From NCBI GenBank assembly GCA_029237825.1, contig JAQZBQ010000002.1, forward strand, positions 1 through 64,000: a DNA stretch of 64,000 bases, written 5' to 3'. Both the position numbers and the translations under genes were made by a program. The notes beneath the pieces were generated by a model. It saw only the letters and a list, made by a program, of their open reading frames with translations. It made no database searches and was not told the DNA's origin. The DNA comes from Bacteroidota bacterium. Its GTDB lineage: Bacteria; Bacteroidota; Bacteroidia; B-17B0; Aurantibacillaceae. Positions 1 to 64,000 of this stretch are shown piece after piece (position 1 is the first letter of the stretch; every line of letters begins with the position of its first letter).

Positions 1-1767
1 CTGTGTTGTGTTATCTACCGTGCCATCATTATTAAAATCCCAGGCCCACGAATTTATACTTGCCGGAGCAATGACACTCGATGTATTGCCAAAGGTGGTA
101 GGCGAACCAATACAAACGGAGTTGGCTGAAATAGCTGTTAAAGGAGATGGAAAAACGGTAACGGTTTTAGTGGCAACCCCTTGGCATCCTGAAGTGTTTG
201 TTACAGTATAGGTAACTATTTTTTGCCCGGAAGTAGTATACCAATGCGTCGGATTTGTTCCGGAAGTGATCGAGGACCCGTCGCCAAAATTCCATTGATG
301 TGCGCTTATGTTTACCGAAGGAGTTGCGGAACCACTAAAATTCATTACAGCGTTTTTACAGGCATTTGCCACTGTAAAATCGGCTACAGGCCCAGGACTG
401 ATCGTGATTACTTTTGTGATACTGTCCATGCAGCTACCATTATTTACTTTAAGTTCTGCTGTATAGGAACCCACCGCACTGTATGTATTTACCGGATTTT
501 GTGTTATATCGTCAACAAGGCCATCGTTTTCAAAATCCCAGTAATAATTGATTACAGGAGGCCCACCATTTGCAGAACTCGTGTTTGAAAAAGGAACGCT
601 GAATGTGCTTTGGCATGGAACGGTAGTAAACGTAAAATCAGCCAAAGGACTAACACCTACAGGTAGATTGGCAGTAAAAGTATATACAGCGGTTCCACAG
701 GATGAATAAGGTGTGCATTGTACAGTATAAATTCCGCCAACAGAAGAATTAACTATTTGCGTGTTGGCTGCACTTACCGTACTGGTTGGCGGGCCGGTCC
801 AGGAATAAGATGTCATTCCACTTGGAGCGGTTAATGTTCCGGTTGGTGAAGAACAACCGCCGGCAACGTTGGTAACGAGTTGCGAACATTCTCCATCAAT
901 GTAAGTGTAGGCCCAGTCGTAATCATAAATGCACCAGTCGTTTTCAATTTCAACTGTTATATTCGTTCCAATATAGGGTGTTAAATCGAATCCCACATTT
1001 GTCCATGGAATATACGTTGTAGGGTAACTTTGTGATCCAATATTTACTCCATTGGCTCCGGTTTGAAACCCACTTAAACCAAAGGAACTACCGCCTCCAC
1101 CGCTGTTATCTGCATAATAGCATTCAAAATACGGGCACGCAATTACGTTGTTCGAAGCGTCTTTAAACCGGATATAAACTTTGGCAGCATCAGTGTCGGT
1201 ATGAGGATAATTTAAAATGACCATCGCCATCTTTAAGAGGTAGTAGGAATTGGTTGCAGTTACCATAAATGTTTGCTTGGCAATACTGCTATTCGCGGTA
1301 ACATCGTTACCCAGTTTAAGGGAAAAACTTCCACCCGGACAAACTTCAGGAAAATTTCCATAAGGATCTAAAGTTGCCCCGCTTGTTACTGTTACGTCAC
1401 CGGAAACGGTCCAGCCAGTAGTGGTACCTGTCTCAAAATCGATATTGGTACAAGGAGCCTGAGGTGTAGGATTTGGACTTCCTGCTTTTGCCGAATACCG
1501 CCCTAAATTATATTTCTTATTGATGTAATTTCTCTTTGTGTAATTTAAAAAATCTTCAAGGGCTAGTCCTAACACATTGGCCATATTGGCGTGTTGTTTT
1601 GCATCTTCTTCATTATAACCCGAAAGGGAATCTGAATCAAAAGGTAAAACCAGGTGTTTTACTTCTGAGGAATGAATGCTGTTTTGATGTGAATGGACCT
1701 GGCTAATTAAAACAGGGCTCACATGCACAAAAAACAGAGCAATCCAAATTGATTTATAATATTTCAT
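1..1767 (-). CDS. PKD-domain secreted surface protein, C-terminal part beyond the left edge
   Basis: An open frame of 589 codons runs from an ATG at 1767 to the window edge without a stop. Residues 1-24 form a signal peptide (MKYYKSIWIALFF...), so the product is exported. The middle (about 90-330) is a Gly/Ser/Thr-rich beta-type region without a family I can name. Two PKD modules follow, near residues 375-455 and 460-535, with YWDFENDG and WNFGDGS motifs, and a third begins near 540 (WAWDFNNDG). PKD modules of this kind are typical of T9SS-exported Bacteroidota proteins, and a C-terminal sorting domain is expected outside the window. The frame is unambiguous; the function (adhesin, or carrier of an enzyme domain) is not. 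The divergent neighbour starts at 1911. Confidence 0.85.
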   Translation of the reverse strand, partial: MKYYKSIWIALFFVHVSPVLISQVHSHQNSIHSSEVKHLVLPFDSDSLSGYNEEDAKQHANMANVLGLALEDFLNYTKRNYINKKYNLGRYSAKAGSPNPTPQAPCTNIDFETGTTTGWTVSGDVTVTSGATLDPYGNFPEVCPGGSFSLKLGNDVTANSSIAKQTFMVTATNSYYLLKMAMVILNYPHTDTDAAKVYIRFKDASNNVIACPYFECYYADNSGGGGSSFGLSGFQTGANGVNIGSQSYPTTYIPWTNVGFDLTPYIGTNITVEIENDWCIYDYDWAYTYIDGECSQLVTNVAGGCSSPTGTLTAPSGMTSYSWTGPPTSTVSAANTQIVNSSVGGIYTVQCTPYSSCGTAVYTFTANLPVGVSPLADFTFTTVPCQSTFSVPFSNTSSANGGPPVINYYWDFENDGLVDDITQNPVNTYSAVGSYTAELKVNNGSCMDSITKVITISPGPVADFTVANACKNAVMNFSGSATPSVNISAHQWNFGDGSSITSGTNPTHWYTTSGQKIVTYTVTNTSGCQGVATKTVTVFPSPLTAISANSVCIGSPTTFGNTSSVIAPASINSWAWDFNNDGTVDNTTQ

Positions 1768-1823
1768 AATGCGGGTTTTGCTTTTTAAAGGTAGACAAAT
1801 GAATTAAATGGTATCCGTTTTAA

Positions 1824-3539
<1,716 letters not shown>

Positions 3540-3651
3540 GTATTGAATCCTGCTGGTTATCTAAATACTTGGAGGATTTACATTTAATAAAATGTCGGAA
3601 TTTTAAAACCAGAATTTCTGTAACTTTCCTGCTCTAAACAGTTATACAATC

Positions 3652-4590
3652 ATGCGTTTTAACCTACACTTTTGTTTTATTCTGTTTTTTTGTTCAGCAG
3701 GAATTGCTCAGTTAAGCGAAAACGAAAAGCTCCGCTATATTGAATTGGAAGATTCTCTTCAGAGCATTTCTCAACGCGTTTTTCTTAGTAAAAAGGAATT
3801 AAACCGATTTGAAGCCAATAAGCAGTTTATTGCATTGTGGAACGATGTTCTTAAAGATGCGAAGTCCTTGGCGTATCCTTTCGATAGCTTAAAAAATGAT
3901 GTGTCGTTGTTAATGTCTCCGGACAATAAGTTCAGGATTATTACCTGGAATATTCTCAAAGAAGATCAGACACACGCATATTTTGGGTTCTTACAGGTAA
4001 ACAATTCAAAGAAAGAAAAAAAGGGACTTTTCAAAAAAGAAGAAACGATTGAATACACTGTTTTTCCCCTACTGGATAAATCAGCTGGTGTTAAAACCCC
4101 TGAAAATTATGTTTCCGATAACACCAAATGGTTTGGGATGCTTTATGTCGATCTGTTAAAGTCCGATGACGATTTTTATACATTGCTTGCATGGGATGGA
4201 AATGATAAGTTAACTCAGCGTAAATTCATTGATATCCTCACCTTCAAACCGGATGGTACGCCTGTATTTGGTAAAGATGTTTTTAAATTCCCGGGTAAGT
4301 TTGCAAAGCGCATTATGTTTGAATATGCCAGTGAGGTAGCGATGTCTCTTAAATACAACAAAACGCGAAAGCAAATTATTTTTAGTCACCTCGCACCTAA
4401 TAGCCTTGACCCAATTATAGAAGGGCAGTATCAATATTATGGGCCTGACGGAAGTTTCGATGCCTTATCCATGAAAAAAGGGAAATGGGTGTATGAGCCT
4501 GCAATTGACATCCGGAAAGACAAAGACAAAACTGATAATGTGAAAAAACCAGAACCCTCTAAACAAACCCCCGTTTACAAGCCGAAGTAA
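3652..4590 (+). CDS. Secreted protein of unknown function
   Basis: 312 aa with a clear N-terminal signal peptide (MRFNLHFCFILFFCSAGIAQ, cleavage after about residue 19) and no lipobox. The mature part is mixed alpha/beta and hydrophilic, with a helical region at residues 20-80 and a lysine/proline-rich tail (KDKDKTDNVKKPEPSKQTP) after residue 290. I do not recognise the family; proteins of this size with this tail are often uncharacterised Bacteroidota periplasmic proteins. The next gene, a PorE-like OmpA protein, starts 89 bp downstream on the same strand behind its own -7-like box, so co-transcription is possible but not required. Confidence 0.75.
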   Translation: MRFNLHFCFILFFCSAGIAQLSENEKLRYIELEDSLQSISQRVFLSKKELNRFEANKQFIALWNDVLKDAKSLAYPFDSLKNDVSLLMSPDNKFRIITWNILKEDQTHAYFGFLQVNNSKKEKKGLFKKEETIEYTVFPLLDKSAGVKTPENYVSDNTKWFGMLYVDLLKSDDDFYTLLAWDGNDKLTQRKFIDILTFKPDGTPVFGKDVFKFPGKFAKRIMFEYASEVAMSLKYNKTRKQIIFSHLAPNSLDPIIEGQYQYYGPDGSFDALSMKKGKWVYEPAIDIRKDKDKTDNVKKPEPSKQTPVYKPK

Positions 4591-4649
4591 TTCAATATAC
4601 CAGGTTAGAAAGTTTAAGTTTTTAAACCGTTTTCCATTAATCAAATACG

Positions 4650-4657
4650 TAACTTTC
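4650..4657 (+). promoter_or_regulatory. Candidate -7 box TAACTTTC
   Basis: TAACTTTC differs from TAnnTTTG only at the last base; the same variant occurs at 3621-3628 upstream of the preceding gene. It overlaps the region of the ATG at 4659, so transcription from it would start near or after that codon. This favours the ATG at 4680 for the OmpA-family gene. Confidence 0.35.
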
Positions 4658-4679
4658 AATGTTTCAAAAATCCATTCGC

Positions 4680-6707
4680 ATGAATTCTAAAATTTTATTT
4701 TGCTTTTTATTTTTGTTTTCAATGTTTTTGCGTGCCCAGGATGAGGATGAGGCGGCTTCTAAGTTTTGCGTAGAGATCGATAATAAAAAAGCATTGAAAC
4801 TTTATGAAAAAGCAATTGATAAAAAGAAATTCAAAAAAGTAGAACGACTTGCCTTTCTTCGGGAACTGCTTGATATGGAACCGGATTTCGCGGAAGCAAA
4901 TTTAGCGATGGCTAGGGAAATTGTAGTTCACAGTAAACTTGAAAATAAATCATTTGCTGCGGCTGTTCCGTTTTTTATGAAGGCAATAAACGCATGTCCT
5001 CAAATTCACTCAGAACCGTATTATTACATTGGTTTTAATTTTTACGAGGAAACAAAAAATGATTCTGCGGTTAAATACTTAACTAAATTTCTCAAGTTTA
5101 AGGATGATGACGATAAAAAGTTTGCAAAAGATTATGAAGGGCAATTATACCAGGCCAGGGAAATGATTAAATACGCGAAAAAGGAAAGCGAACTAAAAAA
5201 GAAAATCGTTCCCTTCGATCCAAAGGTTGTAACCGGTATTTCCACAAAAACGGATGAATACCTCGCCTATATTTCTCCAGATGATAAATTGTGTTTTTTC
5301 ACCAGGAAAGTTCCCTTAAAATCCATGAATACCGTAAAAGCATTGGATGGAGAAAAAGAAGTGTTTATGATAGCAACACGGGATAACACAGGTTTTTTTA
5401 ATAAAGGCGAACCCATGTCGCCGCCATTTAATACCACCGATGATAATCAGGGCGGATGCACAATTTCCATCGATAACAAATTTTTATATTTTGCCATGAG
5501 CAGACAGGAAGGTGGCGCTCAACCGAATTGTGATATTTATATGAGTAAAAATGAAGGGGAGTATTGGACCGATATTGTGAAAATAGGAGCCAATGTGAAC
5601 CATCCTGTTTATTGGGATTCGCAACCCACGCTTAGTGCGGATGGAAATTCTCTCTATTTTGCGAGCGATCGGCCGGGAGGCTTTGGAGGAATTGACTTAT
5701 ATGTAACCCGAAAAGATCCGAAGACGGGAGTTTGGAGTGTTGCTAAAAACCTTGGGCCTCAAATTAATACAGCCGGACATGAGAAAACGCCTTTCATTCA
5801 CTCGGATAGTGAAACGTTATATTTTAGCAGTGATGGCCATTTTGGATTTGGTGGTATGGACATTTTTTATGTACGCAAGAATGAAAAGGGCGAATGGATG
5901 GAGCCTGAAAACATCGGTTATCCAATAAATACGGAAGCGGATGATGTAGGCTTTTTTGTGAGCACGGATAGTAAAACCGGTTATTTCTTTTCTTATGATG
6001 AAGGAAAAATGCGAGGCAAGGGCGTGGGACGTTATGATCTGTATTCTTTCGAACTGTACAAGGAAGCCCGTCCGCAGGAAACCACCTTTTTATCAGGTGC
6101 ACTGAAAGATAAAGAAGGAAACAAAATTGAAGGTGCCAGGGTGGAAATAACTAATACTGTAACTAAAGAAAAGTCACTTGCAGTGGTTGATTCCACAAGT
6201 GGTACATACATGGTAGCGGTTAACCTTAAGAAAAAAGACGATTTATTGGTAACTGTAAAAAAAGACAATTATGCCTTTTCTTCAAAAATTGTAAGCGTTA
6301 AGGATGCAAGTTTTGATAACAAACCAAAACCTGTTGATCTTGAGACGAACGAGGCAGCTGAAGGAAATTCATTTGTGCTGAATAACCTGTATTACAATAC
6401 CAACTCTGCTGACCTTAAGCCCGAATCATTTATTGTTTTGGAGTCATTTGCTGAATACCTCTCAGAAAACCCATCTGTTCAAATTGAAATTCAAGGACAC
6501 ACTGATAATGTGGGAGCTGCGAAAGCGAATGAAGCTTTGTCGGCAAACCGTGCCTATACGGTAAAAGCGTTTTTGGAAGAAAAGGGTGTTGATGGAAAAC
6601 GTATTTCGGCAAAAGGATATGGTCCAAACAAACCGGTCGCCGCTAATACAAGCGAAGAGGGGCGTGCCAGGAACCGTCGTACTGAATTCTTAATCCTGGC
6701 GAGGTAA
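4680..6707 (+). CDS. PorE-like OmpA-family envelope protein (TPR, PD40 propeller, regulatory-like fold, OmpA)
   Basis: 675 aa from ATG 4680. The start at 4659 would put seven extra residues before a standard signal peptide (MNSKILFCFLFLFSMFLRAQ). Order of parts: helical TPR-like region at about 40-160; a WD40/PD40 beta-propeller at about 190-460 with repeated D-LYFASDRPGG-type blades; a carboxypeptidase-regulatory-like beta domain at about 465-550; and a C-terminal OmpA peptidoglycan-binding domain (QGHTDNVG, NRRTEF). This order is that of PorE, the T9SS protein that ties the secretion machine to peptidoglycan. Unlike PorE, I see no lipobox cysteine; cleavage after FLRAQ is predicted. Many Bacteroidota have several such paralogues, so the T9SS role is inference. 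It ends 2 bp from the convergent gene. Confidence 0.85.
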   Translation: MNSKILFCFLFLFSMFLRAQDEDEAASKFCVEIDNKKALKLYEKAIDKKKFKKVERLAFLRELLDMEPDFAEANLAMAREIVVHSKLENKSFAAAVPFFMKAINACPQIHSEPYYYIGFNFYEETKNDSAVKYLTKFLKFKDDDDKKFAKDYEGQLYQAREMIKYAKKESELKKKIVPFDPKVVTGISTKTDEYLAYISPDDKLCFFTRKVPLKSMNTVKALDGEKEVFMIATRDNTGFFNKGEPMSPPFNTTDDNQGGCTISIDNKFLYFAMSRQEGGAQPNCDIYMSKNEGEYWTDIVKIGANVNHPVYWDSQPTLSADGNSLYFASDRPGGFGGIDLYVTRKDPKTGVWSVAKNLGPQINTAGHEKTPFIHSDSETLYFSSDGHFGFGGMDIFYVRKNEKGEWMEPENIGYPINTEADDVGFFVSTDSKTGYFFSYDEGKMRGKGVGRYDLYSFELYKEARPQETTFLSGALKDKEGNKIEGARVEITNTVTKEKSLAVVDSTSGTYMVAVNLKKKDDLLVTVKKDNYAFSSKIVSVKDASFDNKPKPVDLETNEAAEGNSFVLNNLYYNTNSADLKPESFIVLESFAEYLSENPSVQIEIQGHTDNVGAAKANEALSANRAYTVKAFLEEKGVDGKRISAKGYGPNKPVAANTSEEGRARNRRTEFLILAR

Positions 6708-6709
6708 GT

Positions 6710-7207
6710 TTATATTTTTGCTTTGATATAAAGATAGGCTTTTAGCGTAAGCAATTCTTCCTGGGAAGTATACACATCTACTTCATACGTAATGGATTGT
6801 TGTAGACTTGGGTTCTGCGTATATCCGTATAAAAAGTAGGAAAACATTTTCCGACGAATAAAATAGATGAGCGTAAGATCCGCGATATCAATTTCACTTT
6901 TGTCAACAATTCCAAAATTGTTATTAAAATAATTTTCAAGATTTTTTTCGATGTGATTAACAACCTTGCCGTTCACTAGCGCTTTTAAAGCCTGTCGGTT
7001 CGATTCCAGACTCTTTTCAACCAGATCAATCTCAGGTAACCTTGACAATGGCTTCATTATTGGAAGATCTTCTTCACGGGCAAAACGGATACCAATGGTC
7101 ACGTATTCACGTAAATGATTGTCCATGATATAGGCAGCAAATGCCGGAAGGTATTTGAAATTGAATTTGTCCCTGTTCGTGATAAGATCTTTAACGCTCT
7201 TTTCCAC
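6710..7207 (-). CDS. Hypothetical protein, 165 aa
   Basis: A soluble, mainly helical protein without signal peptide or membrane segment, for which I recognise no family. Visible traits are an N-terminal helical part with LREYVTIGIRFAREEDLP at residues 33-50, a basic middle and a hydrophobic patch (LTLIYFIRRKMFSYFLYGY) near 110-128. The gene is convergent with the PorE-like gene (2 bp between stops). A second small reverse-strand gene lies 96 bp upstream (7304-7648). Both look like cytoplasmic helical proteins, and a shared role is only suggested by adjacency. Confidence 0.65.
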   Translation of the reverse strand: MEKSVKDLITNRDKFNFKYLPAFAAYIMDNHLREYVTIGIRFAREEDLPIMKPLSRLPEIDLVEKSLESNRQALKALVNGKVVNHIEKNLENYFNNNFGIVDKSEIDIADLTLIYFIRRKMFSYFLYGYTQNPSLQQSITYEVDVYTSQEELLTLKAYLYIKAKI

Positions 7208-7303
7208 TGAATAATTTTAAAATAATCAAATATAAAAGATGTATAGGATATTAGCCTTATATCACTATTACAGGAAACAGAAACAAAGTTGGGAACGCAC
7301 GGC

Positions 7304-7648
7304 CTATGCGTTCCCCATTTTATTTTCGAATTGAAAAAAATGATAGTAGTTTGTGAAGGCGCCTAATACCTCTTTGGTAACTGTATCAAGCTGGTTGATG
7401 TCATTCGCACGGTAGCGGTTAGTCATCATTTTCTGTAAATTGTTAAAGTTGTGATTAATTTTTGTCCTGAGTATAATTACATCCGTTAACGAGTAATTAT
7501 TTTTTTTGTAAATGTTAGTCAGGTCACTTACCAAAAGAGCAGTATCTAGAAACGATTTACTTAGTTCCGGATTCCCTTGTTTTTTATAAGTTTTGCCGTA
7601 CTGAATCAATTCATTTTTAATTGACTCATGCTTCTCATAATTTGTCAT
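7304..7648 (-). CDS. Hypothetical small helical protein, 114 aa
   Basis: A predicted all-helical cytoplasmic protein (MTNYEKHESIKNELIQYGK...) rich in Lys, Asn and Tyr, with no recognised domain. The codon use resembles the neighbours. The start at 7648 is the only sensible ATG. The 183 bp upstream (7649-7831) are very AT-rich and hold no other ORF; they must contain this gene's promoter and that of the divergent xthA gene. Being real rather than chance is supported by the uninterrupted frame and amphipathic pattern, but not by homology. Confidence 0.6.
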   Translation of the reverse strand: MTNYEKHESIKNELIQYGKTYKKQGNPELSKSFLDTALLVSDLTNIYKKNNYSLTDVIILRTKINHNFNNLQKMMTNRYRANDINQLDTVTKEVLGAFTNYYHFFQFENKMGNA

Positions 7649-7818
7649 AGTACTTTTTTTTATTGCAAAATACCAATAGGGAAGCTCAATTTTATTACAA
7701 TTTATAGAAATAATTATTGCAATTTCTACAGGTAAAATGTAGTGAAAAATATTACTATATCTAATTCATTGTAGAATAATTCATCATTTACCTACAACAT
7801 TCTGGGAACTCTAATTGT

Positions 7819-7826
7819 TATTTTTG
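7819..7826 (+). promoter_or_regulatory. Candidate -7 box TATTTTTG directly before xthA
   Basis: TATTTTTG matches TAnnTTTG exactly and ends only 5 nt before the xthA ATG at 7832. Transcription would begin at or next to the start codon, giving a leaderless or nearly leaderless mRNA. No Shine-Dalgarno-like sequence is seen. The AT-rich context makes a chance match possible. Confidence 0.35.
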
Positions 7827-7831
7827 ATTTC

Positions 7832-8608
7832 ATGAAAATAGCAAGCTATAATGTAAACGGGGTTAATGGAAGGCTACCGGTACTTTTAAAATGGTTAAGT
7901 GTGTCCAGGCCGGATGTTGTGTGTTTGCAGGAATTGAAATGTCCGGATGAAAAATTTCCAATTAGTGCAATTGAAAATGCCGGTTACACAGCGATCTGGC
8001 ACGGACAAAAAAGCTGGAACGGCGTTGCAATCCTTTCGAAAAAATATCCGATTACAGAGATATCACGTGGATTGCCTGGCGACGAGGAAGATATTCAAAG
8101 CAGGTTCATTGAAGCTGAAGTTAATGGTGTTCACGTGTGTTGCCTGTACCTTCCAAATGGGAATCCGGCACCGGGCCCGAAATTCGACTATAAGTTGGAA
8201 TGGTTTAAACGCCTCGAAAAACGAGCGAAGAAACTAATAAATGAAAAACATCCTGTTTTGTTGGCAGGAGATTTTAATGTTATGCCGACTGAACTGGATG
8301 TATATAAACCGGAACGGTGGCTTGATGATGCGCTCTTCCGGCCAGAAACACGCGCGGCCTTCCAAAAGCTAATGAAGCAAGGCTGGACAGACGCCATTCG
8401 AGCGCTTTATCCTGATGATGTGATTTATACGTTCTGGGATTATTTCAGGAATGCGTACGGGCGAAATGCGGGTTTACGGATTGATCACTTCCTGATGAAT
8501 GACGTTTTAACAAAACAATTGAAGTCGGCAGGCGTAGATAAGGAAGTACGTGGCTGGGAAAAAACCAGCGATCACGCACCGGTGTGGATAACGGTTTCCG
8601 GTAAATGA
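7832..8608 (+). CDS. xthA: Exodeoxyribonuclease III
   Basis: 258 aa, the usual length for the ExoIII/AP-endonuclease family, which cuts DNA 5' of abasic sites and removes 3' blocking groups in base-excision repair. Metal and catalytic residues are all visible: N7 (SYNVNG), E34 (LQELKCPDE), Y106, D147 and N149 (GDFNVMP), then RIDHFL near the end and D247/H248 (SDHAPVW). No extra domains or N-terminal extension, so it is a cytoplasmic minimal enzyme. Its stop codon abuts the stop of the convergent pseudouridine synthase gene with no spacer between them. Confidence 0.95.
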   Translation: MKIASYNVNGVNGRLPVLLKWLSVSRPDVVCLQELKCPDEKFPISAIENAGYTAIWHGQKSWNGVAILSKKYPITEISRGLPGDEEDIQSRFIEAEVNGVHVCCLYLPNGNPAPGPKFDYKLEWFKRLEKRAKKLINEKHPVLLAGDFNVMPTELDVYKPERWLDDALFRPETRAAFQKLMKQGWTDAIRALYPDDVIYTFWDYFRNAYGRNAGLRIDHFLMNDVLTKQLKSAGVDKEVRGWEKTSDHAPVWITVSGK

Positions 8609-9316
8609 TTATAGGAGCTTCATCAGTTCGTTCCATACTGTATCTTCAGTAGTGGGTTTACAGGTAATACTTACCGGTCCCTGTTTAATGGGATGAATAA
8701 ATTCTGTTTTATAAGAGTGTAAATGGATAAACGGAGTCGCATTAGATCGGTCAAAACCGTATTTTAAATCGCCTTTTATTGGGCAGCCAATGGCCGATAG
8801 CTGTGCGCGAATTTGGTGATGCCTTCCGGTATACAAATTTATTTCAAGTAAATGGTAATTTGAAATGGAGGCAATTAAGGTGTAGGAGAGTTCAGCCTTC
8901 AACGCTCCCGGGCGATCTGTGGTAAATGCTTTTGACGTATTATTTTTCTCGTTTTTAATCAGGTAATGAGTTAAACGCTGGGAAATATGTGGCGGTTTAT
9001 TCTTTACCACCGCCCAATAAGTTTTTTGTATGGTTTTATCCCTGAACATTTCGTTCATGCGCGTGAGGGCTTTGCTGGTTTTTGCAAATATCACGATGCC
9101 GGACACGGGTCTGTCTAAACGGTGAACCACACCACAAAAAACATTTCCTGGTTTATGGTCACGCTGCTTAATGAAATTTTTTACCTTCTCAGAAAGCGGG
9201 GTATCGCCGGTTTTATCGCCCTGTACAATTTCAGAAGCTTTTTTGTTGATTACAATGAGGTGATTGTCTTCATAAATAATCTGGGAAGCATCAATCAGGT
9301 CGGAACTGTGGAACAT
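8609..9316 (-). CDS. RluA-family RNA pseudouridine synthase
   Basis: 235 aa with the catalytic motif HRLDRPVSGIVIFAKT; the nucleophile is Asp68. It isomerises uridine to pseudouridine in rRNA or tRNA. There is no N-terminal S4 domain, so it belongs to the short single-domain members (RluA/TruC-like) rather than RluC/RluD; the target position cannot be read from sequence. LYTGRHHQIRAQLSAIGCPI is the second conserved family motif. It is the last gene of a reverse-strand operon and starts 1 bp after the stop of the OmpA-family gene, which suggests translational coupling rather than related function. Confidence 0.9.
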   Translation of the reverse strand: MFHSSDLIDASQIIYEDNHLIVINKKASEIVQGDKTGDTPLSEKVKNFIKQRDHKPGNVFCGVVHRLDRPVSGIVIFAKTSKALTRMNEMFRDKTIQKTYWAVVKNKPPHISQRLTHYLIKNEKNNTSKAFTTDRPGALKAELSYTLIASISNYHLLEINLYTGRHHQIRAQLSAIGCPIKGDLKYGFDRSNATPFIHLHSYKTEFIHPIKQGPVSITCKPTTEDTVWNELMKLL

Positions 9317-9317
9317 T

Positions 9318-11264
9318 CTAATTGAAAATTAATTTAAATTCAAGCCGGCGGTTTACCGCGTGTTCATCTTCGCTACAGGCAACGTTATTTCCGCAGTTAT
9401 TAATCAGTTTCGATTCGCCGTATCCTTTGGCGCTGACCCTGCTGCTTTCAATTCCCTTACTGATGATGTAATGCTTTGCGCTTGCTGCCCGCTGCTCGCT
9501 CAGTTTTAAATTATAGGCGTCGCTTCCTTTACTGTCGCTATGGGCACTCAGGTCGATGTGTAATTTTTGGTTACTGTTTAAAGCTAAAACCACCTTATCC
9601 AGGGTTTGTTGGGATTGAATGGCCAACTCCGCCTTGTTAAATTCAAATAGAATGTTCTCAATAATGGTTTCCTCGGTATGAGTCTTAGCTTGTAGTTCTT
9701 TGTTAATGATAGACAACCAGGGATCGTCTACGTATATTTCGGAGAACCGTTTTTGCTCGGTTGGTAATGGTTTGTAATTAAACCGGTGTCCTTTCACGAG
9801 CGATACGAGCTTTATCAGGTTGTCCTCATTATCAAACAGCAGTACGTTACTGAACGATTCTAAAATGTTTTTCTCATTTTCAGCGGTTAATAAAATCTGT
9901 TTGGTGTATGGTAAATGTTTAAATGAAAAGTCTCCCTGATTGTCTGTTATAGCAGAATCAATTTTTTCAAACTGGTCATTCAGGAGTAAAACCTTCATAT
10001 TTCCTAAAGGATTGTTTTTATTGTCGCCATACAGACGGCCTTTAACATTCATTTTTAAATCTGAATCGTCCATTACCAGATCATTGAAGGTTGAATTGGA
10101 CACGGATAAAAATTTATAAATGAATTTCGTTCCTGAAACCGAATCAAGGCGCCTGATAAATTTATCTTTCACCGTATAAAGGTTCATGATAAAGTTTGAT
10201 TCAGCATCGGCACTGTCATAGGCAATGGCGTAAGATTGTCCTGGCACAATCCCTGAAAAGAGAAAATTGCCAAGCGCGTTTGTTTTAGTTTTATACAGGA
10301 CGGTGTTTTTATCTCCTAACAGATAAACCGCTTTTTGCGATGCAACTTTTTTTTCCGAGCCATTAGTGGCAACTAACTTTCCGGAAATATTGTATTTAAA
10401 GTTTTTATCAATCAATTTTGTAATAACGTTGCTGCCTTCCGCATTGCTGAAAGAGTATGATTGATTGTTGCCTGCAGCTACATCAAGCTTTTCGCACGCT
10501 GAATTCTGCAATTTAATTTTGTCGTTGTTTGGGTTATCGGCTTCGGCCAATGTGATTTTTAACCCTTCTGCCTGCTCAGTATCCACTCCCTGAAATACAA
10601 ACATGCCATGATTGGTAGTTTGTGAAGTTGAAATTATTTCACCGTTTTTGTTTATCAGTTTAATGGTTTTATTTTTCAGCGGGCTTTGCTTATCATTATC
10701 AAGGCTAAGCTTCCCGGCAAGTTGCACATACTCTTTCAGTTTTTGGGTTGTAATGAATGGCAGGGTAGTATCTTTTTTTTCAGGTTCCGGTTTCTTATAG
10801 ATGTGCCGTATGAAACTATTCATATACGCGGTATCGTCTACGAATTTCGATTTACCGTCAAAAACAATCTGATGGAATTGTTTGGTGAATTGTGTTGTAT
10901 CGATATTCTGGTCTTTATTGAAAAAAGGAATATCAAGCACGTAGGTAATGCGATAGTGTCGCTTGTTTTCAGGAATTCCATCGGCATAAACCCTCACAAA
11001 CATTTTTTGTGAAGCGGCATTCATCAGGTAAATATCATAAATGTTTCCGTAAGGTAGCGTCGCTTTAAAGTCGTTATGGGATTTGGTATTAAACTCCGAC
11101 ACTACCGTATTTCCACTCATGATTTTAACCTGGGTAAAAGCAAGCGGTTTATTATTTAAAAAATTTCTTCCTACAAATTGTAGTTCGCCATCATAAGCTT
11201 GTGCCTGTGCCTTTATTCCAATGACGCTTATTATTATAAAAAGAACGAAACTGATGAATTTCAT
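9318..11264 (-). CDS. OmpA-family protein with repeated carboxypeptidase-regulatory-like beta domains
   Basis: 648 aa. A signal peptide spans residues 1-21 (FVLFIIISVIGIKAQAQA). Several beta-sandwich segments of the carboxypeptidase-regulatory/SdrD-B type follow: an opening one near 25-110, then ones near 170-235 (TNHGMFVFQGVDTEQ), 290-350 (NALGNFLFSGIVPGQ) and 405-465 (DNQGDFSFKHLPY). The C-terminal OmpA domain at about 535-648 has DLSAHSDSKGSDAYN and NRRLEFK for peptidoglycan binding, and carries a Cys pair (NNCGNNVACSE) typical of one Bacteroidota subfamily. It is an envelope protein linking an outer surface to the cell wall. Its start overlaps the kinase stop by 4 nt (ATGA). Confidence 0.85.
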   Translation of the reverse strand: MKFISFVLFIIISVIGIKAQAQAYDGELQFVGRNFLNNKPLAFTQVKIMSGNTVVSEFNTKSHNDFKATLPYGNIYDIYLMNAASQKMFVRVYADGIPENKRHYRITYVLDIPFFNKDQNIDTTQFTKQFHQIVFDGKSKFVDDTAYMNSFIRHIYKKPEPEKKDTTLPFITTQKLKEYVQLAGKLSLDNDKQSPLKNKTIKLINKNGEIISTSQTTNHGMFVFQGVDTEQAEGLKITLAEADNPNNDKIKLQNSACEKLDVAAGNNQSYSFSNAEGSNVITKLIDKNFKYNISGKLVATNGSEKKVASQKAVYLLGDKNTVLYKTKTNALGNFLFSGIVPGQSYAIAYDSADAESNFIMNLYTVKDKFIRRLDSVSGTKFIYKFLSVSNSTFNDLVMDDSDLKMNVKGRLYGDNKNNPLGNMKVLLLNDQFEKIDSAITDNQGDFSFKHLPYTKQILLTAENEKNILESFSNVLLFDNEDNLIKLVSLVKGHRFNYKPLPTEQKRFSEIYVDDPWLSIINKELQAKTHTEETIIENILFEFNKAELAIQSQQTLDKVVLALNSNQKLHIDLSAHSDSKGSDAYNLKLSEQRAASAKHYIISKGIESSRVSAKGYGESKLINNCGNNVACSEDEHAVNRRLEFKLIFN

Positions 11265-11875
11265 ACCGCTGATTTATTTTTGATATTCTCTAATACTTCC
11301 AGTATTTCCTTGCAGCAGGCTTCGAGTGTGGCCGCTGTATATTCCTTTATTGTTAAACTCAATACCACTGTGTTGATATTTCCGTTTACCATGTAATATT
11401 TATCCAGTGTTTTTTTTAATCGGGCGAGGTAAGTTTTTTTCAGGCTTTTTTCAATCTCACGCCCCCGCTTATGAATATTTTTTTCTAATAATTCGGTTGT
11501 TGTATCGAGGTATACAACAAGATCGGGAGTGGGAAGTGTTTTCCGAAGGGGTTTAAAATGCTTTTTGAAAAAGTGGTAGTCATCATCTTCTAAATTAGTT
11601 TTTGCAAAGCAAAGGCATTTGTCAAAATGAAAATCACTGACGGTGGTTTTGCCTTTTTTTAATAGCTTAAAGTGATTGGAGAGTTGTTTCTGGCGTTCAA
11701 TTAAAAAAGAATATTCGGTGGGAAAAGCGTATGTTTTACGATCCTGATAAAAAAGCGGGAGAAGGGTATTTTCTTCAAATTTTTCAGGAAGGTAGGCTGC
11801 TTTTAATCTTTTTGATAGTTCTTTTGCCAGTGTTGTTTTTCCCGATCCGATATTTCCTTCAATACAAATAAACAT
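11261..11875 (-). CDS. Deoxynucleoside kinase
   Basis: 204 aa of the dNK/dGK family, which phosphorylates deoxynucleosides for salvage with ATP. The P-loop is at the N-terminus (IEGNIGSGKTTLAKELSKRL). A later DLVVYLDTTTELLEKNIHKRGR block holds the ERS/DRS-equivalent and lid arginines. The substrate (dA/dG or dC) cannot be assigned. It shares one base with the folK stop at 11875 and overlaps the next gene by 4 nt, so it is translationally coupled within folK - kinase - ompA-like - rluA-like. The pairing of folK with a deoxynucleoside kinase is, from memory, common in Bacteroidota. Confidence 0.88.
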   Translation of the reverse strand: MFICIEGNIGSGKTTLAKELSKRLKAAYLPEKFEENTLLPLFYQDRKTYAFPTEYSFLIERQKQLSNHFKLLKKGKTTVSDFHFDKCLCFAKTNLEDDDYHFFKKHFKPLRKTLPTPDLVVYLDTTTELLEKNIHKRGREIEKSLKKTYLARLKKTLDKYYMVNGNINTVVLSLTIKEYTAATLEACCKEILEVLENIKNKSAV

Positions 11876-12372
11876 TATACAACCGCTTTATATGGTTTAA
11901 CCTCTGAATGGTCCTCGCATTCTTTCAGCAAATTAAAGATACTTTTATTTAGCTCAGGATGCAAATAGTTTGGCGCAATTTCATTCAGTGGAACGAGTAC
12001 AAATTTCCGTAGATGCATACGTGGATGTGGAATGATCAGGTGCTCTTCCTTCAAAATCAAATCGTTGTAAAACAGAATGTCTATATCCAGTGTACGCGCC
12101 TCGTATTGAAGCTTAAAATTTCGTTGTCTTCCCAGGTTTTTTTCAATGTTAAGCAGGCACTCGATGAGCTCAACCGGGGACAGTTCGGTTTGAATCTTTA
12201 CCGTTTGGTTAAGGTATGCCTGTTGGTTATCAATTCCCCAAGCCTCCGTTTCGTAAATCTGTGATCGGGATTCAATGGTGCCGGCTTTTTCTGAAATGTC
12301 CCAAATGGCTTTCTTTAGTGCGTCTTCCCGGTTACCGATATTGCCACCCAGGCATAAGTAGGCTATATTCAT
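11875..12372 (-). CDS. folK: 2-amino-4-hydroxy-6-hydroxymethyldihydropteridine diphosphokinase
   Basis: 165 aa, HPPK family. It transfers pyrophosphate from ATP to 6-hydroxymethyl-7,8-dihydropterin in folate synthesis. Diagnostic stretches are LGGNIGNREDALKKAI near the N-terminus, the catalytic block RTLDIDILFYNDL with the two metal-binding aspartates, and IPHPRMHLRKFVLVPLNEI. It is a single-function enzyme, not fused to FolB or FolP. It is the first gene of the four-gene reverse-strand operon; the divergent sppA starts 127 bp away, so the promoters of both lie in 12373-12499. Confidence 0.95.
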   Translation of the reverse strand: MNIAYLCLGGNIGNREDALKKAIWDISEKAGTIESRSQIYETEAWGIDNQQAYLNQTVKIQTELSPVELIECLLNIEKNLGRQRNFKLQYEARTLDIDILFYNDLILKEEHLIIPHPRMHLRKFVLVPLNEIAPNYLHPELNKSIFNLLKECEDHSEVKPYKAVV

Positions 12373-12499
12373 AAATTAATGGTAAAAATACAAGAATACG
12401 CCCAACCTCCGAACAAATATTTTTGCAGAAAGTAACAGTGGTTACGAAAGTTAATTTTAAATTAGCCCGTACTCTTAATAGCCTTAAATTTTAAAACCT

Positions 12500-14275
12500 A
12501 TGAAGCAATTTTTCGGAGCATTTTTTGGTTCCTGTCTTGGAATTTTAGTCACAGGAATTGTGATGATTATCATTGTCATAGCATCAGTTGCGAGTGTGTT
12601 TAGCGATGCCATCCGGATGAATTCACCCCAGGTATACCGCCCAACTGAAAATTCGGTGTTGCGGATCGACCTTGACGGTGAAATCAAGGAAAGAAGTGTG
12701 AAGAATCCTTTTGGTAACATGGATCTTGGGCCTTTTATGGAAAAATCTTCACTTGGATTGAATGACATTATCGAAAACCTCAGGAAGGCTAAAGACGATA
12801 AGAACATCAAGGGAATATATCTGGAGATCAGTGATCCGGTGGCAGGGTTTGCAACCCTGGAAGAGGTGCGGAATGCATTGATTGATTTCAAAACTTCAGG
12901 TAAGTTCATCTACGCGTATTCGGAAGTGTATTCTCAAAAAGCCTATTACCTGGCTTCGATGGCGGATAAAGTTTATTTGAATCCGCAGGGAGGAATGGAA
13001 ATTAAAGGCTTAAGCAGCCAGTTAATGTTCTTCAAAAAAATGCTTGAAAAACTCGAACTGGAAGTACAGATATTCCGCCACGGAAAATTTAAAAGTGCCA
13101 TCGAACCTTTTATGCTTGATAAAATGAGCGATGCCAACCGGACACAGGTAGAAAAATACCTGGGTTCGTTGTGGGCACACATGACGGAGGGCATCTCGAA
13201 AAGCAGAAATGTATCAACCGATGAAATTAATAAGATGGCTGATGAATTATTGATCCGTCAGCCGGAGGACGCGCTAACCCATAAATTGGTGGATGAATTA
13301 ATATATGAGGATGAAGTGTACAGTGTCATCCGCAAGAAAATAAACCTGGGTGAAAGTGAGAAAATACATTTTGTTTCTCTGGATGATTACTCTGGCGCGG
13401 GGCTAAAAGCGAAGTTGATTAAAGAACGCGTTGCGGTAATTTATGCTGTTGGGGAAATTGAAAGCGGCGACGGAAATAATGAAAAAATCGGCAGCGACCG
13501 TATAGTAAAGGCCATCCGCGACGCACGACTGGATCCTAATGTGAAAGCAATTGTTTTACGCGTGAACTCACCCGGAGGAAGTGCGCTGGCTTCTGACGTG
13601 ATCTGGCGCGAAACCGTACTGGCTCAAAAAACGAAACCATTTATTGTTTCGATGGGTGATGTGGCCGCAAGTGGCGGTTACTATATCAGCTGTGCGGCCG
13701 ACCGTATCTTTGCTCAACCAAATACAATTACCGGTTCCATTGGTGTATTTGGAATGATTCCTAATGCACAGAAAACCCTTTCCGAAAAACTCGGAATTAC
13801 CATTGATACAGTTAATACCAATAAGCACAGCGATGTAGGTACCATTTTAAGAAGAGCCACAACCAACGAATTTGAATACATCCAGCAAAGTGTGGAACAC
13901 ATTTATGACGTGTTTATTTCAAAAGTGGCATTAGGCAGAAAAACTTCTAAAAATGCAATTGATAGTATTGGCCAGGGTAGGGTTTGGAGTGGCGTGGATG
14001 CCATTCAGATTAACCTTGTTGATGAAATCGGAGGTATCGGTGAAGCTATCCGGTATGCGGCCAAAAAGGCAAACGTAAGTGATTATAAAATTATTGAGCT
14101 ACCAAAACAACGGGATCCGATTCAGGAGCTTTTTGGTCACGCTGAAGAAGAGATGGAATCACGTATTATGAAAGCAAATTTGGGAGATCAGTACCTTTAT
14201 ATGCAACAGGTAAAAAATGTATTGAATCTTAAAGGTGTGCAGGCACGCCTGCCTTTTGAGATGATTGTGGAATAA
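12500..14275 (+). CDS. sppA: Signal peptide peptidase SppA, 67-kDa type
   Basis: 591 aa, long (tandem-domain) SppA that digests cleaved signal peptides in the inner membrane. One N-terminal transmembrane segment (residues 9-33) anchors it. The N-terminal S49 domain carries the catalytic lysine in HGKFKSAIEPF (Lys198) and the C-terminal domain the nucleophile in GDVAASGGYY (Ser391), the Ser-Lys dyad split between domains as in E. coli SppA. The length and order match the family. A terminator-like hairpin follows at 14335-14360. Confidence 0.95.
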   Translation: MKQFFGAFFGSCLGILVTGIVMIIIVIASVASVFSDAIRMNSPQVYRPTENSVLRIDLDGEIKERSVKNPFGNMDLGPFMEKSSLGLNDIIENLRKAKDDKNIKGIYLEISDPVAGFATLEEVRNALIDFKTSGKFIYAYSEVYSQKAYYLASMADKVYLNPQGGMEIKGLSSQLMFFKKMLEKLELEVQIFRHGKFKSAIEPFMLDKMSDANRTQVEKYLGSLWAHMTEGISKSRNVSTDEINKMADELLIRQPEDALTHKLVDELIYEDEVYSVIRKKINLGESEKIHFVSLDDYSGAGLKAKLIKERVAVIYAVGEIESGDGNNEKIGSDRIVKAIRDARLDPNVKAIVLRVNSPGGSALASDVIWRETVLAQKTKPFIVSMGDVAASGGYYISCAADRIFAQPNTITGSIGVFGMIPNAQKTLSEKLGITIDTVNTNKHSDVGTILRRATTNEFEYIQQSVEHIYDVFISKVALGRKTSKNAIDSIGQGRVWSGVDAIQINLVDEIGGIGEAIRYAAKKANVSDYKIIELPKQRDPIQELFGHAEEEMESRIMKANLGDQYLYMQQVKNVLNLKGVQARLPFEMIVE

Positions 14276-14334
14276 ACAGGATTTTTATAAAACCTGGCTG
14301 AATTGCTTTCTGTTTAGTCTAACATTTTTTAAGA

Positions 14335-14360
14335 AATCCCCACTCCCGGGGTGGTTTTTA
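14335..14360 (+). terminator. Putative intrinsic terminator after sppA
   Basis: A short GC-rich inverted repeat (CCAC...GTGG with loop TCCCGGG) is followed by TTTTTATT. It lies 60 bp after the sppA stop and before the DsbD-like operon. Confidence 0.5.
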
Positions 14361-14389
14361 TTGTCTACTTTCACTAAAAATTAGTGGTT

Positions 14390-14857
14390 ATGAAGCATAT
14401 TTTTTTAAGCGCTTTGCTCCTGTTGGGAGTGATTGGTGTTGCCCAAAATCCATTAAAGCCTGTCACCTGGTCGGTTGATTATGTCGAGGTATCTCCATCC
14501 GAGGGTGAACTCGTTTACAAAGCACTGATTGATAAAAAGTGGCACATTTATTCACAGCGGCCTACCGATGTTGGACCAATCCCCACCTCGTTTTCAGTGA
14601 CACCTTCCTCTGAATTTGAGCTGATTGGTAAAACAGAGGAACAGGATGCGCATGAAGAATACGTACCGGCATTTGATGCAAAAGTGTTTGTTTTTTCAGG
14701 CGAGGCGGTTTTTAAACAGAAAGTAAAACGAAAAAGTAATCAGTCATTTTCCATTGCCACGTCGCTGGAGTTTATGACCTGTAATGACATGCAGTGCTTA
14801 CCGCCATCGATTCTGAATTTTACAGTTACTGTACCAAAAGCAACACCAAAAAAATAA
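14390..14857 (+). CDS. Stand-alone DsbD N-terminal-like periplasmic protein
   Basis: 155 aa from ATG 14390 (MKHIFLSALLLLGVIGVAQ, a signal peptide); the ATG two codons earlier is less likely. The mature part is one immunoglobulin-like domain of the DsbD-alpha type, which carries electrons from a membrane DsbD to periplasmic thiol partners. Two cysteines sit in MTCNDMQCLPP, the same place as in the first domain of the downstream DsbD (QACTDVKCIFPP), and both share the WHIYS motif. It is therefore probably a duplicated, separately secreted copy of that domain. It precedes dsbD by 79 bp. Confidence 0.8.
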   Translation: MKHIFLSALLLLGVIGVAQNPLKPVTWSVDYVEVSPSEGELVYKALIDKKWHIYSQRPTDVGPIPTSFSVTPSSEFELIGKTEEQDAHEEYVPAFDAKVFVFSGEAVFKQKVKRKSNQSFSIATSLEFMTCNDMQCLPPSILNFTVTVPKATPKK

Positions 14858-14912
14858 TTGTCCTTGCGCGCATATCATTTTCAATAAAGAGCGCTGTACA
14901 AATAAATTATTC

Positions 14913-14920
14913 TATTTTTG
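14913..14920 (+). promoter_or_regulatory. Candidate -7 box TATTTTTG before dsbD
   Basis: An exact TAnnTTTG match 16 nt before the dsbD ATG at 14937, with no clear -33 TTTG at the expected spacing. It suggests that dsbD can be transcribed independently of the upstream DsbD-alpha-like gene. Confidence 0.35.
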
Positions 14921-14936
14921 ATCAACTAACCACTTC

Positions 14937-17006
14937 ATGATAAAAACACTAATTTCCTTTTTTCTGATCTTAATAACGGGTTTCTCCCTGCTTAAAGCCC
15001 AGGATGCGCCGGTACATTTTAAATTTTCCACCAAAAAAGTTTCGGATTGTGAGTACGACCTGCAATACCATGCAACAATTGATCAGGGATGGCATATTTA
15101 TTCGCTTGTTAAGGAAACTGAAGATGGGCCAAACCCAACGGTGTTCAATTTCGAGAAGTCGAATGATTATGAACTCGTTGGGAAAACCACTGAGAGTAAA
15201 ACGGTTAAGGAATTTGATAAGGTATTTGAAGTTGATGTACGGTATTTTGCCAATACAGCCACCTTTACACAACGTGTAAGATTAAAAACGAATAAGAAAA
15301 TCAGTATTAAAGGAACGTATGAATTTCAGGCTTGCACCGATGTAAAATGCATTTTTCCTCCGGCAGATAATTTTGAATTTGAATTACAAGGTAGCGCTTC
15401 CTGCCCTGGTGCTGTGACTTCCGCCACGGTATCTGCTCCGGTTGCTTCATTAAGTATTGCTACGCTAACCGATTCCTCAACTACTAAGGATTCAACCGTT
15501 CAGGCAATTGAGGTAGAATCGGTGGATCCTGTTATATCAGAAGCCAGCTCAGCTCCTGTTGAAGAACGTTCCTTTTGGGGCATTTTTATTGCCGGTTTTA
15601 TCGGGGGCCTTGCTGCCCTGCTTACGCCCTGCGTGTTCCCGATGATTCCGATGAATGTAAGTTTTTTTACCAAGCAGAGTAAAACAAAAGCACAGGGAAT
15701 ACGTAACGCATTCATTTATTCCATTTCCATCATTGTGTTATATGTAGGACTGGGATTAGGAGTAACCTTAATCTTTGGCGCAGGAGCACTGCATTCTTTA
15801 TCTACCAACGTATGGTTTAATTTGGCATTCTTTTTTCTGCTGCTCATTTTTGCTATTTCTTTCCTGGGTGCTTTTGAAATTACTCTTCCGAGTGGATTTG
15901 TAAATAAAATTGATGCACGTTCGGACAGAGGAGGTTATATCGGTATTTTCTTTATGGCCTTTACATTGGCCCTCGTGTCGTTTTCCTGTACGGGTCCTAT
16001 CATCGGCACGCTTTTGGTTCAGGCCTCAGCTACCGGGAATATCACCGGACCGTTTTTTGGGATGTTTGGCTTTGCACTGGCTTTAGCTCTACCATTCGGA
16101 ATTTTCGCGGCATTCCCGGGATGGTTGAATTCATTGCCACAATCAGGCGGCTGGTTAAATGCCGTGAAAGTTACCTTAGGCTTCCTGGAACTGGCACTTG
16201 CTTTAAAATTTGCATCCAACGCGGATTTAGTAGTTCAGGCAGGCATCCTGACCCGCGAAGTTTTTATTGGTTTATGGATCGTCATTTTTTCACTCCTAAC
16301 TATGTATCTTTTGGGCTTATATCGCACTTCCCACGATAGTGAACTGAAGCATGTTTCGGTAAGCCGATTATTTGTGGCCATCATTTCTTTCTTTATGACT
16401 ATTTATTTAATTCCGGGAATGTGGGGAGCACCTTTAAAATTATTATCAGGAATTCTTCCTCCGCTCGAATATTCTGAATCGCCACATGGATTTGGAAGTT
16501 CGCAAAATACACATGGCACCTTGTTAAAAGATGAGGAGTTTGGCAAATACATGGAAGTAAATAAGAACGGTATTGTGCATTTTAAAAACGATTACGAACA
16601 TGCCCTGGCTTATTCCAAGAAAGTAGGTAAACCTTTATTGATTGATTTTACAGGACACGCCTGCGCCAACTGCCGGAAAACAGAAGACTATGTATGGCCC
16701 GATCCGGGAGTTACCAAGCTCTTAAATAATGAAGTGGTTTTGGTTTCTTTGTATGTTGATGACAAGCGGCCCCTGGATCCAAAAGATCACATGACCGTTT
16801 TCTGGTATGGTAAAGAGCGTACTATTACCGACATCGGGGATAAGTTCAAGTACATGGAAGAAAAAGTGTACGGACAAAGTACACAACCCTTATATGTGTT
16901 AGTGGATGGCAGTGAGAAAGTGTTAGCTCCCATTCGCGGATATAACCCGGGCATCCCTGAATACATCGGCTGGCTGAAGAAAGGCATTGAGAATTATAAA
17001 AAGTAA
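14937..17006 (+). CDS. dsbD: Thiol:disulfide interchange protein DsbD
   Basis: 689 aa with the three parts of DsbD: signal peptide (1-21) and periplasmic alpha domain (about 22-140, Cys pair in QACTDVKCIFPP); a Ser/Thr-rich linker; an eight-helix membrane domain (about 210-510) with the redox cysteines in LLTPCVFPMIP and SFSCTGPIIG; and a C-terminal thioredoxin-like gamma domain with CxxC at Cys576-Cys579 (GHACANCRKT). It moves reducing power from cytoplasmic thioredoxin across the membrane, for disulfide isomerisation and cytochrome c maturation. It is the second gene of an operon with the alpha-like copy, dtd (2 bp gap) and the DUF3592 gene. Confidence 0.93.
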   Translation: MIKTLISFFLILITGFSLLKAQDAPVHFKFSTKKVSDCEYDLQYHATIDQGWHIYSLVKETEDGPNPTVFNFEKSNDYELVGKTTESKTVKEFDKVFEVDVRYFANTATFTQRVRLKTNKKISIKGTYEFQACTDVKCIFPPADNFEFELQGSASCPGAVTSATVSAPVASLSIATLTDSSTTKDSTVQAIEVESVDPVISEASSAPVEERSFWGIFIAGFIGGLAALLTPCVFPMIPMNVSFFTKQSKTKAQGIRNAFIYSISIIVLYVGLGLGVTLIFGAGALHSLSTNVWFNLAFFFLLLIFAISFLGAFEITLPSGFVNKIDARSDRGGYIGIFFMAFTLALVSFSCTGPIIGTLLVQASATGNITGPFFGMFGFALALALPFGIFAAFPGWLNSLPQSGGWLNAVKVTLGFLELALALKFASNADLVVQAGILTREVFIGLWIVIFSLLTMYLLGLYRTSHDSELKHVSVSRLFVAIISFFMTIYLIPGMWGAPLKLLSGILPPLEYSESPHGFGSSQNTHGTLLKDEEFGKYMEVNKNGIVHFKNDYEHALAYSKKVGKPLLIDFTGHACANCRKTEDYVWPDPGVTKLLNNEVVLVSLYVDDKRPLDPKDHMTVFWYGKERTITDIGDKFKYMEEKVYGQSTQPLYVLVDGSEKVLAPIRGYNPGIPEYIGWLKKGIENYKK

Positions 17007-17008
17007 CT

Positions 17009-17461
17009 ATGCGTTTTGTAGTTCAACGGGTTTCACAGGCTTCTGTAACAATTGGGGGTTCCCTGCATTCCGAAATCAAACAAGGTTTTTTAGTTTTGCT
17101 TGGTATTGAAGAAGCGGATTCGCAAGAAGATGCCGACTGGCTGTGTAACAAACTTGTTGCCATGAGGGTTTTTTCGGATGCTGATGGAAAAATGAATCTA
17201 TCCATTGATGACATTCAGGGGGATATTTTGCTGGTATCGCAGTTCACCTTATTTGCTTCAACAAAAAAAGGGAACCGGCCCTCATTTATACGATCGGCAA
17301 AACCTGATCACGCGGAACCATTATATACGTATTGCATTCAACAACTTTCACACTTAATGCAAAAACCGGTTAAAGCCGGTGTATTTGGTGCCGATATGAA
17401 AGTAAGCTTAATAAACGACGGACCGTTTACCATTTTAATAGATAGTAAAAACAAAGAATAA
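17009..17461 (+). CDS. dtd: D-aminoacyl-tRNA deacylase
   Basis: 150 aa, the standard DTD length. It hydrolyses D-amino acids (for example D-Tyr) and mischarged glycine from tRNA. Family motifs are SQFTLFASTKKGNRPSF (substrate pocket) and NDGPFTILID near the C-terminus, which contains the GP-type cross-subunit motif. It starts MRFVVQRVSQASVTI, the usual family start, so the ATG is certain. It is separated by 2 bp from dsbD and 7 bp from the next gene, so it is co-transcribed with both; no functional link is implied. Confidence 0.95.
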   Translation: MRFVVQRVSQASVTIGGSLHSEIKQGFLVLLGIEEADSQEDADWLCNKLVAMRVFSDADGKMNLSIDDIQGDILLVSQFTLFASTKKGNRPSFIRSAKPDHAEPLYTYCIQQLSHLMQKPVKAGVFGADMKVSLINDGPFTILIDSKNKE

Positions 17462-17468
17462 AATTTTC

Positions 17469-17915
17469 ATGAATATTTTTGTGTTTGTCTTTAGTGTACT
17501 GATTGCGGCAGGTAGCTTTTGGTTCAGCATTAAAATGATCCGACTTTACTTCCGGGTAAAAAAATGGAACCGCACGAGCGCAACGGTGCTTTCAAAGGAA
17601 ATCATTCATCATACCAAACGTTCAACCTCGCGTACTCCCTACGGTTTTAAGGTAAATTACACGTACAACGTTAACGGGTTGCCCTACACTTCGGACAAGG
17701 TGTATTTGGTGGAGCTCATCAGTGGCCAGGCTAACCACATGAGTGGTGAGGCTGAACGCCGTTTGGAAAAAATAAAGGACACCATGACGGTATGGGTCGA
17801 TCCCAGGGACCCCTCGCGCGCGGTGATGTATTGCGACGGCATCGGTTTATACGTGCTGGTTTTTTGTTTGGGCTTTGTAGCCTTATTCGTAGGACTGAGT
17901 TATCTCGTGGCGTAA
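17469..17915 (+). CDS. DUF3592-type membrane protein
   Basis: 148 aa with two transmembrane segments, one at the N-terminus (residues 1-23) and one at the C-terminus (about 124-147), flanking a beta-rich extracytoplasmic domain. The middle reads VNYTYNVNGLPYTSDKVY and WVDPRDPSRAVMYCDG, the pattern of DUF3592 proteins, whose function is unknown. It is the last gene of the dsbD operon. A pair of dispersed hairpin elements begins 28 bp after the stop. Confidence 0.75.
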   Translation: MNIFVFVFSVLIAAGSFWFSIKMIRLYFRVKKWNRTSATVLSKEIIHHTKRSTSRTPYGFKVNYTYNVNGLPYTSDKVYLVELISGQANHMSGEAERRLEKIKDTMTVWVDPRDPSRAVMYCDGIGLYVLVFCLGFVALFVGLSYLVA

Positions 17916-17943
17916 GTGTATTTTTTGGAAGCCATTTTTATCT

Positions 17944-18053
17944 GGGCGGGCCGGCGCAAAAGACAGGCGCCGTCAGGCTTTCGGCACTCGCTTTTTTAAT
18001 GGCACTTCGTGTCCATTAAAAAGAGCTCAAACACATGCCTCAATCCTTCACGC
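17944..18053 (+). repeat. Two-hairpin dispersed repeat, copy 1
   Basis: A 110-bp element of a family found ten times in the window. It opens with GGGCG, has hairpin I (GGCGC...GCGCC), a linker with GCTTTCGG, hairpin II (CTTTTTTAATGG...CCATTAAAAAG around a CACTTCGTG loop), and ends CAATCCTTCACGC. Copy 2 is a nearly identical direct repeat 152 bp downstream. Confidence 0.8.
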
Positions 18054-18095
18054 AAATTAATTTCATATTTATACATTTATAATGTATTCGGGTTA

Positions 18096-18205
18096 GGGCG
18101 TGCCGGCGCAAAAGACAGGCGCCCTCAGGCTTTCGGCACTCGCTTTTTTAATGGCACTTCGTGTCCATTAATAAGAGCTCATACACATGCCTCAATCCTT
18201 CACGC
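18096..18205 (+). repeat. Two-hairpin dispersed repeat, copy 2
   Basis: A direct duplicate of the copy at 17944-18053, with the same length and only a few substitutions. The flank AAATTAATTTCA...ATTTATACATTTAT is duplicated too, so the unit was copied together with neighbouring DNA. Confidence 0.8.
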
Positions 18206-18296
18206 AAATTAATTTCAATAAGAAGTAATATTTATACATTTATGTTTCCAATCTTTTGCAATCACACCTTCACGCAGGTTTAATTTAAGTACGAGT

Positions 18297-18395
18297 CCAG
18301 CGTTAGGGATGCAAGCGGAAATCATTTTGTGAGGTACGAGCAAAATATTGCAGCGTGTCAGCCCGACGGCGCTGCCTCCTGGCGCCGGAACGCCC
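18297..18395 (-). repeat. Two-hairpin dispersed repeat, copy 3 (inverted)
   Basis: Read on the reverse strand it opens GGGCGTTCC, has hairpin I (GGCGC...GCGCC), hairpin II with short arms ATTTTG...CAAAAT, and ends ATTTCCGCTTGCATCCCTAA then CGCTGG. The order of elements matches the other copies, while the stem sequences differ. Confidence 0.75.
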
Positions 18396-18409
18396 AAATG
18401 ATTTATATG

Positions 18410-18442
18410 CAAAAAAAAATCCCTGCACGTCTGCAAGGATTT
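18410..18442 (-). terminator. Intrinsic terminator of the 232-aa gene
   Basis: On the reverse strand AAATCCTTGCA, loop GACG, TGCAGGGATTT and then a T run form a strong hairpin with U-tail. It lies 22 bp after the stop codon of the gene at 18465-19163. Confidence 0.8.
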
Positions 18443-18464
18443 GACGAATTTGACAAAAGCTTCG

Positions 18465-19163
18465 TTATACTTTTTTGACACTGATTGACGCTACTGCACT
18501 GTAGATACCTGTGGGCTGGTCGGCAATGACATAGATGCCTTTGTAGCTCCACTCGTCAATGACTTTGGTGGCAGGTAAGGATGCAATGTCTACATATTCA
18601 TTCCGCATCAAACGTCCCAGCAAAATGAAACCTGTTCCATCATTACGGTCAACATACAGGTCGAGGGCATCCGATTCGCCTTTGATCCATTTCACGTATG
18701 GCCTGCCGGCGTCGAGCTTTACTTTAAGAAGAGGCTGCATGGTGCTTGCATCGAAGGTTACAGTTGGCGCAATGATGCCCAGGTCGGAACCCATGTTGGT
18801 TGTGTAGTTGATGCTGGCTTTGATGCGTGCTGCCAGTTTACTGACGCGGTCGAAGATACCTTCGGGAACAGAAGCCGGAGCGGTAGACAGCGTTGGCAAT
18901 GCCGGAATGGAAGTGCTGATGTGTTGCTGACCAACGGCGTGCCTTAGCAGGTTCTTATATCCGGTGATGTTTTTCAGGGTTTGTTTGTAGATTTCCTGAA
19001 GGTTGATGATGTACTGATACATCGAGGCATCTTTTTGTGTTGCTGTGACCTCGGCAGCTGTAACGCCTACATTGGCGGCGTATGTACCAAGCTTGGCTGA
19101 AAAGTTATTTAACCAAACTACCCTGTCGTTATCTGATGAGGGTATGAAACTTACTTTACTCAT
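18465..19163 (-). CDS. Hypothetical protein, 232 aa, next to the CRISPR array
   Basis: A complete ORF (MSKVSFIPSSDNDRVVWLNNF...) with an A-rich ribosome-binding region and its own terminator, so it is a real single-gene unit. There is no signal peptide or membrane helix. The N-terminal half (1-130) is helical (ASMYQYIINLQEIYKQTLKN); the C-terminal half (150-232) is beta-rich with KVKLDAGRPYVKWIKGE and looks like a small beta-sandwich. From memory, similar proteins of unknown role occur in many Bacteroidota, often in variable regions. Nothing ties it to CRISPR function except its place 0.7 kb from the array. Confidence 0.75.
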   Translation of the reverse strand: MSKVSFIPSSDNDRVVWLNNFSAKLGTYAANVGVTAAEVTATQKDASMYQYIINLQEIYKQTLKNITGYKNLLRHAVGQQHISTSIPALPTLSTAPASVPEGIFDRVSKLAARIKASINYTTNMGSDLGIIAPTVTFDASTMQPLLKVKLDAGRPYVKWIKGESDALDLYVDRNDGTGFILLGRLMRNEYVDIASLPATKVIDEWSYKGIYVIADQPTGIYSAVASISVKKV

Positions 19164-19859
19164 TTTTTCTTTTTTATATTTTTATTTTATTCAATTTTTA
19201 AAAGCATTCTTTGTTTCGTCAAAAAGCTTTTGTTTAAAAAACGCCTGCTCTGTTTTGCACTGCTACTCCGGCGCAGGAGGTTTGATTGGTTTCTATTTTT
19301 TTATATCATACTATTGCCATTGGTGTTTTCAAGGCGCGTGCCACAAATGCAAAAGGGACTTCGCTAAAAAAAGTGAAATGCGGTTTTATTTAACTGCCGG
19401 TTGTAACCGGCGCATAAGTGGCGGCATTTATTTCATAAGTGGCAATGAAAAAAAACTAAAGGCGGGGGCCATCAGCAATTTTACGGCTCCGAAAAATCAT
19501 GTTTATACCTTCAATGCTGATTTTGTGGCTCCGCAAAACAAATTTCAGGGCGCTAAAACCGGGAGAAGGGGTCCGCAAATCTGTTCATGGAGTCCATCAT
19601 ACTACAGCTGGGCTGCTAAGTATTGCTGACAGGATTCGGCATTTTAGATTGCGGAAGCCACCAGATGTTTTGCGGATATGAAGGATGATTTTTAAAGTGC
19701 GATCACTCACTTTTTACCTGGCATAACTCATCTTACGGATGCTGCCATTTATTGATGCAGACGCAATGAATGGTAAACGGAAGGGTTCGATGGTGGGAAG
19801 GATCCGTAAAATGTCTTAGACTTACGAATAATCACTTATGCGGAATAGAAGAATTAATT
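19164..19859. other. Intergenic region of about 0.7 kb without recognised gene
   Basis: No ORF with protein-like composition is visible on either strand; the longest frame (ending 19629) overlaps the 232-aa gene and is rich in Cys, Ser and aromatic residues, as expected of a chance frame. Local features are a short palindrome CCGGTTGTAACCGG (about 19400) and a twice-occurring TGGCTCCG/CGGCTCCG motif. The stretch could be decayed mobile or leader DNA, but nothing identifiable remains. Its right end supplies the TTTTG that completes a promoter with the first repeat. Confidence 0.5.
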
Positions 19860-19906
19860 TTGTTTGTATTCTTTCAAAATGTATCTTTGACTTACTGATA
19901 AACACC
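19860..19906 (+). repeat. Degenerate first CRISPR repeat with intact promoter half
   Basis: Identical to the consensus from repeat position 12 onward, but the first 11 nt are diverged. The TATCTTTG box (19882-19889) is intact and a TTTTG ends at 19862, exactly 19 nt before it, which is the ideal Bacteroidota -33/-7 spacing. No spacer lies to its left, so the pairing half is not needed here. Confidence 0.9.
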
Positions 19907-22860
19907 TCCTTGTATAGCGATAAAATCCGCATCCTGGTTGTGATTTGCTTTCAAAATGTATCTTTGACTTACTGATAAACACCTCTGTCATTTAGCTTTT
20001 CATTGTCGGCTTCGTTGTGATTTGCTTTCAAAATGTATCTTTGACTTACTGATAAACACCTTCATTTCGTCAGCTATAAGGGAGTGCCTGGTTGTGATTT
20101 GCTTTCAAAATGTATCTTTGACTTACTGATAAACACCAGTTTGGAATATTCTAAACTTTGGAATTTTGTTGTGATTTGCTTTCAAAATGTATCTTTGACT
20201 TACTGATAAACACCCTATACCCGGAAAATACCAAAGAACTTGAGGTTGTGATTTGCTTTCAAAATGTATCTTTGACTTACTGATAAACACCGATATTAAA
20301 ATTAATCACTTTATTTTTTAAGTTGTGATTTGCTTTCAAAATGTATCTTTGACTTACTGATAAACACCAATTAAACGATTTGCAATGTGATTGAATCCGT
20401 TGTGATTTGCTTTCAAAATGTATCTTTGACTTACTGATAAACACCTATCCCTACCGAGGGTATCTCGATAGGGGGGTTGTGATTTGCTTTCAAAATGTAT
20501 CTTTGACTTACTGATAAACACCTTTGATAATGACGCTACCGTTTGGGGAGTTGTTGTGATTTGCTTTCAAAATGTATCTTTGACTTACTGATAAACACCA
20601 AGACGTGGTTAACGTTACGTTTTCAATCCGTTGTGATTTGCTTTCAAAATGTATCTTTGACTTACTGATAAACACCATAAAAGGCAATACGGTAAAGGTG
20701 CGGTTAGTTGTGATTTGCTTTCAAAATGTATCTTTGACTTACTGATAAACACCCAGTTTATTGAAATTGCATTAGGGAAACAGGTTGTGATTTGCTTTCA
20801 AAATGTATCTTTGACTTACTGATAAACACCAACAAATAAAAATCACATGAGCACAAAAGCGTTGTGATTTGCTTTCAAAATGTATCTTTGACTTACTGAT
20901 AAACACCCGTTTCCATACAGGGCCGATGGCATGCTCGGTTGTGATTTGCTTTCAAAATGTATCTTTGACTTACTGATAAACACCTCTGCATGCTATTCCG
21001 TAATAAGAGCATTTGTTGTGATTTGCTTTCAAAATGTATCTTTGACTTACTGATAAACACCATTGTAAATGCAGTGATGATCAGGATTAAGTTGTGATTT
21101 GCTTTCAAAATGTATCTTTGACTTACTGATAAACACCTCTCAGAGGAAAAGCATTGCTATGACGCTGTTGTGATTTGCTTTCAAAATGTATCTTTGACTT
21201 ACTGATAAACACCCAGTTAAAACAATTATTAATTTAAATCATTGTTGTGATTTGCTTTCAAAATGTATCTTTGACTTACTGATAAACACCCTGTCATTGC
21301 GCCGCACTTTGGTGTTACTGTTGTGATTTGCTTTCAAAATGTATCTTTGACTTACTGATAAACACCAAGATGAAGAAGAGCTCCGGGACATTAATAGTTG
21401 TGATTTGCTTTCAAAATGTATCTTTGACTTACTGATAAACACCTCCCTTTCGTGTTGATCTCTTGTCCGTTTAGTTGTGATTTGCTTTCAAAATGTATCT
21501 TTGACTTACTGATAAACACCCGGATGAGGACCGGGAACACCGCTGGGTGTGTTGTGATTTGCTTTCAAAATGTATCTTTGACTTACTGATAAACACCGTT
21601 TTCGCGGCTGGCTAAACACAAGATTGGGTTGTGATTTGCTTTCAAAATGTATCTTTGACTTACTGATAAACACCCGTAATAATGCTGGAAGGAGCGGTCC
21701 TTATGTTGTGATTTGCTTTCAAAATGTATCTTTGACTTACTGATAAACACCGCATTTATAATGCTGTTGAATTGCTGTGTTGTTGTGATTTGCTTTCAAA
21801 ATGTATCTTTGACTTACTGATAAACACCAGGGCGTAACTTACCTAAAGACAGTATTCAGTTGTGATTTGCTTTCAAAATGTATCTTTGACTTACTGATAA
21901 ACACCGACGGCACTATATTCTGTTCAATGTATATCGTTGTGATTTGCTTTCAAAATGTATCTTTGACTTACTGATAAACACCGAAACCCCATGTTAATTA
22001 TTGGGGTGAAGAGTTGTGATTTGCTTTCAAAATGTATCTTTGACTTACTGATAAACACCCAGTAGCTACAAATCTATACTTCACTTTCCGTTGTGATTTG
22101 CTTTCAAAATGTATCTTTGACTTACTGATAAACACCGTCATACCTAAACGAGCGTTTTGATATTGAGTTGTGATTTGCTTTCAAAATGTATCTTTGACTT
22201 ACTGATAAACACCTTGTATCGCTTGCGATCTTGGCCCCTGATCGTTGTGATTTGCTTTCAAAATGTATCTTTGACTTACTGATAAACACCTTTAGACAAA
22301 GCTATACAATCAGCACCTGCGTTGTGATTTGCTTTCAAAATGTATCTTTGACTTACTGATAAACACCGCTTCGGATTTTTTGGATAGTATTAACTTGGTT
22401 GTGATTTGCTTTCAAAATGTATCTTTGACTTACTGATAAACACCTGTACGGACAGTCGTTACAGGCACAGCTGTGTTGTGATTTGCTTTCAAAATGTATC
22501 TTTGACTTACTGATAAACACCACATAAAAGCAAGCCTAACAGCCGAACGCTGTTGTGATTTGCTTTCAAAATGTATCTTTGACTTACTGATAAACACCCA
22601 AAGGGACTTGGTTTGTAACCTATCAAGTGTTGTGATTTGCTTTCAAAATGTATCTTTGACTTACTGATAAACACCAAGAAGCCCTATGAATACAGGGATA
22701 AATTGGGTTGTGATTTGCTTTCAAAATGTATCTTTGACTTACTGATAAACACCTATAAACAGTTAGGAGAAAGCGACCTAACAGTTGTGATTTGCTTTCA
22801 AAATGTATCTTTGACTTACTGATAAACACCCGTAATTTTCGCCGTGCCATTCATCGTTAG

Positions 22861-22882
22861 GTTGTGATTTGCTTTCAAAATG
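22861..22882 (+). repeat. Truncated CRISPR repeat (22 nt) with pairing half only
   Basis: Repeat positions 1-22 are present and positions 23-47 are absent, followed by a 29-nt spacer (22883-22911) and then a full repeat at 22912. The missing part contains the whole TATCTTTG box and the expected start site for the following spacer. Confidence 0.95.
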
Positions 22883-23343
22883 AACCACATTTACTCCTCG
22901 TTACTTTTTACGTTGTGATTTGCTTTCAAAATGTATCTTTGACTTACTGATAAACACCAAAGACTGGAAAAGGAAAAAGCGGAATTGCGTTGTGATTTGC
23001 TTTCAAAATGTATCTTTGACTTACTGATAAACACCTTTTCGTGTGGTTGATAGTGCTTAGTTTCTGTTGTGATTTGCTTTCAAAATGTATCTTTGACTTA
23101 CTGATAAACACCATAAGAGCGACACACGGATTAATAGGTAGTGTTGTGATTTGCTTTCAAAATGTATCTTTGACTTACTGATAAACACCAACAATGTTTT
23201 TAATAATACTCCTTCATCAGTTGTGATTTGCTTTCAAAATGTATCTTTGACTTACTGATAAACACCGTTAATCCGTTATTATTAATGTATTCTTTGGTTG
23301 TGATTTGCTTTCAAAATGTATCTTTGACTTACTGATAAACACC

Positions 23344-23359
23344 GGTGTTTTGCGTATAG
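23344..23359 (+). other. 16-nt short CRISPR spacer
   Basis: GGTGTTTTGCGTATAG lies between two perfect full repeats (23297 and 23360), about half the normal spacer length. It is probably too short to direct cleavage. Confidence 0.9.
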
Positions 23360-23713
23360 GTTGTGATTTGCTTTCAAAATGTATCTTTGACTTACTGATA
23401 AACACCGGTTAAGAGAGGCCGTGAGGGTGTAACCGTGTTGTGATTTGCTTTCAAAATGTATCTTTGACTTACTGATAAACACCAAGGACAGCCAATAGCA
23501 AAACCAATCCGTTGTTGTGATTTGCTTTCAAAATGTATCTTTGACTTACTGATAAACACCGAGGCGAGATTAACGGAGCGATGTTCGCTGGTTGTGATTT
23601 GCTTTCAAAATGTATCTTTGACTTACTGATAAACACCGGTGCCGAGGAAAGAATAACCTATAACGCGTTGTGATTTGCTTTCAAAATGTATCTTTGACTT
23701 ACTGATAAACACC

Positions 23714-23881
23714 AGATAGGTCGAAAACCACAACAAAATCAATAGTTTCGGACTGTTTCGTCAATAAGAAAAGTGAGGTTTTATCGAACAATTATCCACC
23801 CAGGCGGTGGATTTTTTGTTTCTATGTTCTTTCTATGCTCCTCGACTTTTTCATAATAGGACAAATACAAAGCGATAATTG
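23714..23881. other. Flank between the array and cas2 (candidate acquisition-end leader)
   Basis: 168 bp without an ORF, AT-rich, next to a perfect terminal repeat and to cas2. The decayed repeat is at the other end of the array, so this flank is the likelier site for new spacers. It also carries a + strand terminator. Confidence 0.45.
23794..23818 (+). terminator. Intrinsic terminator after the CRISPR array
   Basis: ATCCACC, loop CAGGC, GGTGGAT, then a T run: a 7-bp perfect stem with U-tail on the + strand, 80 bp after the last repeat. The reverse strand lacks a T run, so it stops array transcription rather than cas2 transcription. Confidence 0.8.
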
Positions 23882-24250
<369 letters not shown>

Positions 24251-25174
24251 TTACAATTCAGGGTATACTAATTTTCTTTGACTTCCTTCAAAACATTTCA
24301 CAAGGCTCACGGCGGTACGTTGAGTGGCTAGCATCAAGGGACTTTTAGCACCGTCAATTGTAACATCTATTGCGGGAATTTTCAGTAAAATAGCTTTGTG
24401 CTCCTTTCGCATTTCTTCCACAATGCCAAATTCAGTGATCATATCATGCACAACCTGATCCACATAAGGCCGATAGGGTTCCATCAGATCATCCGCAAGA
24501 CAATAGGCATTATAGCGGTTGCGGTGAAATATGCCCAGGGTAGGGAGGAGCCCTGCTCCGACTATGCTTCTTGCCATAGTGCCCCGTAAAATACTGTAGC
24601 CATAGTTTAAAAAATTATTGGGTGCCGGAGGCATTTCATTTTGTACGCCCTGTATCCGTGCAACGCGTTTGAATCCGGGGACATGTTTGATGAATACCGT
24701 TTGCCAGTAATAAGAGGCCGCTGTTGCTTCACAGTTATCTGAATCTCCGCTTTTTACACTTCGGTGCAAAGGAATTAAATAATCTGAATTGAGTTGAAGG
24801 CTGTTTAAAACTCCAGCCTGATTCTTTATTTTTTGAATCACGGTTTGTTGCCACAATTGCTTTTTTAAGGGCTCACTGGCTCCAAGCTGCGAATCATATC
24901 GCTCCTGTTGAATGCTGTTGCCCTCGATAGGCAATAACAGACTTTGTGGCATGTGCCGGTAATCGCAGGTAATCACAGCTACATTATTTTCCTGTAACAA
25001 TTGTAACAAGCCGCTGGTGATGGTAATTTGCGGGTGATCAATGACCATAATTCCTATATCTTCCACGGGTACCGTGGCGGTTTTGGTTTCACCTTCCACA
25101 GTTTCTATGCTCAACTGTTGATCTTTCAAGCGGAGATAGCCAGGATTACCGAAATAGAGAGTGCGTTTAATCAT
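24251..25174 (-). CDS. cas1: CRISPR-associated integrase Cas1
   Basis: 307 aa, full length for type II Cas1, the metal-dependent integrase that inserts prespacers into the array. Catalytic residues are visible: Glu149 (NCEATAASYYW), His217 (GIFHRNRYNAY) and the acidic DDLMEP site at 228-232. The N-terminal beta domain starts MIKRTLYFGNPGYLRL, as expected. The start overlaps the cas9 stop by 4 nt (ATGA), so the two are translationally coupled. Base composition is visibly less AT-rich than that of cas9, which hints at different histories for the adaptation and effector parts. Confidence 0.98.
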   Translation of the reverse strand: MIKRTLYFGNPGYLRLKDQQLSIETVEGETKTATVPVEDIGIMVIDHPQITITSGLLQLLQENNVAVITCDYRHMPQSLLLPIEGNSIQQERYDSQLGASEPLKKQLWQQTVIQKIKNQAGVLNSLQLNSDYLIPLHRSVKSGDSDNCEATAASYYWQTVFIKHVPGFKRVARIQGVQNEMPPAPNNFLNYGYSILRGTMARSIVGAGLLPTLGIFHRNRYNAYCLADDLMEPYRPYVDQVVHDMITEFGIVEEMRKEHKAILLKIPAIDVTIDGAKSPLMLATQRTAVSLVKCFEGSQRKLVYPEL

Positions 25175-28100
25175 TTTAGAACAGTTGAAATATTACCTAA
25201 TCTATCAGTTTTTATTTTCCAACAAATATCTTTTATCATTTCTCCATTTATTCCACGTTCCATTTTGTTTAACGCGGAATATTCAACTTTATTTACGATA
25301 GTATTTGCAACCTCATTTTTTATAAAAAATGCTTGTGTACCAGTAAAGCTTACAGTTTTATAAATTCTATTAGTTTGTTCTTTAGATAATTTTTTAATGT
25401 CAAATAAGTTGGGATTTTCAAATTCTTCTTTTGTTGGCACGTATACTAAATCATTTGGTGATAAATGAAATAATAAGCTATCTCCATTTTCATTTTTGTT
25501 TGGTACTGAACAAAATTCAGGTTTAATGTTTTGTAAAGCGCCTTGTTTTTGGTTTTCAATTACAATGTTTAAAGGAATAGTTTCATAGTTGCGCTTTCCT
25601 TTTTCGTCTTTGTAAATGGCAAAAAACAAGTTGGTTCCTTTGGCTGCTTCCACAAATTTGGCTTTTTTGTTGCCAGTAGTACCTACATTAAATTTATTGC
25701 CTCTTGCTTCGTAAGTTCTTACTTTGTGTATTGGATGATGAAACTTGCCATTATTTAATGCAATTATATTTTTGTTTAAATCATCAATGCCATCTGGTGA
25801 AAATGCCAACTCAGGATGTTCCATTATCTTACCGCCATTAGTTTCATTATATTTTTCAAGATGTTTCAAAAGTATTTTTTGAATCCCAGTATCTGTGACA
25901 TTTTCTTTAATTACTTTTGATGTAAAGGATTCATCTAATTTTGTGCGCGAGGCTACATTGGCATTATCAAAATAATATAGATCAATTTTTGTAACATCTT
26001 TATCATTCCATTTGTTGTCTAAATTTTTAAAATAGGCTTGAATTTTCTTTTTGTCGTGCTTTTCTTTAATAAACTGATTGATTTTTTTGCGTAAGGGCCT
26101 ATCTACTATCATATCAGGGTTATCAATGGCATTTAGTAAAGATGCTCCGGTTTTTATTTTTTTTAAAGATACATTACCCGAAACCGTTTCTTTATGCATT
26201 GGTTTTCTAATTGCCCAATTACTGCCCTCCTGTTTTACAACTTCTTTCTTTAATACTCCATTACCATCTGGAACCCATTTTTGATAATAATTTACAGTTT
26301 TATTAATTACCCTTAAGTTTTGTTTAAAACTGACAACTGTATTTTCTAGTGATTCTTTTGCTTGTATGGTAAAGTTATTCCAAGGTTTATGGAACTCCTT
26401 AGCAACGTTTATTTTTTTCTTTTCTCCGGTTTTTTTATCTGTAATTTCAATTTGCTCATGCCTTCTTAATTTTTTCTGTAAATCGTAACGTATTGTATCT
26501 GATTTAGCATACTGGTTATTTAAGTAGTTAATGTGGTTTTTACTTGCGCAGGCAATCACTAAAGCATCTAACGCATGATGACGATGATCGATACGTTTTT
26601 TGTTAAATCCTTTTTGAAGTTCTAATGGCACTTGTGTTTGAAAAACACGTTTACCATTTTTATTAGTCCATTCTCCAAAACTTGTACTCTTGGTCAATTC
26701 ATTCAATCTTTCAAAACGAGGTGAAACAATATCATTCCATACATCATTTAAGCCCCAATCTTGTTTTAATACACTTGTAACATTGCCATTACTAGAAATA
26801 ACATGCTTTGAGGTGCTTTCCTGCTCATCATCTTCCCTTACCAAACTAGATAATAGATTTTTAACAACCTTACTGATGTATCGACTATCGTTTAGCTGAC
26901 GTTGAATAAATGATTCAGGGATTTCTTCCATCATCAATTTATTTAATTTGCTTCTATTTTTTGAATAATTTCGTTTTACAAATTCTTCATATTCTTTTTC
27001 TTCAAAAATAGTAACTACTTTTCCAAAAGGTAACTCAATTTTTTTTCCGTGATTGTCTCTAATATATTTATACGCTGTACTTTTATCTTTGTCTTTATTG
27101 ACTTCCGCTTCACAAATCACTTTATTACTTAATGAATTATCAAAGTATCGTGTTTGAGGTATAACATGCTCTATTTCATAAGCAGTAGTAAATAGTTTAT
27201 TTAATGGAATTATTTCGCCTGTATAAGGAGACCTGTATTTTTGTTCCAGCCATAATTTATATTTATTAAGTTCAGATCTTGTTGGTTGCCCAGATTTTGT
27301 AATTTTTAAAATTTCTTCATCAATTGTAATATCTGAATTAATTACTCCATCTTCATATATTTTTAGTATTTCTTGTTGGCTAGGAGAGAAAGGTCTAATG
27401 TTTTCGTAAGTAGAATCATTTAAAAACTCTGATAATAACGCTTTTATTCTAAGGTTAGTATTTTCATTCGCACTCATGTTATTAGCCATATCCTTGCGTT
27501 TATCCGCCGGATTTTTCATTTCTCTACCTAATTCAATATGTATTTCATTGAGGAAATTGGACTCGCCATTACCATAAGTTTTCCATATATCTTTTACAAC
27601 TCTGAGAGTTTCGGTAATTACTTGCTCCACGATTGGATTTCGTATAGAATGTTGTTTGAATTCTTTTAGAAAATTTTCTATGTCTTCTGGTTTTTTCCAT
27701 TGCATAGCATTAGCATCTTCTGAATGTCTATCATAAACAATGTAGGAAGTAAGCCATTGTGGCAATGATTTAAAATCATTGATTGTATTTAAACGAATGG
27801 CCTTATCACGTACCCTATCTCTTATTTTATTATCAACTTCGCCATTAATGATTTTCTCTATTCTGTTTTTTGTTTGTGGATGAATTGCCTCCTCTTGCCA
27901 ATATTTTCCTCTTCTCATTAATGGAAGAAGTTTTTTTATTGCTTTTTCTGAATATGCTCCGTAGTCTTTATCAAATGGTTTAATTTTTTTGAAGATATCG
28001 GAAAAATCTTCACTCAACTGATTTTTTAACGCAAATGACTTAAGAGCGTTCTCAATTTCTATTTTATCCTTAACTGAATAAAGGATGTGCCACAACTCTA

Positions 28101-29745
28101 GTTCTTTTACTTTAGTCAAAAAATTATCTGGCACATGTTTAACTTTTAACAATCGATTTACAATTGTATTATGTGTTTCATTGCAAGGATAAGTTTTATC
28201 TTCTACGTAGTTCCATCTATAGTTTTCGGTATTCTTTTTTAAGTTAAATGCAGAATATTTCAAAAATGCTTTTTGATCAATCTCTTTCCGTTCATTTAAC
28301 CAATCAAAAAGATTAGTGTAATCTTCGTCGGATTTTAAAAATTCGGATGTTACATTAACATCAGTATGTATTTTTGCATCAATTGTTTTTTCTTTTTGAT
28401 AGATTTTAAGGTTTTGAATGAATTGCCATAATCTAAATTCCTGAAATAATGGATGAGATTTTGATATACATTTTATAGTTTGTGTTTCTTTTTTACCGTC
28501 CTTTAAATATGTTCTTTGCTCAAAAGGACAATCACTAATGAGAGATTTTTTGCTTTTTAACGGGCGTTGGTAAAATAGAATGTCATTAATAAATAGATGA
28601 GCAAAATTTTTCTCTTTGATGTTTTCTCTGTGTGATACGTTGTTTTCGTATAACTCTTCAATACACGCATTATAAAGTTTTCTGTCTTTTAATTCAGTAT
28701 GTTCCTGTGCTTGTTTTTCCAGTATTTGCTTTAATTCATCTTTATAAAATTTACGTTCTATGGTACGGATTAATTTTCCTTTAATTTTTTGATTGGGATT
28801 TTGAAGTAAGGTGTCATAAATGTACGCTCCTACTGTTTTATTAGAATTATTTATAAACTGTTCGGTTTTTTGTTTAATCGCTATCCAATCTTTTTCTGAA
28901 TCAACAGCTTTAAATGTTAGTTTTATTTCTCCATTTTTTGAAATAGTTTTTGTAACAATAAATTCTTTCGTTTTACCTATCCAATCTTCTATTTTAACTA
29001 CTTGTCTGTCATATTTCCAGCCATTTTCAAAATACACATCGTGAAGCTTGTCTTTTTTTCCTTTAATTGTTTCCCCGCTATCAACAACACTTTTTACTTT
29101 TAAAATTTCGAATGATTGTTCTTTATTATCTTCAATGTCGTCTTCTTCGCCTCTTAACTGGTAATAACCACGTTTTTGATTAAAATGCAATAATAACCAA
29201 GCTAGCTCTTCTTTTTCTATTTTGGCAGTTAAAGCTTTTTTACGTAAATAATATATTGTCCAATCATATGGTACTTTCTTTTTATTTAATAATAAATTTG
29301 CTTGATGCACTTTGAAATCTTCAAGCATTTCTTCGAACGATTTTTTGAATATAAATTCGTACTGTGTTCTATTATCAGATACTTTTTCTTTGTATGCTAG
29401 TTTTGGTTCGCTATTGGGCAAAAATTGTCCTAATCTTTTTTCAAAATCAATTTGTTCAGTGTAATGTTTAGGTAAAAATCCTAAAACATTTAAAGTTCTG
29501 TGTAATCGTTCTCTTCGTAATAAATTTCTTTCAAGAAGCCTTCTAATTCCTCTATATCCTGTTCTTGAAGCTGTTTGAGAAATTGATGCCCCTTTGTTAA
29601 AATCACTTATTATTTCCTGCGACATAGGAATGATTCTGCTACCAAGTCCAAGTATCTCACCATTTTTAGTTTCGAAATCTTGATTTATAAGAGACCAGCC
29701 GATCGAATTAGTTCCTAAATCCAATCCTAAAATTTTTTTTGTCAT
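25171..29745 (-). CDS. cas9: CRISPR-associated endonuclease Cas9, type II-C, large form
   Basis: 1524 aa, at the long end for II-C but, as far as I recall, in the range of Bacteroidota Cas9s; it cleaves DNA guided by crRNA:tracrRNA. All nuclease motifs are intact: RuvC-I Asp9 (GLDLGTNSIGW), arginine-rich bridge helix (RGIRRLLERNLLRRERL, about 60-80), RuvC-II Glu738 (IELGRE), HNH His860 (YEIEHVIPQTRYFDN), RuvC-III His1057 and Asp1060 (RHHALDA). The recognition lobe spans about 90-720 and the C-terminal PAM-interacting part about 1090-1524. The PAM cannot be read off. The gene is strongly AT-rich and lysine-rich compared with the flanking genes. It heads cas9-cas1-cas2, with the tracrRNA gene divergent in its leader. 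Confidence 0.98.
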   Translation of the reverse strand: MTKKILGLDLGTNSIGWSLINQDFETKNGEILGLGSRIIPMSQEIISDFNKGASISQTASRTGYRGIRRLLERNLLRRERLHRTLNVLGFLPKHYTEQIDFEKRLGQFLPNSEPKLAYKEKVSDNRTQYEFIFKKSFEEMLEDFKVHQANLLLNKKKVPYDWTIYYLRKKALTAKIEKEELAWLLLHFNQKRGYYQLRGEEDDIEDNKEQSFEILKVKSVVDSGETIKGKKDKLHDVYFENGWKYDRQVVKIEDWIGKTKEFIVTKTISKNGEIKLTFKAVDSEKDWIAIKQKTEQFINNSNKTVGAYIYDTLLQNPNQKIKGKLIRTIERKFYKDELKQILEKQAQEHTELKDRKLYNACIEELYENNVSHRENIKEKNFAHLFINDILFYQRPLKSKKSLISDCPFEQRTYLKDGKKETQTIKCISKSHPLFQEFRLWQFIQNLKIYQKEKTIDAKIHTDVNVTSEFLKSDEDYTNLFDWLNERKEIDQKAFLKYSAFNLKKNTENYRWNYVEDKTYPCNETHNTIVNRLLKVKHVPDNFLTKVKELELWHILYSVKDKIEIENALKSFALKNQLSEDFSDIFKKIKPFDKDYGAYSEKAIKKLLPLMRRGKYWQEEAIHPQTKNRIEKIINGEVDNKIRDRVRDKAIRLNTINDFKSLPQWLTSYIVYDRHSEDANAMQWKKPEDIENFLKEFKQHSIRNPIVEQVITETLRVVKDIWKTYGNGESNFLNEIHIELGREMKNPADKRKDMANNMSANENTNLRIKALLSEFLNDSTYENIRPFSPSQQEILKIYEDGVINSDITIDEEILKITKSGQPTRSELNKYKLWLEQKYRSPYTGEIIPLNKLFTTAYEIEHVIPQTRYFDNSLSNKVICEAEVNKDKDKSTAYKYIRDNHGKKIELPFGKVVTIFEEKEYEEFVKRNYSKNRSKLNKLMMEEIPESFIQRQLNDSRYISKVVKNLLSSLVREDDEQESTSKHVISSNGNVTSVLKQDWGLNDVWNDIVSPRFERLNELTKSTSFGEWTNKNGKRVFQTQVPLELQKGFNKKRIDHRHHALDALVIACASKNHINYLNNQYAKSDTIRYDLQKKLRRHEQIEITDKKTGEKKKINVAKEFHKPWNNFTIQAKESLENTVVSFKQNLRVINKTVNYYQKWVPDGNGVLKKEVVKQEGSNWAIRKPMHKETVSGNVSLKKIKTGASLLNAIDNPDMIVDRPLRKKINQFIKEKHDKKKIQAYFKNLDNKWNDKDVTKIDLYYFDNANVASRTKLDESFTSKVIKENVTDTGIQKILLKHLEKYNETNGGKIMEHPELAFSPDGIDDLNKNIIALNNGKFHHPIHKVRTYEARGNKFNVGTTGNKKAKFVEAAKGTNLFFAIYKDEKGKRNYETIPLNIVIENQKQGALQNIKPEFCSVPNKNENGDSLLFHLSPNDLVYVPTKEEFENPNLFDIKKLSKEQTNRIYKTVSFTGTQAFFIKNEVANTIVNKVEYSALNKMERGINGEMIKDICWKIKTDRLGNISTVLK

Positions 29746-29768
29746 ATATTTTTATTTACTTAATATTG
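29738..29768 (+). promoter_or_regulatory. Candidate tracrRNA promoter overlapping the cas9 start
   Basis: TTTG (29738-29741), 19 nt, then TAATATTG (29761-29768), one mismatch from TAnnTTTG. Predicted initiation is a few nt later, right at the anti-repeat. The -33 element lies inside the first codons of cas9 on the other strand. Confidence 0.55.
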
Positions 29769-29771
29769 CAT

Positions 29772-29849
29772 TACATTTTGAAAGCAAATCACAATAAGGA
29801 TTATTCCGTTGTGAAAACATCCAAAGCGGGGAGCAATCCTCGCTTTTTT
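29772..29849 (+). ncRNA. tracrRNA
   Basis: About 78 nt. The anti-repeat TACATTTTGAAAGCAAATCA, continuing CAA, is perfectly complementary to repeat positions 2-24. It is followed by the core TAAGGATTATTCCGTTGTG with a small stem-loop (AAGGATTATTCC-type nexus), a single-stranded AAAACATC, and a terminal hairpin AAGCGGGGA-GCAA-TCCTCGCTT with a T run, which serves as the 3' hairpin and terminator. This layout matches II-C tracrRNAs. It is divergent from cas9 and faces away from the array, 6 kb from it. Confidence 0.93.
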
Positions 29850-29857
29850 CTTTTAAT

Positions 29858-29865
29858 CAAATTTA
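29858..29865 (-). promoter_or_regulatory. cas9: Candidate cas9 -7 box TAAATTTG
   Basis: On the reverse strand TAAATTTG matches TAnnTTTG exactly and lies just beyond the tracrRNA terminator. Initiation would fall near 29852, giving a cas9 leader of roughly 105 nt that is antisense to the whole tracrRNA. No clear -33 TTTG is seen, so this is tentative. Confidence 0.35.
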
Positions 29866-30063
29866 TTTGAATTTTTTAATTCCGGAAATTATTATTGGGT
29901 ATTTTAATTTCCCGTAAACACTTAAATATGAGATTACTTCATAAGGAACACTGTTTATGACAACTGAAGTTTCTCTTTTCGACATAACGCCCAACCTTTT
30001 ATCCTCCTTTTGTTTTCCGTTACTGTAGAGATTTCGAAGGGTTAATTTTTTAATTGATCCAAG

Positions 30064-30190
30064 CCCCGCGTTAAGGATTGGAACGGAAAGCCCACAGCTG
30101 AGAGGAACGACCAGCGAGGACTTGGAGTGTAAAGCCTGACCCGACGAAGGAGGGTAACGCCCTGGCAGTCCCCAGCCGGCGGAAGCACCC
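30064..30190 (-). repeat. Two-hairpin dispersed repeat, copy 4 (inverted)
   Basis: On the reverse strand the core GGGCGTTACCCTCCTTCGTC...GGGCTTTCCGTTCCAATCCT and the end TAACGCGGGG are very close to copy 5 at 33202. It has an extra 5' GC-rich stem (CCGCCGGCTGGGG). It lies between the CRISPR-Cas locus and recJ, and with the preceding bases (29850-30063, no gene recognised) fills that interval. Confidence 0.75.
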
Positions 30191-30222
30191 AAAAGCATTT
30201 TACATTAAAGCTAAATAAATTG

Positions 30223-31926
30223 TTAAGAAGCCTTGATCTCTTCAATCATCAATTGAATGAAAGTTGCTCCTCTAAACTCATTGACTTTAATTTTATAAAC
30301 AATGTCAACGGGAATGTTGCGCTGAAAGAAATGCAGGAAGTCGCCCTTATTAAAACCAATGGCTTCCAGTTTAGTAAGTTTGGTGTTTGGCTGGTAAACT
30401 TCTGCTTTTAAATGGTTGTTGCCAACCAGGCGTGCAAACCCTGTGTCTAAAACACCACGGCTGCAAAATACCGGCGTCATGTTATGCGGTCCATGCGGTG
30501 CAAACTGATTGAGGATGCGAATGAGTTTATCATTGATATCATCGAGTTTAATTTCAAGGTCAATCTCAACGGTTGGCACCAGCATTTCAGGTTTAATGGT
30601 GCGCGACACTTCATGCTCAAACGCGTCCATAAACGCTTTGATATTTTCTGTTTTCATCGACAAACCTGCCGCGAATTTATGTCCGCCAAATTGTTCCAGT
30701 AAATGACTGCAGTTTTCAATGGCGGTGTACACATCAAAATCTTTCACGCTGCGCGCCGAACCCGTAGCCATGCCGTTTGATTCGGTTAAAATGATGGTAG
30801 GTTTGTAATAACGTTCAATCATGCGTGAGGCCACAATGCCAACAACGCCTTTGTGCCAGGCAGGGTTAAAAAGCACCGTTGATTTTTTGAAAGGAGTGAT
30901 GGGATCACGTTCCAGTGTTTCAAAAGCTTCGTCGGTTATGCTGATGTCGATATCGCGTCGGGTTAAATTGGTTTCATTGATACGTTTTGAAAACTCGGTG
31001 GCTTCATCCGTATTACTGATTAATAATTCCACGGCTTTGGAGCCGTGTTCAATTCTTCCTGCCGCGTTGATGCGCGGGGCAACCGTAAACACAAGTGTAT
31101 TAATGTCCAGTTCTTTATCCTGTTTGTTCAACGCTAGCAACGCTTTTAAACCTGGCCTCGGATCGGCATTCAATTGCTTTAGCCCGAAATGTGCCAATAC
31201 GCGGTTTTCACCTGTTATTGGTACAATATCGGCGGCTATGCTGGTTACCACTAAGTCGAGGTAGTTAAATACTTCCGATTCATCTATCCCGTTTTGAATG
31301 CAAAAAGCCTGGGCAAGTTTAAAACCGATACCGCAGCCTGCCAATTCCTTGTAAGGGTAGGGGCAATCGGTTTGCTTGGGATCCAAAACTGCTACCGCGT
31401 CAGGAATCACTTCGCCCGGAAGGTGATGATCGCAAATGATAAAATCGATGCCCTTTGAGTTCGCGTAGTCAATTTTATCATTGGCCTTAATACCGCAATC
31501 GAGGGCGATAATAAGCGAATAATGATGTTCCGCAGCGTAATCAATGCTTTTAAATGAAATACCGTAGCCCTCGGCATAACGGTCGGGAATATAGTACCGG
31601 ATTTCGGGAATGTATTTTCGAAAGAAACTGTAAACCAGTGCAACCGATGTTGTTCCATCCACATCATAGTCGCCAAAGATCATCACCTTTTCATGATTGG
31701 CAATGGCATTCGTGATGCGCTCAATAGCCTGAGCCATTCCCTTCATAAGAAACGGATCATGAAGCATGTCGAGCGACGGGCGGAAAAAGGTTTTTGCCTC
31801 TTCAAAACTTTTAATGCCTCTTAAAGATAGTAATTTTGCAATGGTTTCATCAACCGACAAGGCAGTTTGCAAAGAAGAAACTTCCTCTACATGGGGTATC
31901 TGGTGTATGTTCCATTTCTTTTGCAA
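30223..31926 (-). CDS. recJ: Single-stranded-DNA-specific exonuclease RecJ
   Basis: 567 aa, full-length RecJ, a 5'-3' ssDNA exonuclease in recombinational and mismatch repair. DHH-family motifs: GDYDVDGTTS (Asp86, Asp88, Asp90), LDCGIKAND, CDHHLPGE (Asp166, His167, His168); DHHA1 motif GGHKFAAGLSM near residue 420; an OB-type C-terminal domain follows. It lies 114 bp downstream of yebC on the same strand. Expression may be joint or separate; the gap contains no obvious terminator. Confidence 0.96.
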   Translation of the reverse strand: MQKKWNIHQIPHVEEVSSLQTALSVDETIAKLLSLRGIKSFEEAKTFFRPSLDMLHDPFLMKGMAQAIERITNAIANHEKVMIFGDYDVDGTTSVALVYSFFRKYIPEIRYYIPDRYAEGYGISFKSIDYAAEHHYSLIIALDCGIKANDKIDYANSKGIDFIICDHHLPGEVIPDAVAVLDPKQTDCPYPYKELAGCGIGFKLAQAFCIQNGIDESEVFNYLDLVVTSIAADIVPITGENRVLAHFGLKQLNADPRPGLKALLALNKQDKELDINTLVFTVAPRINAAGRIEHGSKAVELLISNTDEATEFSKRINETNLTRRDIDISITDEAFETLERDPITPFKKSTVLFNPAWHKGVVGIVASRMIERYYKPTIILTESNGMATGSARSVKDFDVYTAIENCSHLLEQFGGHKFAAGLSMKTENIKAFMDAFEHEVSRTIKPEMLVPTVEIDLEIKLDDINDKLIRILNQFAPHGPHNMTPVFCSRGVLDTGFARLVGNNHLKAEVYQPNTKLTKLEAIGFNKGDFLHFFQRNIPVDIVYKIKVNEFRGATFIQLMIEEIKAS

Positions 31927-32040
31927 TTGGTCGTTTTGTTTTGTAAGATTGAGCGAGGTCGAAACTTTTTCCTCAATAACGTGAGTATGAAGTGTTACTT
32001 CTCTTCTTCGGCTTCGCTCAGGGTGACAGAGGGTTTTAAA

Positions 32041-32754
32041 TTATGCGATGTTATGATAAACGGTCATGATGTCATCATCATCTTCCATTTTATCAATCAT
32101 TTTTTTAAACTCTATTTCTTCTTCTTCTGTAAGCTCTTTGGTAGTAGTAGGAATGTAGGTTTTAATGGTTTCTTTAACCGTGTATTTCTTTTCTTCGAGT
32201 CCGGCCTGCATCGATCCGAAATCATTAAACGCAACCTGAACAATCAATTCGTTGTTTTCATCATCCCAGGTTAATTCTTCCGCGCCGTAGTCAATGATAT
32301 CCAGTTCTACATCATCCTTATTTAAGCCGGTGGAATCTACTTTAAATAATCCCTTGCGTTCAAACATAAAGCTTACCGAGCCGGTTGTGCCTAATGAACC
32401 ATTGGCACGGCTGAAATACACACGTAAATTGGCAACGGTACGGGTTGGGTTATCGGTTGCGCATTCAACTAAAACAGGAACACCGTACGGACCATATCCT
32501 TCATAAAGGATCTCATCAAAGTTAGAAGAATCTTTTTCGGAGGCTCTTTTAATGGCGCTTTCTACATTGGTTTTAGGCATATTTACTGCCTTGGCATTGG
32601 CAATACACGCTCTTAATTTCGGGTTTAGCTCGGGGTGCGGGCCGCCTTGTTTAACAGCCATTACAATTTCGCGGCCTATTTTAGTAAACTGCTTCGCCAT
32701 TTTAGCGTAGCGTTTGAACATTGTTGCTTTCCTGGTTTCAAAAATACGTCCCAT
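32041..32754 (-). CDS. yebC: YebC/PmpR-family protein
   Basis: 237 aa, the usual three-domain YebC length. The N-terminus is typical (MGRIFETRKATMFKRYAKMAKQ), though it lacks the HSKW-type start of many members, and is followed by FTKIGREIVMAVKQGG, NVESAIKRAS and YEGYGPYGVPVLVECATDN. Family members have been described both as DNA-binding regulators and as translation factors acting on proline stretches. The C-terminus is acidic (KMEDDDDIMTVYHNIA). It is located upstream of recJ on the same strand; RuvC-linked contexts known for yebC are not seen here. Confidence 0.93.
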   Translation of the reverse strand: MGRIFETRKATMFKRYAKMAKQFTKIGREIVMAVKQGGPHPELNPKLRACIANAKAVNMPKTNVESAIKRASEKDSSNFDEILYEGYGPYGVPVLVECATDNPTRTVANLRVYFSRANGSLGTTGSVSFMFERKGLFKVDSTGLNKDDVELDIIDYGAEELTWDDENNELIVQVAFNDFGSMQAGLEEKKYTVKETIKTYIPTTTKELTEEEEIEFKKMIDKMEDDDDIMTVYHNIA

Positions 32755-32786
32755 ATATCTCTAATCTTAAATAAACTAAATTTCGA

Positions 32787-32794
32787 CAAATTTA
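32787..32794 (-). promoter_or_regulatory. Candidate -7 box TAAATTTG before yebC
   Basis: On the reverse strand an exact TAnnTTTG match 32 nt before the yebC ATG. No good -33 element is visible. Confidence 0.35.
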
Positions 32795-32843
32795 AGTCAA
32801 ATTCGGTATCGCTTCACTACTTTTACCAGAAATTAAGAACAAA

Positions 32844-33158
32844 ATGAAGCCAGTGCCGATGGTAAATACTTTCCAGATTCACATTACATTACCCGATATT
32901 TTTTCGCGTCGTTTCGCCGCATTAATTCCTCAGCAACGCGAGCGGGTAAACCAGCTTTTGGAAGAGCGTGTTATTTTAAATTACGCACTGGATATGGACC
33001 GGAGTCATTTGTGGGTTACCATGCAGGCAAACAACCAGGAAGGTATAATGGATATACTGGCAACTTTTCCAATCATTAAAGAAGTGAAAGTAGAGATATT
33101 TGAACTCGCTTTTTTTGATACGGCACCTATGGGTTTACCAGAGTTGAATATGAACTAG
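32844..33158 (+). CDS. Small protein with possible ferredoxin-like fold
   Basis: 104 aa; an internal ATG five codons in (MVNTFQIHITLP) is an equally good start. The beta-alpha-beta-beta-alpha-beta pattern (FQIHITLP, helix with PQQRERVNQLLEE, LNYALDMDRSHLWVTMQA, helix, KEVKVEIFELAFF) resembles the dimeric alpha/beta barrel of muconolactone-isomerase and YciI-like proteins. This is inference from pattern, and no catalytic residue can be named. It is divergent from yebC and followed by two dispersed hairpin elements. Confidence 0.7.
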   Translation: MKPVPMVNTFQIHITLPDIFSRRFAALIPQQRERVNQLLEERVILNYALDMDRSHLWVTMQANNQEGIMDILATFPIIKEVKVEIFELAFFDTAPMGLPELNMN

Positions 33159-33201
33159 GTTTTATTTTAAATTACGGATTACATTTGACGTTTCCTATGG
33201 T

Positions 33202-33300
33202 GGGCGTTACCCTCCTTCGTCGGGTCAGGCTTTACGTTTCAAGTCCTCGCTGGTCGTTCCTCCCGGCTGCGGGCTTTCCACTTCAATCCTTAACGCGGGG
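33202..33300 (+). repeat. Two-hairpin dispersed repeat, copy 5
   Basis: GGGCGTTACCCTCCTTCGTC...TTCCACTTCAATCCTTAACG and then CGGGG. Its core is nearly identical to copy 4, including a GAGGAACGACCAGCGAGGA-type middle (here inverted). It belongs to the subfamily with a CCTCGCTGGTCGTTCC linker. Confidence 0.75.
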
Positions 33301-33381
33301 AATGATTCAAATAAAAAGCAAATTTTCAAAATCCGCAGATGAAGTAGCGTGAGATTGCTGTCGATATAATTATTTCTATTA

Positions 33382-33501
33382 GTGACAGCGAATGCGAAGT
33401 ATGTCAGGCATTGTTTGGGCACTTTTTATTTGCTGCGCAGTGCAAATAAAAAAGAGAGTGCTGAAAGCCTTACGGAGCAGTCTCTTTGCTACAGCACGCC
33501 C
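33382..33501 (-). repeat. Two-hairpin dispersed repeat, copy 6 (inverted, diverged)
   Basis: On the reverse strand GGGCGTGCTGTAGC opens it, GCTTTCAGCACTC matches copies 1 and 2, and hairpin II is TTTTTATTTGC...GCAAATAAAAA. The 3' end is diverged. With copy 5 it fills most of the gene-free stretch 33159-33576. Confidence 0.65.
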
Positions 33502-33576
33502 TTTATTCTTACAAATTTAGAGAAAAACATCTCTTCGAAATTGCTCATTGAAGAAGCAATCTAACTTGAAATTTTG

Positions 33577-34416
33577 TTATAACTCAGCGAGGTTAAAACT
33601 TTTATCCATCCTGATCCCTCTTTCCGTTTGAGCGACAGTGCAACATTCAATTGTTGGATCGTGTTCAAAGAATAAAATCCATTTATGTTCCACAGCTTGT
33701 TTTAAAATGTATTCTTTTTCTTTCAGGGTGTTAAGTGGACGTACATCATAACCCATGACGTATGGAATAGGCAAATGGCCTGCCGATGGAATCAGGTCTG
33801 CCATGAAGGCTAGTGTTGTATCTTTATAGGTAATCAGCGGCAATATCATTCCTTCTGTGTGCCCGTTTGCTTCGTACATTTTAAATCCGGGTAAAAAGTC
33901 TTTTGAGGTATCAAAAAAATTCAGCTGCCCGCTTTCTTTAATCGGCATGATGTTTTCTTTCAGGAAACTCGCCTTTTCCCGTGGATTAGGGTTGACAGCC
34001 CACTCCCAGTGCTTCTCGTTGCACCAGTATTTCGCGTTTTTAAAAGCTGGTGAAAGTTTTGTTCTATCGGCGTTGTACTCAATACTTCCGCCGCAATGAT
34101 CGAAATGTAAATGCGTTAAAAATACATCGGTGATATCATCCCGGTGAAATCCATGATTGGCCAATGAACGGTCGAGGGTATCATTCCCATGTAAATAGTA
34201 ATACCCGAAAAATTTGTCGTCCTGTTTATTACCCATCCCGTTATCAATCAATATCAAGCGTTTGCCTTCTTGCACCAATAAACAACGCATGGCCCAACTG
34301 CACATGTTGTTTTCATCAGCCGGATTAGCTTTTTGCCAGATGGATTTCGGAACCACGCCAAACATGGCGCCGCCGTCGAGTTTAAAATGTCCGGTGTTTA
34401 TGGTGTAGAGTTGCAT
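33577..34416 (-). CDS. Metallo-beta-lactamase-fold hydrolase
   Basis: 279 aa. It has the zinc-binding HxHxDH motif in THLHFDHCGG (His102, His104, Asp106, His107), a later ANGHTEGM histidine, and a Asp in FMADLIPSAGHLP. The N-terminal strand pattern and VPKSIWQKANPADENN resemble quorum-quenching lactonase/AttM-type MBL proteins, which have a similar size, but the substrate is not determined. No signal peptide, so it is cytoplasmic. It is a single gene flanked on both sides by dispersed hairpin elements. Confidence 0.88.
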   Translation of the reverse strand: MQLYTINTGHFKLDGGAMFGVVPKSIWQKANPADENNMCSWAMRCLLVQEGKRLILIDNGMGNKQDDKFFGYYYLHGNDTLDRSLANHGFHRDDITDVFLTHLHFDHCGGSIEYNADRTKLSPAFKNAKYWCNEKHWEWAVNPNPREKASFLKENIMPIKESGQLNFFDTSKDFLPGFKMYEANGHTEGMILPLITYKDTTLAFMADLIPSAGHLPIPYVMGYDVRPLNTLKEKEYILKQAVEHKWILFFEHDPTIECCTVAQTERGIRMDKSFNLAEL

Positions 34417-34489
34417 GATTTATTTTTTATGATTTTGTGAACTAAATGTAAATAGAAATTAAGAGTCGTGCAAGCGTTTTTCAGGATAC

Positions 34490-34605
34490 GGGCGTGCCCG
34501 CACAAAGAGGCAGTGCCGTCGCGCTTTCCGCTACAATCTTTTTTTGAACCTCGCTTCTCTCGGTTCAAAAAAAGGATTTCCACTTCAATCGCTCACGCGG
34601 GATCA
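34490..34605 (+). repeat. Two-hairpin dispersed repeat, copy 7 (tandem unit 1)
   Basis: GGGCGTGCCCGCACAAAGAG...GTCGCGCTTTCCGCTACAATC, hairpin II TTTTTTTGAACC...GGTTCAAAAAAA, end CACTTCAATCGCTCACGCGG then GATCA. First of three tandem units with a period of about 190 bp in the gene-free stretch 34417-35142. Confidence 0.85.
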
Positions 34606-34682
34606 CGTGTAAGCAAGTTTAGATTTTTATCAATAGATCAAACTTGCGCGAAGTATACAGGTGTTTTTTATATTTAGGATGT

Positions 34683-34797
34683 GGGCGTGCCGGCACAAAG
34701 AGGCAGTGCCGTCGCGCTTTCCGTTTCAATCTTTTTTTAAGCCTCGCTTCTCTCAGTTAAAAAAAGGATTTCCACTTCAATCGCTCACGCGGGATCA
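34683..34797 (+). repeat. Two-hairpin dispersed repeat, copy 8 (tandem unit 2)
   Basis: Nearly identical to copy 7, 193 bp downstream, with hairpin II TTTTTTTAAGCC...AGTTAAAAAAA. The inter-unit DNA (ACTTGCGCGA...TTTAGGATGTGGGCG) is repeated as well. Confidence 0.85.
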
Positions 34798-34872
34798 AGC
34801 GGAAAAAAAGTTTACATGTCACCTATAGATTGAACTTGCGCGAGTATAAAGTTTTTTTTATGTTTAGGATGT

Positions 34873-34987
34873 GGGCGTGCCGGCACAAAGAGGAGTGCCG
34901 TCGCGCTTTCCGTTTCAATCTTGTTTTGAACCTCGCTTCTCTCGGTTTAAAAAAAGGATTTCCGCTTCAATTGTTCACGAGGGATCA
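34873..34987 (+). repeat. Two-hairpin dispersed repeat, copy 9 (tandem unit 3)
   Basis: Third tandem unit, 190 bp after copy 8, with hairpin II GTTTTGAACC...GGTTTAAAA and the same TTTACATGTCA...ATAGATTGAACTTGCGCGAG trailer. Confidence 0.85.
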
Positions 34988-35031
34988 CGTGGAAAGGAAG
35001 TTTACATGTCATTTATAGATTGAACTTGCGC

Positions 35032-35122
35032 GAGGGATGCAAGCGTAAATCCTTTTGCCCGTCTCTTGCAAAAGATTGAAGCGACAGCCCGCTTTCTGCC
35101 TGCCTCTTGCAGAAACGCGCCC
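35032..35122 (-). repeat. Two-hairpin dispersed repeat, copy 10 (inverted)
   Basis: Reverse strand: GGGCG, hairpin I (GTTTCTGC...GCAGAAAGC), GTCGCTTCAATC, hairpin II CTTTTGC...GCAAAAG, then GATTTACGCTTGCATCCCTC. The architecture is the same as copies 7-9 but the stem sequences are entirely different; it faces them. Confidence 0.8.
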
Positions 35123-35142
35123 AAGTTTTTATTTTCAAAATA

Positions 35143-36039
35143 TTAATAGTAATTGAACCGGAGTTTGCCTTCACTTAACTCGAGGTTCGGGAAAGGAATT
35201 TTAATAATGTTGATACAGGAAAATACAGTTTTCAAAAATTGAGACCTGGTTTTAATTCGTGTGAAATCCACATCCAGTGAAAAATATCCCTGGCGGTAGC
35301 GGTTAAACGTTAGGTTGCCGCCGTTGGAATCCTGTATCTCAAAGTTATTATTTCTTCCCCCAATCATGCCATTTGCGCCATAGCCAATTGCTAAATTAAT
35401 CCATTTTGGAAATTTGGTTTCCTGGTTCATAAAAGACGATGGGTTAATACTCAACCAGTAAATTTGAGCATTGTAATCTTTTAAAACCTGCATATACATT
35501 TCTTCACCCAAAACATTGGGGCGGTATTTGGCATAAGGAGAAGCGTAAAAAGAGAATTTTAATTGAACCCGTTGCTCTTTCCACAAAAGTTTTTGACCAA
35601 TGGCAAGTCCCGTTCCCAGTGCGTTTGCGCCCATGTCACCCCAGCTGAACCCCCATCCGTCACTTAGCCCATCCATGACTTCAATTGCTGTCATGTAGGT
35701 AAATCCACTTAAACCACCTAAGAGTAGCTGTTTTTTAGTTGAATAACCCGCCCAGTCCATAGCGCCCATCATCACACGGGATACCTGGTAATTGGTAAAG
35801 GCATGCCCGCATTTGTCCATTTGCAGCCACTCGTCGTTATCATTAAAAAAATGCAGTCTGGATGTATTGTATTGGGCGAACCATGCTTGGTGAAGGTATG
35901 CCAATGAGCCACCGGTTAATGCCAATGTGGAAACTCCAAGGGTTACTTTTCTTCTTTTATAGATGGATAAAGAATCGGAAGGGAATGTTGTAAGCGGAAG
36001 AAAGCAGCAAACAAGAATGGCTATAAAAATTCGTTTCAA
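35143..36039 (-). CDS. DUF2279 family membrane-associated protein
   Basis: 298 aa with an N-terminal signal peptide (MKRIFIAILVCCFLPLTTFP) and a conserved stretch DKCGHAFTNYQVSRVMM...GYSTKKQLL followed by DGLSDGWGFSWGDMGANALG, the hallmark of DUF2279, a Bacteroidota periplasmic family of unknown function. No canonical lipobox is clear, though CC occurs at residues 11-12. Hydrophobic segments near 45-60 and 105-120 suggest membrane association. It starts 4 bp after the YihY stop and is the last gene of a four-gene reverse-strand cluster. Confidence 0.8.
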   Translation of the reverse strand: MKRIFIAILVCCFLPLTTFPSDSLSIYKRRKVTLGVSTLALTGGSLAYLHQAWFAQYNTSRLHFFNDNDEWLQMDKCGHAFTNYQVSRVMMGAMDWAGYSTKKQLLLGGLSGFTYMTAIEVMDGLSDGWGFSWGDMGANALGTGLAIGQKLLWKEQRVQLKFSFYASPYAKYRPNVLGEEMYMQVLKDYNAQIYWLSINPSSFMNQETKFPKWINLAIGYGANGMIGGRNNNFEIQDSNGGNLTFNRYRQGYFSLDVDFTRIKTRSQFLKTVFSCINIIKIPFPNLELSEGKLRFNYY

Positions 36040-36043
36040 TGTA

Positions 36044-37375
36044 TCAGGCTAAATCTTTTACCAGCGTGTTGCCTTTACTGGTATTCAATACGTCATCCAT
36101 ATCTTTCATCAGTCGGTTTACAATTGCTAATTCTTTACTGTTTTCGATAGGAAGTTCGTTAATTCCTTTTTCATCAATTTTATCAATGATGTATTTTACC
36201 GTAAGTTTTGAATCGGAGATGCCTGGCTGATACCCGGTTTCTTTGTCGGTTTTTGTTTTTACTTCATTAAAGATTCCTGTTTCTACAAATTCTAAAATGA
36301 TGGTCCGCGCCAGGCGGATAGGAAGGTCCAGTTTTTTTGCAATATAAGTATCAGTTGGTGCAGGTTTTCCGTCGTTAAAATTTTTGACAACAAGGTTTGC
36401 AATCAATAGAGCAATTACACGTTTGTAACGGTCACTGATGTTGCTTATGTCATTTTCCAGTTCGTAGTTATCTACATTCTGATTGGCATAAGAAAGTTCC
36501 GATCCAAACAACATGACATACCAGGAATACTGCACCCAGATTAAAAACAAAGGAAGTGCCGCAAAACTTCCGTAGATGGCATTGTATTGTGCCACGCCAA
36601 CCTGAGAGGCTACATAAGCCCATTGCAATAGTTCAAACAATACCGCAGCTACCAATGCTCCTTTTGCAGCCGATACAAACTTTACTTTTGTATTTGGAAG
36701 AGCAATATAGATGAAAACAAAAATGCCCCAAATCAAAGTGAAAGCAAGAAGTTTGAGAAAGAGTCCGCTTACGGGGTCGAGGTAAACATAGGATGAAGTA
36801 ACGGCTTCCACGCTGGTTTTCAATCCCACGGTAATTGTACCTGAAAGCACTAAAAAAATGGGCGCAATCAGCATGATAGACAGATAATCTGTTACCTTTC
36901 GAACCCACGTGCGGTCACGCTTTATTTCCCAAATGTCGTTAAAACTGTTTTCGATACTGCTAAGCAATTTCATCACCGACCACAATAAAACAACTACCCC
37001 GATACCGGCAATTAAGCCCCCGTGGGTATTGGCAAGCATTTTATCTGCATATTCAAAAGCCTGCATTAACACATCCTGCTGATCACCAAATCGTTCAAGG
37101 ATTTGTTTTTTTAAATCTTCCTGGTAGCCAAATCCTTTAGCAATAGCAAAAGCCAGCGCAATTACAGGAACAATTGAAAATAAGGTGTAGTAGGTAAGGG
37201 CAGAAGCTTTTAACAGGCAATTGTCTTCATTAAAACCTTTGATGGCCAGCATAAAAACCCGGAGCTGCTTGACAAAGAAGCTTTGTTTTTTACTGAGCTT
37301 GTCGAGTCTTAATCGCCACAGTTTGGTGTTTAAAAAATGCGATATGTTTTTAATGGTACTGACCGCTTTTGCCAT
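36044..37375 (-). CDS. YihY/BrkB family membrane protein
   Basis: 443 aa. Residues 45-310 form the six-helix YihY/UPF0761 domain, starting ALTYYTLFSIVPVIALAFAIA and including NDIWEIKRDRTWVRKVTDYL, GTITVGLK and YGSFAALPLFLIWVQYSWYVMLFGSELSY. The C-terminal 130 residues are soluble and look like a winged-helix-type domain (DLPIRLARTIILEFVETGIF), an extension found in several Bacteroidota members. The family was once annotated ribonuclease BN in error; the true role is unknown. It is 22 bp downstream of the sterol-desaturase gene. Confidence 0.9.
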   Translation of the reverse strand: MAKAVSTIKNISHFLNTKLWRLRLDKLSKKQSFFVKQLRVFMLAIKGFNEDNCLLKASALTYYTLFSIVPVIALAFAIAKGFGYQEDLKKQILERFGDQQDVLMQAFEYADKMLANTHGGLIAGIGVVVLLWSVMKLLSSIENSFNDIWEIKRDRTWVRKVTDYLSIMLIAPIFLVLSGTITVGLKTSVEAVTSSYVYLDPVSGLFLKLLAFTLIWGIFVFIYIALPNTKVKFVSAAKGALVAAVLFELLQWAYVASQVGVAQYNAIYGSFAALPLFLIWVQYSWYVMLFGSELSYANQNVDNYELENDISNISDRYKRVIALLIANLVVKNFNDGKPAPTDTYIAKKLDLPIRLARTIILEFVETGIFNEVKTKTDKETGYQPGISDSKLTVKYIIDKIDEKGINELPIENSKELAIVNRLMKDMDDVLNTSKGNTLVKDLA

Positions 37376-37397
37376 GGTACAGTAAAGATAAACAAAA

Positions 37398-38285
37398 CTA
37401 TTTATTATTGTTTAATTCGTCCCTTAATTGGCGCGAGGTCTTTCTGCTGCCATCGTGGCTCCAACCGGGCGGCCCAAACACATACAACAATTTGTTTTTA
37501 AGACTGGTTTCCTTCTTCAGATCACTAAAGATTGCATGCCATTCATGGAAAACCATCGTAATAGGGTTGTAGGATGTTAAGTTTGTTGTAAGTCCATAAA
37601 TTACTTCTTCTTTTTCTTCTTCAAAGGTTCCAAAAATCCTGTCCCATATTATAAAAATCATACCCATGTTTTTATCAAGGTATTTAATATTGCTGGCATG
37701 ATGTACCCTGTGGTGCGATGGAGTAGATAGAAACCATTCCAGAAATCCCAGTTTCCCTACTGTTTTAGTGTGAATAAGGATCCCATAAATTTGAGTGGCT
37801 GCGTACATAAACATCACATCTAATGGGTCGAAACCAAAAAGCGATAAGGGAATGAAATATACAAAACGGTACAACGGTTGAAACACCGACGAACGGAAAC
37901 CAACAGTTAAATTAAATTCTTCCGATGAATGGTGGGTTACATGAACAGCCCAGAATAACCTGCAATAATGATCTACGCGATGCATCCAGTAAAACAGGAA
38001 ATCTTCGGCAAATAACAGCGCGGTCCAGTATAAAACCGGATAAACCGATTTGTCTATAGCTGCTATTTCAAAGCGTTGAAAATACCACAACACTCCCAGA
38101 CATACGCCTCTCACCAGGATGTCGAGCGAAAAATTTAACGTTGTTAAATAAATATTCGCTAGTAAGCCTTTGGTTGAATAGTATTTTTTTTCATGCCAAT
38201 AACTGTATAAAATTTCTATTCCAATAACAATGGCATAGATGGGAATTGATAATTTTATAAGGAGTTCCTCTCTGAATTCGTTCAT
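37398..38285 (-). CDS. Sterol desaturase/fatty acid hydroxylase family protein
   Basis: 295 aa, a polytopic di-iron oxygenase of the fatty acid hydroxylase superfamily. The histidine boxes are all visible: WMHRVDHYCRLFWAVHVTHHS and TPSHHRVHHASN. Transmembrane segments lie near residues 12-32, 48-70, 85-105 and 150-170. Bacterial members act on lipids such as sphingolipids, alkyl glycerols or carotenoids, and the substrate here is unknown. It follows the T9SS cargo gene by 12 bp and precedes yihY by 22 bp. Confidence 0.9.
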   Translation of the reverse strand: MNEFREELLIKLSIPIYAIVIGIEILYSYWHEKKYYSTKGLLANIYLTTLNFSLDILVRGVCLGVLWYFQRFEIAAIDKSVYPVLYWTALLFAEDFLFYWMHRVDHYCRLFWAVHVTHHSSEEFNLTVGFRSSVFQPLYRFVYFIPLSLFGFDPLDVMFMYAATQIYGILIHTKTVGKLGFLEWFLSTPSHHRVHHASNIKYLDKNMGMIFIIWDRIFGTFEEEKEEVIYGLTTNLTSYNPITMVFHEWHAIFSDLKKETSLKNKLLYVFGPPGWSHDGSRKTSRQLRDELNNNK

Positions 38286-38297
38286 TATTAAGGGGCA

Positions 38298-41200
38298 TTA
38301 TTGGCGGAACAAATTTAAGAAACCTTTTTCAGTCGTTGACTTATTCGCGTGATCGGTATAGTTAATTATGTAAAAATAGGTACCGTCTGATGCGAGGCCC
38401 GACTGGGTTGAGCCGTCCCAGTATCCATTAACGTCATTCCATTCATAAATCTTCAATCCCCAACGGTCAAAAATTGTACAGTTCAGGCTTTTTAAACCCA
38501 TTGATTTGATGTGAAAGAAATCATTTTTGGTGTCGCCGTTAGGAGTGAACACATTGGGAATTACCACAACTGCTTCTTCAATAATAAGAATGCATTTTTC
38601 AACCGAATCGCGACAACCGATCCCATTTGTAGCTACCAGTTGAATGCAGCACGTTCCTGTGTCAGAGGGCGTTGTTGTAACATTGGTTAATGTGGAAACG
38701 CTTCCACAAAGCTTCCAGCCGTATGTGTTGGCGTTGGTACTAGTATTAGTAAGGTTAATTGTTGTTCCAATGGTTACCGCGTCGCCTTCCGGAATGCTGA
38801 AGTTGGCCTCAGGGGAGGCATCCACCTGGATAATATCTGGTAAAGTAAATGTTGAAGAACATCCTATAATATTAGTACAGGTGGCAGTCACTGTATAACT
38901 TCCGCCAGTCAGGTAACAATGATTGGGGTTATTAGTGTTGCCAGTTGTGCCATCCCCAAATACATATTGGATTGAAGAACAGTTACTGCTGGTAATTTCT
39001 GCAAAATTGACACAGACAGGAGCGCACCCACTTGCATTTAGAGCACTTACGGTCAGCGTAGGTGATGGTGCAACTGTCACGGTAACATCTACCGGAGCCG
39101 ATATACAGCTTCCACTGTCCCCTGAGACACTAATAACTGTGTTGCTTATCGCAACCAGGCTATAGGTATTTCCGGAAAGGGAACCCGGATTCCATGTATA
39201 AGAACTTGCACCGGAAACGGTGAGTGTAGTATTCTGACCGGCACATACGGTTGCTGAACTGGCAGACAGTGTTGGTGTTGGGGAAACACTTACTGTGCCC
39301 ACCGCAGAGGCTGTACAACTGCCGTTAGCACCCGTTACCGTATAAGATTCTGTACTTAGTGGACTAACAGTTAAGCTGTTTGCCGTGGAATTTCCTGGTA
39401 GCCAGGTATAAGTGGCAGCTCCGGTGGCAATTAGGGTTGCCATTCCCCCTGCGCAAACAGAAGCATTCGTAACATTTACTGTTGGGGAATTTGCTACCGT
39501 AACGGTTGCAGTCGTAGTTCCAGAGCAGGAACCCGAAGTGCCTGTGACAGTATAAACTTCGGTTGAGCCAGGACTAACATTTAAGGTTGATCCGGTTGCC
39601 CCCGTGTTCCATGTAAAAGACGTTGCTCCACTGACAGAAAGGGTAGCGGTTTCACCCGAACATATGTTAGGACTGTTCACATTTAATGAAATGCCGCTAC
39701 CAATTGTCACAGAAACAGGGGCAGTGGTAAAGCAGTTACCATTTGATCCCGAAACCATTACCGTGGCGTCCGAAACCGGAATGATCGTATAGGTACTTCC
39801 GCTAACATTTCCCGGATTCCAGGTATAGGAAACTGCTCCACTTACCGTTAAGGTGGCTGTTTGGCCTGCGCAGATTGTGGCAGAATTCGCTGTTAATGTC
39901 GGGGTTGAAACAACACTAACGGTGGCTACCGCTGATTGCGTGCAGGCCCCGTTGGCTCCTGTAACCGTGTAATTACTGGTACTAGTTGGCGAAACTACGA
40001 TACTGGATACGGTTTGCGTACCTGGTAGCCAGGTATAACTTGTTGCACCACCTGCTGTTAAGGTAGCTGAATTTCCCGAACAAATGGATGCATTATTTAC
40101 AGTAACTGTGGGTGAAGACAAGACGGTAACCGTTACTGTCTCCAAAGTAGAACAACCGTTGTTTTCGCCGGTTACGGTATACACGGTAAGTGACGTAGGT
40201 GAAACAGAAATGCTTGACGTGGTTTGTCCTGTGCTCCAGGTGTAACTTGCCGCGCCGGAGGCATGAAGTGCCACCGTTTGCGACGGACAAATAGTTTGAC
40301 TGCCAGCCGTTAGAGATGGAGATGCAATTACAGTAATTGTGCTTATTAACTGGCTTGTACAATTTGCATTTGCCCCCGTAACGGTCATACTTGTTGTAGA
40401 GGAGGGATTTACTGTAAAAGTAGAACCCGTAAGGTTTCCAGGGTTCCAGGTGAAACTTGATGCGCCGCTCGCTGTTAAAGTGGCAGTTTGGCCCGAACAA
40501 ACCGTTGGTGAAGTTGCAGTTAGTGTTGGTGTATTATTAACGAATACTGCTGTTGTTACACTGCTGCTGCATGTTCCGTTTGCACCGGTAACTGTATAAG
40601 TTGTATTTGAAAGAGGATTTGTTGTGAACGTACTTCCTGTGAAATTCCCCGGACTCCATGTGTAAGAGGCTGCCCCCGTTGCAACGAGTGTGGCTGTGTT
40701 TCCCGAACATACGGTTGTACCTGGAACAGAGAGCGTTGGTGTGTTGTTAACTAACACCTGCACTGTTTGGCTTCCCACACAGGAGTTAGCGTTGCCATTT
40801 ATAGTATATACCGTAGTAGATGCAGGTGAAACGGAAAGCGTATTTGAAGTAGGCGAACCAGGAACATTCCATGTATAGGATGTGGCAGTTGTGGTTACAG
40901 TAAGCAGAGCGTTTTGTCCGGCACATATCGTAGGATTATTGATTGCAAACGACGGTCCGGTAGTAACTGTAATAATAATTGGTAACCTGTAAATTCCAGG
41001 GCAAGATCCGGCATAAACCGCAAAGGTGCCGGCCGATGAAAATGGTGGCGTAACGTAAACTGTGCCGCTGGCCACGGCTGCAGTATTCAATGCATTATAC
41101 CACTGGATCGATGCCGATGGGTTAGTGGAGCTTGCAGTTAATGTGGCGGATTGATTTGTGCAGATCGTTTGATTGGCAGATGCAGAAAGAGAGTACGAAG

Positions 41201-42773
41201 GGGAAATTAATTGGTTTTTAGTTCCGGCGTCGCCTGAAGTAGCTCCGTTCATAGGAAATTCCGTATCAAAAGCTGAAGCATTTGTCGTACCATTTGATCC
41301 GCCATTTACATTTTGTGTAAAGCCTGCATTAGTAGCGGCAATATAGCCTCCACTTCCACCGCCACCAGGGCCCTGGCCTTCACTGTTTGAGGTACCAGAT
41401 TTTACCTGGTTCCCGCCGCTTCCTCCATTTGCATTAATTGTTACACCCGAAATTAATCCAGAACTTTTTAAAATAATTGTTCCGCCAGCACCCGCGCCTC
41501 CGGCTCCGTCGATTCCCTGAGTTGGGTTTGAGAAATTACTGTTCCCAAATGCATTGATCCCGTTCGCTCCGTTCGCATTTATGGCCCCTGCACCAGAAAT
41601 TGTTCCGTAATTTAATAAGTAAATTAATCCACCTCCTGAACCACCATTTCCGGCATTGGTACCATTCGATTGACTTCCGCTCAAATGGCCCGCACCGCCG
41701 CCACCTCCCATGAAGATTTTACCGGTTGAGTAATCCAGTGGCCTGCCACCATATCCTCCGGCACTTAACCGTTTGAAACTTCCCCATCGTGTATCGTTTG
41801 GCCCAACTGAATTAATACTTGCCGTTGTCGTAGTAGATGTTCCGTAGCCGCCTTTACCGCCTCCGCTTGATACTACTGCCGATCTTCCAGGCCATTCCAG
41901 ATCCCAAATAGCGTTGAACCCGGGAGTAGTTATGCCATACCCATTGTATCCATTAATGTTACCACCGTTTCCGCCGCCGCCGCCGCCACAATTATTGGCG
42001 TTCCCGCCGCCGCCGCCATTTCCTGGAGCGCCTTTGCAATATTTTCCAAGCGTATCATGAGTTAACCCGGTGATCCGGTCGCTTCCTATTCCTTCACCTT
42101 TCTCCGAACCGTTTCCGGAGGAATTTAAGGTAGAAAAGGGATAGAAATTATTTCCTCCGGATGATATGGCATTTCCGCCTCTAAATCCTAATCCGGTTGC
42201 ATTTACACTACCGTCAATGATGCTATTGCCATCCACTTCTATGGCCAAAACACCACCCGTTGCACCATTCCATGCCTCCGTCGTTAAAACGCCCGATGGT
42301 GTCACCGTAAAACTACTATAGCGGGGAACACGCACAATCTGGGTTTTTCCCGTGCTTGAATAGGCATTGGTTAAGCCACAGGTTAATTCAATTTGGTTAT
42401 TTGAAATGGTTGATTTCACCTCTGCAAACTCATAATTTCCACATTGCAGGTAATTATAGATACTACCATATGTACTGTCGGGCGCCCACACCGGAACAGG
42501 ACTTAGTTTAATCAGCGCTCCCTGCATCTGGATAATCATAATCAGATCGCCGGGCGTTAATGTGCTTGTAAAACGGGCATTTGTATTTAACCCATTATTA
42601 TTTACGTTAATAATGGTTGAGTTAGCCGCAACAGAATTTGTGAGAGCGGTAAATTCGTTTACAATCGTATTCGCTGTTGTAATGGTTTTAGCCCCGTTTT
42701 TTCCTTTTTGTGCGAAAAGGCCGTTCAGAAAAAGTACGAATAGAACGCCGGTCAATAGTCTGTTTAGTACCAT
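38298..42773 (-). CDS. Giant T9SS-secreted protein with Gly-rich region, ten Ig-like repeats and type B sorting domain
   Basis: 1491 aa. Signal peptide at 1-21 (LLTGVLFVLFLNGLFAQ). Residues about 30-200 are a beta region (TSTLTPGDLIMIIQMQGA), then a Gly/Asn/Ser-rich region (about 215-510) with GGGGGNANNCGGGGGGNGG. From about 530 to 1280 come ten tandem Ig-like modules of 70-80 aa, each with CxGQTATLTASGASSYTWxPG, STTYTVTGANGSC and TVTV; paired cysteines are conserved. Then a PKD-like module (YVFGDGTTGNTNN) and the gliding-motility-associated C-terminal domain (VVIPNVFTPNGDTKNDFF ... YWDGS ... GTYFYIINY), the type B T9SS signal. Probably an adhesin. DNA of the repeats is similar, so copy number may vary. 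Confidence 0.92.
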   Translation of the reverse strand: MVLNRLLTGVLFVLFLNGLFAQKGKNGAKTITTANTIVNEFTALTNSVAANSTIINVNNNGLNTNARFTSTLTPGDLIMIIQMQGALIKLSPVPVWAPDSTYGSIYNYLQCGNYEFAEVKSTISNNQIELTCGLTNAYSSTGKTQIVRVPRYSSFTVTPSGVLTTEAWNGATGGVLAIEVDGNSIIDGSVNATGLGFRGGNAISSGGNNFYPFSTLNSSGNGSEKGEGIGSDRITGLTHDTLGKYCKGAPGNGGGGGNANNCGGGGGGNGGNINGYNGYGITTPGFNAIWDLEWPGRSAVVSSGGGKGGYGTSTTTTASINSVGPNDTRWGSFKRLSAGGYGGRPLDYSTGKIFMGGGGGAGHLSGSQSNGTNAGNGGSGGGLIYLLNYGTISGAGAINANGANGINAFGNSNFSNPTQGIDGAGGAGAGGTIILKSSGLISGVTINANGGSGGNQVKSGTSNSEGQGPGGGGSGGYIAATNAGFTQNVNGGSNGTTNASAFDTEFPMNGATSGDAGTKNQLISPSYSLSASANQTICTNQSATLTASSTNPSASIQWYNALNTAAVASGTVYVTPPFSSAGTFAVYAGSCPGIYRLPIIITVTTGPSFAINNPTICAGQNALLTVTTTATSYTWNVPGSPTSNTLSVSPASTTVYTINGNANSCVGSQTVQVLVNNTPTLSVPGTTVCSGNTATLVATGAASYTWSPGNFTGSTFTTNPLSNTTYTVTGANGTCSSSVTTAVFVNNTPTLTATSPTVCSGQTATLTASGASSFTWNPGNLTGSTFTVNPSSTTSMTVTGANANCTSQLISTITVIASPSLTAGSQTICPSQTVALHASGAASYTWSTGQTTSSISVSPTSLTVYTVTGENNGCSTLETVTVTVLSSPTVTVNNASICSGNSATLTAGGATSYTWLPGTQTVSSIVVSPTSTSNYTVTGANGACTQSAVATVSVVSTPTLTANSATICAGQTATLTVSGAVSYTWNPGNVSGSTYTIIPVSDATVMVSGSNGNCFTTAPVSVTIGSGISLNVNSPNICSGETATLSVSGATSFTWNTGATGSTLNVSPGSTEVYTVTGTSGSCSGTTTATVTVANSPTVNVTNASVCAGGMATLIATGAATYTWLPGNSTANSLTVSPLSTESYTVTGANGSCTASAVGTVSVSPTPTLSASSATVCAGQNTTLTVSGASSYTWNPGSLSGNTYSLVAISNTVISVSGDSGSCISAPVDVTVTVAPSPTLTVSALNASGCAPVCVNFAEITSSNCSSIQYVFGDGTTGNTNNPNHCYLTGGSYTVTATCTNIIGCSSTFTLPDIIQVDASPEANFSIPEGDAVTIGTTINLTNTSTNANTYGWKLCGSVSTLTNVTTTPSDTGTCCIQLVATNGIGCRDSVEKCILIIEEAVVVIPNVFTPNGDTKNDFFHIKSMGLKSLNCTIFDRWGLKIYEWNDVNGYWDGSTQSGLASDGTYFYIINYTDHANKSTTEKGFLNLFRQ

Positions 42774-42827
42774 TTGCTTGTTTAAAAATGAGTATCAAAT
42801 ATAGCAAATTAAGCCCTGAAAGGAAAA

Positions 42828-44081
42828 CTACTTAAATTCTCCAAAAAGTATCGATCGGTATTCACTGTAGTTAAAAGGCTCTGAGCTAAACAAACAAGTA
42901 TCGTAACTGAACATGAATTTAATATTGATGAGACTGCATACGATAAGGGATCCCAGAATCAGTCGACTCGTTTTTTCTTTGCCCATGAATAACGGAATAA
43001 ATAAAAATGGGGCAATATCATTGATGGCACGATGACCGAAGCCACAGCCAAGTGACAAACTCCACCACGATGCGTAAATGATCAGGTAAATTAAAAAAAG
43101 CCCCAATCCAAATTTGGAGAGGAGATCCCTTTTCTTTATCAGAAAAAAGAGTATTACGATTAGGATTGGATAATATAAAAGTAATCCGTTATCTGAACCC
43201 ATTAATAATGTTATGATTCGCTCCCAGGAAGGAAAAATAAAGGGTTCGTTTTGATAGGAGTTTGTTATATAGCTTCCAAATGCATAGTGGTAATACATGA
43301 GCTGTGGCAATACACCAATAAATGTCAGCAGGGCTGCTATTAAGATAAATCGAGGACTACGTACATAGGATCGTACTTCCGTGTTGCATGAAAAATAAAA
43401 ATACAGTAAGGCTGGTAACAAAAAAACGATGTTAATTGGTCGTATGATCGTATAAAGAACCGCGAGTGCAGCAATCCATACTAAGGGTTTCCTGTAATTT
43501 ATTTCTGTAATACCGAGAGCTAAATACACGATTGCGGTAAGGCATACAAATGAATAAATGTGTGACATTCCCGTATCAAAAATGCCATAGTAGAATATTC
43601 CAGTACTTAGCACAATCCCCAACGATAAAATGAAAGCGTCTATACCGGATTTAAATTTTCGAATTGTGAAAAATAGAAAAAAGAGCCCTACACTCAGGTA
43701 AAAGCTGCCGGCAATATTGATGGATTTTTGGTATAGAAACGAGTACCCATCTTTCCCAGAACTTATCGCATGAGCAAGAAGCCAGAACGGACTCTGGAAC
43801 AAAGATACACCATAGGGATATTTGGTTATTATTTTTCCCGATAATGAATCGGCTTGAAATCCATGACCTGTTTTAACTTCGATGAGAGCAGGAAACTTCC
43901 GGGCATCAAAATCATAAATAAGCGATGCTGGCAAATACACGTTATAACCTGCTTTGTCGGCCCATAATTCTGAATGGTAAGAAAATGGTTTAGCAACGGA
44001 GTGGCGGTTTAAAGAAATAAAACTAAAAATGCCAAACACACATATGAATGCGAATAAGATCTTTAAATTCTTCGTCTGCAT
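42828..44081 (-). CDS. Polytopic membrane protein, possible GT-C-type glycosyltransferase
   Basis: 417 aa with about ten transmembrane segments, starting MQTKNLKILFAFICVFGIFSF. A loop after the first helix (HSELWADKAGYNVYLPASLIYDF) has a D-A-x-Y pattern reminiscent of GT-C family enzymes such as mannosyltransferases, with acidic residues facing the periplasm. I do not recognise a specific family, so the enzyme role is inference. It starts 11 bp after the DUF423 stop and closes the DUF4476 - DUF423 - membrane protein operon. Confidence 0.75.
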   Translation of the reverse strand: MQTKNLKILFAFICVFGIFSFISLNRHSVAKPFSYHSELWADKAGYNVYLPASLIYDFDARKFPALIEVKTGHGFQADSLSGKIITKYPYGVSLFQSPFWLLAHAISSGKDGYSFLYQKSINIAGSFYLSVGLFFLFFTIRKFKSGIDAFILSLGIVLSTGIFYYGIFDTGMSHIYSFVCLTAIVYLALGITEINYRKPLVWIAALAVLYTIIRPINIVFLLPALLYFYFSCNTEVRSYVRSPRFILIAALLTFIGVLPQLMYYHYAFGSYITNSYQNEPFIFPSWERIITLLMGSDNGLLLYYPILIVILFFLIKKRDLLSKFGLGLFLIYLIIYASWWSLSLGCGFGHRAINDIAPFLFIPLFMGKEKTSRLILGSLIVCSLINIKFMFSYDTCLFSSEPFNYSEYRSILFGEFK

Positions 44082-44092
44082 TCTGTTTACAT

Positions 44093-44509
44093 TTAATGAG
44101 ATGTATTACGTTTTTGAAACCCGATTAAGGCAATGAATACCCATCCGGCTACAAAAAACAAACCACCAATAGGGGTAACCGGACCTAGAATCTTTAACCA
44201 GTCGGCGCCCAGCAAATGGCGTGTGCATAAAAAATATAAGGAGCCGGAAAATAAAATTATTCCGATTAAGAAGCAGTTGAAAGCCCACGAAATAAATTTA
44301 TTATTAGAATGCTGCGAAAATAAGAATAAGCCAAACATTGAGACTACATGGTAAATCTGATAACGCACCGCCGTATCAAATCCGTTTAAGAGATCAGTTG
44401 TAATAAGCCCGGAACTGAGTTTCCCTTTTAAAAAGTGGGCTCCTAAAGCGCCAAGTGCAACAGCAAGAGCTCCTAGTAATCCTATTGGTATTAATTTATG
44501 AAGTTTCAT
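44093..44509 (-). CDS. DUF423 family membrane protein
   Basis: 138 aa with four transmembrane helices. The family motif is LGALAVALGALGAHFLKGKL at the N-terminus, followed by FDTAVRYQIYHVVSMFGLFLF, FLIGIILFSGSLYFLC and GPVTPIGGLFFVAGW, which identify DUF423 (YgdD-like), a family of unknown function. Its ATG overlaps the stop of the DUF4476 gene by 4 nt, so the two are co-translated. Confidence 0.9.
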   Translation of the reverse strand: MKLHKLIPIGLLGALAVALGALGAHFLKGKLSSGLITTDLLNGFDTAVRYQIYHVVSMFGLFLFSQHSNNKFISWAFNCFLIGIILFSGSLYFLCTRHLLGADWLKILGPVTPIGGLFFVAGWVFIALIGFQKRNTSH

Positions 44510-45609
44510 TTTTGTTGTGAGATAAATTTTAAATACTCTGTTTTTGATTCGGCGAATTGGAACTCTTCAGCTAAGGTTTCTGTGTTTTCTTTATCGGTTA
44601 ACACATAGAATGCTGATTTAAAAAATTCTATTTTTTCACGATCGTGAACAATTAATTCACCTAATTTTTTTACTTGATTAGTGGATAGACATACGTTAAC
44701 CATTATTTTTTTTGCTAAAGCTATTTTTTCATTCTCGTATGGGGTATTTTTAATTCGTGTATAAATTTCTTCCAGCTTATTAGAATTAACCGGGTCTTTG
44801 CATTGAAGTTTTTTCTGTTTTTCAATATTCTCCTGGTCATTCAGAAATGAGGTAAACGACTCTTTCATTGCTGCGTAACGAAATAAATTCAAAAGGATGC
44901 GAATATTTTCTTTGTCAGTAATATGGGCATACGATTTTTTTGCAGAATTTAGTTTATCCATATCATTCGATACAGCCTCCAATAGTGTTTTTACCTGAAG
45001 AACCGTAAAGCAGTTATTATCAAGGATACTATTCAGATATCGGTATGAAGTTTCCTTATCATTAACTTTTTCCATCAATGTGAGGGCATATTTCATCTCT
45101 TTATCCGATAATCCAACTTCGCAGGCAGAGGTTGCTTCGTTATAATTATCGAAAAACTGAGGTTTGTTATTTACTGCGCGGTATAGATTACCATAAAGGT
45201 TGTTGTCAATCAGGGGGATGGTTTCTTTCGGAGCCTCTGGAACAGGAGGCCTTTCAGGGCCTGACCGTTCGGATACACTCACAAATTTTAAATAAAGTCG
45301 TCCCTTTTTTTCAATAAGAGCGTAGGTGAATTCTTTGTCGGCATATTTTGGATTTGCTATCACCTGTATGGAATCCGTAAGTTTTAGCTCATTTCCATTT
45401 ATGGGCATACTAATTTGAACAGTATTCCATCCCTGAGCCAATTGAAAAGCTTTTACATTCGATTGAAGTGTTTTATTTACCGGGTCGCTATTCAAAGACA
45501 GGAAAAATGGCTGACCTGATTCGCTGATTACCACCAGTGAATTTGTTTGCGATGTAATACAAAACCAACAATGAAGTAAATAAAAAGTGATAAGGTTTTT
45601 TGAGCCCAT
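44506..45609 (-). CDS. DUF4476 domain protein
   Basis: 367 aa from ATG 45609 (MGSKNLITFYLLHCWF, a signal-like N-terminus); an ATG six codons upstream at 45627 gives a poorer signal. The first 130 residues are a beta domain common to the family (VVISESGQPFFLSLNSDPVN, LKLTDSIQVIANPKYADK). Two DUF4476 helical units follow, about 160-260 and 265-365, each with EKIxLAKxxxxxxCLSTxQVKxL-type and LLNLFRYAAMKESF-type patterns. It is secreted and of unknown function. It is divergent from the saccharopine-dehydrogenase-like gene with only 53 bp between starts. Confidence 0.8.
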   Translation of the reverse strand: MGSKNLITFYLLHCWFCITSQTNSLVVISESGQPFFLSLNSDPVNKTLQSNVKAFQLAQGWNTVQISMPINGNELKLTDSIQVIANPKYADKEFTYALIEKKGRLYLKFVSVSERSGPERPPVPEAPKETIPLIDNNLYGNLYRAVNNKPQFFDNYNEATSACEVGLSDKEMKYALTLMEKVNDKETSYRYLNSILDNNCFTVLQVKTLLEAVSNDMDKLNSAKKSYAHITDKENIRILLNLFRYAAMKESFTSFLNDQENIEKQKKLQCKDPVNSNKLEEIYTRIKNTPYENEKIALAKKIMVNVCLSTNQVKKLGELIVHDREKIEFFKSAFYVLTDKENTETLAEEFQFAESKTEYLKFISQQK

Positions 45610-45636
45610 ATTATCTGTTCTATACAAATTTAAGGT

Positions 45637-45644
45637 TATTTTTG
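45637..45644 (+). promoter_or_regulatory. Candidate -7 box TATTTTTG
   Basis: An exact TAnnTTTG match 18 nt before the ATG at 45663. It excludes the upstream ATG at 45600 as start of the dehydrogenase-like gene. Confidence 0.45.
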
Positions 45645-45662
45645 TCGGAGAAATTTTATTTT

Positions 45663-46994
45663 ATGAGCAAAATCTTAGTTATTGGAGCAGGTCGCTCTTC
45701 ATCCAGTTTGATCGATTACTTATTAAATCATGCGAAGACCTATCATTGGTTTATCACGATCGCAGATACAAATAAAGAAGCTGTTGAATTGAAAGTTAAG
45801 GAATATCAGGATGTGGCAGAGGCCGTAAGTTTTGATGTTCATAACGAGACGTTGAGAGAAACGCTGATTCAAAAATCAGATTTTGTAGTATCAATGTTAC
45901 CTGCTTTCATGCATGGTGAAGTTGCCCGGGATTGTGTGCGTTTAGGAAAACACCTTGCAACAGCAAGTTATGTGAGCCAGGAAATGAAGGATCTGGACAA
46001 GGAAGCAAAAGAAAAGAAGTTGCTTTTATTAAACGAATGCGGTTTAGATCCTGGTATTGACCACGCGTCTGCAATGAAAATCATCCATGAAATTCAGGAT
46101 AAAGGAGGTAACGTTACCGGTTTCAAATCGTTTTGTGGCGGATTGGTGGCACCCGAAAGTAATGATAATCCGTGGGGCTATAAATTTAGCTGGAATCCCC
46201 GGAATGTGATTCTTGCGGGGCAAGGAACCGCACAGTTTATAGAGAATGGAAAATTAAAATTCATTCCATATAACCGAATTTATACGCAAACAGAAACTAT
46301 AGAAGTTGATGGATACGGAGCTTTTGATGCGTATGCTAACCGCGATAGCATTAGTTATAAAATACCTTATGGTTTAAATGATGCACGCACGATGTTACGT
46401 GGAACGTTACGTATGCCTGGCTATTGTAAAGCGTGGAACGTATTTGTTAAATTAGGTCTGACTGACGATACGTATAAAATCAAAAATTCAGATTCATTAA
46501 CTTACACGGATTTAATAGAATCATTTCTCCCAGAGGGAAATATATCGGTCAAGGAAAAACTGATAGCATTTATGGGGGCTGATATTGATGCAGAAGTTTT
46601 AGAGAAGTTGGAATATCTGGAACTGTTTTCACACAGGAGGATGAAATTAAAGGAAGGTTCGCCTGCTGAATTATTACAAAATTTGTTAGAAGAGAAATGG
46701 TTGTTAAAAGCGGGGGATAAAGATATGATTGTCATGCAGCATCAGTTTGAGTACGAATTAAACGGCATGACAAAAAAATTGAAATCGTCATTAGTGGTAA
46801 TTGGTGATGACGAGGTGCATACAGCCATGGCGAAAACAGTAGGCTTGCCCCTGGCTATTACGATTAAAAATTTTCTTACCGGAAAGTTTAAATCCTATGG
46901 TGTTCAGATTCCGATTTCGAGGGAAATTTACGAGCCGATGTTACAGGAACTGGAGCAATTGGGAATTTGTTTTCAGGAATCAGAGCAGGGCTAA
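45663..46994 (+). CDS. Saccharopine dehydrogenase-like protein
   Basis: 443 aa from ATG 45663 (MSKILVIGAGRSSSSLIDYL); the ATG 21 codons earlier lies upstream of the -7 box. The N-terminal Rossmann fold (GAGRSSSS) is followed by SMLPAFMHGEVARDCVRLGKHLATASYV and NECGLDPGIDHASAMKII, which match saccharopine dehydrogenase (glutamate-forming, LYS9-type). Such enzymes interconvert saccharopine with aminoadipate semialdehyde and glutamate in lysine metabolism. The length fits. Bacteroidota normally make lysine by the diaminopimelate route, so a catabolic or different role is possible. No lysine genes are nearby. Confidence 0.88.
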   Translation: MSKILVIGAGRSSSSLIDYLLNHAKTYHWFITIADTNKEAVELKVKEYQDVAEAVSFDVHNETLRETLIQKSDFVVSMLPAFMHGEVARDCVRLGKHLATASYVSQEMKDLDKEAKEKKLLLLNECGLDPGIDHASAMKIIHEIQDKGGNVTGFKSFCGGLVAPESNDNPWGYKFSWNPRNVILAGQGTAQFIENGKLKFIPYNRIYTQTETIEVDGYGAFDAYANRDSISYKIPYGLNDARTMLRGTLRMPGYCKAWNVFVKLGLTDDTYKIKNSDSLTYTDLIESFLPEGNISVKEKLIAFMGADIDAEVLEKLEYLELFSHRRMKLKEGSPAELLQNLLEEKWLLKAGDKDMIVMQHQFEYELNGMTKKLKSSLVVIGDDEVHTAMAKTVGLPLAITIKNFLTGKFKSYGVQIPISREIYEPMLQELEQLGICFQESEQG

Positions 46995-47055
46995 AGATGT
47001 TGTAAATTTTACAATCATATCATGTTTAGGTGGTATAAAGCTTAGTTTAATTACT

Positions 47056-47063
47056 TATTTTTG
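47056..47063 (+). promoter_or_regulatory. Candidate -7 box TATTTTTG
   Basis: An exact TAnnTTTG match 23 nt before the ATG at 47087 of the T9SS cargo gene, in the gap after the dehydrogenase-like gene. Confidence 0.45.
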
Positions 47064-47086
47064 TCTAAACCCTAAAACAATACAAG

Positions 47087-48007
47087 ATGATAAAAAATTT
47101 ACTTATTGGTGCCCTTATGTTTTCCGGCGTTTGCTTAAACGCACAAACAACTCAAACATTTACTGCAACTTTTGATTTTGCAGCAACAACTTCAGTAACT
47201 GGTACAACTGATCCAACGCCCCTTCCAATGGTTACGGGGTTAACGTTTACACCATTCACAGCGGTTGGAACACCCTCTGCTAATCCAAATGCAACAGGAA
47301 GATTTTCTTTTGTGGGTTGGCCGCTTGGAGCAACGCCTTCCGTGGACACTTATTCAACAATGACGGGATCCATTAATACAGGTGAATATTACGAAGTGAC
47401 TTTAACGCCTCAGTCAGGATTCACTTTAGGGTTAAATTCAATAGGATTTACAGTTCAACGTTCAGGAGCTGGTATCCGCAGCTATGCCGTAAGAACCAGT
47501 GTAGATGGTTTTGCAATGAATCTTCCTGCATCTGTTACAACTAATACTAATTTATCGGTTGTTGGTTCAAACGAATTTTTCTGGAATTTTGACGCAACAA
47601 CTTCCGCACAGAATGGAAGCACTATTAATTTGTTTGGTGCAACCACAACTTCGTCTGTGTCATTCCGTTTTTATGGATGGAACGCGGAACAGTCAGGTGG
47701 AACATTTAGCATTGACAATGTTGTTTTTAATGGCTTTATGAGTTCCATGACTACAGGAATTAAACATTTTAGTACAGAAGGGTTAATGATTTATCCTAAC
47801 CCAAATAATGGAATTTTTACTGTAAATGCCCCGTCATTTCCTTCAATCGTAAATGCCTTTGATGTTAACGGGAAACTTGTAGCGAGTCAAACCCTTTCGT
47901 CAAAAGAAAATGTGATAGATTTTTCAAATTTATCGAATGGTGTTTACCATATAACTATTTCCACAGGTGTTAACACACTTAATCAAAAGTTAGTCATCAG
48001 TAAATAA
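47087..48007 (+). CDS. T9SS type A sorting-domain protein
   Basis: 306 aa. Signal peptide at 1-19 (LLIGALMFSGVCLNAQ); a beta-sandwich body (about 22-215) rich in Thr, Ser and Gly with VSFRFYGWNAEQSGGTFSIDNV near its end, the style of cleaved-adhesin/carbohydrate-binding jelly rolls; and a C-terminal type A sorting domain (MIYPNPNNGIFTVNAP ... GVYHITISTG ... LVISK) recognised by the T9SS. It is secreted and surface-attached. No catalytic motif is seen. A strong terminator follows. Confidence 0.9.
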   Translation: MIKNLLIGALMFSGVCLNAQTTQTFTATFDFAATTSVTGTTDPTPLPMVTGLTFTPFTAVGTPSANPNATGRFSFVGWPLGATPSVDTYSTMTGSINTGEYYEVTLTPQSGFTLGLNSIGFTVQRSGAGIRSYAVRTSVDGFAMNLPASVTTNTNLSVVGSNEFFWNFDATTSAQNGSTINLFGATTTSSVSFRFYGWNAEQSGGTFSIDNVVFNGFMSSMTTGIKHFSTEGLMIYPNPNNGIFTVNAPSFPSIVNAFDVNGKLVASQTLSSKENVIDFSNLSNGVYHITISTGVNTLNQKLVISK

Positions 48008-48029
48008 TTTTTGATAGCTAAATTCTGAT

Positions 48030-48060
48030 GAAGGCTTTGTGAAAACAAAGCCTTCTTTAT
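48030..48060 (+). terminator. Intrinsic terminator between convergent genes
   Basis: GAAGGCTTTG, short loop TGAAAA, CAAAGCCTTC, then TTTATTTT: a 10-bp perfect stem 23 bp after the T9SS cargo stop. It touches the ruvX stop codon on the other strand. Confidence 0.85.
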
Positions 48061-48473
48061 TTTCCAATAGAGGTTAAGTAATCCTGTAAAATGATGGTAG
48101 CACTAACCATGTCCACGGTATCTTTATTAGCTCTGGCTTTTTTCTTTAAGCCGCCCATTAACATGGTTTGATGAGCAAGTGTTGACGTAAACCGTTCGTC
48201 GTACCGTGCAATTTTAATATGTGGAAATTTTCGCGTTAAATGTGTCACAAACGGATCGATAAAACGAGCACTGTCCGAAGCTTCATTATTTAGATTTTTG
48301 GGTTCGCCAACAACAATGCACTCCACCTTTTCCTTTTTAAGATAGTCTTCCAGGAAAGTGATTAAATCTTTGCTGTGAACGGTTGTAAGGCCGGAAGCAA
48401 TGATTTGGAGAGGATCGGTTACTGCCAAACCTACGCGTTTGCTTCCATAATCAATTGCCATTATTCTTGCCAT
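48057..48473 (-). CDS. ruvX: Putative pre-16S rRNA nuclease / Holliday junction resolvase YqgF
   Basis: 138 aa from ATG 48473 (MARIMAIDYGSKRVGLAVTD), the family's characteristic N-terminus with the first catalytic Asp; the ATG six codons earlier is unlikely. Other RNase H-fold motifs are IVVGEPKNLN, YDERFTSTLAHQTML and KDTVDMVSATIILQDYL. The family processes the 5' end of 16S rRNA and has been linked to Holliday junctions. It lies 54 bp downstream of queD on the same strand. Confidence 0.94.
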   Translation of the reverse strand: MARIMAIDYGSKRVGLAVTDPLQIIASGLTTVHSKDLITFLEDYLKKEKVECIVVGEPKNLNNEASDSARFIDPFVTHLTRKFPHIKIARYDERFTSTLAHQTMLMGGLKKKARANKDTVDMVSATIILQDYLTSIGK

Positions 48474-48527
48474 TTTATAAAAGTAAGACATTTAAGTCAC
48501 TTTGACCTCTCATTTTTATATGATTTC

Positions 48528-48974
48528 TTAGTAAAGAGAATTATCATCGGCATACCATTCGGCATACGATGTGCTGGTTTCCCTTAGCATCAGGTGATGC
48601 AACTGAATGTTTCCCTGGAAAAACGGTGAGAGTTTTTCGACCATATTTAGTAGCATATTTTCACAGGTTGGCTGAAAATCCACAAGAATTAATTTTTGGT
48701 CGTTGAAATTTTGATGAAAGTTCGTGGCCATATTTTTATTAAGCATGAGTGCATGGTCAAATGGACGTATGATCTGTTCCGTTACAAATTTTTTGAGATC
48801 GCCAAAGTCTATGACCATACCATCTTTGGGATTGCCAGTCTCACTCCGAGGCTTTCCTTTTAAGGTAATAGCTAGGAAATAAGAGTGCCCATGAATGTTT
48901 TTACAGAGTCCGTCATGATTAAAAAGTGCATGCGCCATCTCAAACCGAAATTCTTTGGTAACTCTAATGTTCAT
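48528..48974 (-). CDS. queD: 6-carboxytetrahydropterin synthase (QueD/PTPS family)
   Basis: 148 aa. The zinc-binding histidines His15, His28 and His30 (MAHALFN, NIHGHSYF) and catalytic Cys24 (DGLCKN) are present, with DFGDLKKFV and the late CENMLLNMVEKL motif. It converts dihydroneopterin triphosphate to 6-carboxytetrahydropterin in queuosine/7-deazapurine synthesis. No queC, queE or queF is nearby, so the assignment as QueD rather than another PTPS paralogue rests on the Cys and length. Confidence 0.88.
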   Translation of the reverse strand: MNIRVTKEFRFEMAHALFNHDGLCKNIHGHSYFLAITLKGKPRSETGNPKDGMVIDFGDLKKFVTEQIIRPFDHALMLNKNMATNFHQNFNDQKLILVDFQPTCENMLLNMVEKLSPFFQGNIQLHHLMLRETSTSYAEWYADDNSLY

Positions 48975-49124
48975 CTATAACTTAACTTTAAAAAATTTAT
49001 TTAATTTAAAGACTGGTCTTTCTTATTATGTAAATTTCGCTATCAATCTGCTACAACATGTAGATATCTGTCAGGTATTTGCATGATTGGTATCAGGGAA
49101 AGTGAAAAAAAATCCGACAAATCC

Positions 49125-49154
49125 TTGTTTATTGAAAAATACTATTTAACTTTG
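49125..49154 (+). promoter_or_regulatory. Bacteroidota-type promoter TTG-N19-TAACTTTG
   Basis: TTG (49125-49127), exactly 19 nt, then TAACTTTG (49147-49154), a perfect match to the -33/-7 consensus and spacing. It drives the membrane protein and regulator pair starting at 49174, with a leader of about 15 nt. Confidence 0.7.
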
Positions 49155-49173
49155 TTTCACAAAGTGCTTTATT

Positions 49174-49818
49174 ATGAAATCAGAAAATCTTGAACATCTG
49201 GAAGCGATCCAGGATATTCGCCTAATGATGAAGAAGTCAACCCGCTTTTTGTCATTGAGCGGATTGTCGGGTGTGTGTGCTGGAATATTCGCCCTTGCCG
49301 GTTCCGGCATTGCGTATGTTTACTTTCAGAATATTTTAAAGACGTATGCGACGGCAAATGGGCAGTCATTGATTCCTGTTTCTGAAACGGATATAGTTTT
49401 GCATTTTATTTTGATCGCTTTTGGTGTACTAGCCTTGTCGATTATTACAGCTTTTTATTTTTCTAATCGGAAGGCTAAACGGATGGGACAAAAATTGTTC
49501 GATCATTCGGGGATACGGGTTTTAATTAATTTAAGTATTCCGCTCATAGCAGGTGGCATTTTTTGTCTTGCTTTACTTTATTATAACGCGGTAGCTTTTA
49601 TTGGTCCGGTTATGTTATTGTTTTATGGTATGGCATTGATCAATGCTAGTAAGTATACTTATGATGATATTCGCTATTTAGGACTTTGCGAGATTATATT
49701 AGGCTTGGTGAATGCTTTTAATATAGGACATAGTTTATTATATTGGGCCATTGGTTTTGGGGTTCTGCACATTGTTTACGGAACAGTGATGTGGTTTAAA
49801 TACGAGAGGAAAGGTTGA
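49174..49818 (+). CDS. Four-to-six-helix membrane protein paired with a winged-helix regulator
   Basis: 214 aa. A short cytoplasmic N-terminus (MKSENLEHLEAIQDIRLMMKK) precedes hydrophobic segments near residues 29-50, 72-93, 110-130, 133-152 and 170-195. The sequence has no named domain I recognise. A small DNA-binding protein follows 63 bp downstream, starting at a TTG codon; membrane protein plus HTH_34-type regulator is, as far as I recall, a common Bacteroidota pair whose role is unknown. The promoter upstream is one of the best in the window. Confidence 0.8.
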   Translation: MKSENLEHLEAIQDIRLMMKKSTRFLSLSGLSGVCAGIFALAGSGIAYVYFQNILKTYATANGQSLIPVSETDIVLHFILIAFGVLALSIITAFYFSNRKAKRMGQKLFDHSGIRVLINLSIPLIAGGIFCLALLYYNAVAFIGPVMLLFYGMALINASKYTYDDIRYLGLCEIILGLVNAFNIGHSLLYWAIGFGVLHIVYGTVMWFKYERKG

Positions 49819-49881
49819 CTCAGGATAAATACCCATTTATCAGGTATACAGGGTCAGTTCTAATTCACGAGGTAATAACAA

Positions 49882-50178
49882 TTGAAAAGTTACATACATA
49901 ATTTAAATAAAGCATTTGAAAATCGCATTCGTTTGGGGATTATGAGTGTTTTAATGGTGCACGACAGCGTGGATTTCAGTACAATGAAAGAAACGCTGGA
50001 TTTGACTGATGGTAATCTTGCCAGTCATATCATGGCCCTGGAAAAGGAAGGTTACATTCATGTGAAAAAGGAATTTGTCGGCAAGAAGCCGTTAACCACG
50101 TATTCAGTAACCAAAATTGGCATGAAAGCGTTTAACGATCACCTGGATGCACTTGAAAAACTACTAAAAACACGATAA
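49882..50178 (+). CDS. Winged-helix transcriptional regulator, 98 aa, TTG start
   Basis: The frame begins at TTG (49882) after a GAGG-like site; no ATG is available before residue 20, and MKSYIHNLNKAFENRIRLGIM matches the usual family N-terminus. The core is a winged helix: FSTMKETLDLTDGNLASHIMALEKEGYI with the basic wing KKEFVGKKPLTTYSVTKIG, like pfam HTH_34/ArsR-type single-domain regulators. No metal-site cysteines are seen. It probably controls its own operon and the adjacent membrane protein, as such pairs usually do. Confidence 0.85.
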   Translation: MKSYIHNLNKAFENRIRLGIMSVLMVHDSVDFSTMKETLDLTDGNLASHIMALEKEGYIHVKKEFVGKKPLTTYSVTKIGMKAFNDHLDALEKLLKTR

Positions 50179-50251
50179 CCCTTTTTTTTATCTTTTTACT
50201 TTGTAATTCAAAGTTCTTTTAAATTAATCATCTAATCTCAATCTACACAAC

Positions 50252-50764
50252 ATGAAAACTATCGCAGAACACCCCAAATCAATTTTTGATCATTTGATGT
50301 TCATCCATTTAAAAACCTCTTCCTGGGTGGCTCAGCTTATTGGGCCAGCTGTTTTTAATTATGGAACAAACGAAAAGAACTGGAATCTTACAACCGAGCG
50401 GTTGATCCGATTTCCCGAAGGAAGCCTTGGTAAAGCAGTAGGCGAGTTCCTCCGCGAATCAAACGTTGAGCCTTTAGCCGGAGCTGAGTACCACGATATT
50501 CAACATGTTCTTTTTGATTATTCCATTTCATTTAAAGATGAAATTGGCCTCCAGTTTTTTTTGCATGGTAACGGCAAAATATCCTTTGCCTCAATTAGTA
50601 CTATTATCGGTGCATGGTTTATTCTTCCTTCACAATGGAAATACCTCCGCTCATCCTTTCAAAAAGGGAAAAAATGCAAAGACATTTCTACGTTTGATTT
50701 AAAAGAACTGCTGCACCAGGATTTAGCACAGGTAAAAGCATCTTTTTTCGAAGAAAATCATTAG
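50252..50764 (+). CDS. Coq4-like protein
   Basis: 170 aa. It carries the Coq4 zinc motif HDxxH-x11-E exactly: His81, Asp82, His85 and Glu97 (AEYHDIQHVLFDYSISFKDE), preceded by RFPEGSLGKAVGEFL and followed by a conserved FFLHGNGK. In ubiquinone-making cells Coq4 is an oxidative decarboxylase/scaffold of the pathway. Bacteroidota make menaquinone, so the role here is open. It lies between the HTH regulator (74 bp) and a multi-pass membrane protein (43 bp), possibly in one transcript. Confidence 0.75.
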   Translation: MKTIAEHPKSIFDHLMFIHLKTSSWVAQLIGPAVFNYGTNEKNWNLTTERLIRFPEGSLGKAVGEFLRESNVEPLAGAEYHDIQHVLFDYSISFKDEIGLQFFLHGNGKISFASISTIIGAWFILPSQWKYLRSSFQKGKKCKDISTFDLKELLHQDLAQVKASFFEENH

Positions 50765-50807
50765 CCTCTTTTTTATACAAACTAATCACCTTAATTAAAT
50801 ACAAACC

Positions 50808-52358
50808 ATGAAAAAAAATGATTATTTATTATTAACGGCAACATGCCTCTATAGCTTTTTATTTTATAAGCAAAATGCAGGAATCAATTTCCTTGTTTTC
50901 AATCTAGTTTTCATATTCATACTTTTGATTCGAAATAGAAGCCTGGTAAAATCAAAGAAATGGTTCTGGGCCGCTGGATTATGTGTAATAAGTTCTGCAT
51001 GTGTCTTTATTCATTCCAGTGCATTGAGTATTGTAGCGAACATACTTGGATTAATTTTATTAGCGGGCATTTCTTTTAACAACACTACTTCCGCCTTATT
51101 TGCGTTTTTGTTCAGTGCTTTTTCATTGGCTGGTTCGGTTGTTTTTATGGTAGTTGATGCAATTAAGCGAAATCAAAGTGATACAGAATTGACAAGCCAC
51201 AAAAATGGGCACAAGGTTTTCGCAGGAGTTATCGTTTTGCTTTTGACCCTCTTGTTTTTTGTTATGTACAAGTCAGCTAACCCTTTATTTGCTGAAAATA
51301 CAAAATGGATCAATTTGGATTTTCTGAGCTTTCAATGGATAGCGTTTACGATTGGCGGGTTTATATTGCTGTATGGGTTGTTCTATCATCAAACGGTTTC
51401 CTGTATCGAGCGATGGGAGAATAGTCTGAGTATATACAATGAACCTGCGATTACACCAGGGAAACAAAGACAATTGGAAGCAGAGCGCTTTGCCGGTGTT
51501 TTATTATTTTCCATGCTGAACCTAATGCTGCTGGTTTTAAATATCGGAGACGTAAATACTTTGTATTTTTTAGGTGTTTTGCCAAAAGGAGTTTCACATT
51601 CAGATTTTGTACATAACGGCGTTGGTGTTACAATATCTTCCATTGTGTTTGCTACATTATTGATCATGTATTTATTTCGCCGGAATTTTAATGGTATTAA
51701 GCACCATTTCCTGTTTAAAATCCTGGTATATTCATGGATAATACAGAACATATTGATGGTTTCCTCAACCATGGTTCGCAATCAAATGTATATTCAAACA
51801 TTTGATTTCACCTATAAACGTATCGGAGTATATGTATGGTTGACACTGGCCGTTATCGGGTTAATAATTATGTTTTTAAAACTAACGAAGGAACACTCAA
51901 ACTGGTACCTGATAAAGGTAAATGTGGCTGTATGGTTTTCTGTCCTCACGTTCAGTGCTTGTTTCAACTGGGATAAGATTATCACCCATTATAATCTAAA
52001 TAACAAACCATTAAGGCAGGTTGATTTTTCTTACCTTTTTTCCTTATCAGATGCTAATATTCCTGAGTTAAAATCCATTTCTGAGTCCAATGAATTCAAG
52101 CAACTGTACGACAAGGAACAAAAAATTTGGATGGCATACAAAGTGGAAGAAAAAATCCTTAGCTCCATAAATGGGTATTCAACTCCCCGTTTTAAGGCAT
52201 TGGAAGCCCAGATGAAGCTAAATAGCAATTTAGCTATTGAAGGCAGAAATTATTACGATTGCCTCGACGAAAAAATCAACCACTACCTCAAGGAATACAC
52301 TAATGATTGGAGAAGCTTTGACTTTAGAGATAAAGAAATTACATCTGCAATCTATTAA
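50808..52358 (+). CDS. DUF4153/DUF4173-type multi-pass membrane protein
   Basis: 516 aa. About eleven transmembrane segments fill residues 5-400 (for example FLVFNLVFIFILLIRN, VFAGVIVLLLTLLFFVMYK, IAFTIGGFILLYGLFY). After them comes a soluble domain (about 405-516) with charged helices. The pattern of a DUF4153/4173 membrane core is recognised from segments such as FDFTYKRIGVYVWLTLAVIGLI and YLFRRNF; its function is unknown. It follows the Coq4-like gene by 43 bp. Confidence 0.75.
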   Translation: MKKNDYLLLTATCLYSFLFYKQNAGINFLVFNLVFIFILLIRNRSLVKSKKWFWAAGLCVISSACVFIHSSALSIVANILGLILLAGISFNNTTSALFAFLFSAFSLAGSVVFMVVDAIKRNQSDTELTSHKNGHKVFAGVIVLLLTLLFFVMYKSANPLFAENTKWINLDFLSFQWIAFTIGGFILLYGLFYHQTVSCIERWENSLSIYNEPAITPGKQRQLEAERFAGVLLFSMLNLMLLVLNIGDVNTLYFLGVLPKGVSHSDFVHNGVGVTISSIVFATLLIMYLFRRNFNGIKHHFLFKILVYSWIIQNILMVSSTMVRNQMYIQTFDFTYKRIGVYVWLTLAVIGLIIMFLKLTKEHSNWYLIKVNVAVWFSVLTFSACFNWDKIITHYNLNNKPLRQVDFSYLFSLSDANIPELKSISESNEFKQLYDKEQKIWMAYKVEEKILSSINGYSTPRFKALEAQMKLNSNLAIEGRNYYDCLDEKINHYLKEYTNDWRSFDFRDKEITSAIY

Positions 52359-52446
52359 AAAGCCTTTCGCCAGCATTTTAGTAAAGTCAGGAATAATTCC
52401 GGAATGCAATTCTTTTGTTATCTTGGATGATCATTACTGAAGTACC

Positions 52447-52809
52447 ATGAATAAATTTTTTAAATCATTTACTTATGCAGCGAACGGTCTCAAAGTGAGT
52501 TTGTGGCAAAGAAATATGAAAGTGATGGTGTTTTGTGCAATAGTTGCTGTTGCTGTTGGTTTTACTTTGCATATTTGCCTGTTGGACTGGTGTATCATAT
52601 TACTCTGCATTGGTGTTGCACTTGCATTTGAAGTTATGAATACCGCCATTGAATTGCTTGTGGATTTGGTCGAACCAGAATTACATCCGATGGCGGGTCG
52701 TATCAAGGATTTGTCGGCGGGGGCGGTTTTACTCTTTTCAGTAATTTCTGCAATCATTGGCATTCTGATTTTCGGCAAATATATCTTAGCTTTGCTTTCT
52801 CTTCATTAA
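52447..52809 (+). CDS. dgkA: Diacylglycerol kinase family protein
   Basis: 120 aa, three transmembrane helices, the small integral membrane kinase that phosphorylates diacylglycerol or undecaprenol for lipid recycling. The family motif is EVMNTAIELLVDLVEPELHP followed by AGRIKDLSAGAVLLFSVI. The length is right. The start (MNKFFKSFTYAANGLKVSLWQ) is the family's usual one. It precedes the nucleoside phosphorylase by 12 bp and is likely co-transcribed with it. Confidence 0.93.
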   Translation: MNKFFKSFTYAANGLKVSLWQRNMKVMVFCAIVAVAVGFTLHICLLDWCIILLCIGVALAFEVMNTAIELLVDLVEPELHPMAGRIKDLSAGAVLLFSVISAIIGILIFGKYILALLSLH

Positions 52810-52821
52810 ATAGGATTTATT

Positions 52822-53694
52822 ATGTCGCAATTCCCTGAAACTGAACTTATCATTACCAAAGACAAGCGTGTTTACCATATTAATTTAAAAGGGGAGGACA
52901 TTGCCGACAATGTGATAGTTGTTGGAGATCAGTTCCGCGTGCCACAGATTTCAAAGTTTTTTAGCAAAATTGAATTTGAAACACAACACCGGGAGTTTGT
53001 AACGCATACCGGTTTATACAATGGAAAGCGCCTCACAGTTGTTTCTACCGGAATTGGTACCGATAATGTTGACATTGTGTTAAACGAATTGGACGCGGCG
53101 GTAAATATTAATCTGGAAACCCGAACATTGAATCCTGTTCACCGTTCGTTAAACATTGTGCGTTTAGGCACTAGCGGGGCATTGCAGGGCGATATACCGG
53201 TAAACGGAATTGTGGTTAGTTCCCATGGCTTGGGGTTGGACGGCTTACTTAATTTTTACGATGATTGGCAAAGTGTTTCCGAGAAGGATATCAGTGACGC
53301 ATTTATAAAACATACCGGTTGGTTGCCCAATCTTCCATATCCGTATTGTGTGAAAGCATCAGACGAGCTTATTTCGAAATTCAGACAAGGTACTCATATT
53401 GGTATTACAGCTACGGCTCCTGGTTTTTATGGTCCGCAGGGCAGGCAAATTCGGTTGAAATCTGCCATGTCTCAATTAAACGAAATGTTAACCGATTTTA
53501 GGCATGACGGACACCGCATTACAAATTTCGAAATGGAAACTTCCGCTTTATACGGTTTAGGAAAGTTATTGAACCATAATTGTTTAACAGCCTGCGTGAT
53601 TATCGCAAACCGCGTCAGAAAGGAGTTTACAAGTGATTATGCAAAAAGCGTAGAGATATTAATAGAAGAGAGTTTACAACGATTAACATCCTGA
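52822..53694 (+). CDS. Nucleoside phosphorylase (uridine/purine type)
   Basis: 290 aa of the PNP/UDP phosphorylase family. It cleaves nucleosides with phosphate in salvage. Visible features are the early VVGDQFRVPQISKFF phosphate/ribose region, STGIGTDNVDIVLNEL, RLGTSGALQGDIPVNG (phosphate-binding) and FEMETSALYGLGKLL (ribose-binding Met-Glu). This version has an N-terminal extension of about 15 residues, common in Bacteroidota. The base specificity is not readable. A terminator hairpin follows. Confidence 0.92.
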   Translation: MSQFPETELIITKDKRVYHINLKGEDIADNVIVVGDQFRVPQISKFFSKIEFETQHREFVTHTGLYNGKRLTVVSTGIGTDNVDIVLNELDAAVNINLETRTLNPVHRSLNIVRLGTSGALQGDIPVNGIVVSSHGLGLDGLLNFYDDWQSVSEKDISDAFIKHTGWLPNLPYPYCVKASDELISKFRQGTHIGITATAPGFYGPQGRQIRLKSAMSQLNEMLTDFRHDGHRITNFEMETSALYGLGKLLNHNCLTACVIIANRVRKEFTSDYAKSVEILIEESLQRLTS

Positions 53695-53720
53695 TTGTTA
53701 AAAAAAACAAATACTGACTC

Positions 53721-53749
53721 AAAAACGGCTCCATATCGGGGCTATTTTT
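53721..53749 (+). terminator. Intrinsic terminator after the nucleoside phosphorylase gene
   Basis: AAAAACGGCTCC, loop ATATC, GGGGCTATTTTT: a hairpin with one mismatch and a U-tail, 27 bp after the stop. A possible TTG start at 53748 for the next gene lies inside it and is therefore unlikely. Confidence 0.75.
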
Positions 53750-53756
53750 GTTATGT

Positions 53757-54647
53757 ATGAGACCTAAGAAAAATGAAATGAATCTGAAGGAAGTGATTGC
53801 ATTGATTACTTTATTGGATGATCCAGATGATGGTATTTATTCTGAGGTAAAAAACAGATTCATAATTCTTGGCCCGCCCGCGATTCCTCATTTGGAAACC
53901 GCATGGGAGAACAGTTTTGATGCCCTGATGCAAAAACGTATTGAGGGGATAATTCATACAATTCAGTTTCAGGCGTTACAAAACGCACTTAAGAACTGGT
54001 CCGAAAATGAACAGGATGACCTTTTCAGGGGTTGCTGCATCATTGCGCGTTACCAGTATCCCGACCTGGATGAAAATAAATTAAAAAAACAACTTCATCA
54101 GATAAAACAAGATGTTTGGCTGGAATTGCATGATGATCTTACCGCTATCGAAAAAGTTAAGATCATAAACCATATCATGTTTGAAGTGCACCAATTTGGT
54201 GGAAATATTACTAATTACCATGCACCGCAAAACTCCTTTATAAATGTCGTTTTAGAAACAAAGAAAGGAAATCCGGTTATGTTGAGCGTAATTTACGCCC
54301 TGGTATGCAAGGAGTTGGGAATTCCTGTTTACGGAGTCAATTTGCCACAGCATTTTGTTCTTGCGTATGTGAACGATTTTGCCAACTTATTCGATCCTTC
54401 GCACAAAACTTTATCCGACAATATACTGTTTTATGTTAACCCGTTTAGCAAGGGCCTAATATTTAATCAGGGAGATGTAGATTCATTTATCAAGCAGTTA
54501 AACGTGGAGCCTGAAACCAAATACTATCTCCCATGTTCAAATCTTGATATTATAAAGCGAATCATAAATAATCTAATTTATTCTTTCGATAAAATGGGTT
54601 ACGCTGAAAAGGTAAAGGAACTGAAAACACTGGAAAAGAGTTTGTAA
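53757..54647 (+). CDS. SirB1/transglutaminase-like-core protein without catalytic Cys
   Basis: 296 aa from ATG 53757; the internal ATG at 53778 (MNLKEVIALITLL) is also possible. The N-terminal half is helical and HEAT-like (DDGIYSEVKNRFIILGPPAIPHLETAWE). The transglutaminase-core-2 region has GGNITNYHAPQNSFINVVLE, KKGNPVMLSVIYALVCKELGIPVYGVNLPQHFVLAY. The nucleophile position of classical transglutaminases is occupied by Ser/Met here (NPVMLSV), as in SirB1-type proteins, so it is probably not an active protease. Its function is unknown. Confidence 0.82.
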   Translation: MRPKKNEMNLKEVIALITLLDDPDDGIYSEVKNRFIILGPPAIPHLETAWENSFDALMQKRIEGIIHTIQFQALQNALKNWSENEQDDLFRGCCIIARYQYPDLDENKLKKQLHQIKQDVWLELHDDLTAIEKVKIINHIMFEVHQFGGNITNYHAPQNSFINVVLETKKGNPVMLSVIYALVCKELGIPVYGVNLPQHFVLAYVNDFANLFDPSHKTLSDNILFYVNPFSKGLIFNQGDVDSFIKQLNVEPETKYYLPCSNLDIIKRIINNLIYSFDKMGYAEKVKELKTLEKSL

Positions 54648-54678
54648 TGTTTAGTTTTTGATAATTAATTACACTTAG

Positions 54679-54706
54679 AAAGGAGCTTTTAAAGCTCCTT
54701 TTTTTT
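54679..54706 (+). terminator. Intrinsic terminator between convergent genes
   Basis: AAAGGAGCTTT, short turn, AAAGCTCCTTT and a run of T: a strong hairpin 32 bp after the SirB1-like stop, shared by the facing alpha-2-macroglobulin gene that ends at 54712. Confidence 0.85.
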
Positions 54707-54711
54707 AGTTG

Positions 54712-57700
54712 TTACTCTCCTACAGTTACCCGTATACCTTCGCTGTGGCTGGTAAACTCCGGAGCATACATACATTGAATGGTTGTAATGCCGTTACTGA
54801 AATTTCCTGAATGATTTACTACTAGTGGATATTCAAAGACGTAGGTGCCTTTATTTAAATACGAGAAAAAGAAATTAGTAGCTGCATCCCTTGTACTTTC
54901 ATAGTATCCTAATCCATCCTGGTATTTATAGCCACTGAATACATTTATGGGTTCAAATCCGGAAGCGCGCATGTCTTTCATATGAACGTAGTTCATATCG
55001 CGATCCACTCTTAATTCAATCCGAACTTTTAATTTATCTCCGGGTTTCAAACGTGTGGAAGTTAAAATAGGTTCCATTACTAAGCCGCCCCGGGTGTTTT
55101 TCTGAATGAAAAGTTGCTTGTTTATTTTTAAAGGTGTAGCATGGGGTGTAATTTTATCAAGTTGCTCAAAGTATTGCCAGTACATGGATCCATAACTCAC
55201 CCCTGCGTCTTTTTTCACAATAGTAACTTTTCCCATTGTTGCTGGCTTAATGTCGGAGCTGGTCCAGGTCTTTTTAAAATATCCAGTTCCCGGTTCCGCG
55301 TTTAAAGATTTATCAAATTGGGGATTAAGTGTTTCATTGCCAACCTTAATCTCTATATTCGGCTCAGCTACAAGCCAGTCCGTACCTTTAAGCAATAATG
55401 CATATATGGCCTCTGTTGTTGATCGTGTTGTTCCCCAATGTTGTGTTTGTTTACTTTTTATCAGCCAGGTTTTGAGATCCTCTACTGATTTGGTATCATT
55501 ATTTATCTCATCAAAGGCTTCAATCATTAAAGCTTGCATTTCTATCGGGGCTTCATACCAATAATAACCATAATTTTCTTTCCAGTACATTCCCATTTCT
55601 TCATTAGTAATACTGTTTTCTTTCAAGGATTTTAAAATGTCCTTCGGGGTTTTTAAATCAGCATACCGATGAAGACTTAAAGCGATCATTCCTTGCATGT
55701 ATCTGCCGTTTTGCAGCCAATAGGTTTGAGCCTGCTTTTTATAATATTCAAAATGTTCCCGGTTACTTTTAGCCAGTTCAATATCTTGGAAATTACTCCG
55801 CATATACAAGTACTGAATTGCCATGTAACTTAAATGATTTTCTTTAAGGTATTTGGGATTGTATTTCTTCATGCTTTCAAATTCTTCCCGCATCCGTTGA
55901 TCGCAATAAGTCACTGCTTTCGTGATCATATTCCATATTTCGTTATTTTCTCTCGACTTGATTACGCTTAGTTTATCGAGGTGTGAAAAACCCGTAATAA
56001 TGTGTTGGGTCATATAACGATCGTCTGGTCCTCCTTCAAACCAGACAAATCCGCCATTTGAGGATTGTTTTTTTAATAGTTTTTTAAATGCTTGTTGTTG
56101 CTCATTGCTCATTTTATTAAGGTCAAATAACAAACCAATACGTTTTTTATTTTCGCTTTCGTTTTTTGAGTTGAGAACCCATGGCGTTTCTTCCAGTACA
56201 AGTGATTTTAATTCCTGGTTCTTTTCCAGATTTGAAAGAAATACTGCAGGACTTGAACTTTTCCACGAGTCAAAAATGGCTTTAATTTTCGGTTTTGAAT
56301 TTGCCACGTGGGTTGCAAGACTGTTCGCATAAAAACGCGCGAATGTTTGCTCGGCACATTCATAAGGATATTCCATCAAATAGGGTAAGGCCTGAACGGC
56401 ATACCAGGCCGGGTTTGCAGTAAACTCAAGTGTATACGAATGGTTTTTCAATGTTGTTGATCCCTCATTCTGACTCATAAATTTGTTGAAGCTAAATTCC
56501 TTACTCTGACCACTCCGAACAGGCATTGGCATACTTTCCGTTACAAGCATTTTATTAGTAAGAACCGGTAGAGCTGCTTCCTCACCATCAGAAAAATTTT
56601 CAGCCTTGGCGACAATTTTATATTTTATGGCAGAAAAGCCTTCTGGTATGTGTAGATTCCATTCAACGATGGTACTTCCACCTTTTTTTACCCGAAATTC
56701 CCTGTAACCAATGGTTGGAAATTCGCCATGGAGTGCTTCAATAAAAGTAGATGAAATTTCTTTCTCGCTGAAAGCATCGTAAATTTCTAATTCAGCCTGA
56801 CCGTTAAGTTCTTTCTCGGATAAATTTGAAATTTTTGAAACAAGTGTTAGTTTATCACCTTCACGGAAAAAGCGGGGTGCGTTTGGTTGTACCATTAGCT
56901 CTTTTTGTGTGATGACCTCTTTTTCAAAATTTCCGATTTTTAAATCTTTGGTATGTGCCATCCCCATCACTTTCCATTTAGTTAAGCTTTCTGGGATCGT
57001 AAATTTAATGATGATCTCACCTTTTTCGTTCGTTTGTAAATGGGGAAAAAAGAAAGCTGTTTCATTGAAATTGGAACGCGCTGTCACCATCGAAACATCT
57101 CCGGGTGCAGAGTGTTCATTTCTGTTTACTTCTTTAGTTTTAACCCCACCGGCCAAGTTGCTACTTTCTTTGGTATTTCCAGTACTGATAGTTTCTAAAT
57201 CTTTATCCGCATTTTTTTCGCTAACCGATTTCGCTGCCATCATAGGTGCAGCAGCGGTTCGTTTATTTTGGCTCACAATTGTTTCATCCATCGCCTTTCC
57301 TTCCGATTCGTATAGATAATCACCTTCCGCATATTTAAATGAATTATGCTGGTAGAAGCCCAATCCAAAGTAATTTAGAGCATCATAGTTTCGGAAGGGC
57401 AATTGCTGATAGCTGCTTATTAATTCATTGAATTCAGTCGAGTTTGCAACACGTGCAGTTGATGAAGACCAGTTTAAACGGGCATAATAACTCTGGTGCA
57501 CATTGAAATACCAGTTATTGGGTTTAAAAGCATCCAGCGAGGCATCATACATACCGGCCACTAATTCTGCAGCGGCTCTTTCTCCTTTTTTATCTTTAAG
57601 TATAAGCTTCCATTCCTCAGGCTGACCAGGCAATAGTTTGTTTCGGAAAGTTTCAAACTCGATGTCAAGGGCCTTGTTGGTATAAGGAACTGTTATCAAA

Positions 57701-60700
57701 TTATTCCTGGTATAAAACCTATTATGTTTAATGAATGAAGTTCGGAAAACGAAATTTCCACGACTACTTTCATCGATGAGAATTTCCTGAGTTTTCATCG
57801 AAGCGGTTTGAAAAACAGTAACACGTGGCTGTCCTTTGGACTCGGTTTCAAAAAGGTAGTTCACATTAGGATAACCAGATGACAAAATGTATTCAATTTT
57901 TTCACCGGGTTCGCCTTTAGTCTTGGGAAAATAAAACCATTCGGAATTTAGCTCAGGAATATCCGAGGAATTTTTATTGAAAATTGTAATGTATTCAACG
58001 GCTTTTACGTCTTCGCCGAATTTATCTTTGCATAGTGCTTCTATAAGGTATACGCCAGGCGAAAATGTTTTAAATTCTTGTGACAAGTCATAATCTTTTT
58101 TTAAGCCGGTATTAAATTGTTTTTCCAGAACTTTTTGTTCTTTTTCCCATTTGTATTTATTGTTTTCATCTGCATACAAATCATTTGGAAAGGTTTTATA
58201 ATATTCTTCCTGAGCTAGACTATGGCGGTCAGGTTGGGACCAAAGGCGATTCCTGAATACTTTTTGTGGCTGCTTCAATTTGTAGATGGTAAAACTTCCT
58301 TTTGTGATTTCATCTGTTCCGTTTAAATTGGTAGCTGTTATCCGGATGGATTTGGCAGTATTGATTTCAATAATGCCATCACTTGAGATCACTAATTGTA
58401 GTGCCTGGTAGCCTACATACACATTTGTTTTTGTGCTATGCGTTTCTCCGTTAATATCAGTCACATCGGCGGTCACTTCATAATTGTATGTTGCAAAACT
58501 TGTTTTTTGTATGGATTCGTCGGGCAGCGCCTTAAAATTAATGATATAGGTGCCCGTATCATTTGTAGTCGTTTCTCCGTTCGTAATTTCAGTATCTGAT
58601 GATCCCGTATTTGGCCTGTACCACCAATACCAGTATGGGTAATTTACTTTTCTTACTACTCTGTATGATACCTTCGCTCCATCAATTGGGTTCCCGGAAT
58701 ATGCTTTACCTTTTCCACTTATACTAACATCGTCATTTAATCGGTAGCTGCCTGCTACTGGGTTAAAAGTAACTTCAAATTTTGGTCGTTTGTAATCCTC
58801 GACCGATACGTAAGCATTACCATATCCATCCGATATTCGCATGCTGCCGTTTAAACCGTTCTGCGGTGCAATAAACGAACCCGAAATGGTTCCAAACTCA
58901 TTCGTGGTGGCTTCTATTGAACTTACTTTCTGATAATTGACATCATAAAAAGTCACGGTAACCGGATAGTTTGTTTTTAATGTATGATTTTGATTATTTG
59001 TTGATTCCAGGAGGATCGACTTGAAATACACTGTTTGTCCAGGCCGATAAATTGCACGGTCGGTAAACAGATGCGACTGAATCCGCGTATAATTTTTTTC
59101 ATTTGGGCGATAGGTATAAAAACTATTGTTATTGAAATACGTATCGTTACCATTCATAAACTCTATAAAGAATTGCTTGTCATTTATCGAATTGTAACTA
59201 ACATTTAAGTAGCCCTGTTCATTTGTTTTGAAAGACGGACCTTTGGTTATTTTATATTCCCGGTCTTTATAATCATAATGTTCAAACCAGATTTGTGCCG
59301 GTATTGATTTCAGTGGCTCTCCGGTTTGCCGATGTAGAGCATAGAAATCGTAAGATCCATCATCTTTTCTCCGTTCTGTACTGGCAATGTCGGAAATTAT
59401 GCATGTGCTGTATCCAACCATATTGTGGTTGTATTTGAAATCCTCAGTTAATGAACTAAGAATAACATAATATCCTGCGGGCAATTCCGGTAATTTGATT
59501 TCCGTAAAGTGGTTCTGAAAATCACCGTCGTTAATTATTTCCTGCGTGAATGTTTTAACTTCTGGGAATGATTTCAATTTTTCAAATAATTCCTTGCCAT
59601 ACTTTTTTCGGAACGTATTCCGCAGCTCGTTGCTGGAGGACTTCACAATCTTAAAATGTAATCTGTCAACATTTTGGGAGCTAATTAATGCTCTGAAGGG
59701 CTTTACTGGCTCATTAACTTCCTCAATCGTCATATTATAACTTTTAGTGAGGATGGTATTGACCAGGTTTTTACATTGAATTGCTCCATAAGAATCCGGG
59801 AACGTTGCGATGGCTTTTTCACAAATTTCCTTCGCAATTTTTTTATGCCACTTATAAGTATCGCTCTCTAATGGTTTATATTCTGAAGCTTTTTGAAAAT
59901 ACCAGTTTGCAATCCGAAATTCTACTTCTGTTACGCGCTCATTTTTTAAAAATTTCGATTTTAGAGCATTTAAGGCATTAAAAAACAGCGTGTCTTTTTT
60001 TGGGTGTTGTGAATTCGCGTGTATAAAATCGAGTCGTAATAACTCAATATCTATTAATGCTTCCGGATGTTTGTCGTTTTTATGAAAATTTGTTAAATCC
60101 CGCATAAGTTCCACTGCATAAAACTTTGTTTCGAGGGAATCTGCCGGTTTAGGTATATCTAGGTTTATAAAATCAGGATATGGTTTTAGATACTCGCCAC
60201 TATTAATAGTAAAGCGGTCAGCCGGCCTGGAAACATCTGCTTCCGAATTCATAAAAAAGGATAAGGCTCGGTGCCCTAAAAAATCATAGAGTGTTGGACG
60301 CCATTGTCTGCATTCCATTGTGCCTTTTTGGAGAATATCATCGTACAGATCAATACGCGTTCTTTTGAGGCTGTCTGAATTCTGGAGAGATGCTTTATAG
60401 TTCGATATGATCGCATAATTTATGGCCTTCAGATCCCAGGTTTGAATATCGTCGTTTTTGAAACTCGCGGTAGCCGTTCTATTATAGAATTTCCACCGGT
60501 TGTTTTGGAAATATTGGTAGAACGCATCGGCCAGTATGCTATGCAATACCGGTTTAATCGGATATTTAGCTTCTTCTGCTTCAGTACGCAATTTGAAAAT
60601 CGAATTTTCAAGACTAAATTCCTCTTTATAACTCTCAAATTTCATCCTGTGTAAAATTGCCTTTACAAATTGAGGAGCGTTGTTTTCCAATTTTGCTTTT

Positions 60701-60915
60701 ATGTAAATGCCGTTTACGATCGTCAGAGCGGTTTGAGTGAGCCCTTTTAATTCACAACTATCCACCCGTTTCCATAGTTTTTCATAGGAATCGCCTTTAG
60801 AAAAACTCAACGGCTGTAAATTGTTTTTAGTGAACGTTTCTGAAAAGATTCCGATTGAAATAACCGCCGTTGCAATCAAAAGTAAAGCAACTGTAAATAT
60901 GTTTTTTAGTTTCAT
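54712..60915 (-). CDS. Alpha-2-macroglobulin family protein, thioester type
   Basis: 2067 aa. A signal/anchor helix lies at residues 7-28 with no lipobox. The order matches large bacterial macroglobulins: N-terminal helical region (about 30-390), MG/MG2-type beta domains (RAIYRPGQTVYFKSILLE near 620; SVEDYKRPKFEVTF), an A2M domain (TNEKGEIIIKFTIPESLTKWK near 1300), the thioester motif YECAEQ with Cys1520 and Gln1523, the alpha-alpha toroid around it, and a C-terminal receptor-like domain. Such proteins trap proteases in the periplasm or at the surface. The PbpC partner often found next to E. coli-type A2M is absent. Confidence 0.93.
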   Translation of the reverse strand: MKLKNIFTVALLLIATAVISIGIFSETFTKNNLQPLSFSKGDSYEKLWKRVDSCELKGLTQTALTIVNGIYIKAKLENNAPQFVKAILHRMKFESYKEEFSLENSIFKLRTEAEEAKYPIKPVLHSILADAFYQYFQNNRWKFYNRTATASFKNDDIQTWDLKAINYAIISNYKASLQNSDSLKRTRIDLYDDILQKGTMECRQWRPTLYDFLGHRALSFFMNSEADVSRPADRFTINSGEYLKPYPDFINLDIPKPADSLETKFYAVELMRDLTNFHKNDKHPEALIDIELLRLDFIHANSQHPKKDTLFFNALNALKSKFLKNERVTEVEFRIANWYFQKASEYKPLESDTYKWHKKIAKEICEKAIATFPDSYGAIQCKNLVNTILTKSYNMTIEEVNEPVKPFRALISSQNVDRLHFKIVKSSSNELRNTFRKKYGKELFEKLKSFPEVKTFTQEIINDGDFQNHFTEIKLPELPAGYYVILSSLTEDFKYNHNMVGYSTCIISDIASTERRKDDGSYDFYALHRQTGEPLKSIPAQIWFEHYDYKDREYKITKGPSFKTNEQGYLNVSYNSINDKQFFIEFMNGNDTYFNNNSFYTYRPNEKNYTRIQSHLFTDRAIYRPGQTVYFKSILLESTNNQNHTLKTNYPVTVTFYDVNYQKVSSIEATTNEFGTISGSFIAPQNGLNGSMRISDGYGNAYVSVEDYKRPKFEVTFNPVAGSYRLNDDVSISGKGKAYSGNPIDGAKVSYRVVRKVNYPYWYWWYRPNTGSSDTEITNGETTTNDTGTYIINFKALPDESIQKTSFATYNYEVTADVTDINGETHSTKTNVYVGYQALQLVISSDGIIEINTAKSIRITATNLNGTDEITKGSFTIYKLKQPQKVFRNRLWSQPDRHSLAQEEYYKTFPNDLYADENNKYKWEKEQKVLEKQFNTGLKKDYDLSQEFKTFSPGVYLIEALCKDKFGEDVKAVEYITIFNKNSSDIPELNSEWFYFPKTKGEPGEKIEYILSSGYPNVNYLFETESKGQPRVTVFQTASMKTQEILIDESSRGNFVFRTSFIKHNRFYTRNNLITVPYTNKALDIEFETFRNKLLPGQPEEWKLILKDKKGERAAAELVAGMYDASLDAFKPNNWYFNVHQSYYARLNWSSSTARVANSTEFNELISSYQQLPFRNYDALNYFGLGFYQHNSFKYAEGDYLYESEGKAMDETIVSQNKRTAAAPMMAAKSVSEKNADKDLETISTGNTKESSNLAGGVKTKEVNRNEHSAPGDVSMVTARSNFNETAFFFPHLQTNEKGEIIIKFTIPESLTKWKVMGMAHTKDLKIGNFEKEVITQKELMVQPNAPRFFREGDKLTLVSKISNLSEKELNGQAELEIYDAFSEKEISSTFIEALHGEFPTIGYREFRVKKGGSTIVEWNLHIPEGFSAIKYKIVAKAENFSDGEEAALPVLTNKMLVTESMPMPVRSGQSKEFSFNKFMSQNEGSTTLKNHSYTLEFTANPAWYAVQALPYLMEYPYECAEQTFARFYANSLATHVANSKPKIKAIFDSWKSSSPAVFLSNLEKNQELKSLVLEETPWVLNSKNESENKKRIGLLFDLNKMSNEQQQAFKKLLKKQSSNGGFVWFEGGPDDRYMTQHIITGFSHLDKLSVIKSRENNEIWNMITKAVTYCDQRMREEFESMKKYNPKYLKENHLSYMAIQYLYMRSNFQDIELAKSNREHFEYYKKQAQTYWLQNGRYMQGMIALSLHRYADLKTPKDILKSLKENSITNEEMGMYWKENYGYYWYEAPIEMQALMIEAFDEINNDTKSVEDLKTWLIKSKQTQHWGTTRSTTEAIYALLLKGTDWLVAEPNIEIKVGNETLNPQFDKSLNAEPGTGYFKKTWTSSDIKPATMGKVTIVKKDAGVSYGSMYWQYFEQLDKITPHATPLKINKQLFIQKNTRGGLVMEPILTSTRLKPGDKLKVRIELRVDRDMNYVHMKDMRASGFEPINVFSGYKYQDGLGYYESTRDAATNFFFSYLNKGTYVFEYPLVVNHSGNFSNGITTIQCMYAPEFTSHSEGIRVTVGE

Positions 60916-60966
60916 AGCTTTGATTTTGAATTTGGATGCAGGATGGCAACTAATTCCACATAAGAT

Positions 60967-61734
60967 TTATAAATAGCCTTTCATTTTATAAACCCCATAA
61001 CCCATCATTTCATGAATGATCATATTTAAATGGTGTAGAGCTTCAGAATTTGGTATAAAGCAGTAATCAAACCCAAATTTTCTTATACCCGTTATTTTAT
61101 TTGTAACATATGGTGTAATATTTTTGTAACCCGCTTTTTTAAATATTGCTAAAGAGCGGCGCATGTGAAAGGATGAAGTTACCAGAAGTATGGAACCTTT
61201 GAACTTTAAACTATCCAGCAGGGATTTTGTATAAATGGCGTTTTCAAAAGTATTTCGTGAATTGTTTTCAATAATGATACTGCTATCTGGAATGGAAATA
61301 TTTTGTAAGTATTTCCTGATATAAGCAGCCTCTCTGTGGTGAGGTTGGCTGATACTTCCTGAGCCGCCTGTAATCAGTAATTTTGAAACCCGGTTTTTGT
61401 GATAAAGTTCCAAAGTCTGGAACAACCGGTCACCGGCATACACGAAGTCAATTCGTTCCTGCCTTTCATCGATTCTCCCCATCCCTCCTAAAATTATTGC
61501 CAGGTCATACCGGGTATCTTTCAGATAAACATCATCGTCGGTAAATTCCCATGCCCGCACTAATTCATCAACGATAAATGAATTGGAAATTACATACATA
61601 AAAACAGTTAATGCGAGCGTCCATTTCCGATAACCCGTATGCCATACTCTGAAGAGTAAGTATAGCAAGCCAAAAAAGAGCCACGTATAGGGGGCGATAA
61701 GAAAAGCCAATAATTTCGAGAGGATAAAAAACAT
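60967..61734 (-). CDS. YdcF/DUF218 family membrane-anchored protein
   Basis: 255 aa. Two hydrophobic segments at the N-terminus (about 1-25 and 35-52) anchor a DUF218 domain at 75-225, with AIILGGMGRIDERQERIDF, LLITGGSGSISQPHHREAAYI, ENNSRNTFENAIYTKSLL and LVTSSFHMRRSLAIFKKAG. ElyC/SanA/YdcF relatives take part in envelope or undecaprenyl metabolism. It lies 51 bp upstream of the macroglobulin gene on the same strand and may share its transcript. Confidence 0.9.
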   Translation of the reverse strand: MFFILSKLLAFLIAPYTWLFFGLLYLLFRVWHTGYRKWTLALTVFMYVISNSFIVDELVRAWEFTDDDVYLKDTRYDLAIILGGMGRIDERQERIDFVYAGDRLFQTLELYHKNRVSKLLITGGSGSISQPHHREAAYIRKYLQNISIPDSSIIIENNSRNTFENAIYTKSLLDSLKFKGSILLVTSSFHMRRSLAIFKKAGYKNITPYVTNKITGIRKFGFDYCFIPNSEALHHLNMIIHEMMGYGVYKMKGYL

Positions 61735-61922
61735 GATCTAAATTAAGAAAATTTGAAGTCTCTCAATGCCTTTCACAATTTACAGTTATAAATTTTGATC
61801 GTTTCGTCAGTAAAGATGATTCATATCAGACATTTCGTCAAGCAATAGGTTAATTTTACGACTAATTTTCAGGTATTTTGCGCTGGAATATATTTTGACG
61901 GCCACTTCAAAAAAACAGCAAC

Positions 61923-64000
61923 ATGAATTTAAATAACTTCACAATTAAATCGCAGGAAGCCATTCAGCAGGCTATGCAAATCGCAACAGCTAATGGTAAT
62001 CAGGCAATAGAAAACGGGCATATCCTTAAAGGAATACTTGAGGTGGACGAAAATGTAACGCCTTTCATTTTAAAAAAACTTGGGGTAAATCAAACTGTTT
62101 TTTCCAAGACGGTGGAAGCAATTGTGAACTCTTATCCCAAAGTGAGTGGCGGACAACCTTATTTGTCTAACTCTGCAAACCAGGCAGTAGCTAAAGCTAC
62201 CAATTACCTTAAAGAATTCAAGGATGAGTATGTATCGATTGAACATTTGTTGCTGGGAATATTAGCGAGTAACGATTCTGTTTCGCAATTACTAAAAGAT
62301 AATGGAATCAAAGAGAAAGAATTGAAAGCTGCTATTAGGGATCTTCGCAAAGGATCGACGGTAACCAGCCAGTCTGCCGAAGAAACCTATAATTCATTAA
62401 ACAAGTACGCCATAAATTTAAATACGCAGGCGCGAAATGGTAAGTTAGATCCAGTGATTGGCCGTGACGAGGAGATTCGAAGAGTGTTGCAGATTTTATC
62501 ACGTCGAACCAAAAATAATCCAATTCTTGTAGGTGAACCAGGTGTTGGAAAAACTGCCATCGCAGAAGGCCTTGCTCATCGGATCATTTCCGGGGACGTT
62601 CCGGACAATTTAAAATCCAAGCAGGTGTATGCGCTCGACATGGGGGCTTTAATTGCTGGAGCGAAGTATAAAGGGGAATTTGAAGAACGACTAAAATCTG
62701 TTGTTAAAGAAGTTATCGGAAGCGACGGCGACATTGTTCTTTTTATTGATGAAATTCATACGCTCGTGGGTGCTGGTGGTGGTGGTGAAGGCGCCATGGA
62801 TGCAGCTAATATTTTAAAACCTGCCCTGGCGCGTGGTGAATTGCGTGCAATTGGCGCAACGACTTTAAATGAATATCAAAAATATTTTGAAAAGGATAAA
62901 GCCCTTGAGCGCAGATTTCAAAAGGTGATGGTGGAAGAACCCTCTGAGGAAGATGCAATTTCGATTCTGAGAGGAATTAAAGAAAAGTATGAAGCGCATC
63001 ACAAAGTTCGGATTAAGGATGAAGCTATTATTGCGGCTGTTGAGTTATCACAACGTTATATAAGCGATCGATTTCTTCCGGATAAAGCCATTGACTTAAT
63101 GGACGAGGCGGCCTCCAAATTAAGGATGCAGATCAATTCAATGCCAATTGAGTTAGATGAGCTTGAAAGAAAGATCATGCAACTGGAAATTGAACGTGAA
63201 GCTATGAAGAGAGAAAATGAAGATGCTAAAGTTGAATCTCTCAACCAGGAACTAGCGAATTATAATGACAAGCGAATTGCTCTTAAAGCAAAGTGGCAGA
63301 GCGAAAAAGAAGCTATTGAAGGCGTTCAAAAGGTTAAAGCTCAGATCGAGGATTACAAACAAGAAGCGTCCAACTATGAAAAGCAGGGTGATTTTGGGAA
63401 AGTCGCGGAGATCAGATACGGCAAAATTCAGGAGGCGGAAGCGAGGTTGAAAGGACTGGAAGAAAAATTAAGCGAGGCTAAAGCCAGTGGTTCCCAGCTA
63501 TTGAAGGAGGAAGTAGATAGTGAAGATATTGCAGATGTAATTGCTGCCTGGACAGGAATACCGGTATCGCGTATGCTGCAAAGTGAACGTGAGAAGCTTT
63601 TATTGCTTGAAGAAGAACTTCACAAACGGGTTGTTGGCCAGCACCAGGCTATTGAAGCGATTGCAGACGCGGTTAGGAGAAGCAGGGCAGGGTTGCAGGA
63701 TGCGAAGAAACCTATTGGTTCATTTATTTTCCTTGGAACAACAGGTGTTGGTAAAACCGAACTAGCAAAGGCACTGGCGGATTACCTGTTTAATAACGAA
63801 AACGCTATGACCAGGATTGATATGAGCGAGTACCAGGAACGCCACGCTGTGAGCAGATTGATTGGTGCCCCTCCAGGATATGTTGGATTTGACGAGGGTG
63901 GTCAGTTAACAGAAGCAGTGAGAAGACGACCTTATTCTGTTATCTTGTTGGATGAAATTGAGAAAGCCCACCCGGATGTTTTCAATATACTGCTTCAGGT
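61923..64000 (+). CDS. clpB: ATP-dependent chaperone ClpB, 3' part beyond the right edge
   Basis: The frame from ATG 61923 ([18 protein letters not shown]) is open for 692 codons to the window edge. In order: Clp N-domain repeats (1-145), AAA-1 with Walker [15 protein letters not shown] and Walker [15 protein letters not shown], the long coiled-coil M domain (about 400-520, [20 protein letters not shown]) that separates ClpB from ClpA and ClpC, then AAA-2 with [18 protein letters not shown] and [16 protein letters not shown]. It disaggregates proteins together with DnaK. About 170 residues should follow outside the window. Confidence 0.97.

What the first reader, a model, noticed from the sequence alone, without database searches (positions are those of the whole stretch)
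19860..23713. Every CRISPR repeat appears to carry its own Bacteroidota promoter
Repeat positions 23-30 read TATCTTTG, an exact TAnnTTTG -7 box, and GTTG at positions 1-4 lies 18 nt upstream, near the ideal spacing. Initiation would fall in the last 8-14 nt of the repeat, so each spacer could be transcribed from its own start, without needing long pre-crRNA or 5' processing. Promoters inside repeats are established for Neisseria and Campylobacter II-C arrays, using a different sigma box. Here the idea is transferred to the Bacteroidota sigma consensus.
Basis: partly seen in the sequence, partly recalled or inferred. Interest (0 to 1): 0.85.

Follow-up and report, generated by a model that had tools for sequence, protein, structure and literature searches.

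The report
Promoters inside Bacteroidota CRISPR repeats
In this Cas9 CRISPR array nearly every repeat carries the start signal that this group of bacteria uses for ordinary genes, so each stored virus memory is probably transcribed by its own repeat towards a stop signal at the far end; the principle is known from Campylobacter and Neisseria and had been guessed for two Flavobacterium species, but the signal itself and its spread across the phylum had not, as far as I found, been shown.

Summary
The array (19860-23713, + strand) has 49 identical full repeats with GTTG-18 nt-TATCTTTG, plus a degenerate first repeat that keeps the box. A truncated repeat (22861-22882) lacks it, so "every" is 50 of 51. 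The tracrRNA anti-repeat confirms that the + strand is the crRNA strand. Among 91 distinct Bacteroidota II-C repeats, 51 carry an exact TAnnTTTG (3.2 expected) and none carries it on the opposite strand. TAnnTTTG is the commonest spaced hexamer in their 3' halves and, independently, just upstream of their tracrRNAs. TracrRNA pairing does not reach it. Degenerate first repeats lose the pairing half but keep the box. No external promoter is enriched at either array end. A strand-biased intrinsic terminator about 80 nt beyond the last repeat marks where array transcription stops. A repeat-borne sigma-ABfr-type promoter is therefore the best explanation. Corrections: the predicted start lies 13 nt before the spacer, so "no 5' processing" is unsupported; GTTG is common to CRISPR repeats and weak evidence. 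Prior art: repeat promoters proven in C. jejuni and proposed, via TTG only, for F. columnare and F. psychrophilum. No RNA data were available. New variant of a known kind.

The parts
19860..23713 (+). CRISPR array: degenerate first repeat, 49 identical 47-nt repeats, one truncated repeat, spacers mostly 30 nt
19860..19906 (+). degenerate first (leader-distal) repeat: positions 1-11 changed, 12-47 intact; box TATCTTTG at 19882-19889, TTTTG 19 nt upstream
19959..19966 (+). -7 box TATCTTTG of the first full repeat (19937-19983); same place (repeat positions 23-30) in all 49 full repeats; predicted start at repeat position 35
   Evidence: box placement -12..-5 from PMC9723704
22861..22882 (+). truncated repeat (positions 1-22 only): keeps the tracrRNA-pairing half, lacks the -7 box; natural promoter loss for the spacer at 22883-22911
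23667..23713 (+). last repeat, next to the leader; its promoter would read into the leader
23794..23817 (+). intrinsic terminator ATCCACCCAGGCGGTGGAT-TTTTT reading on the crRNA strand, between leader and cas2
23882..24226 (-). cas2 (TIGR01573)
24251..25174 (-). cas1, type II (TIGR03639)
25171..29745 (-). cas9 (TIGR01865), 1524 aa
29761..29768 (+). predicted tracrRNA -7 box TAATATTG (5 of 6 specified positions) with TTTG at 29738-29741, 19 nt spacing; predicted start 29773
29773..29850 (+). tracrRNA: anti-repeat complementary to about repeat positions 2-24, hairpin, terminator

Best explanation
The array is a type II-C CRISPR array in which the repeat is also a promoter for the Bacteroidota housekeeping sigma factor (sigma-ABfr/sigma-A type). 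Positions 1-17 of the repeat pair with tracrRNA. Positions 23-30 (TATCTTTG) are the -7 box, and TTG at 2-4 sits where a -33 element would. Each repeat is predicted to start transcription at its position 35, run through the next spacer and into the next repeat, and be cut there by tracrRNA and RNase III. Transcription runs towards the leader and stops at an intrinsic terminator about 80-100 nt past the last repeat. Because new spacers enter at the downstream end, a promoter in each repeat expresses new and old spacers without relying on one distant start. The first repeat has lost its pairing half but keeps its promoter half for the oldest spacer. Shown by sequence: box, conservation, strand, terminator, anti-repeat. 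Inferred: sigma use, start site, processing. The 13-nt repeat tag and full spacer at the 5' end imply trimming or tolerance of a longer 5' end.
For: Exact TAnnTTTG in 51 of 91 distinct repeats (shuffles 3.2 +- 1.7); a box matching at least 5 of 6 specified bases starts at repeat position 22-28 in 78 of 91 (8.0 +- 2.6); opposite strand 0 of 91. The motif ranks first among spaced hexamers of the 3' halves (50 of 91) and, separately, of the 45 nt upstream of the anti-repeat (46 of 77; next motif 22), with a focus 17-19 nt before the anti-repeat core. tracrRNA complementarity falls to about 0.2 at positions 28-30, so pairing does not explain the box. First repeats: substitutions 295/748 in positions 1-17, 1/262 at the six specified box positions, 4/88 at the two n positions, 15/682 in the tail; L061 has TAAATTTG for TATCTTTG. 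The box is enriched upstream of genes in the organism's own contig, 53 against 26.8 +- 3.8 shuffled and 29 antisense. No enrichment upstream of arrays or in leaders on either strand. Terminator on the crRNA strand within 200 nt after the last repeat in 55 of 91 (1.0 expected), 27 on that strand only against 8 on the other only. Published: an IS-split F. psychrophilum array is transcribed in both parts (PMC10309648); F. columnare reads run towards the leader, eight reads only (PMC8092290).
Against: No RNA data for this organism. The repeats share ancestry: at 80% identity of the 3' part, 27 of 56 cluster representatives have the exact box. Some repeats lack it (Pedobacter L068, Mucilaginibacter L050, L131, L168). 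Terminal repeats do not clearly keep the -33 TTG. Box against tail in terminal repeats is not significant alone (p = 0.086), and outer-half decay could arise without selection if deletions by recombination keep refreshing the inner half (inference). Substitutions inside arrays are too few to test. The Riemerella authors found no promoter in their repeat, though they do not appear to have searched for this motif (PMC5006608).
Confidence: 0.85

Rival explanations
1. The box is conserved for another DNA-level reason, such as recognition of the repeat interior by Cas1-Cas2 (a ruler or anchor motif), and transcription comes from outside.
For: The repeat is the integration site, and internal anchor motifs are known in other CRISPR types (own knowledge). 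Internal repeat variants are too few to exclude it.
Against: The same motif is the top motif upstream of tracrRNAs, where no integration occurs. It matches the sigma consensus including relaxed n positions, and is kept in degenerate first repeats that no longer take spacers. No external promoter is enriched.
Confidence: 0.08
2. A conventional long pre-crRNA from one promoter upstream of the array (left end) or in the leader (right end), with the repeat box coincidental or inherited.
For: The repeats share ancestry, which inflates counts. The Riemerella authors predicted leader promoters (PMC5006608).
Against: TAnnTTTG is not enriched in 100-200 nt upstream of arrays or in leaders on either strand. 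A leader promoter would make the antisense strand relative to the tracrRNA. The terminator at the leader reads the other way.
Confidence: 0.05
3. The box is conserved because it pairs with tracrRNA or forms an RNA structure needed for processing.
For: In the window the anti-repeat reaches the first two bases of the box.
Against: Complementarity falls towards chance beyond about position 20, 0.17-0.22 at positions 28-30 across 77 loci. The single repeat folds no better than shuffles (z = +1.17).
Confidence: 0.02

Closest known systems
Campylobacter jejuni type II-C array (Dugar 2013, PMC3656092)
   Same: A promoter box in the 3' part of each repeat; transcription towards the leader; RNase III and tracrRNA cut the 3' side; three cas genes
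   Different: Extended sigma-70 -10 box (GGTAAAAT) at the repeat end with the start at spacer position 5; here TAnnTTTG at positions 23-30 and a predicted start 13 nt before the spacer
Neisseria meningitidis type II-C (Zhang 2013, known to me here only through citing papers)
   Same: Functional promoter in each repeat; RNase III processing dispensable according to PMC5006608
   Different: A different sigma box; primary paper not read here
Flavobacterium columnare II-C, 36-bp repeats (Hoikkala 2021, PMC8092290)
   Same: Repeat promoter proposed (TTG 33 bp upstream of each spacer); reads towards the leader
   Different: Only TTG named; no -7 box; only eight reads; 36-nt repeat
Flavobacterium psychrophilum CN46 II-C, 46-bp repeats (PMC10309648)
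   Same: Repeat promoter proposed; both halves of an IS-split array transcribed
   Different: TTG placed 35 bp upstream of the spacer, which I infer is the TTG at repeat positions 9-11; TAnnTTTG named for cas9 only
II-C extraneous-crRNA survey (Feussner 2025, PMC12080349)
   Same: First repeats mutate mostly in the first 15 nt; promoter retention suggested as a reason
   Different: Promoters in II-C repeats taken as given from Campylobacter; terminators examined upstream of the array, none reported at the leader end in the parts I read; Bacteroidota not named in the text

Membership tests
Type II-C CRISPR-Cas | cas9, cas1 (type II) and cas2 as the only cas genes | tested here: met
   TIGR01865, TIGR03639, TIGR01573 hits; no further ORF between array and cas9; csn2 and cas4 not searched for in the wider flank
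Type II-C CRISPR-Cas | tracrRNA with anti-repeat near cas9 | tested here: met
   anti-repeat, hairpin and terminator at about 29773-29850
Type II-C CRISPR-Cas | array transcribed towards the leader, degenerate repeat at the 5' end | tested here: met
   crRNA strand from the anti-repeat; degenerate first repeat; terminator past the last repeat; transcription itself not measured
Sigma-ABfr-type promoter | -7 box TAnnTTTG | tested here: met
   exact in 50 places of the array; consensus enriched in the same contig
Sigma-ABfr-type promoter | -33 element (TTTG/TTG) at suitable spacing | tested here: inconclusive
   GTTG at 18 nt in the consensus, but general to CRISPR repeats and not clearly kept in terminal repeats
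Sigma-ABfr-type promoter | mapped 5'-triphosphate start | not testable with these tools
   no RNA data held
Repeat-borne promoter of the C. jejuni kind | start inside the spacer so that no 5' processing is needed | tested here: inconclusive
   predicted start 13 nt before the spacer; about 2 nt before it in 36-nt repeats (L116, L149, L162); true start not measured

The most novel reading that the evidence does not exclude
Across Bacteroidota, II-C arrays are strings of one-spacer transcription units, each driven by a sigma-ABfr-type promoter in its repeat and read towards the leader, whose far side is an intrinsic terminator. The 'leader' is thus the transcription trailer, and the poly(A)/poly(T) leader motifs previously guessed to be integration signals (PMC8092290) may in part be terminators. 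The 46-48-nt repeats, about 11 nt longer than the 36-nt ones, would put the start inside the repeat and leave a 5' repeat tag on primary crRNAs.
Probability: 0.65. Interest if true: 0.62.

Novelty: new variant of a known kind. Interest (0 to 1): 0.55.

Why it matters
It shows the same solution, a promoter inside each repeat, written in a different sigma language in another phylum, which makes it look like a general requirement of II-C arrays that grow at their downstream end. It identifies the -7 element that two Flavobacterium studies did not name. It gives an exact, cheap test (starts at repeat position 35) and a sequence rule for predicting which Bacteroidota spacers are expressed. It also suggests that part of the Bacteroidota II-C leader is a terminator, which bears on work on spacer integration and on building crRNA arrays for these bacteria.

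Tried and rejected
Type I-C arrays of Bacteroidota as a control: 0 of 13 repeats carry the box, but they are GC-rich and not composition-matched. Substitutions inside arrays as a selection test: 29 of 2134 repeats affected, uninformative, and box positions not depleted. Keeping of -33 TTG in terminal repeats: not clear. Rfam gave only sub-threshold CRISPR-DR matches and no tracrRNA. No paper with mapped starts in a Bacteroidota II-C array was found; the F. psychrophilum start-site paper does not mention CRISPR, and B. thetaiotaomicron has no array.

Full report
WHAT IS THERE. The array at 19860-23713 consists of 49 identical 47-nt repeats, one degenerate first repeat and one repeat truncated after position 22. 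To its right, on the - strand, lie cas2, cas1 and cas9. Upstream of cas9, on the + strand, is a tracrRNA gene whose anti-repeat (about 29773-29795) is complementary to repeat positions 2-24 and is followed by a hairpin and a terminator. The crRNA strand is therefore +, and the array is read from the degenerate repeat towards cas2, as in type II-C.

THE OBSERVATION. TATCTTTG at 23-30 and GTTG at 1-4, 18 nt apart, are exact in all 49 full repeats. The first repeat has lost positions 1-11 but keeps the box and has TTTTG 19 nt upstream of it. The truncated repeat (22861-22882) has no box. TTG-N17-19-TAnnTTTG occurs 50 times in the array and 39 times in the rest of 400 kb of the same contig, both strands together. 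In that contig TAnnTTTG is enriched upstream of genes (53 against 26.8 +- 3.8 in shuffles and 29 antisense), so the consensus is in use in this organism.

CONSERVATION. From 80 named loci and 60 stretches of unnamed relatives I obtained 96 arrays, 91 distinct repeats of 35 nt or more. Exact TAnnTTTG: 51 (shuffles 3.2 +- 1.7). At least 5 of 6 specified bases starting at positions 22-28: 78 (shuffles 8.0 +- 2.6). Opposite strand: 0. In an unguided ranking TAnnTTTG is the most frequent spaced hexamer of the 3' halves (50 of 91) and, independently, of the 45 nt upstream of the tracrRNA anti-repeat (46 of 77; next motif 22), where it clusters 17-19 nt from the anti-repeat core, as expected of a promoter. 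Complementarity between repeat and tracrRNA fades beyond about position 20 and is 0.17-0.22 at positions 28-30, so pairing does not conserve the box. Shared ancestry inflates these counts: after clustering 3' parts at 80%, 27 of 56 representatives have the exact box. Exceptions exist, for example Pedobacter (L068) and Mucilaginibacter (L050). Three 36-nt repeats have TAnnTTAG at positions 23-30. The loci were found by similarity to this Cas9, so they sample one broad Cas9 group.

FIRST REPEATS. In 44 arrays with a changed first repeat, substitutions hit 39% of positions 1-17, 9.6% of the stretch before the box, 0.4% (1 of 262) of the six specified box positions, 4.5% (4 of 88) of the two n positions and 2.2% of the tail. 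Specified against n positions gives p = 0.015; box against tail p = 0.086. In L061 the box changed from TATCTTTG to TAAATTTG, only at n positions. That mutations fall in the first 15 nt of II-C first repeats, and that promoter retention might explain it, was already published (PMC12080349). A neutral alternative is that recombination between repeats keeps replacing the inner half. The -33 TTG is not clearly retained (8 of 30 against 3.6 +- 1.5).

ENDS OF THE ARRAY. Neither the 100-200 nt upstream of arrays nor the leaders are enriched in TAnnTTTG on either strand. Within 200 nt after the last repeat, 55 of 91 arrays have an intrinsic terminator on the crRNA strand (1.0 expected), mostly starting 70-89 nt after the repeat; 27 have it on that strand only and 8 on the opposite strand only. 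In the window it is 23794-23817. Upstream of arrays only 4 of 63 have one on the crRNA strand. This supports transcription leaving the array through the leader. Earlier papers noted leader poly(A)/poly(T) tracts or a palindrome without calling them terminators in the parts I read (PMC8092290; PMC5006608).

MECHANISM. In F. psychrophilum the box lies at -12..-5 (PMC9723704). Applied here, the start is position 35 (A), TTG is at -33..-31, and the primary transcript is 13 nt of repeat, the 30-nt spacer and the next repeat. In C. jejuni the start is at spacer position 5 and only one RNase III cut is needed (PMC3656092). Here 5' trimming, or tolerance of a long 5' end, is implied; a Flavobacterium II-C Cas9 worked in vitro with 22-30-nt spacers, best 24-26 (PMC12609912). 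The claim that no 5' processing is needed is therefore not supported.

NOVELTY. Repeat-borne promoters are established for II-C in Campylobacter and Neisseria and were proposed for two Flavobacterium species from a TTG element alone. In F. psychrophilum TAnnTTTG was named for cas9, not for the repeat. In the open literature I could search I found no statement of the -7 box inside Bacteroidota II-C repeats, its conservation, or the leader terminator; some papers that may bear on it (for example Zhang 2013 and Chylinski 2014) were not held and could not be read. I file it as a new variant of a known kind.

Noticed in passing
window 23794-23817; 55 of 91 relatives: Intrinsic terminator on the crRNA strand about 80 nt beyond the last repeat, inside or at the edge of the 'leader'; hairpin sequences differ between genomes.
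   Followed up: yes
window 22861-22911: Repeat truncated after position 22, losing the -7 box, followed by a 29-nt spacer: a natural test of promoter need.
   Followed up: partly
window 23344-23359: A spacer of only 16 nt between two full repeats.
   Followed up: no
L116, L149, L162: 36-nt II-C repeats with TAnnTTAG at positions 23-30, about 11 nt shorter at the 3' end than the 46-48-nt repeats; predicted start would be near the spacer edge.
   Followed up: partly
L050, L068 (Mucilaginibacter, Pedobacter): II-C repeats without TAnnTTTG (they have ATTCTTTG from position 17 or 18); their transcription may use another signal.
   Followed up: no
L101, L106: Two or three degenerate repeats in a row at the leader-distal end.
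   Followed up: no
window 30058-30145 and 18290-18372: Sub-threshold Rfam matches to Flavo-1 RNA (32.2 and 23.8 bits, gathering 42).
   Followed up: no
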